Shown here piece after piece: positions 1-35,829 of a DNA stretch of 35,829 nucleotides (position 1 is the stretch's first letter; every line of letters begins with the position of its first letter). Location: positions 1-35,829 of the forward strand of contig JAKBHH010000031.1 in assembly GCA_021836865.1 (NCBI GenBank). Direction: 5' to 3'. The notes beneath the pieces were generated by a model. That model ran no database searches and was not told where the DNA came from. It worked only from the letters and a program-made list of their open reading frames with translations. Made by a program: the position numbers and the translations under genes. Source of the DNA: Acidobacteriota bacterium (lineage in GTDB: Bacteria; Acidobacteriota; Terriglobia; Terriglobales; Acidobacteriaceae).

Positions 1-1126
1 GGACGACATCGACGCGATGATCGATGAAGGCGTGGATGGCCTGGTCGAGCCCGAGCTCCTTCGGCTGTCCGTTGAGCACAGCCAGGAAGATCATGGAGAA
101 GCTCTCCTGCATCTGGGTGTGCTTGTAGAGCTGGTTCAGCACAATCTCAGGCTGCGCGCCGCGCTTCAGCTCAATGACGATGCGCATGCCGTCGCGGTCG
201 CTCTCGTCGCGCACGTCCCCGATGTCGTCTACGATCTTCTCGTTCACCAGTTCGGCAATGCGCTCGATCAGCTTGGATTTATTCACCTGATAGGGAATCT
301 CGGTGACGATGATTGCCAGCTTTTCCTTGGTCAGGTTTTCCGTGGCCACCTTGGCGCGCATCATAAAGCGGCCGCGGCCGGTCTTGTAGGCCTGGGCGAT
401 GCCGCTCTTGCCGTAGAGAAATCCGCCCGTCGGAAAATCCGGTCCCTGCACGTGCTTGAGCACTTCAAGCAGGCCCGCCTTGGGATTCTTGACCAGCTCG
501 ATAGTAGCGTTGACGACCTCGGTAAGGTTGTGCGGCGGAATGTTAGTGGCCATCCCCACAGCGATGCCGCTGGACCCGTTGACGATCAGGTTCGGAATGC
601 GTGTGGGCAGCACCGTAGGCTCAAACGTGGACTCATCGTAGTTCGGCGTAAAGTCCACCGTCTCCATCTCGATGTCGGCCAGCAGCTCACCCGCAATGCG
701 CGCCATGCGGCACTCGGTGTAACGCATAGCGGCGGGCGGATCGCCGTCGACTGACCCGAAGTTGCCCTGGCCATCCACCAGCGGATAGCGCAGCGAGAAA
801 GGCTGGGCCATGCGCACGAGGGTGTCGTAGATGGCCGAGTCGCCGTGGGGATGGTAGACACCCATGGCCTGGCCCACAACCTTGGCGCACTTGGTGTACT
901 TCTTGTTGTACTCCAGCCCCATCTCGCTCAGGGTGTAAAGCACGCGGCGATGGACCGGCTTCAAGCCGTCGCGAGCATCGGGCAGCGCGCGCCCGATGAT
1001 CACAGACATCGAGTAGTCGAGATACGAGCGGCGCATCTCCTCTTCGATGTTGATAGGAATGAGATTTGTGCCGCCGGGCGGCGTACCGCCATCGAGAGGG
1101 AGCTGTGGATTCTTGTCGTCTGCCAT
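1..1126 (-). CDS. gyrA: DNA gyrase subunit A, N-terminal part (runs off the window)
   Basis: This is the breakage-reunion subunit of type IIA topoisomerase, which introduces negative supercoils together with GyrB. The visible 375 codons cover the start of the DNA cleavage domain; the rest lies beyond position 1. The order is a Pro/Gly-rich N-terminus, then [20 protein letters not shown] (about residues 31-50), the quinolone region [11 protein letters not shown] (92-102), and AAMRYTE with the catalytic Arg135-Tyr136 pair. Ser97 and Asp101 match E. coli Ser83 and Asp87, the residues found in quinolone-sensitive enzymes. The motif [16 protein letters not shown] is more typical of GyrA than ParC, but without the C-terminal beta-pinwheel and GyrA box ParC is not formally excluded. 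The start ATG (1124-1126) follows a purine-rich GAAGAAAA stretch rather than a strong Shine-Dalgarno. A predicted promoter lies at 1205-1234. Confidence 0.93.
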
Positions 1127-1204
1127 AGGGTTTTCTTCGCCCGCGGAAATGCGGCAAAAGAGGTTCCGGAAAAAGCGAGGCCGGGCTCCGCGGGATACCC
1201 CTTT

Positions 1205-1234
1205 ATTTTACGCGCTCGAAGCACGTTTCAGCAA
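1205..1234 (-). promoter_or_regulatory. Predicted sigma70 promoter of gyrA
   Basis: On the minus strand TTGCTG (1234-1229) is followed after 18 bases by TAAAAT (1210-1205). The expected transcription start is near 1198, giving a leader of about 70 nt to the gyrA ATG. This is an eye match to consensus only. Confidence 0.4.
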
Positions 1235-1335
1235 GGCGGAAATCTGGATATAAGTCTTTGTTTTTCTTTATTTTATCGACACACCGAGGTGCATCTCTCC
1301 GGGCCGTCTCAAGCCGACCGCCGCCCAGGTTCCAC

Positions 1336-2544
1336 TCAGAGCAATCCAGGCAGGCTCAGGAGGCAGAAAATCGCCTGCATTGCGACCAGGGCCGAAGCGG
1401 CAGTCAGCGCGATTCGCCGTCGCGGACTCTCATAGGCATCGGCGAATGCGCCCCCCACAAAGGTCAGCAGAAAAGGCACGGCCCAGAGCCAGGGGCTGCC
1501 GGGCGCGCCCGTCATCACCAGCGCAAACAGGACCACAGCGCACAGCAGCGGCGCGGTGTTGCCAAAATAGCGCGTCTGGCGGAGTCCCAGGTAGAGGAGG
1601 ACGGCGGCCCCGGAAGCCACCGCGATGCCGGCATTGCCGAGCGTGAAAAAGAAGCGCTGCGCGGGATCAATCGAAAACCACAGAAAGCCGGCGCCGGAGC
1701 GGAAGACGTAGCTGAACGCGTCAGGCGAGAACCCATAGCAGGCAAAGAGCACCACCAGCGCGCCCGCCGTAGCCGCAAGCACCACGGGCAGCACCTGGCT
1801 GCGCCGGCCCTCGGCCACCCAGAGCATCAGAACCACGCCGAGCAGTGCCGCTACCGGCAGAGCGGCAATATGCGATGCGGCGGCCAGACCGAGCGCAACC
1901 GTCAGCAGAACGATGCGCGGCTTCCAGCGACGGCGCGGCCCCTGCATGGCGTGGGCTACGCCGATGCAGGTGTAGACGGCGGCGTAGACTCCGAGAGCCG
2001 CCAGGATCTCCGGATTGGGCACAATGCAGGCCCGCAGGATCGTCGGCGAAAAGCAATAGAGTCCGAGTGCGGTGTATCCCCCGAGGTTGCCGTAAAGGCG
2101 GCGCGAGACCCACCACAGTCCTCCGCCCAGCATGCAGCCGGCCGCGAGAAACGGCAGGCGCAGCAGCAGCAGGATGTGGGTAAGCTGGTGGCGCAGCTCC
2201 CACGTGCTGAGCTCGCCGCTAGATTGCACGATGCGCTCCTCTGGCTTGCGAAAATGGTCAAGGCCCCGCTCTACGCCAAGGTTCAGCGTGAGCGGAAGGC
2301 CGGCCGCACGATAGGCCAGGATGCCATCGTGGATGTTGCCGCAACTGGTGTAGTAGCCCGCCAAGGGCGAGGGCTTCTCCCAGGTCTCGCGCCCGCAGCG
2401 CGCATACTCGTAATCGCGATCGGAGAGCGTCTGCCGGCTGGTGAGCCACATTCCCTGCGCCAGAAAAAGCCCGAGCAGCACCGCGGCAACTCGCTGCGGA
2501 GCGTTAAATCGAAAGCGGCGAAGGATTCCGAGCCGGCGGGTCAT
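1336..2544 (-). CDS. Polytopic membrane protein, possibly GT-C-like
   Basis: This 402-residue protein has a basic N-terminus, a first membrane segment at about residues 18-35, and then a soluble loop of about 90 residues with several charged residues (SDRDYEYARCGRETW). About nine further hydrophobic helices follow. This layout resembles GT-C type glycosyltransferases of the Dol-P-mannose mannosyltransferase kind, which place a DxD-like acidic pair in the first outer loop and use lipid-linked sugars. Here the pair could be SDRD or DYE, but I cannot see a diagnostic motif, so the enzymatic role is a guess. It is divergent from ruvB and lies 209 bp upstream of gyrA in the same orientation. Start ATG is at 2544-2542. 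It could equally be an uncharacterised lineage-specific membrane protein. Confidence 0.65.
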   Translation of the reverse strand: MTRRLGILRRFRFNAPQRVAAVLLGLFLAQGMWLTSRQTLSDRDYEYARCGRETWEKPSPLAGYYTSCGNIHDGILAYRAAGLPLTLNLGVERGLDHFRKPEERIVQSSGELSTWELRHQLTHILLLLRLPFLAAGCMLGGGLWWVSRRLYGNLGGYTALGLYCFSPTILRACIVPNPEILAALGVYAAVYTCIGVAHAMQGPRRRWKPRIVLLTVALGLAAASHIAALPVAALLGVVLMLWVAEGRRSQVLPVVLAATAGALVVLFACYGFSPDAFSYVFRSGAGFLWFSIDPAQRFFFTLGNAGIAVASGAAVLLYLGLRQTRYFGNTAPLLCAVVLFALVMTGAPGSPWLWAVPFLLTFVGGAFADAYESPRRRIALTAASALVAMQAIFCLLSLPGLL

Positions 2545-2660
2545 TGTCGAAAGGGCAACAGCTCAAGTCTAAATGGTCTGTTTGGTTGCACCGCGGCGGC
2601 CAGGCGTGCGGCATGAGCCTCCGTGTGCCCCGTCGCGGAAGGATGAATCGGGAAGCATCT

Positions 2661-2689
2661 TTGCCCCAGCCGCCGCCAGCCGTTACACT
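2661..2689 (+). promoter_or_regulatory. Promoter of ruvB, predicted leaderless
   Basis: TTGCCC (2661-2666), a 17-bp spacer, then TACACT (2684-2689). The -10 box ends only 9 nt before the ruvB ATG at 2699, so transcription should begin 1-3 nt before the start codon. There is no Shine-Dalgarno, which agrees with leaderless translation. Confidence 0.5.
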
Positions 2690-2698
2690 GCCCTCATC

Positions 2699-3736
2699 AT
2701 GGCGATTGCGCGGGACGATACTCCGGAACGGCTTGTCAGCGCCTCGCGCGCCGACGAGGAACAGAGCTTTGAGCTGAAGCTGCGCCCCCGCTGGCTGGGC
2801 GAGTTCATCGGCCAATCCAAAGCCAAGGAGCAACTAGCCATCGCGCTGGAGGCAGCCAAGTCCCGCGGGGAAGCGTTAGACCATGTGCTGCTCTTTGGCC
2901 CGCCCGGCCTGGGCAAGACCACGCTTGCGACCATCATTGCCAATGAGCTCGACGTGGGCTTCCAGCAGACGTCGGGTCCGGCCCTGCAAATTCAGGGCGA
3001 CCTGACCGCGATCCTGACCAATCTGCGCGAGCGGCAGGTGCTGTTTCTCGATGAGATCCACCGCATGCAGCCGGTGCTCGAGGAAAAGCTCTACACCGCC
3101 CTCGAAGACTACAAGCTCGACATCATCATCGGGCAGGGTCCGGCAGCGCGCACGCACGTGATGGAGATCCGTCCCTTCACCTTCATCGGAGCTACGACGC
3201 GGCCCGGCCTGCTCAGCTCGCCGCTTCGCTCCCGCTTCGGCATCCTGCTGCGCCTGGAGTTCTACAACGAAGAGCAGCTCCGCTTCATTGTCACTCGCTC
3301 CGCCGAGGTGATGGGCGTCCCCATCGATCAGGACGGCGCGGCGGAAATCGCCCTCCGTTCCCGTGGCACCCCGCGCATCGCCAACCGCCTGTTGCGCCGC
3401 GTGCGCGACTACGCCCAGGTGCGCGGCTCAGGCATCATTGATCGGCCCACGGCCAACGCCGCCCTCACCATGCTCGAGGTGGATGCACATGGCTTTGACG
3501 AAATAGACCGCAAGCTGCTGCTGGCCATTATCCAGAAGTACGATGGAGGTCCCGTCGGCCTCAGCACGCTGGCCGCCACACTGGCTGAGGAAGAAGACGC
3601 TCTCGAAGAAGTCTACGAGCCGTTTTTAATTCAGATTGGTTTTCTTGACCGCACTCCGCGCGGCCGTATGGCCACGCGCCTGGCCTACGAACACTTTGGC
3701 CTTCCCATGCCGGGAAGGCAGGCGCCGCTGTTTTAG
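2699..3736 (+). CDS. ruvB: Holliday junction branch migration ATPase RuvB
   Basis: RuvB is the hexameric AAA+ motor that, with RuvA, drives branch migration of Holliday junctions during recombinational repair. The 345-residue length is normal. Walker A is GPPGLGKTT (67-75), Walker B is VLFLDEIHR (114-122), the sensor/arginine-finger region contains SSPLRSRFG, and the C-terminal winged-helix domain contains [25 protein letters not shown], split here as [12 protein letters not shown] followed by [12 protein letters not shown]. An open frame continues upstream to about 2573, but the family start and the promoter at 2661-2689 support ATG 2699. No Shine-Dalgarno is visible. ruvA and ruvC are not next to it. 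Confidence 0.96.
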
Positions 3737-3825
3737 GGATTGAGCGGAATCGACGGACTGAGCAGGTTGGCCCGCTGCGCACGATAGCAGGATGGCCTGC
3801 GAGCGAATACTGGAGGTGAGGAGCA

Positions 3826-4389
3826 ATGGCACTGACGGAATCGACCATGCTGGAGCTGGGAACGAAAGCGCCGGACTTTGCGCTGCCTGACGTTGTGACT
3901 GGGAACTCGGTGCGGCGCGATGACTTTCGCGGAAAAAAGGCGCTGCTGGTGATGTTCATCTGCACGCACTGCCCGTATGTGAAGCACATCGAACAGGGCC
4001 TGGCAAAGCTGGGGCACGACTACAAGGACAAACCGGTCGGCATGGTCGCCATCAGCAGCAACGACGCGGTGAGCTATCCGGACGACAGCCCGGAGGGCCT
4101 GAAGAAGCAGGCGCAGACACTGGGCTTCGCGTTCCCGTATCTCTACGACGAGACGCAGGCCGTGGCACGCGCCTATAAGGCCGCCTGCACGCCTGATTTG
4201 TTTCTCTTCGATGAAGCGATGCGCCTGATCTATCGCGGGCAGTTCGATCGCAGCCGCCCCGGCAACGGAATTCCCGTCACGGGTGAAGACCTGCGCGCGG
4301 CCCTGGATGCGGCGATCTCAGGCAGACCCCAGACCACCGTACAGCAGCCTTCGATTGGCTGCAACATCAAATGGAAACCTGCGCGCTAG
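3826..4389 (+). CDS. Thioredoxin-fold redoxin (AhpC/TSA-like) with CxxC
   Basis: This 187-residue cytosolic protein starts with the peroxiredoxin-type entry LGTKAPDFALPDV, then a strand and the active site FICTHCPYVKH with Cys46-xx-Cys49. Family members of this type (PRX_like1/thioredoxin-like AhpC-TSA) reduce disulfides or peroxides using thioredoxin-like chemistry; the exact substrate is unknown. It has no signal peptide. The Shine-Dalgarno is strong, with two purine boxes (GGAGGTGAGGAG) just before ATG 3826. It lies 22 bp upstream of the SIS isomerase gene and is probably co-transcribed with it. A shared pathway with the isomerase is not evident. Confidence 0.82.
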   Translation: MALTESTMLELGTKAPDFALPDVVTGNSVRRDDFRGKKALLVMFICTHCPYVKHIEQGLAKLGHDYKDKPVGMVAISSNDAVSYPDDSPEGLKKQAQTLGFAFPYLYDETQAVARAYKAACTPDLFLFDEAMRLIYRGQFDRSRPGNGIPVTGEDLRAALDAAISGRPQTTVQQPSIGCNIKWKPAR

Positions 4390-4411
4390 CGCTCCGCCAA
4401 AGGTTCGATCC

Positions 4412-5527
4412 GTGACTGAATTCCCGCACGCGATGCTTCGCGAAATCTTCGAGCAGCCCGACGCCATTCGTCGCACTCTGGGGCTCTATCTCCAAGAGAA
4501 CTTATTGGACGACCGGGCTTTTTCTTCCCTTGCCAGCTGGCTCAACCCCAGGGGTGAAGTGTTGATTGCGGCCAGCGGATCGAGCCGCCATGCGGGCCTG
4601 GCCGCTGAAATCATCCTCGAAGACCTGTGCGGCCTTGCCGTTGATGTCGAGTACGCAAGCGAGTACGGATGCAGGCCCGCAGCCAACCCGCGCCGGCCTT
4701 CCGTCATTGTCATTTCGCAATCCGGCGAGACAAGCGATACGCTGGCTGCGCTGCGTTGCGCGCGCGCCGGCGGCCAGCAGACCCTTGCCATCGCCAATGT
4801 CGGCGGCAGCACCATGCTCCGCGAGGCCGCAGTCGCCATGCCGCTCGCCGCCGGCCCGGAGCTGGCCATCCCCGCCACCAAAAGCTTTACCTGCCAGCTC
4901 GCCGCGCTCTACCTGCTGGCCTTGTATGAGGCGCAGCAGCTCGGCACACTGGATGCAGTCGAAATTGCCCGCCGGGTGCGGGCGCTCCGTGCGCTGCCCG
5001 GTCTCATCGAACAGCAACTGGATGGCTGGCGCACGCAGACGGCCGCTCTGGCTGCGAAGTATCGCGATGCGGCAAGCTTCCTTTACCTGGGCCGCGGCGT
5101 CCACTACGCCATTGCCCGCGAAGGTGCGCTGAAGATGAAGGAGTCATCTTACGTGCAGGCCGAAGGCTACCCGGCGGGCGAGTTGAAGCACGGGCCCAAC
5201 GCCATGGTGAGCGAGCATGTGCCGCTGGTGGTGCTGGCCACCGCGGACCGCGCCAATGCCGACTCCATGCAGCGGTATGAGAAGACGCTGCAACTGCTCC
5301 GCGAGATGAAGACCCAGGGTGCGCGCCGGATTTGCCTCGCCGACACGGGCGATCGCGAGGTGGAAGCGCTGGCTGACGATTGCATTTTCGTCGAGCCGGT
5401 GTGCGAGCATCTGCTGAGTGTTCCCGAGGTGATTCCGCTGCAACTGTTCAGCTATGCGATGGCGCTGGAGCGCGGCGTGAATGTGGACCGCCCGCGGCAT
5501 CTTTCAAAGGCTGTGATTGAAGCGTAG
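4412..5527 (+). CDS. SIS-domain sugar-phosphate isomerase, GlmS-type without glutaminase domain
   Basis: This is a 371-residue, two-SIS-domain protein equivalent to the isomerase half of glucosamine-6-phosphate synthase. The N-terminus MLREIFEQPDAIRRTL and the C-terminus NVDRPRHLSKAV closely match the GlmS isomerase half, and SIS motifs SGSSRHAG, ISQSGETSDT, PATKSFTCQ and LGRGVHYAIAREGALKMKE are intact. There is no N-terminal Cys-nucleophile glutaminase domain, so it cannot take ammonia from glutamine. Likely roles are an ammonia-producing or ammonia-using GlcN6P deaminase/isomerase (NagB-II type) or an AgaS-like enzyme. GTG 4412 is chosen because AAAGG lies 8 nt upstream and ATG 4433 would lack a ribosome site. 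The frame extends upstream into the redoxin gene, which I regard as chance. Confidence 0.85.
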   Translation: MTEFPHAMLREIFEQPDAIRRTLGLYLQENLLDDRAFSSLASWLNPRGEVLIAASGSSRHAGLAAEIILEDLCGLAVDVEYASEYGCRPAANPRRPSVIVISQSGETSDTLAALRCARAGGQQTLAIANVGGSTMLREAAVAMPLAAGPELAIPATKSFTCQLAALYLLALYEAQQLGTLDAVEIARRVRALRALPGLIEQQLDGWRTQTAALAAKYRDAASFLYLGRGVHYAIAREGALKMKESSYVQAEGYPAGELKHGPNAMVSEHVPLVVLATADRANADSMQRYEKTLQLLREMKTQGARRICLADTGDREVEALADDCIFVEPVCEHLLSVPEVIPLQLFSYAMALERGVNVDRPRHLSKAVIEA

Positions 5528-5543
5528 GGTTTGCGGAGGACGA

Positions 5544-7352
5544 TCAGCCTGCATCTCCCGCTGCGAAGTGCTCCTCAATCTCTTCCAGCGTCTTGCCTTT
5601 GGTCTCCGGCAGGAAGAACGTAGCCGTCACAAAGTAGATGACGGTGAATGCCGCAAACAAAAAGAAAATCGACGAGTAGCCATACTTGCTGACAAACGGC
5701 AGAAAGATGGCGGCGAGCGTGGTGGAAACAAGCTGGTTGATCACCAGCGCGATACTCATCCCGTTGGAGCGGATGCGCGTCGGCATCAGCTCTGAGAGAG
5801 CAAGCCAGACGCACACGCCCGGACCCATCGCATAAAAGCCCATGAACAGATAGAGGCCGAGCGCCACCAGCCAGCCGTTCGATGCATCCGGCACCGGCGC
5901 AATGAGCGCCTTTTGAATTCTGAGCGGCGCGGTCTGCGCAGCGGTGAAGTCACCGAAGGGATTCTTGAAGAGAGCCTCTACCCGATTGGCGGGCAGGCAG
6001 CTCGCGCGCGTCATGCTCAGCGGCGCGGCAGAAAGCTCGTCGGAGCGCACAAAGCTTGTGGCCGCCGTGAAGTCGCCATAGGAGTAGATGATGGCGAGCG
6101 AGGCGCGGCGGCGGTCGATTCCGCTCGCTGCACCGCTCGCCGGCAGCAGCCTCTCTGCCTCGGCAGGATTGAAGCTCAGCACCAGCTCCTGGCTCGGGCC
6201 AACCATGCTCTGCACCGCTTTGCCGCAGTCCACGCTCTCCCGTTCCGTGGTAAAAAACAACGCGCCCACGCCCACGAGCGACACAATGATGCCGCCGGTG
6301 CCGAGGATGAGCAGAAACCTGCGGCCCTTGCGATCCACCAGCACCATGCCGACGATCGTCATCAGGAAGTTCACCACTGTGAAGACAACGTAGCCCCAGT
6401 GCGCGGCGAGATCCGAAAGACCGCTCTGCAGCAGAATGCCCGTGTTGTAGCCGATGATGGAATTGACGCCGGTGGCGGTGTTGCAGAAGAGGATGACGCA
6501 GGCCAGCAGAAACGGCAGAAGGTATTTCCGCCGCAGGAGCGAGTCACGCACCTGCATGCCGTCCGGGCGCGGAGCGCTGTTCTGGCCAGCCTGCTCCATT
6601 TCGCGCATCTCAGTGCGCGCCTGCGCGGGCGTGCGAGAACGCAGAAGCACAGACTCCGCCTCGGCGAGCCTGCCTTTGCGATAGAGCCAGCGCGGCGACT
6701 CCGTGACCCGCAGACTGCCAAGCACGAAGATCACGCCCGGCGGCAGCGAGACCCAGAAGATGCTGCGCCATGCCTGATCTTTGAACGCAAAAAGCGCGGC
6801 GGCGCTCGCCGACTGCGTCACTGCATCCACGCGATAGCTGAAGTAGATGCCCACCAGCGCAGCCGCAACAATGCCAAGAGTGAGCAGCCACTGGAAGACT
6901 CCGGTGCCTTTGCCCCGATGACTGGCGGCGAGACACTCTGCCAGGTAAAGAGGCACAACAACGCCGATCAGTCCGCCGCTGATGCCCTGCAGCAGCCTTC
7001 CGAGGAAAAGAGGCGTGTACCCGTGCGACAGCGCGATGACCGGAATGCTGACGATGAAGGCTGCTCCGCTGGCGATCATCAGCGGCCTGCGCCCTATCCA
7101 GTCCGCAAGCACGCCGGCGAAGAGCGTGGAGAAGACACTACCCAGCAGCACGGCGGCCACAACAACGGAGAGCTGCGCGGCGGTCAGGTGCGAGGTGGCT
7201 TCAAGATAGGGAAGCGCGCCGCCGATGATGCCCACGTCGATGCCGTAGAGCAGGCCCCCAAGGCCGGCTACGAAAAGCAGGAAGCGGTTGTAGCGGCGGC
7301 GCGCGCGATCGTCCGCGGATGATTCGGGACTGTAGAGAGCGGCGGAGTCCAT
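5544..7352 (-). CDS. MFS sugar porter with large periplasmic insert
   Basis: This 602-residue inner-membrane transporter belongs to the sugar porter family of the major facilitator superfamily (proton symport or facilitation of monosaccharides). Diagnostic motifs are GRRP after TM2 (about 87-90), ESPRWLY (218-224), the second-half DRKGRR (340-345) and the terminal PETKGKTLEEIEE. Normal members have about 450-500 residues. The excess sits between TM9 and TM10 (about residues 368-490), predicted periplasmic, and carries two Cys (376, 452) and two copies of GDFTAA (426-431 and 467-472). The start at 7352 (MDSAAL) follows GGGAGA and lies 19 nt after the upstream transporter gene stop; an earlier in-frame ATG at 7412 would overlap that gene. 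The substrate cannot be read from the sequence. Confidence 0.88.
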   Translation of the reverse strand: MDSAALYSPESSADDRARRRYNRFLLFVAGLGGLLYGIDVGIIGGALPYLEATSHLTAAQLSVVVAAVLLGSVFSTLFAGVLADWIGRRPLMIASGAAFIVSIPVIALSHGYTPLFLGRLLQGISGGLIGVVVPLYLAECLAASHRGKGTGVFQWLLTLGIVAAALVGIYFSYRVDAVTQSASAAALFAFKDQAWRSIFWVSLPPGVIFVLGSLRVTESPRWLYRKGRLAEAESVLLRSRTPAQARTEMREMEQAGQNSAPRPDGMQVRDSLLRRKYLLPFLLACVILFCNTATGVNSIIGYNTGILLQSGLSDLAAHWGYVVFTVVNFLMTIVGMVLVDRKGRRFLLILGTGGIIVSLVGVGALFFTTERESVDCGKAVQSMVGPSQELVLSFNPAEAERLLPASGAASGIDRRRASLAIIYSYGDFTAATSFVRSDELSAAPLSMTRASCLPANRVEALFKNPFGDFTAAQTAPLRIQKALIAPVPDASNGWLVALGLYLFMGFYAMGPGVCVWLALSELMPTRIRSNGMSIALVINQLVSTTLAAIFLPFVSKYGYSSIFFLFAAFTVIYFVTATFFLPETKGKTLEEIEEHFAAGDAG

Positions 7353-7371
7353 GGGCTTGCGTGTCTCCCGT

Positions 7372-8583
7372 TCATGCGGATGCGGCCCGGCGGTCGCGAT
7401 CAGAAAATGCAAAGAAGAACAGCACTAGAATAGCCGCGGAGAGTGCCGAGGAGATGAGCCAGATGGGGCGCCAGGCGTGCGTGGCGGATCCGTCCGGCGC
7501 AATTGTGGCAAAGTGATCCACTACCCGCCCCGAAAGCCACGAGCCAAGCAACATGCCGGCGCCATAGGTAATCAGCGTGATCATTCCCTGTGCGGCCGCG
7601 CGCGCAGCCAGCGGAGCTTTGCGATCCACATAGATCTGGCCGGTCACAAAGAAAAAGTCGTAGCAGATGCCATGCAGCAGAATCCCGCCGTAAAGCATCC
7701 ACAGCGCCGCGCCGCCGTTTCCGTAGGCAAAGAGCGCATAACGCAGCGCCCAGGCGGCCATGCCCGCGATGAGCATGTATTTGACGCCGAGACGGCGAAA
7801 GAACCAGGGGATCAGCAGCATGCAGATCAGCTCGGACATCTGCCCGCCGGTCATCTTTCCCGCAGCATCGTGAATGCCGATTTCGTTGAGGAAGAGGTTG
7901 GTGAAGGCATAGTAGAACTGCAGCGGAATGCAGATGAGAAAGGATGCCAGCGCAAAGATGGCGAAGGCGGGCTCACGCAACAGGCCAATGGCCTCGACGG
8001 GCAACAGCCTGGCGAGGTGGAACTCGCCGGCCTCTTTGATGGGCGGCGTGTGCGGCAGCGTAAAGGCGTACAACGCAAGCGTCAGGGATGCGGCAGCGGC
8101 CAGTCGCAGGGGCATGGCGGTGGCTTCCAGCCCCAGGCCGCCAACCAGCAGGCCGGCGACGATCCAGCCGGCAGTGCCAAGAACGCGGATTGGACCGAAC
8201 TCCGCTCCCGTATCCTGCATCTGGCGAAAGGCGAGCGAGTTGGTCAATGCCAGCGTAGGCATATAGAGACAGGCATAGGCCAGCACCAGCCAATAGATCG
8301 GCATAAACGAACTGCACCCCGCGGCAAGATAGAGCAGCGCCGCGCCGGCCGCGTGCAACAGGGCCAGCAGATGCTGCGTCGCGAAGAAGCGGTCCGCAAG
8401 CCACCCGGCGAGGAAGGGCGAAACGATGGCTCCCACCGCGGTGGTGCCTGCGACGAGGCCGATCTGCGTGCCGGTAAAATGCTGCGTGCGCCCCAGCCAG
8501 GTGCCGACCGTGACGTACCATGCGCCCCAGATGAAGTACTCCAGAAACATCATTGCGGCCAGCCGCACCTTGACCCCATTCAT
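7372..8583 (-). CDS. MFS transporter, nucleoside:H+ symporter family (NupG/XapB-like)
   Basis: This is a 403-residue, 12-TM transporter of the nucleoside:H+ symporter (NHS) family. It opens with the typical VRLAAMMFLEYFIWGAWYV and contains the family-style FGPIRVLGTAGWI, DFFFVTGQIYVDRKAP and AAQGMITLITYGAGM segments. Family members import nucleosides by proton symport; acidobacterial and Bacteroidetes relatives have also been linked to other small organic solutes, so the substrate is uncertain. ATG 8583 is preceded by AGGAGG at suitable spacing; the frame is open further upstream but runs into the divergent lipoprotein promoter region. It is the first gene of a two-transporter unit with the sugar porter, separated by 19 nt. 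Confidence 0.85.
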   Translation of the reverse strand: MNGVKVRLAAMMFLEYFIWGAWYVTVGTWLGRTQHFTGTQIGLVAGTTAVGAIVSPFLAGWLADRFFATQHLLALLHAAGAALLYLAAGCSSFMPIYWLVLAYACLYMPTLALTNSLAFRQMQDTGAEFGPIRVLGTAGWIVAGLLVGGLGLEATAMPLRLAAAASLTLALYAFTLPHTPPIKEAGEFHLARLLPVEAIGLLREPAFAIFALASFLICIPLQFYYAFTNLFLNEIGIHDAAGKMTGGQMSELICMLLIPWFFRRLGVKYMLIAGMAAWALRYALFAYGNGGAALWMLYGGILLHGICYDFFFVTGQIYVDRKAPLAARAAAQGMITLITYGAGMLLGSWLSGRVVDHFATIAPDGSATHAWRPIWLISSALSAAILVLFFFAFSDRDRRAASA

Positions 8584-8728
8584 GCTGTCCGCATCCTCCT
8601 GCGTACTCTGTTGAATCCTACAGTGTGGTGTGAGCCCGATGTTGCAGACGCGGGCTTTCTGCGTCGTAGGAAAGGATACGGCATCGCTTCGGCGGCGGGC
8701 CGCACTTCTCCAGTAGACTGGGAGGGCA

Positions 8729-9826
8729 ATGGGTGCGATACGACGATGGATGAGTGGCGCTGTGGCGGCCGCGCTGCCGGCGCTGCTGACCGGCTTGTCC
8801 GGCTGCGGAACGCCCGCCGCCCCGCAGCCTCCCTCGCTCAATCTGCCAGATCGCGTCGCAGACCTGAGCGCAGTGCGCACCGGCAACAATGTGCTGTTGA
8901 CCTGGACCATGCCCAAACGCAACACCGACAAGCTGCCGCTGACCGGCGACGTGGCTGTGAATGTGTGCCGTGAAGAGGCGGCAGGCGCATGCGAAGCGGC
9001 CGGGCCAGATCAGATGCTGGCGCCCGGCGCAATGCATACGTTCAGCGACACGCTGCCGCCCAGGCTGGCCGCAGGTTCGCCGCGAGTGCTGCGCTACTTT
9101 GTGGAACTGAAGAATAAAAAGGGCCGCTCGGCGGGATTGTCGAATGCCGCAACAGTGCTTGCGGGTCAGGCGCCCGCACCCGTAGCTGGACTGACCGCGG
9201 AGGTGCGCAAGGACGGCGTGGTGCTGCGCTGGACGCCGGACGGCGAGACCGTGCCGGTAAGGCTTCAACGCACGCTGCTGACTCCGCCCCCGGCGACAGC
9301 GAAGCAGGGTCCGCTGGCTGGGCCGCCGGAGCCGCTTGAGCAGAATCTGCTGGTCGACACTGAGACGCAGACTGGCCGCGCCATCGACAAGAGCATTCTC
9401 TTCGGCGAGACCTACTCCTATCGCGCCCAGCGGGTGGCGCGCATAGAGCAGAACGGGCAGACGGTGGAGTTGGCCGGCGATTTCTCCGCACCGGTGCGCG
9501 TGGCGGCGCTGGATGTCTTTCCGCCCGCCGTGCCCACCGGACTGGCCGCGGTTGCGACCTTGGGCGAGGCAGGCACGCCGCCCGCGATTGACCTGAGCTG
9601 GCAGCCTGATAGCGATGCCGATCTGGCCGGCTACATCGTCTATCGCCGAGAGGGCGTTGCCGCGTGGCAGCGCGTCTCATCCGTGCAGCCGGTGGTGGGT
9701 CCGGCCTTCCACGACGCACAGGTCCAGGCTGGCCATACATATGATTACGCGGTCAGCGCCATCGACCAGGGCGGGCATGAGAGTACGCGCTCCGCTGAAG
9801 CAGAGGAGACCGTACCGAGCCAATAA
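8729..9826 (+). CDS. Lipoprotein with fibronectin type III-like repeats
   Basis: This 365-residue envelope protein has a type II signal peptide whose lipobox LSGC gives lipid-modified Cys26. After a Pro-rich linker come three modules of about 90-100 residues beginning near PDRVADLSAV, APAPVAGLTAEV and PPAVPTGLAAVA. Each contains the FnIII-like pattern of a Trp on an early strand (LTWT, LRWT, LSWQ) and YxYxV-like late strands (YSYRAQRV, YDYAVSAID). Such proteins usually mediate protein or polysaccharide contacts; no enzymatic site is seen. GGGAGGG sits just before ATG 8729, and TAGACT lies 9 nt before the ATG, so the mRNA leader may be nearly absent. It is probably co-transcribed with the FAH-family gene 27 nt downstream, though no functional link is apparent. 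Confidence 0.8.
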   Translation: MGAIRRWMSGAVAAALPALLTGLSGCGTPAAPQPPSLNLPDRVADLSAVRTGNNVLLTWTMPKRNTDKLPLTGDVAVNVCREEAAGACEAAGPDQMLAPGAMHTFSDTLPPRLAAGSPRVLRYFVELKNKKGRSAGLSNAATVLAGQAPAPVAGLTAEVRKDGVVLRWTPDGETVPVRLQRTLLTPPPATAKQGPLAGPPEPLEQNLLVDTETQTGRAIDKSILFGETYSYRAQRVARIEQNGQTVELAGDFSAPVRVAALDVFPPAVPTGLAAVATLGEAGTPPAIDLSWQPDSDADLAGYIVYRREGVAAWQRVSSVQPVVGPAFHDAQVQAGHTYDYAVSAIDQGGHESTRSAEAEETVPSQ

Positions 9827-9853
9827 CGATCTTGCATCAAGGGAGCGATTGAG

Positions 9854-10672
9854 ATGAAGTATTGCCGCTTTTTGTCGGAAGGGCAGATCTGCTATGGAAG
9901 CGTGGAAGACCGCGACGGCACGCTATGGATTGCCGGTCTGGCTCCCGCGCCGGAAGAGGATTTGGGCTTTCACCTGGCGCAACTGCGGGGCGATGCGCGC
10001 AGCGTTTATTTCAAGTCCAGGCCGATGAGCGAGGTGGACCTGCTGCCGCCGGTGACGCCGTCAAAGATCATCTGCGTAGGGCGCAACTATCGCGACCATG
10101 CCCAGGAGTTGGGCAACGAGGTTCCTGCCGAGCCGCTGCTCTTCTTTAAGCCGATTTCGGCGCTGCTTGCGCCGGGCAGCCTGGTGCGCATGCCTCGTGT
10201 CTCCGCGCGCGTGGACTTTGAGGGCGAGCTGGCGCTGGTGATGGGCCGCAGCGCCAGCAAAGTACAGCCCGACGAAGACTGGCGCAGCTATGTGCGCGGC
10301 TACACAATTGCCAACGATGTGACCGCGCGCGACCTGCAGAAGAAAGACGGCCAGTGGACGCGCGCCAAGGGCTTTGACACCTTTTGCCCGGCGGGGCCGT
10401 TTGTGAGCGACGAGGTGGACCCCGAGGCGGGACTGACGGTCGAGACCCGCGTCAATGGCGAGTTGCGCCAGCATGGGTCCACCGCTGACTTCATTTTTTT
10501 CATTCCGCAACTGCTCCGCTATATCACGGCAGCCATTACGCTTGAACCCGGCGACCTGCTGCTGACCGGCACGCCCGCGGGCGTTGGCCCCCTGGCCGCG
10601 GGCGACACCGTGGAGGTGACAATCTCCGGCCTGGGCACGCTGACAAACACCGTTGCACCTGAGGCAGATTGA
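9854..10672 (+). CDS. Fumarylacetoacetate hydrolase family protein
   Basis: This 272-residue cytosolic enzyme has the C-terminal FAH fold used for C-C bond hydrolysis, decarboxylation or tautomerisation of 2-oxo acids. Visible active-site elements are [15 protein letters not shown] (71-85), the metal ligands in DFEGELA (Glu123, Glu125), Asp155 in ANDVTARD, the [11 protein letters not shown] loop, and [12 protein letters not shown] near the C-terminus. It fits the common bacterial group annotated as 2-hydroxyhepta-2,4-diene-1,7-dioate isomerase or acylpyruvate hydrolase; the real substrate (for example oxaloacetate enol or acylpyruvate) cannot be chosen from sequence. A GGGAG ribosome site precedes ATG 9854. 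Transaldolase follows after 109 bp. Confidence 0.9.
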
Positions 10673-10781
10673 CACGCTTGGGGCGCGGCTGCAACCTGCG
10701 CAGCGCCGCGGGAATCTAAAAGGGCAGTACACTAGAGCCGAATGCGCTCTACGGCAAATAGCGCCCTTCCCAGGAGGAATC

Positions 10782-11783
10782 ATGCCCCAGAATCTACTCG
10801 AACAGTTGCGCAAGTTCACCGTGGTCGTGGCCGATACCGGCGACATCGAGGCGATGGAGAAGTTTCGCCCGCAGGACGCCACCACCAACCCGTCGCTGAT
10901 TACCGCTGCCGCGCAGATGCCGCAGTATCAGCCCATTGTGGACGGCGTGCTGAAGGATGCGCGCAACGAACTGGGTGAGGGCGCCACGGACCAGGCCGTC
11001 GCGAATCTCGCCTTCCAGAGGCTGGCCATCGCCTTCGGCAAAAAGATTCTGGCCATCGTGCCCGGCCGTGTCTCCACGGAAGTGGACGCGCGCCTCAGCT
11101 ACGACACTGAAGCCACCATCAAGCAGGCCCGCGCTATCATTGCGCAGTATGACGCTGCGGGCATTGGCCGCGATCACGTGCTCATCAAAATTGCTTCCAC
11201 GTGGGAAGGCATTCGCGCCGCCGAGGTACTTGAAAAGGACGGCATCCACTGTAACCTGACGCTGCTCTTCGGGATGCATCAGGCCATTGCCGCGGCTGAG
11301 GCCGGCGCTACGCTGATCTCGCCGTTCGTAGGTCGTATTCTCGACTGGTACAAGAAGGACACGGGCAAGGATTTCCATGGCGCGGATGATCCGGGCGTGC
11401 AGTCGGTGACGAAGATTTACAACTACTTCAAAAAGTTTGGCTACAAGACGGTGGTTATGGGCGCGAGCTTCCGCAACATCGGCGAGATTACGGAGCTGGC
11501 CGGATGCGATCTGCTTACCATCTCTCCGCAACTGCTGGCCGAGTTGGAAGCGACACAAGGCGACCTGCCTCGCAAGCTGGACCCCAAGGCCGCGGCCTCG
11601 AAGGCGATCGAGAAGATCACTATCGACAAAGCAACGTTTGAACGCATGCACGCCGAGGATCGCATGGCCACCGATAAGCTGAAAGAAGGCATCGAGGGCT
11701 TCTCCGCGGCGCTGGTCAAACTGGAGACGCTGCTGGCCAAGCGGCTTGCGGAACTGGAGTCACGCACGCCCGCTACGGTGTAA
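10782..11783 (+). CDS. tal: Transaldolase (TalB type)
   Basis: Transaldolase transfers a dihydroxyacetone unit between sedoheptulose-7-phosphate and glyceraldehyde-3-phosphate in the non-oxidative pentose phosphate pathway. The 333-residue length and motifs match the long TalB class: VVADTGD with Asp18, DATTNPSLI (32-40), [14 protein letters not shown] with Glu100, the Schiff-base lysine Lys136 in [19 protein letters not shown], and [14 protein letters not shown] 10782 is fixed by AGGAGG (10772-10777). A consensus-like TACACT lies near 10727. The gene is followed directly by an intrinsic terminator. Confidence 0.96.
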
Positions 11784-11805
11784 TCGAGCGTTGCCGCGTA
11801 ACACA

Positions 11806-11840
11806 AAAGGGGCAGCCCGTTGCGGCTGCCCCTTTGTTTG
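11806..11840 (+). terminator. Intrinsic terminator after transaldolase gene
   Basis: A perfect 12-bp stem pairs AAAGGGGCAGCC (11806-11817) with 11824-11835 around a 6-nt loop. It lies 22 nt after the tal stop and is followed by GTTTG. Confidence 0.85.
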
Positions 11841-12038
11841 CAGCGCATTACCTTTGCACTCGGCGGCTCACTCTGCTAACAAACTCGTTCCTCCCACTTG
11901 GCAGGCGCAACATTTCAGATAAGCTGAGTGTCAACACTTTGTAAATCGGGCAGTGGCTGGTGCCTCCGGCTGCACTTGAACGCAACACCGGCCAATGCCT
12001 CATGGCAGACCGGTTGCGCGCGGTCACGGGAGGTTTGT

Positions 12039-12581
12039 ATGCAGACACAGGCTCATCCGTTGGAACCCTTCTTTCACCAGGCCGTGCGTAATAGTTACGA
12101 GGGGAAACTCGGGCTGCACGATCCTGACGTGACCGGCTACGTAGCGCGCCTGTTGTGCGAGTTCTCCGAGGCCGATAAACTCTACAAAATTCATGACGCG
12201 ATGGGCCGGCCCGTGGAAGATCTGGGTACGTTGATCGAGGCCGCCGATCCGGTGAACGGCACGGCTCCGTCGTTCGACGCCGAGCGGGCTGTGCGCAAAT
12301 ACATCGGCGACTACGCCTTGTTTGTGGGCGGCATGTATCCCGAGGCGATGACGCCGGGCAAGCGGCGGCGCGCCCCGCATCCCAGCCTTGGCGAGTTGAT
12401 CCAGGCGGGCAAGGAGAGCTATTACATTGTCAGCCAGTTCAATCTCTTCGAGTATGAGCAGGAGGCGCCCTTGTTTGCGCGTCTCTCAGACAGCTTCGAG
12501 CGGTGCCTGCTGGGCCTTGGGCTGGTGCGCGACGAGCTCACCAAACGCAATGCGCTGCCGCTGCCGCCTACAGTGCAGTAG
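12039..12581 (+). CDS. Conserved-looking protein of unknown function
   Basis: I do not recognise this 180-residue protein. It is soluble, mixed alpha/beta or mostly helical, with no signal peptide or membrane segment. Visible stretches are HPLEPFFHQAVRNSY, GLHDPDVTGYVARLL and SFDAERAVRKYIGDYALF, followed by a basic KRRRAPHPS and ESYYIVSQFNLFEYEQEAPLF. A GGGAGG box 6 nt before ATG 12039 shows it is a real translated gene. It follows the tal terminator and converges with the VOC gene 4 nt away, so it is probably a single-gene unit. A 12-bp palindrome AGTGTCAACACT at 11927-11938 lies in its upstream region and could be an operator. Confidence 0.75.
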   Translation: MQTQAHPLEPFFHQAVRNSYEGKLGLHDPDVTGYVARLLCEFSEADKLYKIHDAMGRPVEDLGTLIEAADPVNGTAPSFDAERAVRKYIGDYALFVGGMYPEAMTPGKRRRAPHPSLGELIQAGKESYYIVSQFNLFEYEQEAPLFARLSDSFERCLLGLGLVRDELTKRNALPLPPTVQ

Positions 12582-12585
12582 GGAT

Positions 12586-12951
12586 TCACTCTGACCAGAC
12601 TGCAAGTATGTTGCCTGCGCCATCGCTGAAGTGAAAACGGCGTCCGCCGGGAAACTCGAAGGTGGGAACGACGACGCGGCCGCCCGCTGCGATAATCGCC
12701 GCTTCAGCGGTCTTCAGCTCCGATGCATAGATCACGATGAGCGGGGAGGTCTTGGCCGGCTCCGGCATGGATGCGACCCTGTAGAATCCGCCGTCGATGC
12801 CGGCCGTGCCCGCGCTGAAGGCAATGTAATCGGGGCCGTACTCCTGAAAGCTCCAGCCAAAGACGGCTGAGTAGAACGTCTTCGTTGCCGCAATGTTGGT
12901 CGACGCGAGCTCGATGTAGTTGATGGCGTGGTTGCGTGCGGGATTGCTCAT
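12586..12951 (-). CDS. VOC family protein (glyoxalase/dioxygenase fold)
   Basis: This 121-residue single-copy vicinal oxygen chelate protein has paired beta-alpha-beta-beta-beta modules: NYIELASTNIAATKTFYSAVFGW, split as NYIELASTNIAATKTF and YSAVFGW, then YIAFSAG and GGFYRV, then PLIVIYASELKTAEAAI, GGRVVVPTFEFPGG and RRFHFSDGAGNILAVWSE. Members bind a divalent metal and act as glyoxalases, dioxygenases, antibiotic-binding proteins or metal-free binders; this one matches the small PhnB/CFP-30-like group whose substrate is usually unknown. GAGGAGAAGG directly upstream supports ATG 12951 over the longer open frame to 13020. Confidence 0.85.
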   Translation of the reverse strand: MSNPARNHAINYIELASTNIAATKTFYSAVFGWSFQEYGPDYIAFSAGTAGIDGGFYRVASMPEPAKTSPLIVIYASELKTAEAAIIAAGGRVVVPTFEFPGGRRFHFSDGAGNILAVWSE

Positions 12952-13014
12952 GGCCCTTCTCCTCAGCGTTGAACTGCATGGAGTCAAGGGAAAGGCGATG
13001 CGAACTGGAGACGC

Positions 13015-13038
13015 AGGCACACCCTTCCCGGTGTGCTT
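13015..13038. other. Hairpin between TonB receptor gene and VOC gene
   Basis: GCACACC (13017-13023) and GGTGTGC (13030-13036) form a 7-bp stem around CTTCCC, extendable by one wobble and one A-T pair to about 9 bp. An alternative pairing joins CTTCTGA (13036-13042) with TCAGAAG (13063-13069). No U tract follows on either strand, so its use as a terminator is doubtful. Confidence 0.35.
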
Positions 13039-13174
13039 CTGAACACCTCCATCCGCAATCCCTCAGAAGCCGGAGAATGCAGGTAGAGTCCGCCGGTTAA
13101 GGCGCGGCGCGGACTGCCGAGGTACGCGAATACCATATCAGAAAGATCGATGAGAGCGCTGAAAATGGTTCACC

Positions 13175-15007
13175 TCAGCGCCCCAACTGCAGCGCGAAGC
13201 CGCCCACCATGGAGCGTCCCTGCATGTTCACACCGCTGATCTCCTGGTAGCCCGTGTTGCTGAGGTTGCTCAGCCGCAGATAGGGCCGCAGCTTTCCGCT
13301 ATCGTGCGTCAGCGTCGCATTCCACACCGGATACACCGACTGCTGATACCGTTGCGCAATCTGCACCGTGTTGCTCACCACCCAGTGATGCGCCGCGGCC
13401 GCCGTCCAGGTGGCCATCACATTCTGCACCGGATAGTTGAAGATGTACTCCGACTGCAGTCCCTGCAACGCACTCTGCGCACCGTGCAGCGCCGTCCACG
13501 AAATTCGCACGGTCTGTTGCCGCGCGGGAATCCACGTCGCAGTCGCTTCCACGCCTTCAAATTGCAGCCCGCTCAGGTTCGCCGCCTGCCACCGCGTAGC
13601 GGAGGAGACGCGCACATAGTCGATGGCATCATGCTCGCGCGTGTAGAAGCCCGTTCCGGAGAGCGTCAGCTTCGGCGAAAGGATCCAATCCGCGCCACCA
13701 TCGCCCGACCACGCCGATTCCGGCGTCAGATTTGGATTCCCAATCGTCGTCGGGTCGGAGTAATAGAGGTCTGTGTACGTCGGAATGCGAAAGCCGTACC
13801 CTCCGCTGGCGCGCAGCTTCAGTCCCTGCGCCACGCGCAGACTCCCCGCGAGTTGTGGCGACCACACCGCCGGGATACCTCCGGAAAAGATCTCTCCGCG
13901 CAGCCCCGCTGCCAGATTCCACCGCCGTGTTGCCGGCCGCAAATCCAGATCCACATAGCCCGCGCCACGATTGCGCGCATGGTCGCCCAGGTTGTTGCTC
14001 ACAATGCTGTCGCCGTCGGCCTCCAGGCCCATCAGCAGCTGCGCCGACCCGGCAACACTGCGTGTAGAACGCAGATTCGCCTGCCACGATCCATCGATGT
14101 GATTGTTTTCGTACAACGCGGGATTGTCGCGCACAAGAACGAACTCGTCCGTGTGCCGCCGGTAACCATACGCAGCGGTTGTGTGGGCGCCGAGTTCCTG
14201 ACGTACCGAGGCAAACCAGCCCTTCGTCCGCTCCCACGAAGGAAAGTTGCCATAGAACTGATTCGCGCCGAAGGCCCGGTCACTGCCCGCAAAGAGAAAA
14301 TCTGTTACGCCCACCCGCGACCCCGCCCACGATTCCAGCGATGCATCCTCATTGCGATAGTCGCGATCCGTCATGAACCCGGTCGAGAAGTTGCGGCTGC
14401 CGGTCACACGCCCGCTCCATTTACGGACCACAGCGCCGCCGATGAATGACTGCTCGTTCTCGCCGAAATTGCCCGCGCCCGCACGCACCCGCAGGGAATC
14501 ATGATCGGGCGCAGCTGTCAGAAAGTCCACCACTCCGGTGAGCGCGTCCACGCCATGCAGAGTGGAACCTGCACCCTCCAGCACCTGAATTGAATCCATG
14601 GCGTCGAGCGGCACCGGCAAATCCAGATCATGATGCGCCGTCTGGCTGTCGTTGATGCGAAAGCCGTTCAGCAGCACCAGCGTCTGCGCAAAGCTGCCGC
14701 CGCGCAACGCGATGTCCGCCTGCGCACCACCCGCACCGCGTTGTTCCAAAAACAGCGCCGAGTCCTGACGAAGAAAGTCCAGCGGCGAGTCCGCGGCCAG
14801 CTTCTGCCCTTCTAACGGAAGCACGACCACGGCTCGTGGCGACTCGGCAAGCGGCACCGGTGTCGCTGACCCGAGCACGACCATCGTCTCCGCCGGCGCC
14901 TGCATCCCCGACTTCTGCGGTTGTGCTACATCCTGCGCATCACTCAGGCTTGAAGAGCACGCAATGAACAACAGAAATGCGAGGGAAGATGGGTGTGCGG
15001 TTCGCAT
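13175..15007 (-). CDS. TonB-dependent outer-membrane receptor, BtuB-like
   Basis: This 610-residue outer-membrane transporter takes up large or scarce ligands using the proton motive force via TonB. The N-terminal signal peptide ends near SDAQ. A TonB box-like ETMVV (41-45) precedes the plug domain, seen in DSALFLEQRGAGGAQADIALRGG (split: DSALFLEQRGAGG, AQADIALRGG), LVLLNGFRIND, SIQVLEGAGSTLHGVDALTGVV (split: SIQVLEGAG, STLHGVDALTGVV). The remainder has alternating beta-barrel strands ending GGFALQLGR. Size and plug most resemble BtuB/vitamin B12 receptors, and no carboxypeptidase-like N-terminal domain is present. I saw no cobalamin riboswitch, so the ligand is open. The gene is divergent from a MarR gene with a palindrome between them, so MarR control is likely. 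No good Shine-Dalgarno precedes ATG 15007. Confidence 0.88.
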   Translation of the reverse strand: MRTAHPSSLAFLLFIACSSSLSDAQDVAQPQKSGMQAPAETMVVLGSATPVPLAESPRAVVVLPLEGQKLAADSPLDFLRQDSALFLEQRGAGGAQADIALRGGSFAQTLVLLNGFRINDSQTAHHDLDLPVPLDAMDSIQVLEGAGSTLHGVDALTGVVDFLTAAPDHDSLRVRAGAGNFGENEQSFIGGAVVRKWSGRVTGSRNFSTGFMTDRDYRNEDASLESWAGSRVGVTDFLFAGSDRAFGANQFYGNFPSWERTKGWFASVRQELGAHTTAAYGYRRHTDEFVLVRDNPALYENNHIDGSWQANLRSTRSVAGSAQLLMGLEADGDSIVSNNLGDHARNRGAGYVDLDLRPATRRWNLAAGLRGEIFSGGIPAVWSPQLAGSLRVAQGLKLRASGGYGFRIPTYTDLYYSDPTTIGNPNLTPESAWSGDGGADWILSPKLTLSGTGFYTREHDAIDYVRVSSATRWQAANLSGLQFEGVEATATWIPARQQTVRISWTALHGAQSALQGLQSEYIFNYPVQNVMATWTAAAAHHWVVSNTVQIAQRYQQSVYPVWNATLTHDSGKLRPYLRLSNLSNTGYQEISGVNMQGRSMVGGFALQLGR

Positions 15008-15075
15008 AGAGGAGACTCGAAGTCATCGTCTCCCGGAGCTTCGCAGGAAGCAAGCATGGTTTGAGTGTGATGTAA

Positions 15076-15096
15076 ATAGTTGATTTGCTAAACTAT
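15076..15096. promoter_or_regulatory. Palindrome in the TonB receptor/marR divergent region
   Basis: ATAGTT (15076-15081), nine bases, AACTAT (15091-15096). It sits 8 bp upstream of the MarR gene start inside the only AT-rich part of the shared 96-bp intergenic region, as expected for a MarR-type autoregulatory operator. Confidence 0.45.
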
Positions 15097-15103
15097 CTAT
15101 AGA

Positions 15104-15553
15104 ATGACAATGCGGATTGAAGCCTTCCTGCACGAAAGCCCCATGTTTGCCGTCGGCAGGACTGCGCGAAGCTTTGAAGCGCTCAGTGCTCGTGTGCTTG
15201 CAGATGACGGCCTCAGCTTTATGGAGGGGCTTGTGCTGGCCGCTCTTTTCTTTGAGGCGCCTCGCCCGGTTAAGCCCTCTCAGCTCGCCGCAACCTTCAG
15301 CACCAGCCGCGGCAATATCAGCCATTGTGTCTCCGGGCTGGAGGCCAAGGGTCTTCTGCAGCGTCGCATTGATCCTGAAGATGCACGAGCCTATCAGCTC
15401 ATGCTCAGGCCGCAGGGGAAGCGCACCGCTCTCCGCGTGATTGCCGCATTCGATGCATTGCAGAGAAGCTTTGAGAAGCAAGTGGGCAAGCCTGCGCTGC
15501 GCGCCATGCTGGCCACGCTCGCGCGGCTCAGGGACATGCACGCAGCAGGCTGA
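15104..15553 (+). CDS. MarR family transcriptional regulator
   Basis: This 149-residue winged-helix repressor acts as a dimer at palindromic sites and is usually released by a small ligand or oxidation. The core is LSFMEGLVLAALFFEA then KPSQLAATFSTSRGNISHCV (helix-turn-helix with recognition helix near 65-80), then GLEAKGLLQRRIDPEDARAY and QLMLRPQGKR as the wing. Flanking helices form the dimer interface. Its divergent neighbour is a BtuB-like receptor, and the palindrome at 15076-15096 lies between them, so it likely controls itself and the receptor. ATG 15104 or the second in-frame ATG at 15110 may be used; neither has a strong ribosome site. Confidence 0.85.
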   Translation: MTMRIEAFLHESPMFAVGRTARSFEALSARVLADDGLSFMEGLVLAALFFEAPRPVKPSQLAATFSTSRGNISHCVSGLEAKGLLQRRIDPEDARAYQLMLRPQGKRTALRVIAAFDALQRSFEKQVGKPALRAMLATLARLRDMHAAG

Positions 15554-15563
15554 TGTTTGTGCC

Positions 15564-17066
15564 CTAGAGAATGTAGCGGCTCAGATCCTGATCCTTCACG
15601 ATGGTCGCCACCATCTGCCTCACATACTCCGGCGTGATGCCGAAGGTCTTCTCCGGCCCTGAGGCGGTCATGCGCTCGCTATAGGGCAAAGGAGTGGATG
15701 CCTCGCTGCGGATGGCCGCGGAAATTTCTTGGGCCTGCTTCTCGTCGGCCGCATGACGAACCACATCCGGCGCCAGGAAGCTAACGTCCTCAAGCACGCG
15801 CTCCATGATGGTGTGCAGACGGCGCGCGCCGATGTTCTCCGTCGTCTCATTCACCTTGAAGGCGAACTCGGCAATCTCGCGAAGCGCCTCGGGCTGAAAC
15901 TCCAGCCGCACGCCTTCCGTCTCAAGCAGAGCAGAGTACTGCTTGGTGAGCGAGGACTTGGGCTCGGTCAGAATGCGCAGAAAATCCTCGACCGTAAGCG
16001 ACTTGAGTTCAACGCGAATAGGAAAGCGGCCCTGCAGCTCCGGAATCAGATCGCTGGGCTTGGACACGTGGAATGCGCCCGCGGCGATGAAGAGAATGTG
16101 ATCCGTGCGCACCATGCCGTAGCGCGTGTTCACGGTCGTGCCTTCCACAATGGGCAGAATGTCGCGCTGCACGCCCTCGCGCGAGACATCGGGTCCGTGG
16201 CCACCCTCGCGCCCCGCAATCTTGTCGATTTCGTCGAGGAAGATGATGCCGCTGGACTCCACGCGCTCTGTAGCCGTGCGATTCACTGAGTCCATGTCGA
16301 TCAGGCGCCCTTCTTCTTCCTGCACCAGGTAGTCGAAGGCATCGGCCACCTTCAACTTGCGCTTCTTGGTGCTGCCCCCAAAAATATTGGGCAGCATATC
16401 CTTGAGGCTCATCTCCATATCCTCAAGGTTCTGGTTGCTGATGATGCCGAACTGCGGAGTGCCGCGGTCGCGCACGTCGAGCTCGACCATGCGGTCATCC
16501 AGCTTGCCCTCCCGGAACTGCTGACGCAGCTTCTCGCGGGAGCGCTGGTGGCTCTCAGTGCCGGGCAATGAGAGCTGGCTCTCCTGACCCTGCGGCGCGG
16601 CGGGCGGCGGAGGCAGCAGCACGTCCAGCAGGCGCTCCTCGGCGTTCATCTCCGCGCGGTCTTCCACCTCTTCCAGCCGCTCCTCGCGCACCATGTCGAT
16701 CGCGATCTCCACCAGGTCGCGGATCATCGACTCAACATCGCGCCCCACGTAGCCCACCTCGGTAAACTTCGAGGCTTCTACCTTCAGGAACGGCGAGTTG
16801 GTCAGCTTGGCCAGGCGGCGCGCAATCTCCGTCTTGCCCACGCCCGTGGGCCCGATCATGATGATGTTCTTGGGCATGATGTCGTCGGCCAGGTCCGGCG
16901 GCAGCTTCTGGCGGCGCTGGCGATTCCTGAGCGCAATGGCCACGGCGCGCTTGGCGGCGCGCTGGCCCACCACATGCTTGTCCAGCTCGGCGACAATCTC
17001 GCGCGGCGTCATCTCGTCCAGCGAGATATCCTGTTCTTCGGCAGATGCGGGAAGGTAGATGGCCAT
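15564..17066 (-). CDS. hslU: HslU (ClpY), ATPase of the HslVU protease
   Basis: HslU is the AAA+ unfoldase that feeds substrates to the HslV peptidase. At 500 residues it is longer than the usual 440-460. Seen in order: [15 protein letters not shown] (21-35), Walker A GPTGVGKT (72-79), pore motif GYVG (105-108), a charged I-domain with a PPPP linker (about 140-260), Walker B IIFLDEID (274-281), sensor-2 region [15 protein letters not shown], and the HslV-docking C-terminus DLSRYIL. The extra length is mainly in the I-domain and in about 25 residues just before the C-terminus. ATG 17066 is preceded by AGGA. Normally hslU directly follows hslV; here a nuclease-like gene lies between them. Confidence 0.95.
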
Positions 17067-17112
17067 TTTTTCCTGGTCTGATCCTCTTGAAATTCCTAGA
17101 GAGAGTGCAATC

Positions 17113-17751
17113 CTAACTTTGAGTACTCGACAATGAAGACGGCAGCACGGTCTTATCAAAGTCCCATTTTCCTCGATAAGCATCGAGCAGGCTGACTTCC
17201 TTCTCCATCTGTCTTTTTTTCTCGTCCGATGTCTTTGGAACGTAAAAGGCCATCCATATTACACCCGGCTTCTTACCTGAGCCGTCTCTCTTTTTTGTTC
17301 GGTAGGCGTAATTTAGGTTGATTTGCGCCGCTTCTTCCGCCTTCTCGACAGGGAGAACAATGCATTGATAACAATTGGGAGCCTTCACGCAAACCAATAC
17401 GACGACATCCGCACGAAACGACCCGACCACCCTGTTAAACACGGGTTCTTTCGGGTTCGTGATGTGCTCGTGCTTGCAGTATCCATACTGAAACCACCAC
17501 CCATTTTCGTAATTCGTATCAAACCGAGCGCCCTTTACCTGGATTTGCCAAATCTTGCCGTCCTTGACCGCAAGAACGTCTACATTCGCGGCGAGTCCCT
17601 CTAGGTTTAGATCCCTGACAACAAACCCGTGGCACTCCAGTTCGTTCGCAACAATACGTTCGCAAATCCTGCCAACGCTTGTTGACGGAATGTTTCCTAT
17701 ATTCACGGCGGCAATCGAGCAGTTCTGTTCAGGTTTTATCCCTCCCGGCAT
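17113..17751 (-). CDS. PD-(D/E)XK nuclease-like protein between hslV and hslU
   Basis: This 212-residue protein has a restriction-endonuclease-like core: Glu31 in [15 protein letters not shown], Asp58 in [11 protein letters not shown] and the Gln71-x-Lys73 pair in [11 protein letters not shown]. The spacing (helix with E, strand with D, strand with QxK) matches PD-(D/E)XK families related to archaeal Holliday-junction resolvases and intron endonucleases. The Q replaces the usual E, so catalysis is not assured. The second half has [13 protein letters not shown] and an aromatic/charged tail. Base composition and codon use are clearly more AT-rich than the neighbours, with AAT, ATT and AAA codons, suggesting horizontal acquisition. 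GGAGGA lies 9 nt before ATG 17751, so it is translated. Gaps are 52 nt to hslV and 46 nt to hslU, so it sits inside the operon. Confidence 0.72.
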
Positions 17752-17803
17752 CCTGATACCTCCTCCTTCGCCACGACACCCAAGCTTGAGATGTGCGGCC
17801 CGC

Positions 17804-18373
17804 CTACTTCAACTCCTCAATCGTGACGCGGTCATTGGTATAGATGCAGATTTCGCCGGCAATCTTCATTGATTTCTCGGCGATCTCGCGCGCGCTCAGA
17901 GTCGTATTCTCCAGCAGCGCGCGCGCCGCCGCTGTTGCGTAACTTCCGCCGCTGCCAATCGCCGCGATCGGCTCGTCAGGGTCAATCACGTCGCCCGACC
18001 CGGAGATCAGGAACGTCTGCCCGGCGTCGGCCACCACCAGCAGGGCCTCTAGATTGCGCAGCATCTTGTCGGTACGCCAGTCCTTCGCCAGCTCCACGGC
18101 GGAGCGGTTCAGGTTGCCCGCATATTGCTCCAGCTTGGTCTCAAAGCGCGCGAAAAGCGAAAAGGCATCCGCGGTGGAACCGGCGAATCCGGCGAGAATC
18201 TTGTCCTGATAAAGGCGGCGAATCTTTTTGGCCGAGTGCTTCAGCACGTGGTCGCCCAGCGTCACCTGGCCGTCCGCTGCCATCACCACTGCCCCGTTGC
18301 GGCGTACGCAGATGACGGTGGTGGAGCGGATGCGGGGACGCTGTGTCGCGGCAATACTCTTGTCCAAAGTCAA
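17804..18373 (-). CDS. hslV: HslV (ClpQ), proteasome-like peptidase with N-terminal propeptide
   Basis: HslV is the dodecameric threonine peptidase of HslVU. The body aligns through [43 protein letters not shown] (split: [23 protein letters not shown]), [28 protein letters not shown] and [19 protein letters not shown], ending TIEELK. In most HslV the catalytic Thr follows Met directly. Here 17 residues precede the TTV motif, and the only start with a good ribosome site is TTG 18373 (GGAGG 6-7 nt upstream); there is no ATG or GTG adjacent to the Thr. The enzyme therefore needs proteolytic, probably autocatalytic, maturation to expose Thr18. Alternative: initiation at the TTG two codons later. 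A TATACT box lies upstream near 18435. Confidence 0.93.
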
Positions 18374-18603
18374 GAAAAACCTCCGGAATTGCGACGTCCG
18401 GCAGGCCGGAAATCTTTCGAAATGCAGACCTCAGTATAGGGCAATTAGCCGAGGTGGCCGGTTTTTCAATGAGCAGCCGGCCCTCCCGCGCATCCCGGCG
18501 TCGCACCGCCCCTCGCGGCTGCCAGGTTTGACGCCCCCACTCCGGCGCAATAGTTTGGAAGAGTGCGGCGCAGCTTCGGTGTGCGTCGCGCCAAGGAGTG
18601 TGG

Positions 18604-20151
18604 ATGCAGACCCGCATGTTTTCCTGGATTTGGAAGGGCTTCCTGATGGCAACGCTGACCGCCGCAATCTGGCCCAGCGCCCATGCGCAGGATTTGAAGA
18701 GCTTTGAGCAGAAAACCACCGTCAAGGTGCTGCCCAACGGGCTGACGATTATCCTCTGCGAGCGGCACGATGCGCCCGTCTTCAGCTACTCGACGTTTAT
18801 TGATGCCGGAGACGTGGACGATCCCTCCGGCGACAGCGGCCTGGCGCACATGTTCGAGCATCTGGCCTTCAAGGGCACCAGCCAGATCGGCACCAACGAC
18901 TATCCGGACGAAAAAATTGCGCTGGCCAAGGTGGAAGCCGCCAACAATGCCTATGAGGCTGAGTATCTGAAACCGGTGGGACGCGACGAGCAGAAGCTGG
19001 CCGAGTTGAAGAAGGCCTTTCTTGCGGCTCAGGCCGAGGCGCACAAGTACGTGATCCCCAACCAGTTCACTGAGGTAGCGGAGCGCAACGGCGCCCACGG
19101 CCTCAACGCCGAAACCGGCCTGGACAACACCATGTACTTCTGGTCGATGCCCGAAAACCGGCTGGAACTGTGGGCATGGCTGGAGAGCGCGCGGCTCAGC
19201 GACACGGTTCCGCGCGAGTTCTACAAGGAGCGCGACGTGGTGCTCGAAGAGCGCCGGATGCGCACCGACTCAGACCCGATAGGGCGGCTCATCGAGCAGT
19301 TTCTCGCCACGGCCTATGTGGCCCACCCCTACGGCCGCAGCAGCATCGGCTGGCCCAGTGAGGTCAGTCAGCTCTCCGCCACAGAGGCCATGGCCTTCCA
19401 TCGGAAGTACTATGTGGGATCGAACGTAGTTGTGGCAGTGGTCGGCGACATAAAGGCTTCTGAGGCGATGCCGATGCTGGAGAAGTACTTCAGCAAGGTG
19501 CCCGGCGGGCCCAAGCCGGAAGACCTGACGACCGTCGAACCGAAGCAGTTCGCGGAGAAGACGGTAACGATCCGGGAGGCGACGCAGCCTTTCTACATCG
19601 AGGGCTATCACCGGCCCAGCTATCGCAATCCGGACGATGCGGTGTACGACGCGATCCAGGACATCATGTCCAATGGGCGCGTCTCGCGGCTCTACCGCAG
19701 CCTGGTGGAGAAGCAGCAGATTGCCGCCGAGGCGCAGGGCTTCAGTCCATTTCCCGGCGACAAGTATCCCAGCCTGTTTGCCTTCTATGCGGTTCCACTG
19801 CCGGGCCACACGCCGGGGGAGATGCGCGAAGCCATCCACAAGGAAATTGACAAGCTGAAGACCAGCGACGTAACCGACGCGGAGCTGGCCATGTACAAAA
19901 CCCGCGCGCGGGCCGATCTGCTCCGCGGCCTGGCGGATAATCAGGGGCTGGCCAACGCCATGGCGGAATATCAGACCCGCTACGGCGACTGGCGCGAGCT
20001 CTTCCTGCAACTGAATCGTGTAGACAAGGTGACCAAGGCCGATATTCGACGCGTGGCCAACCAGGTTTTCATGCCCTCCAACCGCACCAGCGCGGAGATT
20101 GACTTTACCACTCCCACAGCGGCCGCAAAGAACAACGGAGGCGCACAATGA
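18604..20151 (+). CDS. M16 family zinc metallopeptidase, active subunit, exported
   Basis: This 515-residue protein carries a signal peptide (ending near SAHAQ) and an M16B peptidase fold. The inverted zinc motif HxxEH is intact as His82-Met-Phe-Glu85-His86, and the third ligand is a Glu of VLEERR (215/216). An insert of about 60 residues (roughly 105-165) lies between them. The second half has GRVSRLYRSLVEKQQIAAEAQ, which lacks the Arg-Tyr pair needed by full-length M16 enzymes. It therefore looks like the metal-bearing half of a heterodimer whose partner is the next gene. ATG 18604 is chosen from AAGGAG 5 nt upstream; a GTG two codons earlier is also possible. The role is periplasmic peptide degradation or processing. 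Confidence 0.9.
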   Translation: MQTRMFSWIWKGFLMATLTAAIWPSAHAQDLKSFEQKTTVKVLPNGLTIILCERHDAPVFSYSTFIDAGDVDDPSGDSGLAHMFEHLAFKGTSQIGTNDYPDEKIALAKVEAANNAYEAEYLKPVGRDEQKLAELKKAFLAAQAEAHKYVIPNQFTEVAERNGAHGLNAETGLDNTMYFWSMPENRLELWAWLESARLSDTVPREFYKERDVVLEERRMRTDSDPIGRLIEQFLATAYVAHPYGRSSIGWPSEVSQLSATEAMAFHRKYYVGSNVVVAVVGDIKASEAMPMLEKYFSKVPGGPKPEDLTTVEPKQFAEKTVTIREATQPFYIEGYHRPSYRNPDDAVYDAIQDIMSNGRVSRLYRSLVEKQQIAAEAQGFSPFPGDKYPSLFAFYAVPLPGHTPGEMREAIHKEIDKLKTSDVTDAELAMYKTRARADLLRGLADNQGLANAMAEYQTRYGDWRELFLQLNRVDKVTKADIRRVANQVFMPSNRTSAEIDFTTPTAAAKNNGGAQ

Positions 20152-21632
20152 CGACTCTTTCGCTGAGAATTGTTTGCAGAGTTCTGGTGGCTGGCGCCGC
20201 TTTTGCCGCCATGGTTCCTCCCGCTCTGCTGCCCGCGCAGCAAAGCAAACCGTGGGATCAGATTCCGATTCCCGCGCTGCACCCCTTCAACCCGCAGCAG
20301 CCCAGGCGCATCGCGCTGAAGAACGGCATCGTCCTTTTCCTGCAGGAGGATCATGAGCTTCCCTTTGTGAGCGGCTCGGTCTTCATTCCCGGTGGTTCGC
20401 GCGATGAAGACCCTGCCAAAGTGGGGCTCGTAGACCTCTATGGGCAGGCATGGCGCACCAGCGGCACTGAGAAAATGGGCGGCGATGCGATGGACGATCT
20501 GCTCGAGTCCAAGGCCGCGCACATCGAAACCGGCGGCGATGTCGACTCGACCTCCCTGTCATGGGACTCGCTGAAGGGCGACACCGACCAGGTGTATGCG
20601 CTGGCAATGGACCTGCTCTTCCATCCCAAGTTCAGCGCGGAGAAGCTTGACCTGGCCAAGCAGCAGGAGGCTACCGGCATTGTCCGCCGCAACGACGACG
20701 AGGGCGAGATTGCCGGCCGTGAGGCGGCTAAGCTAGCATATGGCGCCTCCAGCCCTTACGCCCGGCAACCCGAGCTCTCGACCATTGCAACCGTGTCCGT
20801 GGACGACCTGAAGGCCTGGCATGACCGCACCATTGGAGGCAAGTTGATCGTGGCCGTCAGCGGCGACTTTGACCCCGTCGCAATGGAAGCCAGACTGCGC
20901 GCCACCTTTGACGCGCTGCCCACGGCAAAGCCCCTTCCTCCGCGCCACGACGCATTCCCCGGACCCACGCCCGGCGCCTACTTCATCAATAAGCAGGATG
21001 TGAACCAGTCCAACGTGCAGATTGTGGGTCTGGGCACTCTCCGGAGTAATCCTGACGTCCCCGTGCTGGCCGTGATGAACGACATCCTCGGCGGCGGCTT
21101 CGGCAGCCGGCTCTTCCAGAAGGTGCGCACTGAGCTGGGCCTGGCCTACGCCGTCGGCGGCGGCTACGGTTATTCGTACGATCATCCAGGGACCTTCCGT
21201 GTAGTGGTGATGACCAAGAGCGCCTCCACCGTGGATGCGACCAAGGCAGCGGAGGCCGAGATTGCCGGACTCACCACGCGGCCGTTCACGCAGGAGGAGT
21301 TGAAGCGGGCGAAAGATGACATCCTGAACTCATTCCTCTTCCTCTACGACACGCGCGAAAAGGTGCTGGCCGAGCGTGTGCGCCTCGAGTTCTACGGCTA
21401 CCCTGCCGATTACCTTGAAACCTACAAGGCCGGCCTGGAGAAGGTGACAGTGCCCGACCTGGAGCGCGTGGCGAAGAAGTACATTCACCCCGACAAACTG
21501 GCGGTCCTTGTCGTAGGCAATCAGCCGGAGATCAAGCCCGGCCTGGAGGCCCTGGATCTGGGCGCGGTGCATCCGGTGGACATCACCATCCCTATGCCGC
21601 AACAAGGCGCCGCAGCGGAGAAGAAGCCGTGA
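20148..21632 (+). CDS. M16 family peptidase-like subunit lacking HxxEH, exported
   Basis: This 494-residue protein has a signal peptide (ending near LPAQQ) and an M16B fold. Where HxxEH should occur it reads GLVDLYGQAWRTSGT, so zinc cannot be bound in the usual way. It does keep the substrate-binding Arg/Tyr region, GGGFGSRLFQKVRTELGLAYAVGGGY, given here in two parts as GGGFGSRLFQKVRTEL and GLAYAVGGGY. This is complementary to the upstream active subunit, as in mitochondrial processing peptidase and known bacterial M16B heterodimers. The ATG overlaps the upstream stop by 4 nt (ATGA), implying coupled 1:1 synthesis. The end overlaps the glmU GTG by 4 nt. Confidence 0.9.
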   Translation: MTTLSLRIVCRVLVAGAAFAAMVPPALLPAQQSKPWDQIPIPALHPFNPQQPRRIALKNGIVLFLQEDHELPFVSGSVFIPGGSRDEDPAKVGLVDLYGQAWRTSGTEKMGGDAMDDLLESKAAHIETGGDVDSTSLSWDSLKGDTDQVYALAMDLLFHPKFSAEKLDLAKQQEATGIVRRNDDEGEIAGREAAKLAYGASSPYARQPELSTIATVSVDDLKAWHDRTIGGKLIVAVSGDFDPVAMEARLRATFDALPTAKPLPPRHDAFPGPTPGAYFINKQDVNQSNVQIVGLGTLRSNPDVPVLAVMNDILGGGFGSRLFQKVRTELGLAYAVGGGYGYSYDHPGTFRVVVMTKSASTVDATKAAEAEIAGLTTRPFTQEELKRAKDDILNSFLFLYDTREKVLAERVRLEFYGYPADYLETYKAGLEKVTVPDLERVAKKYIHPDKLAVLVVGNQPEIKPGLEALDLGAVHPVDITIPMPQQGAAAEKKP

Positions 21633-23059
21633 GCAAGGAACAGAGCGGAGGCCGGCCGCAAGGCGCGAAGCTGGCCGTAGTCATCCTGGCGGCGGGCAAA
21701 GGCACGCGCCTCAAGTCGCGCCGTCCCAAAGTGCTCCACGAGATTGGCGGCAGGCCTCTGCTGAGCCACGTGATTGCCGCCGCCACGCGCCTGGTCGCAC
21801 CCGGTGATGTATTCGTCGTGGTCGGCCACCAGGCGGAGCGCGTAAAAGCAGCCGTTGCCGCAACCGGAGTCCAGTTCGTTGAGCAGACTGAACAGCGCGG
21901 CACCGGTCACGCCATCCAGTGTGCGCGCGCTGCCATCGCGGGCTACCGAAACATTCTGGTCCTCTCCGGCGATGTGCCGCTCATCCGGCCCGAGACGATC
22001 GAGAAGGTCTGGCAATTTCATCAGTCGGAAAATGCTGCGATGACCATCCTCACCGCTGCGCCGGAAGATCCGACGGGCTATGGGCGGATTCTGCGCAAGG
22101 GACCCGGCACGCCCGACGTGGAGGCCATCGTCGAGCAGAAGGCGCTCACCCGCGAGCAGCAGTCCCTTCGCGAAATCAACTCCGGCATCTACGCCTTTCA
22201 AATCGCGCCCCTGCTTGCGCACCTCGACAAGCTCAACACAAAGAACGCACACGGTGAGTTGTATCTCACTGACGTGGCGGGCCTGCTGCGCAAGGCGGGC
22301 CAGCGCGTAGTGGCCGTGCAGGCCGACGAGCCAGCCGAGGTGCTGGGAGCCAACACCATAGCCGAACTGGTGGCGCTGGACGCAACGCTGCGCGTCGCCA
22401 CGGCGAAAAGGCTGATGGCCGCGGGCGTCACCATCCTGCGGCCCGACACCTGCGTCATCGACGCCGAGGTCGAGATCGAGCCCGACACCGTCATCGAGCC
22501 GTTCGTGCAACTTTTGGGCCATACGCGCATTGGAACCGATTGCCGCATCCGCTCGTATTCTGTAATTGAAAGCTGCACTCTGGGCAGAGATGTCCTCGTC
22601 CGCCAAAGCTGCGTGCTGGCGGAGAGCACGGTGGCCGATGGAGCCCGAATCGGCCCCTTCGCTCATCTGCGCCCAGGCAGCGAAATCGGCCAGGATGCAC
22701 ACATCGGAAATTTTGTTGAGACCAAGAAGGCGCGCCTCGGCAAAGGCGCCAAAGCGAACCACCTGACCTACCTGGGCGACGCCGAGGTAGGCGCGGGAAC
22801 TAACATTGGAGCAGGCGTGATTACCTGCAACTACGACGGCGTACACAAGCACACAACGCGCATTGGCGCGGGCGTCTTTGTCGGCAGCGATTCAACTCTG
22901 GTGGCCCCGATCACGATCGAGGACGGCTCGTATATTGGAGCAGGCTCCTGCATTACAAAGGATGTGCCCACCGGCGCGTTGGCCGTAGGCCGCGCACGTC
23001 AGGTGACCAAGGAGGGCTGGGCCGCAGCGCGCAGGGAGGGCAAGGCGGAAAAAAAGTAG
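21629..23059 (+). CDS. glmU: Bifunctional GlmU: GlcNAc-1-P uridyltransferase/GlcN-1-P acetyltransferase
   Basis: GlmU makes UDP-GlcNAc for peptidoglycan and lipid A from glucosamine-1-phosphate, acetyl-CoA and UTP. The 476-residue protein has an N-terminal nucleotidyltransferase domain (VILAAGKGTRLKSRRPKVLH at about 18-37, QRGTGHAIQCA, LSGDVPLI, NSGIYAF, GELYLTDV) and a C-terminal left-handed beta-helix with hexapeptide repeats, including GPFAHLRPG, GNFVETKKARLGKG, HLTYLGDAEVG and NIGAGVITCNYDG. Both halves are complete. The GTG start overlaps the upstream M16 stop (GTGA), so it is the last gene of that operon. It works in the same pathway as GlmS, but the GlmS-like gene at 4412 is far away. 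Confidence 0.96.
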   Translation: MSKEQSGGRPQGAKLAVVILAAGKGTRLKSRRPKVLHEIGGRPLLSHVIAAATRLVAPGDVFVVVGHQAERVKAAVAATGVQFVEQTEQRGTGHAIQCARAAIAGYRNILVLSGDVPLIRPETIEKVWQFHQSENAAMTILTAAPEDPTGYGRILRKGPGTPDVEAIVEQKALTREQQSLREINSGIYAFQIAPLLAHLDKLNTKNAHGELYLTDVAGLLRKAGQRVVAVQADEPAEVLGANTIAELVALDATLRVATAKRLMAAGVTILRPDTCVIDAEVEIEPDTVIEPFVQLLGHTRIGTDCRIRSYSVIESCTLGRDVLVRQSCVLAESTVADGARIGPFAHLRPGSEIGQDAHIGNFVETKKARLGKGAKANHLTYLGDAEVGAGTNIGAGVITCNYDGVHKHTTRIGAGVFVGSDSTLVAPITIEDGSYIGAGSCITKDVPTGALAVGRARQVTKEGWAAARREGKAEKK

Positions 23060-23569
23060 GAAGCGCGGTGATCGTCAGACCGGAGCGCAGCTTCCCGCCA
23101 CTCGCCGCATACCTCAGACTGAATCGGGAGCCTCGGGAGAAGAGTCACTCCCCGACACCCTGGCGGTATACCACGGAGCGCAAAGTTGGCTTTAACATCT
23201 TGATTCGTACTCTGGAATGACTTGCGCACGCCAGCCTGCACATGTAAGTTCGTGATACGCGCCGTGAAGCCGGTCTCAAAGCAGGTACGTTGCGCTTGCG
23301 AGTTGCGCATCGGAAATCCGGCAGAAGAGCGCGAGCGGCACAAGTCTTGATTTCTCCCCTGATGCGTCAAACGGCCGGCTCTGCCATCGAATCCAGCAAG
23401 GATCAGTCTAAATAGGGCGGGAACCGGGAATCATCGCGAGAAAGGACCTGCAGCACGCAAGACGGCTGGCTGTCAGAATCGGTAAATATATTTGCCTTTT
23501 GAAGGAATGCTCGGGGTTTCAGGGGACGTGAATCTTACGGGTCAGAGGTCCAGAAACGGGGACGCGCGC
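23060..23569. other. Intergenic region between glmU and HD-GYP gene
   Basis: About 510 bases with no supportable gene. A hairpin TCGGGAG (23133-23139) with CTCCCCGA (23148-23155) lies about 75 nt after glmU but has no U tract. At 23481-23496 there is a near-palindrome GGTAAATATATTTGCC, the most AT-rich point of the region and a possible promoter or operator for the downstream response regulator. I see nothing else. Confidence 0.4.
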
Positions 23570-24688
23570 ATGGACGGGAAGACAACCCAACTCGCACGCA
23601 TTCTTGTGGTCGACGACGAAGCGCCCGTCCGCGCGATGATCGGCGCAACCCTTGAACACCACGGATACGAAGTCCAGTTGGCCGACAGCGGATCGCGCGC
23701 CCTTGAAGTACTGGCCGCGAACCCGGTTGATCTCGTGCTCACTGACATCGTGATGCAGGACGGCAATGGGATGGCTCTCCTTGAGCGCATTCGCGCCGAG
23801 CAGCCGCATCTCCCCGTCGTCATGGTGAGCGCCATTCACGACATCAGCGTAGCCATTGACTCGATGCGCCGCGGCGCCTATGACTATCTGCTCAAGCCCT
23901 TTGAGCGCAACCATCTGATCGCCACCGTGCAGCGCGCGCTCGAACATCGCAAAGCCCTCCAGGACGACCGCAACTACCAGCAGAATCTCGAACTGGTGGT
24001 GAGAGCGCGCACCGAGATGCTTCGCCAGGCCATGGAGGATCTCGAGCATTCCTACGACGTAACGCTCGAGGCACTCGGCGACGCGCTCGACCTCAAGGAT
24101 TCAGAGACTGAAGGACACTCCAAGCGCGTCACGGCGTATACCATCGCGCTGGCTCGCGCCATGGGGATCACCCCGGCGGAGATTCGCATCATTGCACGCG
24201 GCGCCTTCCTGCACGACATCGGCAAGATGGCCATTCCCGATGAAATTCTGCGCAAGCCCGGCAAGCTCACCCCGGACGAGCAGGAGATCATGCGAGACCA
24301 CTGCTCGCGCGGCTACAACATCCTGCGCAAGATTCCCTTCCTCAGTGAAGCCTCCGCCATCGTCTACACCCACCAGGAGCACTTCGACGGCAGTGGCTAC
24401 CCCAGAGGACTGGCAGGCACTGCGATTCCGATCGGATCCCGCATCTTTGCCGTGGCAGACGCGCTTGATGCGATCACCAGCGACCGGCCCTATCGCAAAG
24501 CACGCAGCTTTGACGCTGCACGGGCTGAGATCCTGCGCTGCTCGGGCGCCCAGTTCGATCCATCCGTAGTCGAGGTCTTCCTCAAAATTCCCGACGAACT
24601 GTGGACCGAGCTGCGTACCGAAATCGACAGCCAAAGCCAGCCCTACTCTACCTTCGATATCGAGAAATCCGGCCCTGCCGCAGGCTGA
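23570..24688 (+). CDS. Response regulator with HD-GYP cyclic-di-GMP phosphodiesterase domain
   Basis: This 372-residue cytosolic protein has an N-terminal receiver domain (acidic pair Asp15/Asp16, phospho-acceptor Asp59 in LVLTDIVM, Thr/Ser switch in MVSAIHD, Lys109 in LLKPFE), a helical linker with coiled-coil character (about 125-165), and an HD-GYP domain. The catalytic residues are all present: His183 (EGHSKRV), His215-Asp216 (FLHDIGK), His244, His268 and His271 in THQEHFDGSGYP, with GYP at 276-278. It should hydrolyse c-di-GMP to GMP/pGpG when phosphorylated. No kinase gene is adjacent, so it is an orphan regulator. ATG 23570 is preferred (GGGGA 8 nt upstream); TTG 23492 and ATG 23507 are in-frame alternatives. 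Confidence 0.9.
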   Translation: MDGKTTQLARILVVDDEAPVRAMIGATLEHHGYEVQLADSGSRALEVLAANPVDLVLTDIVMQDGNGMALLERIRAEQPHLPVVMVSAIHDISVAIDSMRRGAYDYLLKPFERNHLIATVQRALEHRKALQDDRNYQQNLELVVRARTEMLRQAMEDLEHSYDVTLEALGDALDLKDSETEGHSKRVTAYTIALARAMGITPAEIRIIARGAFLHDIGKMAIPDEILRKPGKLTPDEQEIMRDHCSRGYNILRKIPFLSEASAIVYTHQEHFDGSGYPRGLAGTAIPIGSRIFAVADALDAITSDRPYRKARSFDAARAEILRCSGAQFDPSVVEVFLKIPDELWTELRTEIDSQSQPYSTFDIEKSGPAAG

Positions 24689-24911
24689 TTCCTGTACCCA
24701 CGCAGACCATACCGGACGATGGGGTGTCGAGCCTCCATACGGACGGTGCCCTCTGCCGCGCACTCGCGCATGGCGGGGGATCTTTCTTACCTGGTTCGTC
24801 GTCGCCTTTTCCGCCAGCAAACGTGTGCGCGCAAGTTGCGTCTTTGGGCCGCCAAGGTCACTCCCGGGCGGAAGATGGGGAGGATTGTTGCAAGCTGCAC
24901 CATCCATGGTG
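24689..24911. other. Gene-free stretch after HD-GYP gene
   Basis: No convincing ORF, hairpin or repeat. It leads into the DnaA-box-like sites at 24912 and the tandem array at 25001, so 24689-25534 as a whole is about 850 bases without a protein gene. Confidence 0.4.
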
Positions 24912-24951
24912 ATATCCACAGATAAATCTGCTTTTTGCACTTGTATCCACA
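24912..24951 (+). other. Two DnaA-box-like sites, same orientation
   Basis: ATATCCACA (24912-24920) and GTATCCACA (24943-24951) each differ only in the first base from the DnaA box TTATCCACA. They are direct repeats 31 bp apart, about three helical turns, separated by an AT-rich stretch containing CTTTTTGCAC. DnaA binding is an inference. Confidence 0.4.
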
Positions 24952-25000
24952 GGTCGAACAGGCGCATCGTCTCTTCAGTTGGTGAACCTGTAGGGAATTG

Positions 25001-25440
25001 GAAACGACGTTTCCGGCCTGAACAGTAGATGCAGGCTCCAGCAGTTACTTTGATCCTCATCAGCGGCTTCGCTGCCGGTCGAGGGCTGAAGTGAAGCAGG
25101 ATCGGCATCAACGAAGCAGACTGGAAGACGCAGGATTCGAAGGAAGTCGAAAAATGTATCCCCTGCTTCGCGGAGGATGCAGGACGCGATGGAATACGAA
25201 GATTCGTTCCCGGCCTCGCAGGACGATGCAAAGTTCGGTGGAAGTTGAAGATTTGCCACCGGCCCTTTGCGGACGCTGAACTGAAGAGAGAAGTCGAAGA
25301 TGCCTTTGCGGCTCTGCTGCAAAGAACCACTTGATCGAACTCTGCAGTGACGTGGACGGTCAGGCTGGCAGTGCAGTCCTTGATGGAAACTGAAGATTCA
25401 TCGTCAAGCTTTGTCGGATGGCGTTCGATTCAAAGAACTA
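25001..25440 (+). repeat. Degenerate tandem array of about nine 47-49-nt units
   Basis: The unit is recognisable by a recurring tail GGAAGT(C/T) followed by GAAGAT. Tail copies start at 25142, 25191, 25240, 25289 (AGAAGTC) and 25385; GAAGAT occurs at 25198, 25247, 25296 and 25392. Intervals are 49, 49, 49 or twice 48. The middle of the unit carries CCGGCC(T) and then (G)GACGATG or GATGCAG, for example at 25013, 25210 and 25259. Units at 25001 and 25198 match at roughly half of all positions over their full length. Because 49 is not a multiple of three, a repeated protein is excluded. Long potential stems cross units: GCAAAG-TT-CGGTGG (25228-25241) with CCACCG-GCC-CTTTGC (25256-25270), CGAAGCAG (25112-25119) with CTGCTTCG (25163-25170), and CTTTGC (25304-25309) with GCAAAG (25319-25324). 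It ends at a terminator on the same strand. Confidence 0.75.
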
Positions 25441-25457
25441 CGCGGACACCCGGAAAG

Positions 25458-25494
25458 CGCCGGATACCCGAAAGGGCCTCCGGCGTTTTCGTTT
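25458..25494 (+). terminator. Intrinsic terminator at the end of the repeat array
   Basis: CGCCGGA (25458-25464) pairs with TCCGGCG (25479-25485); inside is CCC-GAAA-GGG with a GNRA tetraloop. AAA before and TTTTCGTTT (25486-25494) after the stem make it best on the plus strand. On the minus strand the same hairpin is followed only by CTTTCC, but it may also stop the converging cys operon. Confidence 0.75.
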
Positions 25495-25534
25495 GCACGC
25501 GCAGTTCCTCAGTGCGCGTCGGCTCTGCCGCACC

Positions 25535-25975
25535 TTAGAAGAGCTTGACCGCGAAGACCAGCAGGACGGTGGCCAGGCCAATGAGGATGATGTTGACGTC
25601 GAATTCGACAACCCCATTGCGCGTGCGGATGCGACCCGGCGGAATGCCCCGCGGATCGCGCAGCGTGCCGCGATAAAGTCCGCGCGTGAAGAACGCCACA
25701 AGGAAGCCCGCCAGTGACGTAGCGGTGAGGAATGCCGCAAGATAAAACCGCGAGGCTTGACTCGTCCCCGGCCACCAGATCAGTCCAACTTCGACGACCG
25801 CGGTCAGCGCAAGCGTGACAACCTGCTGCACCAGATGAAAGCGCGCGTGGCCCGGCCACTGCGGATGCGTGGCGTGTGTGCGATTCAGATCGATGAAGAT
25901 GGGTGCAAAACCCTGCCCGCCGGCAAGCGCCGTAAGAAGCATGCGGGCTAAAAGAGGCGCAGACACTATGCGCAT
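25535..25975 (-). CDS. Small integral membrane protein of unknown function
   Basis: This 146-residue protein has about four hydrophobic segments: residues 5-25, a central pair (LVQQVVTLALTAVVEVGLIW, then FYLAAFLTATSLAGFLVAFF) and a C-terminal one (VNIILIGLATVLLVFAVKLF). A polar loop with RGLYRGTLRDPRGIPPGR lies before the last helix. I do not recognise the family. It follows the TSUP gene by 69 bp in the same direction and may be the last gene of the sulfur operon. No Shine-Dalgarno precedes ATG 25975; ATG 25942 is an alternative start. Confidence 0.65.
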   Translation of the reverse strand: MRIVSAPLLARMLLTALAGGQGFAPIFIDLNRTHATHPQWPGHARFHLVQQVVTLALTAVVEVGLIWWPGTSQASRFYLAAFLTATSLAGFLVAFFTRGLYRGTLRDPRGIPPGRIRTRNGVVEFDVNIILIGLATVLLVFAVKLF

Positions 25976-26027
25976 TTTACGCGAGGCCGGCAGCCGCGCA
26001 TCGCCGGCAATACAGTGTCTCGCAGCC

Positions 26028-26044
26028 CCCGATCACGGATCGGG
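26028..26044 (-). other. Hairpin directly after the TSUP gene
   Basis: CCCGATC (26028-26034) and GATCGGG (26038-26044) form a perfect 7-bp stem with a 3-nt loop abutting the TSUP stop codon. No U tract follows, so it is more likely an mRNA-stabilising or processing hairpin than a terminator. Confidence 0.4.
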
Positions 26045-26809
26045 TTAGATGCCTGCCTGCGCAAAAGCCTGCCAGCAGAGCTGCATGCCCATGGCCAGCA
26101 GCCAGAGTGAAAGCGCGAGCCGCATGGCGCGGGCGGGAATGCGGGAAGCAACGCTCGTGCCCGCCAGCGCGCCCAGCACGCCGCCTGCGACTAGCCTTTC
26201 CAGCAGCGCCACATCGATGCCTCCCTGGCTCAGGTGCAGCCCACCGCCTACCAGCGCAAGGCACAGCCCGAAGGCAAGATCCGTGCCTACGATGCGCGTT
26301 GTGTCCAGAGGCGTAAAGCCCATCAGCGCCAGTGTGCCCAGCGCGCCCGCGCCCGAAGACGAAAAGCCAACCTCCGCGCCCACCGGCAGCATGCTAAGGG
26401 CGAGCCAGCCAGGACGATGTGCGCGTCCCGCATGGACAGCCGCCGGACGGAAGTGCCGATAGATGTGCCACGCCGAGGGAATCGCAATCATCACGCCGAG
26501 AGCCAGGTAGAGCCAGAGCTGGTCAGCGTGGCTGCGAGCCAGGCGCCGAAAGAGCAGTGTGCCAAGAACCACACCCGGAAGTCCCGTGGCCAGCATGATG
26601 GCCAGCGTGCGCCACGCCACGTTGCGCCGTACCACTTGCACTGGCACCACCACCAGCTTGACCGCCGCCGAGTAGGCAAGCGCTGTGCCCACCGCCGCCT
26701 CTGCAGGCAGATGCAGAAGCAGGATGAGCAGCGGCGCCATCACCGTGCCCGCGCCCACGCCAGTCATGGCGATCATAGCGGCAATTAAAAAGCCAAGAAG
26801 GAAATCCAT
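26045..26809 (-). CDS. TSUP family (TauE/SafE) membrane transporter
   Basis: This 254-residue inner-membrane protein has about seven to eight TM helices in two homologous halves, beginning MDFLLGFLIAAMIAMTGVGAGTVMAPLL (split: MDFLLGFLIAAMIAMTGV, GAGTVMAPLL) with the family GxGxG-like region, and a matching GFSSSGAGALGTLALMGF in the second half. TSUP proteins move sulfite, sulfonates or other sulfur-containing organics. Its place 30 nt after cysH in the cys operon suggests uptake of sulfate or a sulfur compound, or export of excess sulfite; direction cannot be told from sequence. No other sulfate permease gene is in the window. ATG 26809. Confidence 0.85.
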   Translation of the reverse strand: MDFLLGFLIAAMIAMTGVGAGTVMAPLLILLLHLPAEAAVGTALAYSAAVKLVVVPVQVVRRNVAWRTLAIMLATGLPGVVLGTLLFRRLARSHADQLWLYLALGVMIAIPSAWHIYRHFRPAAVHAGRAHRPGWLALSMLPVGAEVGFSSSGAGALGTLALMGFTPLDTTRIVGTDLAFGLCLALVGGGLHLSQGGIDVALLERLVAGGVLGALAGTSVASRIPARAMRLALSLWLLAMGMQLCWQAFAQAGI

Positions 26810-26839
26810 TGCGCTCTCCGCGTCTGCGAGGCCCGCGTC

Positions 26840-27532
26840 TTACGAAGCCTGAATGTGAATGCCGCACTCGAGCTTGCGGCCGGACCAGCGCCCGGAGCGC
26901 GGATCGCTTGCGTCAAAAGGCAGACTGGTGCAGGGCGCGCATCCAATGCTGGTGTAACCCTGCTCATAGAGCGGCAGCAGCGGAATGCCGTGCGCCTCTG
27001 CATACAAGCCCACATCGCGGGTGGTCCACTCCGCCAGCGGGCTTAGCTTGGCCAGCGTTTGTCCACCTGGCAGGGTGAAGCTCTCCTCCACCTGCAGGTT
27101 GGCGCGCGACTTCGACTGCTGCCTCCGCAGCCCCGTAATCCACACGCGATAAGGAGCAAGCGAGCGAAAGAGCGGCTCCACCTTGCGCAGCGCGCAGCAG
27201 CGGTCAGGAGCGCTCTGGTGCAGAATCCCGAACTCGCTTTCCTGCTCCGCCACCGTGCGCTCCGGCAACACGTTGATCAGGTTCAATTGCCACTCGGCCG
27301 CAATGCGGTCACGGTACACGAGCGTCTCAGGAAAGTGATAGCCGGTCTCAAGAAAGAGCACGGGAACACGAGGCAGAATCTCGCGCACCATGTGCAGCAC
27401 GACCACATCTTCGGTCTGAAAACTGCTGGTGACGCAGACATCCGTCGCATGCGCCAGCCGCTCGTCAAGAAAAAGCCTTACTGTACCTGCGCGCTCTTTA
27501 ATCTCAGATGCCCAGTCCGTCGTCATTGTCAT
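26840..27532 (-). CDS. cysH: Adenylylsulfate (APS) reductase, iron-sulfur type
   Basis: This 230-residue PP-loop-related enzyme reduces APS to sulfite with electrons from thioredoxin. It carries the [4Fe-4S] cysteine set that marks APS rather than PAPS reductases: Cys-Cys in DRCCALRKVEP and Cys-x-x-Cys in GCAPCTSLPF; the catalytic Cys is in the C-terminal LECGIH. TSSFQTEDVVVLHM and LFLETGYHFPETL form the nucleotide site. Use of APS means no APS kinase is needed, which fits the decayed kinase-like tail of the neighbouring CysN. Start ATG 27532 (or ATG 27526) lies inside the 3' end of cysN, a 29-nt (or 23-nt) overlap, with GGAGAAG as the ribosome site. Confidence 0.93.
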   Translation of the reverse strand: MTMTTDWASEIKERAGTVRLFLDERLAHATDVCVTSSFQTEDVVVLHMVREILPRVPVLFLETGYHFPETLVYRDRIAAEWQLNLINVLPERTVAEQESEFGILHQSAPDRCCALRKVEPLFRSLAPYRVWITGLRRQQSKSRANLQVEESFTLPGGQTLAKLSPLAEWTTRDVGLYAEAHGIPLLPLYEQGYTSIGCAPCTSLPFDASDPRSGRWSGRKLECGIHIQAS

Positions 27533-29162
27533 CTTCTCCATTGGGAATCGCGCCGAGGCGCTGAATTTCATTGAGGATCTCGTCTGGTTCATCCAGCGCG
27601 AGCTCGTGGGGAGTGGTGCTCGCCGCATGAACCGGCGTCAGGGTGATGGGGACTGCGTCGTCGCTCTCCACCAGCAGAAACGCGCCCATGCGGGCCAGCG
27701 CAATCAGTGAGGGCGACAAGGGAACGCGCGTGCGAAGGACGACGGCGCCTGCCTCAAGCAGAGACCGCTCCAGCTGCGCGGCCAACTCTGCGCGATTGCC
27801 CAGGGCCAGCACCCCGCGCGTCGCGTGATTGATTTCGGACTCAGCATCGCCTGCGTCCGCGATGCTGCGTATCATGCCCGCACCCGCGGTGGCGTTATCT
27901 TCCGGATCAATGAGAATCAGACTGCCGGTGGCACGGCTGTCGCGATAGAGGTCTGCAAGCAGCGGACGGCTCGTTTCGATAACGACCTGCCCGATGTCGT
28001 TGAGAGCGAGCTGCTCCGCTGGATGATGCTCAAGCCGCTCGACGTGGATTCGCGAACGAATTTCGACGACCCGTGCGCGCACCGTCTGGCTCGTGTGCTT
28101 CAGCAGATAGGTCGATCCGGGACGAAGAGGCTTTGTGTGCATCCAGACTACGGTCGCCTCAAAGTGCCTGGTCCGATGCGGAGAATCGGCGGCCGATACG
28201 AGCATCTCGCCGCGGCTGACGTCCGTTTCATCTTCCAGCGTGATCACGACAGACTGCGGCGCGCGCGCTGTTTCCAGGTCACCCTCCCACGTGGTGATGG
28301 AGCGAACCCGTGTGCGAAAGCCGGATGGCAAGGCAATGATTTCATCTCCGGGCCGAACCGTCCCCGCGGTAATCTGCCCGGCAAACCCGCGGAAGTCCTG
28401 ATGCGGACGCAGCACGCGCTGCACCGGAAAGCGCAGGCCGGCATGGGAGCGCTCGATCGCCAGCGGAACAGTCTCCAGCAGTTCCATCAGGCTGGGGCCG
28501 CTGTACCAGCTCATGCGCTCACTGCGATGCACAACGTTGTCGCCATCGAGCGCGCTCACGGGAACCGCGATCAGTTCGGGGATCTCCAACTGCCGGGCAA
28601 GATCGAGCAGCGAGCGGCGATGGTCGTCGAAGACCGTCTGCGAAAAACCTACAAGGTCCATCTTGTTGACGGCGGCAATTACGACCGGAATTCCCAGCAG
28701 CGCGGCGATGCAGGCGTGACGCCGCGTCTGGTCAAGGATGCCCTTGCGCGCGTCCACAAGCACAATGGCAACGTCTGCCGTGGATGCGCCGGTGGCCATG
28801 TTGCGCGTGTACTGCTCGTGGCCCGGAGTGTCGGCGATGATGAATTTGCGCTTCGGCGTAGAGAAGAATCGGTACGCCACGTCGATGGTGATTCCCTGCT
28901 CTCGCTCCGCGCGAAGACCGTCTGTGAGTTGCGCGAAATCAATAGCGGCGTTGTGCGTCACGGCGCGCACGTGGTCGTCGTAGACATTGCGCGAGTCGTA
29001 GAGCAGGCGGCCAATCAGCGTAGACTTGCCGTCATCCACGCTGCCCGCCGTGCTGAAACGCAACAGGTCTTTCGCGCGCTCGGCGGCAAGCTGCTCTTCA
29101 ATGCGCACATCCGCATCATCCCGCTCAAGAACGGCGGTCATGTTGTCATTCGCTTCCGACAT
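27504..29162 (-). CDS. cysN: Sulfate adenylyltransferase GTPase subunit CysN, with vestigial kinase-like tail
   Basis: CysN is the elongation-factor-like GTPase that drives CysD-catalysed formation of APS from sulfate and ATP. G1 is GSVDDGKST (40-48), G3 DTPGH (111-115), G4 NKMD; beta-barrel domains follow and the core ends with ATAGAGMI near residue 431. A further 121 residues remain. Residues about 446-505 resemble an APS kinase (CysC) with its core destroyed: GVLALGNRAELAAQLERSLLEAGAVVL lines up with the kinase P-loop helix (given in two parts: GVLALGNRAELAA, QLERSLLEAGAVVL), but GxxGxGKST is replaced by LGNRAEL; LIALARMGAFLLVES resembles the later strand. The acidic end GEDDNDDGLGI overlaps cysH. 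ATG 29162 overlaps the cysD stop by one base (TGATG). Confidence 0.93.
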   Translation of the reverse strand: MSEANDNMTAVLERDDADVRIEEQLAAERAKDLLRFSTAGSVDDGKSTLIGRLLYDSRNVYDDHVRAVTHNAAIDFAQLTDGLRAEREQGITIDVAYRFFSTPKRKFIIADTPGHEQYTRNMATGASTADVAIVLVDARKGILDQTRRHACIAALLGIPVVIAAVNKMDLVGFSQTVFDDHRRSLLDLARQLEIPELIAVPVSALDGDNVVHRSERMSWYSGPSLMELLETVPLAIERSHAGLRFPVQRVLRPHQDFRGFAGQITAGTVRPGDEIIALPSGFRTRVRSITTWEGDLETARAPQSVVITLEDETDVSRGEMLVSAADSPHRTRHFEATVVWMHTKPLRPGSTYLLKHTSQTVRARVVEIRSRIHVERLEHHPAEQLALNDIGQVVIETSRPLLADLYRDSRATGSLILIDPEDNATAGAGMIRSIADAGDAESEINHATRGVLALGNRAELAAQLERSLLEAGAVVLRTRVPLSPSLIALARMGAFLLVESDDAVPITLTPVHAASTTPHELALDEPDEILNEIQRLGAIPNGEDDNDDGLGI

Positions 29163-30151
29163 CAGAAGTAGCCCTCGCGTTTCTTCAGTTCCATGGAACC
29201 GTCCTGGTCGTGGTCGATAATGCGATTGGCGCGCTCGGAATTTCGCATCTGCACCAGCTCGGCAATAATCTTTGGCACCGTGTCTGCGTCGGAGCGGATG
29301 GCTCCCGTGCAGGGGCTGCAACCGAGCGAGCGCAGGCGGCACTTCACCCATTGCTCTTCGCCCGGAAGGCCCTTCACAAAAGGCTGCTCCACGGGGATCA
29401 GGCTGTCGGCGCGCACCAGCATGCGGCGCTCCTTCGCCAGATACAGCGGCACAATCGGAATCTTCTCCAGATGGATGTAGTGCCAGATGTCCAGCTCGGT
29501 CCAGTTGGAAAGCGGGAAGACGCGGATGCTCTCGCGCGGGCCGATGCGTCCGTTGAACAGGTTCCACAACTCCGGACGCTGATTCTTCGGGTCCCACTGC
29601 CCCGCGCTGTCGCGGAATGAGAAGATGCGCTCTTTCGCACGCGACTTTTCTTCATCGCGTCGTGCGCCGCCAAAGGCCGCGTCAAATCCGTGTGCGCGCA
29701 ACCCGTCCAGCAGCGCCTGCGTCTTCAGCAGCCCGCAGCAACGCTGCGTTCCCAGTTGCACCGGGTTCGCGCCCTGCGCCAGGGCCTCTTCATTGCGCCA
29801 CACCAGCAGCTTGACTCCCAGCTCGGCCGTGTAGCGATCGCGGAATTCGATCATCTCGCGAAACTTGTAGCCCGTGTCGACATGCAGCAGCGGAAACGGA
29901 ATCGGCGCGGGATGAAAGGCCTTCTGCGCCAGGCGCAACATCACCGACGAGTCCTTGCCGATGGAGTAGAGCATCACCGGCTTTTGAAACTCCGCCGCCA
30001 CCTCGCGCATGATGTGAATGCTCTCTGCCTCAAGCAGCTGGATGTGGTTGAGCCGCTGCTCTGCCGCGGCGCGGCTTTGGCCCGGCCCGCCGCTGTGCCC
30101 TGAGTTCAGTTCCTGTGCCAGCCCCGTGGGCTCGCTTGCGATCGCTGTCAT
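29162..30151 (-). CDS. cysD: Sulfate adenylyltransferase subunit 2 CysD
   Basis: CysD is the catalytic ATP sulfurylase subunit, making APS and pyrophosphate from sulfate and ATP. The 329-residue protein has the PP-loop SIGKDSS (63-69), [49 protein letters not shown] and [10 protein letters not shown], all typical, ending KKREGYF. The N-terminal 30 residues are a polar extension. GGAGAG lies 5 nt before ATG 30151. It is the first structural gene of cysD-cysN-cysH-TSUP and is preceded by the poly-Cys leader ORF and attenuator-type terminator at 30181-30324. Confidence 0.96.
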
Positions 30152-30180
30152 GCAATCTCTCCGTTTGGATTTTCGAAGGG

Positions 30181-30226
30181 GAAAAAGAAAAAGCCCGCGT
30201 CGGCAGGTGGCCTGCGGCGCGGGCTT
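30181..30226 (-). terminator. Attenuator-type intrinsic terminator in the cysD leader
   Basis: On the minus strand AAGCCCGCG (30226-30218) pairs with CGCGGGCTT (30199-30191); inside, GCAGG pairs with CCTGC around a CCA loop. The 3' arm runs into TTTCTTTTTC (30190-30181). It lies within the leader, after the promoter at 30331-30359 and about 30 nt before the cysD ATG, so it would stop transcription before the operon unless prevented. Confidence 0.88.
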
Positions 30227-30228
30227 AT

Positions 30229-30263
30229 TGGGATAGGTCTGAGTCTAAAGCTGTCTTATCCCA
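30229..30263 (-). promoter_or_regulatory. Pre-terminator hairpin and competing pairings in the cys leader
   Basis: TGGGATA (30263-30257), which includes the last codon and most of the stop of the leader ORF, pairs with TATCCCA (30235-30229). The segment 30246-30229 has other perfect partners inside the leader ORF: AGACTCA (30246-30240) with TGAGTCT (30323-30317), and CAGACC (30241-30236) with GGTCTG (30304-30299), the latter ending in the first Cys codon of the first run. These exclude each other, and a ribosome paused on the Cys codons would block the upstream ones. A clean antiterminator pairing with the terminator 5' arm is not obvious by eye. Confidence 0.6.
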
Positions 30264-30324
30264 CAATCCGGCGCGGCACGCAACAACACGCGCAACAACA
30301 GACCGGTGTGAGACAAAGACTCAT
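30256..30324 (-). CDS. Poly-cysteine leader peptide of the cys operon
   Basis: This is a 22-codon ORF with seven Cys codons (residues 4, 9-11 and 13-15), including the tract CCCACCC, followed by VPRRIVG and TAA. At the usual Cys frequency near 1 percent this is not expected by chance. The Cys codons are a mix of TGT and TGC. ATG 30324 is where the promoter at 30331-30359 should start transcription, so the mRNA is predicted leaderless; GAGG two bases before ATG is too close to serve as a ribosome site. It precedes a terminator and then cysD, the first gene of cysteine synthesis. By analogy with amino-acid attenuators and with leaderless poly-Cys leader ORFs reported in actinobacteria, it should sense Cys-tRNA supply by ribosome stalling. 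The peptide itself probably has no function. Confidence 0.85.
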   Translation of the reverse strand: MSLCLTPVCCCACCCVPRRIVG

Positions 30325-30358
30325 GACCTCACTATATCGGCACTTGAGTGTGAGGTCA
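30324..30358. promoter_or_regulatory. Operator-like inverted repeat over the cys promoter
   Basis: TGACCTCAC (30324-30332) and GTGAGGTCA (30350-30358) are perfect 9-bp inverted arms separated by 17 bp. They cover the -35 and part of the -10 box on the minus strand, and the last base is the A of the leader-peptide ATG. A protein bound here should block transcription of the cys operon. The regulator is not in the window as far as I can tell. Confidence 0.7.
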
Positions 30359-30359
30359 A
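30331..30359 (-). promoter_or_regulatory. Promoter of the cysDNH operon
   Basis: TTGACC (30359-30354), exactly 17 bp, TATAGT (30336-30331). This is the best sigma70-type promoter in the window. The expected start is 30325-30323, on the leader ATG. Confidence 0.8.
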
Positions 30360-30452
30360 CCGTCTCTTTTAGCCCGCGCGCGCCGCGCAGAGCTCCGGCC
30401 AAGACCCGCAGAAGTTTCGCAATCCTCCGCTGCTACAATCGAAATGGCCGCA

Positions 30453-30488
30453 ATGTGCACTCTTTCAGTTGCTTGCAGCATCGTATAG
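30453..30488 (+). CDS. Possible 11-residue upstream ORF before cysS
   Basis: ATG 30453 to TAG 30488 encodes MCTLSVACSIV with Cys at 2 and 8. It lies 13 nt after a TACAAT box (30434-30439) and 14 nt before the cysS ATG, in another frame. No terminator hairpin follows. It may be chance, but Cys codons just before the cysteinyl-tRNA synthetase gene are suggestive. Confidence 0.3.
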   Translation: MCTLSVACSIV

Positions 30489-30502
30489 TCAGGCTAGAAA
30501 CC

Positions 30503-31981
30503 ATGAACCTCCACCTCTTCAACACCCTTTCGGGACAGATGGAAGAGCTCGTCCCGATGGATGGGCAGACACTGCGCATGTACGCCTGCGGCCCCACGGT
30601 CTACGACTACGGCCACATCGGCAACTTCCGCACCTTTCTCCAGGTGGATGTGCTGCGGCGCTTTCTCAAGCTGACCGGTATGAAGCTGCGCCACGTCATG
30701 AACATCACCGACGTAGACGACAAGATCATCCGCAACGCCGCTGCCGCCGGCATCGCGATCGGCGAGTACACGCCGCGCTATGTCGATGCGTTCTTTGAAG
30801 ACCTTGACGCCCTGCGCGTGGAGCGGCCTGAAGCAATTGCGCGCGCCACTGAAAACATCGACCGCATGGTGGAGCTGATACAGAAGCTGGCCGCGGTGGG
30901 CGCTGCCTATCAGACCGATGACGGGAGCTGGTACTTCCGCCTTTCCGCATTTCCTGCCTACGGCAAGCTGAGCAAGAAGGACTTGAGCGGCATGGAAGAC
31001 GGCGCGCGCGTGGACGTGGACGAGTACGAGAAGGATTCGGCCCGCGACTTTGCACTGTGGAAGGCTGCCAGGCCCGGCGAAACCGCGTGGGATACCATGA
31101 TCGGCCGCGGAAGGCCCGGCTGGCACATCGAGTGCTCCGCCATGTCCATGGCCTATCTGGGCGACAGCTTTGACCTGCACGCCGGCGGCGAAGACTTGAT
31201 GTTCCCGCACCATGAGAACGAGATCGCGCAAAGCGAAACCGTCACGCACAAGCCGCTCGCGCGCCATTGGATGCACGTTCGCTTCCTTCTCGTCGACGGA
31301 CGCAAGATGGCCAAGAGCGAGGGCAACTTCTACACCCTGCGCGATCTGCTGCTGAAGGGATACAAGGCCTCGGCAATTCGCCTCGCGCTGATCTCGGTTC
31401 CCTACCGGCACCAGCTCAACTTCACCTTCGATGGCCTCATTGAGGCCACCAACGCCATCGACCGGCTGCGGACCTTTTACGCGCGGCTCACACAAGGAAC
31501 CTTCGCAGCCGGAGAAAATCCCGCGATGCAGTCTGCGGCAAAGAAAGCGCAGACCGAATTCATGGCCGCGCTGGCCAATGACCTGAACACCGCCGAAGCC
31601 CGCGCGCCGATCTTCGACCTCGTTCGCGCGGCCAATGCGGCCATGGACCAGGGAAAGTTATTCACCGGCGACCGCGACGAGATCCTACCTGTGCTGAAGG
31701 ACTTCGACGCAGTCTTCGACGTAATCGAGGACCGCGACGCCGAGCCCACCCGCCACGCCATCGCGTGGGCGCAGCAGGCCGGCAGAACCGCCGACGTCGC
31801 ACCGGAGCTCCTCGCCCGTCAGTCGCTCACGGACGACGCGATTGAAAAGCTGGTCACCGAGCGCACCGTTGCCAAAAAGCAGCGCAACTTCGCCCGCGCC
31901 GACCAGATCCGCAACGAGCTGGCGGAAAAGGGCGTCATCCTTGAAGACTCCAAAGACGGCGTGCGCTGGAAGCGCAAGTAA
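30503..31981 (+). CDS. cysS: Cysteinyl-tRNA synthetase
   Basis: This class I synthetase charges tRNA-Cys. The 492-residue protein has all landmarks: zinc ligands Cys29, Cys211, His236 and Glu240, the HIGH-type YGHIGN (36-41), NITDVDDKIIR, GWHIECSAMS, AGGEDLMFPHHENEIAQSE, split as AGGEDLMFPHH and ENEIAQSE, and KMAKS (268-272) for KMSKS. The C-terminal tRNA-binding domain includes RNFARADQIRNELAEKGVILED, split as RNFARADQIR and NELAEKGVILED. ATG 30503 is the family start, with only a weak AGG upstream; TATAGT (30484-30489) could be a -10 box giving a very short leader. It is divergent from the cysteine biosynthesis operon and shares its regulatory region, so both could respond to cysteine. Confidence 0.97.
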   Translation: MNLHLFNTLSGQMEELVPMDGQTLRMYACGPTVYDYGHIGNFRTFLQVDVLRRFLKLTGMKLRHVMNITDVDDKIIRNAAAAGIAIGEYTPRYVDAFFEDLDALRVERPEAIARATENIDRMVELIQKLAAVGAAYQTDDGSWYFRLSAFPAYGKLSKKDLSGMEDGARVDVDEYEKDSARDFALWKAARPGETAWDTMIGRGRPGWHIECSAMSMAYLGDSFDLHAGGEDLMFPHHENEIAQSETVTHKPLARHWMHVRFLLVDGRKMAKSEGNFYTLRDLLLKGYKASAIRLALISVPYRHQLNFTFDGLIEATNAIDRLRTFYARLTQGTFAAGENPAMQSAAKKAQTEFMAALANDLNTAEARAPIFDLVRAANAAMDQGKLFTGDRDEILPVLKDFDAVFDVIEDRDAEPTRHAIAWAQQAGRTADVAPELLARQSLTDDAIEKLVTERTVAKKQRNFARADQIRNELAEKGVILEDSKDGVRWKRK

Positions 31982-32020
31982 GCGCCGCCGAACCACTGCA
32001 TCGCAGGAGATCGTTTCCCC

Positions 32021-32566
32021 ATGGAAGCTAACGAAGCACAGGAATTGCAGGAGCACGCCGAGCACGGCGCGCACGAGCAGGCCATGCGCCCGGTTGCCTT
32101 TACCATGAGCGTTCTGGCCGTGCTGGTGGCCATCACCACCGTGCTTGGCCATCGCACCCACACCGAGGCGGTGCTGGATCAGAACAAAGCGACGGACCAG
32201 TGGAACCTGTATCAGGCCAAAAAGATTCGCGCCAACACCACGCAGCTCGCTGCCGATCTGCTGAGTGTGGTCACCATTACCGATACGGACGCGGAACGCA
32301 GGATCGCCAAATCCTACACCGACCATGAGGCCAAGTGGGCCAGCGACCTGAAGGAAGAGCAGGAGAAGGCCGAAGCGCTCGAGACCACGGTCGAGCAGGC
32401 CGAGGCCCGCGCAGACCGTTTTGACCTGGCCGAAGCGTTGCTCGAGATCGGCCTCGTCATCACCTCCGTCACGCTGCTTACCCGCAGCCGGGCCTACTGG
32501 TATTTCGGGATGGCCTTCTCGCTTGCAGGCATCCTGTCGGCGCTTTCGTCGCTTTTCCTCAAATAG
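32021..32566 (+). CDS. DUF4337 family membrane protein
   Basis: This 181-residue protein has an acidic His/Glu-rich N-terminus, a first TM helix (about 25-43, PVAFTMSVLAVLVAITTVLG), the family signature HRTHTEAVLDQNKATDQWNLYQAKKIR (split: HRTHTEAVLDQNK, ATDQWNLYQAKKIR), a charged coiled-coil segment (about 105-135, KEEQEKAEALETTVEQAEAR) and two TM helices at the C-terminus. The family is widespread in Acidobacteriota, Proteobacteria and cyanobacteria, with no known function. GGAGA about 14 nt upstream is a modest ribosome site for ATG 32021. It lies 39 nt after cysS and may be co-transcribed with it. Confidence 0.85.
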   Translation: MEANEAQELQEHAEHGAHEQAMRPVAFTMSVLAVLVAITTVLGHRTHTEAVLDQNKATDQWNLYQAKKIRANTTQLAADLLSVVTITDTDAERRIAKSYTDHEAKWASDLKEEQEKAEALETTVEQAEARADRFDLAEALLEIGLVITSVTLLTRSRAYWYFGMAFSLAGILSALSSLFLK

Positions 32567-32629
32567 CGGCGCCGCGCCGCCCGTCCGTCACCATCGCGCG
32601 CAGTAGCTGCGTGGTAGACTGACGGCGCA

Positions 32630-33274
32630 ATGCGATTCACATACTTCACCGCACTTTTCCTTGCTGCCGGCGCGGCGGTCACCGCTCAAACGTCGGCTCC
32701 GGCCGCGCAGGCCCACAGAAGCGACCTCGGCTTCAGCTACAGCATTCCCTCTGACTGGAATGTAGCGGACGAACATCCCACCCTGCCCGCCGTCAAGGAG
32801 CAGCAATCGCAGGCCGCGAGCAGTGAAGAGGAAAAGAAAGGCATTCAGTGCGTGCAGTTGGAACTGACCGCCAAGCACGGCACACCCGCCTCCATGATCG
32901 TGGTGATGCAACTGCCTTTCTCCTGCTTCGGGCAGAAGATGACCGATCAGGAGCTGCCCGGCTTTGCCCAGGGCGCGTCGGAAGGGCTCAAGCAGAACTT
33001 CGATCTGACGGAGCCGGTCTATGGCTCGTATACGTTGGGCACGCACAGCTTATGGATTGAGCGCACCAAGGGCGCAGTCATTGGGCATCCTGAGGCGCGG
33101 TACACCGTGGAAATTGCGTGCAGCGTGCTCAGGCTGGGCGCCGTCTGCTGGATGACCATGGCCGCCGATGATGCATCGCTTCAGACCTTCGAGCATGGCA
33201 AGGTCAGGCTGGATGGCGAGCCGCCCGTGGCGCTCGTCCCCGCCTCAGCCTTCGACAGAAAGCCGCCCGCCTAG
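32630..33274 (+). CDS. Secreted protein of unknown function
   Basis: This 214-residue protein has a short signal peptide (MRFTYFTALFLAAGAAVTAQ, cleavage near TAQ/TSA). The mature part begins LGFSYSIPSDWNV, a start often seen in PsbP/DcrB-like periplasmic domains where an amphipathic strand carries a Trp, then has a Lys/Glu-rich low-complexity stretch (about 62-71), and a domain with three Cys (two could pair). I cannot name a function. TAGACT (32615-32620) ends 9 nt before ATG 32630 and there is no Shine-Dalgarno, so a near-leaderless mRNA is likely. Confidence 0.7.
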   Translation: MRFTYFTALFLAAGAAVTAQTSAPAAQAHRSDLGFSYSIPSDWNVADEHPTLPAVKEQQSQAASSEEEKKGIQCVQLELTAKHGTPASMIVVMQLPFSCFGQKMTDQELPGFAQGASEGLKQNFDLTEPVYGSYTLGTHSLWIERTKGAVIGHPEARYTVEIACSVLRLGAVCWMTMAADDASLQTFEHGKVRLDGEPPVALVPASAFDRKPPA

Positions 33275-33472
33275 CGCGCCGCCGTTGCCTGCGGCCTTGG
33301 CGTCGCTCCTCGCGGCCATGCTATCCTCAGGCCAGCGGGATTCTTATGTACATGCGCGCCACTCTTGCAGCATCGTCCGTGCCGGCCGCCAAACGCTGGT
33401 CCGGGCCTCGTGCGCGCATCATCTGCCCGCGCAAGCACCTGCGTGTGCTGCCCATCCGCACCCGACCTAGTC
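33275..33472. other. Intergenic region upstream of the aminotransferase leader
   Basis: About 200 GC-rich bases without a convincing ORF or promoter. Together with the hairpin region to 33572 and the ribosome site near 33630 it makes a 367-base gene-free interval. Confidence 0.35.
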
Positions 33473-33572
33473 TCTTCGGCGGCGATTAGGACAGGACCGC
33501 CGAAGATCCTCGCCCGCTCTTTCTCGCCCCGCCGGGCGAGCGGAACTGGATGACCCCCTCCAGACGGGGTCA
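33473..33572 (+). promoter_or_regulatory. Structured 5' leader of the aminotransferase gene (riboswitch-like candidate)
   Basis: Three stems lie in 100 nt. Stem 1: TCTTCGGCGG (33473-33482) with CCGCCGAAGA (33497-33506), 10 bp. Stem 2: GGGCGAG (33534-33540) can pair with either of two CTCGCCC copies (33523-33529, 4-nt loop, or 33509-33515), giving two exclusive states. Stem 3: TGACCCC (33551-33557) with GGGGTCA (33566-33572). I match it to no known riboswitch class. The gene starts 70 nt downstream. Confidence 0.45.
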
Positions 33573-33641
33573 GTGGCCGCGCTCCATTCACAAACGGACG
33601 GCGCACAGGGCCACACAACCGAACTGCCGAGGAGAATGCAT

Positions 33642-35036
33642 ATGAATAAGCAAGAGCGGCATGCTCAATATGGACCCAAATTGATGGGCGCCCTGCCGGG
33701 ACCAAAGGCCAGGGCCGCCGTCGAGGCCGACACGCGCTATATCTCGCCCAGTTACACCCGCTCTTATCCGCTGGTTGCCCGGCGCGGGCGCGGCATCCGC
33801 GTAGAAGACGTTGACGGCAACGAGTTCCTTGATTTCGCAGCCGGCATCGCCGTGACTTCAACCGGACACTGCCACCCTGAGGTTGTCGCTGCCATCCAGA
33901 AGCAGGCGGCGGAGTTGATCCACATCTCCGGAACCGACTTCTACGATGAACACCTGACCGACCTGGCTGCCAGGCTCTCTGCCGTCGCGCCGATGCCCGG
34001 TCCGCACAAGTTTTTCTATGGCAACTCCGGCGCGGAGGCAATCGAATGCGCGCTCAAGCTGGCCCGTTATCACACCGGCCGCCAGCAGGTAATCTCATTC
34101 TTCGGCGCCTTCCACGGCCGCACCATGGGAGCGCTCTCGCTCACCGGCTCCAAGCCGCAGCAAAAGCGCCGCTTCTCGCCGCTGGTCCCAGGCGTCACGC
34201 ACGTCCGCTATCCCTATGCCTATCGCGGCTGCACGGGCGGGCCGCAGGAGGAGGACGCTTTTGCCCTCGGCTGCGCGCGCTACATCGAGGAGAAGCTCTT
34301 CAAGACCATCCTGCCTGCTGAGGAAGTCGCCGCCATTTTTGTCGAGCCCATCCAGGGCGAGGGCGGTTACGTTGTCGCCCCCGACAACTTTCTGCGTGAG
34401 CTGCGCGCCATCTGCAACCGCCACGGCATTTTGCTCGTCGTGGATGAGGTTCAATCGGGTGCAGGCAGAACCGGCAAGTGGTGGGCGATCGAGCACTCCG
34501 GCGTCCAGCCCGACATCGTCTGCATGGCCAAAGGCATCGCCAGCGGCATGCCCCTCGGCGTCTGCATGAGCCGCGCGGAGATCATGAACTGGGTGCCTGG
34601 CTCGCACGCCTCCACCTTTGGCGGAAACCCGGTTTCCATCGCCGCTGCGCTTGCCACCATGGATATCCTGGAGCGCGAGGCCATCGGCAATGCCGCCCGC
34701 GTGGGCGCCATGATGCTGGAACGGCTGCAGGGATGGAAGCAGACGCACCCGCTGGTCGGTGATGTGCGCGGGCGCGGCCTTATGATCGGCATCGAGCTGG
34801 TAAAAGACAAGACGACCCGCGAGCCCGCCGGCGCACTGCGCAACCGGGTCGAGGAGCTGGCGTTTGAACGCGGCCTGATGGTCCTGGGCTGCGGCGAGAC
34901 TTCGATTCGCCTGTGCCCGCCGCTGATTGTGAACGAGCATGAAGCCAACGTGGCCCTCGACATCCTTGAAGATGCGCTGACCGCGGCTGAAAGTGAGCAT
35001 GCGCGGGACGGTGAGCTCGTCGTTGCCGGCGCCTGA
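33642..35036 (+). CDS. Class III PLP aminotransferase (GabT/ArgD-like)
   Basis: This 464-residue fold-type I enzyme transfers an omega-amino group from compounds such as 4-aminobutyrate, N-acetylornithine or lysine to 2-oxoglutarate. Features are GNEFLDFAAGIAVTSTGHCHP, split as GNEFLDFAAGIA and VTSTGHCHP, PLP phosphate loop NSGAEA (128-133), FFGAFHGRT (153-161), EPIQGEGGY (235-243), Asp268 in LLVVDEVQSGAGRTGK and the Schiff-base Lys297 in MAKGIASGMPLG. It is longer than ArgD (about 400) and closer to GABA/5-aminovalerate type enzymes; substrate is not determinable. ATG 33642 is 7 nt after GAGGAG; ATG 33636 is too close to it. Confidence 0.88.
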   Translation: MNKQERHAQYGPKLMGALPGPKARAAVEADTRYISPSYTRSYPLVARRGRGIRVEDVDGNEFLDFAAGIAVTSTGHCHPEVVAAIQKQAAELIHISGTDFYDEHLTDLAARLSAVAPMPGPHKFFYGNSGAEAIECALKLARYHTGRQQVISFFGAFHGRTMGALSLTGSKPQQKRRFSPLVPGVTHVRYPYAYRGCTGGPQEEDAFALGCARYIEEKLFKTILPAEEVAAIFVEPIQGEGGYVVAPDNFLRELRAICNRHGILLVVDEVQSGAGRTGKWWAIEHSGVQPDIVCMAKGIASGMPLGVCMSRAEIMNWVPGSHASTFGGNPVSIAAALATMDILEREAIGNAARVGAMMLERLQGWKQTHPLVGDVRGRGLMIGIELVKDKTTREPAGALRNRVEELAFERGLMVLGCGETSIRLCPPLIVNEHEANVALDILEDALTAAESEHARDGELVVAGA

Positions 35037-35097
35037 CACCGCCGTCTGAAGCAGAAGCCGCTATGCCGCGCCGCCCGCACAAGGGACTGCGCGGCAT

Positions 35098-35126
35098 TTG
35101 CGCCTTCAGGCAATTCCGCCGACAAT
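35098..35126 (+). promoter_or_regulatory. Promoter of yraN, predicted leaderless
   Basis: TTGCGC (35098-35103), 17 bp, GACAAT (35121-35126), then 8 nt to ATG 35135. The predicted start is within 0-3 nt of the ATG, and no Shine-Dalgarno is present. Confidence 0.4.
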
Positions 35127-35134
35127 GATCTGCA

Positions 35135-35620
35135 ATGGCTTCGCTTGCGCAGATGCGGCTGAAATTCATCGAGCGGGCGCTCGGCTGGATCGACGGAGTG
35201 GCCCGGCGGCGCGGTCGCGATACGAACTTGCCCAGCCACTTGTCCACCGGACTCGCCGGCGAAGATGCAGCGTTCTTTTATCTGCGGCGCAAGGGCTATA
35301 CCGTCGTCGCTCGCCGCTGGTCCTCAGGCGAACTGCCCGGCGACATCGACTTGATCGCCTGGCAGGACAGCCTTCTCTGCTTTGTGGAAGTCAAGACCCG
35401 CACCGCGCGCGACGCCACCCCCGCACAGTCCGCCGTGGACGCGCACAAGCGCCACACTCTCCGCCGGCTCGCCCGCCGCTATCTGCGCCAGTTGCCCCAG
35501 CCCCAGGCGCCGCAGGTACGCTTTGACGTGCTCGGCGTCTACCTGATTCCCGGCCAAGACCCGCAGTTTGAACACTTTGAGGCAGCCTTCGACCGCGCGC
35601 CTTCGCCCCGTAACGACTAG
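35135..35620 (+). CDS. yraN: YraN family (UPF0102) nuclease-fold protein
   Basis: This 161-residue protein has the UPF0102 signature: STGLAGEDAAFFYLRRKGY (GxxGE at 39-43), GDIDLIAW with Asp70/Asp72, and FVEVKTR with Glu85 and Lys87, a complete PD-(D/E)XK site. The family is widespread, often near rnhB or rsmI, and thought to act in DNA metabolism without a settled role. It carries about 30 extra N-terminal residues (MRLKFIERALGWIDG then a basic RRRGR). Codon 7 (ATG 35153) is an alternative start. Confidence 0.9.
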   Translation: MASLAQMRLKFIERALGWIDGVARRRGRDTNLPSHLSTGLAGEDAAFFYLRRKGYTVVARRWSSGELPGDIDLIAWQDSLLCFVEVKTRTARDATPAQSAVDAHKRHTLRRLARRYLRQLPQPQAPQVRFDVLGVYLIPGQDPQFEHFEAAFDRAPSPRND

Positions 35621-35672
35621 ACCGGCCCCCTCGGCCCGGCCTTCGAGTCGTTGAAATCGCGCCGCAGCCGCA

Positions 35673-35696
35673 AGATATTTGTTGCAACGAATATCT
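35673..35696. promoter_or_regulatory. 24-bp palindrome upstream of yceI-like gene
   Basis: AGATATT (35673-35679) and AATATCT (35690-35696) flank GTTGCAAC (35681-35688); the whole 24 bp is symmetric except one base pair. It lies 36 bp before the GTG start and looks like a MarR/OhrR-type operator. Confidence 0.6.
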
Positions 35697-35732
35697 CGCA
35701 GACTCATCTAAGCAGCTAGAAGGAGAAATACC

Positions 35733-35829
35733 GTGACAGATTCTGCACCCACCACCTGGAAGATTGACCCCGCCCACTCAGCCGCAGAGTTCAAAGTCAA
35801 GCACATGATGATTGCAAGCGTGAAGGGCA
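35733..35829 (+). CDS. YceI family protein, N-terminal fragment (runs off the window)
   Basis: Only 32 codons are visible, from GTG 35733 (AAGGAG 7-8 nt upstream). The start TTWKIDPAHSAAEFKVKHMM is characteristic of YceI, a lipocalin-like barrel that binds polyisoprenoids. No signal peptide is present, so this would be a cytoplasmic member, a type common in operons controlled by MarR regulators. The palindrome at 35673-35696 fits such control. Confidence 0.85.
   Translation, partial: MTDSAPTTWKIDPAHSAAEFKVKHMMIASVKG

Follow-up and report, generated by a model that had tools for sequence, protein, structure and literature searches.

What does a short, cysteine-rich open reading frame (ORF) do immediately upstream of the sulfate assimilation genes of an acidobacterium? 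The window, by which we mean the whole 35,829-nt stretch of DNA analysed here, carries such an ORF before cysD. An earlier note on this DNA had proposed that low Cys-tRNA stalls ribosomes on its CCCACCC run and lets transcription read into cysDNH. We conclude that the leader very probably attenuates transcription of the cysD-cysN-cysH operon, sensing cysteine through the translating ribosome.

Anatomy of the cysD leader

The elements of the leader, and the genes that follow it, are as follows.

30354–30359, minus strand: -35 element TTGACC, with a 17-nt spacer to the -10 element
30331–30336, minus strand: -10 element TATAGT; the leader ATG lies 6 nt further on
30256–30324, minus strand: leader ORF MSLCLTPVCCCACCCVPRRIVG, probably leaderless, conserved in relatives
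30302–30323, minus strand: segment 1, the ORF start; predicted by folding to partner segment 2 in the untranslated fold
30257–30281, minus strand: segment 2, the last codons of the ORF; predicted 5' strand of the antiterminator (folding; pairing weakened by synonymous recoding)
30210–30235, minus strand: segment 3, the post-stop RNA and terminator 5' arm; predicted 3' strand of the antiterminator (folding)
30191–30226, minus strand: terminator hairpin (segments 3:4), -25.5 kcal/mol
30182–30192, minus strand: U tract UUUUUCUUUUU, 30 nt upstream of the cysD ATG (30151)
30157–30163, minus strand: Shine-Dalgarno-like CGGAGAG of cysD, from the sequence
29162–30151, minus strand: cysD, sulfate adenylyltransferase subunit (NF009214, 451.5 bits, cut-off 413)
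27504–29162, minus strand: cysN (NF003478, 594.7 bits, cut-off 590; start assumed to be the ATG overlapping the cysD stop)
26840–27628, minus strand: cysH, phosphoadenylyl-sulfate reductase (NF002537, 231.4 bits, cut-off 154; start unsure)

MSLCLTPVCCCACCCVPRRIVG comprises 22 codons followed by TAA (30258–30256), with Cys at codons 4, 9–11 and 13–15. In the window, no other ORF of 8–40 amino acids beginning with ATG or GTG reaches four Cys per eight codons. The earlier note had described this ORF and its seven Cys codons, and all are present on the minus strand. The promoter that it had named, TTGACC-N17-TATAGT, was found at 30359–30331, 6 nt from the ATG, and its GC-rich terminator with a U tract about 30 nt before cysD corresponds to the hairpin at 30226–30191. 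It was also right about the genes downstream: the identities of CysD, CysN and CysH, as well as CysS, exceed the NCBIfam cut-offs.

The cysteine–tRNA ligase gene cysS diverges from the leader promoter, and the intergenic region (30325–30503) is common to the charging enzyme and the putative sensor. A 254-residue ORF 3' of cysH (26045–26809, minus strand) had no NCBIfam match. Among the 80 CysD relatives kept, the closest named one was from Granulicella sp. dw_53 (85% identity), and the 19 best named ones all carried Acidobacteriota names; our assignment of the window to this phylum is based on them.

Conservation of the leader upstream of cysD

CysD was present in 69/99 relatives and, among genomes sampled from the class, in 174/299. 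From the latter we used 26 loci that were new, together with 59 of 60 retrieved ones (L245 was too short). The closest leaders, ten including that of the window (L002–L010 and L173), form clade 1. Promoter, Cys run and terminator are kept in all ten; TTGACC lies 16–17 nt from the -10 element and the ATG 6–8 nt past it in 9/9 leaders tabulated, and the tenth is alike. A sister set, clade 2 (36 leaders aligned), encodes peptides such as MVCASQSRSCCCLSNIFDGCPR.

We then searched the 400 nt preceding each CysD match for ORFs no longer than 40 codons that contain at least three (or at least four) Cys per eight codons. With these cut-offs, which were chosen with the data already in view and applied to related, hence non-independent, genomes, a Cys ORF was found at 47/51 loci from other genera of the family (36 with at least four Cys), at 32/46 from the window genus (15), at 6/8 from family f7 (4) and at 2/29 from family f6 (0). 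Shuffled sequences gave 4.6–11.8% (0.07–1.05% for at least four Cys), the figure to set beside 47/51 being 12%, and reverse complements gave 5 (3), 1 (0), 0 (0) and 1 (0) loci, respectively. The figure for the genus is lowered by the many clade-2 leaders in which only two Cys codons are adjacent and a third follows further on. These counts were grouped by hand and exclude second cysD copies and incomplete contigs (L014, L048, L051, L052, L060, L062, L063 and L071), L042, loci with less than 400 nt upstream, and families other than f1, f6 and f7 (L054–L059, L064–L068 and L070). The second cysD copies in six genomes of the genus (L014, L048, L051, L060, L062 and L063) had no such leader. Among named loci, 8/26 from Acidobacteriota reached four Cys compared with 1/47 from other phyla; shuffles reached it in 0.6% and 0.9%, respectively, and reverse complements of the Acidobacteriota loci in 1/26.

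The earlier note had made its reading depend on conservation of the Cys codons and terminator in relatives, and a search for short Cys-rich ORFs plus terminators upstream of cysD bears it out: both elements are kept throughout clade 1, and the ORF recurs widely in the other genera. Judged on sequence, the Cys-rich leader ORF is not due to chance, since it is the only such ORF in the window and the motif occurs upstream of the relatives' cysD well above shuffles. Codon choice in 47 cysD leaders was 166 UGU to 50 UGC, compared with 0 UGU to 17 UGC in four window genes, the leaders being related to each other and the gene sample small.

A probable start at or near the AUG

A TANNNT or TGNNNT motif lies 4–12 nt upstream of the ATG in 84/98 leaders, and Shine-Dalgarno-like motifs precede only 5/98 leader ATGs. 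The TANNNT gap peaks at 10 nt (42 leaders) and 7 nt (17 leaders), with at most three leaders per position at 13–44 nt. With 10-nt gaps, transcription could start a few nucleotides 5' of the ATG, and the leaders are therefore fairly described as leaderless or almost leaderless. For the window, promoter spacing suggests that the leader ORF is probably leaderless. Leaderless genes were predicted to make up a mean of 13.3% in three Acidobacteria genomes, according to passages of PMC3160421.

Folding of the leader RNA around a ribosome

The alternative pairings were examined in silico. In nascent folds, where the RNA ends before the terminator 3' arm and a ribosome footprint is placed at each codon, an A site at the first or second Cys codon of the run gave ~13–20 pairs between segments 2 and 3 in 10/10 clade-1 leaders, and a ribosome at the stop codon gave at most 3.2. 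For the window, the 2:3 pairs numbered ~20 at Cys9–11 and 14.9 at Cys13, with none at Cys14 or Cys15. Thus the proposed stall on CCCACCC is consistent with the anatomy, the comparison with relatives and the nascent folds up to codon 13, and the part that concerns Cys14 and Cys15 did not hold in these folds, as stalls there gave no antiterminator. Stalls at codons 2–8 likewise gave the antiterminator; specificity would therefore rest on Cys being the dense codon. Without a ribosome, 1:2 pairing dominated in 4/10 clade-1 leaders (the window and three others).

Folding at equilibrium gave a different picture for the window, where the terminator stayed at ~0.92–0.95 at every ribosome position and no switch was seen. 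Of the eight leaders run in this way, five fell below 0.5 at some early position, while the window, L005 and L009 stayed above. The comparison of folds with and without a ribosome that the earlier note had called for is therefore divided: stalls at the start of the Cys run give an antiterminator in the nascent folds of all ten clade-1 leaders, and the window is unchanged at equilibrium. As the window terminator is stable at equilibrium, antitermination would have to be kinetic, with 2:3 pairing established before segment 4 exists.

We next recoded the last seven codons synonymously according to local codon usage, with 2000 draws per leader. The draws that paired equally well numbered 42 (L002), 36 (L003), 3 (L004), 7 (L005), 34 (L006), 130 (L007), 10 (L008), 161 (L009), 5 (L010) and 25 (L173). 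That so few synonymous recodings pair equally well suggests, within this folding model, that the clade-1 ORF tail is kept for RNA pairing. Against the model, shuffles of the spacer alone often paired equally well, in 16, 8, 94, 164, 136, 33, 9, 12, 69 and 12 of 500 cases for the ten leaders. When segments were swapped among clade-1 leaders, own pairs were only modestly better (-25.0 compared with -22.9 kcal/mol). Total upstream pairing to the terminator arm differed little in clade 1 (11.5 pairs on stall, 10.3 at stop; stall more than three higher in 2/10). Among the other terminator-type leaders, stall exceeded stop by more than three pairs to the arm in 15/23 (means 11.1 and 6.7; shuffled 7.8).

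In the mechanism we propose, whose start site, ORF translation, kinetic order and cysteine response we infer, the RNA would begin at or next to the AUG, and a ribosome would load on the leaderless ORF as the RNA emerges. When Cys-tRNA is ample, the ribosome would reach the stop codon and cover segment 2, allowing the 3:4 terminator to form and transcription to stop upstream of cysD. When it is scarce, the ribosome would stall on Cys codons 9–13 and block 1:2 pairing, leaving segment 2 free; 2:3 would then form ahead of the synthesis of segment 4, and the polymerase would read through into cysDNH.

A similar leader before sulfite reductase

On another contig of the same genome (C23), a leader MQALSCCRLCMPPRAHR (L258:160–213) is followed by a GC hairpin and UUUCUAUUUUU, a candidate second device within L258:160–300. 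Downstream, a gene for sulfite reductase (PF01077, PF03460) is accompanied by a siroheme synthase-like one; the -10 element is less clear than that before cysD. Sulfite reductase matches were found in 53 genomes, and the best 30 loci, all from the genus, were compared. By the criterion used for cysD, 29 of them had a Cys ORF within 300 nt (shuffles, 6.5%; reverse complements, 4/30); 24 had a terminator, and 22 had TANNNT 4–12 nt upstream of the ATG.

Six of these leaders were folded. A stall at the Cys pair gave a hairpin of -23.5 to -33.5 kcal/mol that included the terminator arm, and a ribosome at the stop codon gave -7.9 to -17.1 kcal/mol. Pairs to the arm alone were 6.7–9.9 on stall and 2.8–9.7 at stop, with a clear difference only in some leaders; for the genome's own leader they were 8.5 and 9.7. 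The genome appears to apply a similar device to sulfite reductase.

Other parts of the genome were also scanned. A search for CC.CC codon patterns was uninformative (47 matches, compared with 23 in a reversed control), and a search with PF00916 (sulfate permease) gave no match. Six PALP loci yielded a single upstream Cys ORF, at the cysK-like L296 of this genome; it is weak, with three Cys codons (MSLTPFRCLPRCSC...), and may be chance.

A sister clade without the terminator

The cysD leaders of the window's CysD clade are followed by a terminator, as are 5/5 of those scanned from f7 and those of several named Acidobacteriota that lie deeper. The terminator is absent from clade 2, where the cysD leaders scanned had no terminator with a U tract, and from some other lineages scanned. 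On a CysD tree of 85 rows, built by a quick method with 36/81 inner branches weakly supported, the presence or absence of the terminator required three changes, or perhaps two, as L177 was scored without a terminator despite a visible hairpin followed by CUUGUUGU and may hold a missed one. In this tree L099 was omitted (short); two labels were changed to none, that of L012 (previously terminator) and that of L100 (previously leader).

The clade-2 leaders nevertheless showed alternative folds. Over 36 leaders, the stall and stop values were 0.75 and 0.02 for helix P2, 0.11 and 0.51 for P3, and 0.65 and 0.35 for P4; for both states, 93% of cells were paired, compared with 35–56% when slid. A stall would let ACGGGUGU pair with GCACCCGU, so that hairpin P4 forms, and with P4 in place the strand able to mask the cysD Shine-Dalgarno sequence would be kept away. 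The helix that would do the masking was weak (0.10 on stall, 0.16 at stop), and Shine-Dalgarno accessibility was higher on stall in 21/35 leaders (means 0.34 and 0.29). Covariation across the 36 leaders gave no signal above shuffles, because the leaders are too conserved within the genus. The output in clade 2 may be translation control or Rho. One genome has a second clade-2-like leader (L261:254–377, contig C177 of G020), whose downstream gene is porin-like (Alginate_exp, PF13372) rather than cysD.

Four genomes with clade-2 cysD leaders (G003, G004, G010 and G011) carry terminator-type sulfite reductase leaders, which would place both output types in one cell. We give roughly even chances to a broader reading, in which the Acidobacteriota would have a cysteine-attenuation regulon of cysDN and sulfite reductase. 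Its sensor, a leaderless poly-Cys ORF, would stay fixed and its output module could be exchanged, being intrinsic termination in some lineages and translation initiation or Rho in the sister CysD clade.

Alternative explanations

Could the window leader work in another way? It might sense cysteine and act chiefly via translation initiation or Rho, which is the leading idea for clade 2, where the 36 leaders lack a U-tract terminator yet show an alternative switch. For the window we consider this unlikely, given its strong hairpin and U tract; even in clade 2 the masking helix is weak, the gain in accessibility uneven and the covariation no better than in shuffles. Less likely again is that the product of the ORF is itself functional, as a small Cys-rich protein that might bind metal, for example, with the terminator merely tuning cysD. 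Its Cys residues are indeed dense and their positions are kept within clades, but the other residues differ freely between clades, and RNA pairing seems to be what preserves the clade-1 tail. Moreover, such ORFs were sought upstream of two cysteine-pathway genes, the only classes searched, and found at both.

A terminator and competing folds before a biosynthetic operon would also suit a riboswitch or T-box-like RNA that contains the ORF by accident. This is the least probable of the three and very improbable in itself, as Rfam covariance models gave 0 matches in the window at gathering scores and the Cys codons recur in leaders of strongly different sequence. Ribosome-mediated attenuation by termination thus remains the reading we prefer.

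Relation to known attenuators

In the trp-type attenuators of Proteobacteria, the regulatory codons lie between segments 1 and 2, segments 2:3 form the antiterminator and segments 3:4 the terminator. The window leader is similar in having an ORF rich in codons for the end product (7 Cys in 22), an intrinsic terminator before the first gene, and an antiterminator that forms on a stall at the regulatory codons and is absent at the stop (in nascent folds, 10/10; the equilibrium folds being negative for the window). It differs in its probably leaderless start, in cysteine as the signal and in its host, one of the Acidobacteriota.

Cysteine-codon attenuation is already known in mycobacteria and Rhodobacterales. 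In mycobacteria, leaderless polycysteine short ORFs before cysteine genes reportedly attenuate when cysteine is supplied or withheld, that being the signal (Canestrari et al. 2020, as cited in passages of PMC9031893, PMC9094748 and PMC13236596). The window ORF resembles these in being short, with contiguous Cys codons, before cysteine genes. As far as descriptions can be compared, the mycobacterial type is translation control according to the citing passages, whereas the window has an intrinsic terminator with a U tract and belongs to another phylum. Candidate cys leaders of Actinobacteria, described in passages of PMC1262725, likewise place a short ORF with consecutive Cys codons ahead of cys operons; no conserved terminator hairpins were found for them, with Rho suggested, and the window clade has such hairpins. 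Another likeness is uORFC-8-2 of Rhodobacterales, for which passages of PMC8632094 report tandem Cys codons in a uORF, stems and an intrinsic terminator, as in the window leader. However, uORFC-8-2 lies upstream of cysS and controls it, and in the window cysS is divergent, with cysD downstream, and the phylum is another; nor do those passages describe its start as leaderless, as that of the window ORF probably is.

The earlier note knew of no description from such a lineage, and our literature search agrees: among titles, abstract beginnings and passages, with subscription papers mostly outside its reach, no report of cysteine attenuation from Acidobacteriota was found. Leader genes in Acidobacteria are treated in general, without "cys", in passages of PMC4833913, and in 2010 almost no predicted Acidobacteriota attenuator had an assigned function, according to passages of PMC2965389. 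As far as searched, therefore, what is new is the phylum, the two-operon regulon and the sister clade with a Cys ORF but without a terminator.

Implications

What stands out in these findings is the regulon of two operons, together with an output that apparently changed between sister clades. The cysD leaders would offer a case of attenuation starting from a probably leaderless ORF. Taken together they make up a natural series, with a single sensor apparently joined to different outputs, so that shifts of an attenuator between transcriptional and other control become testable with simple reporters. For the Acidobacteriota, the leader would supply a specific mechanism of sensing an amino acid, along with a predicted cysteine regulon.
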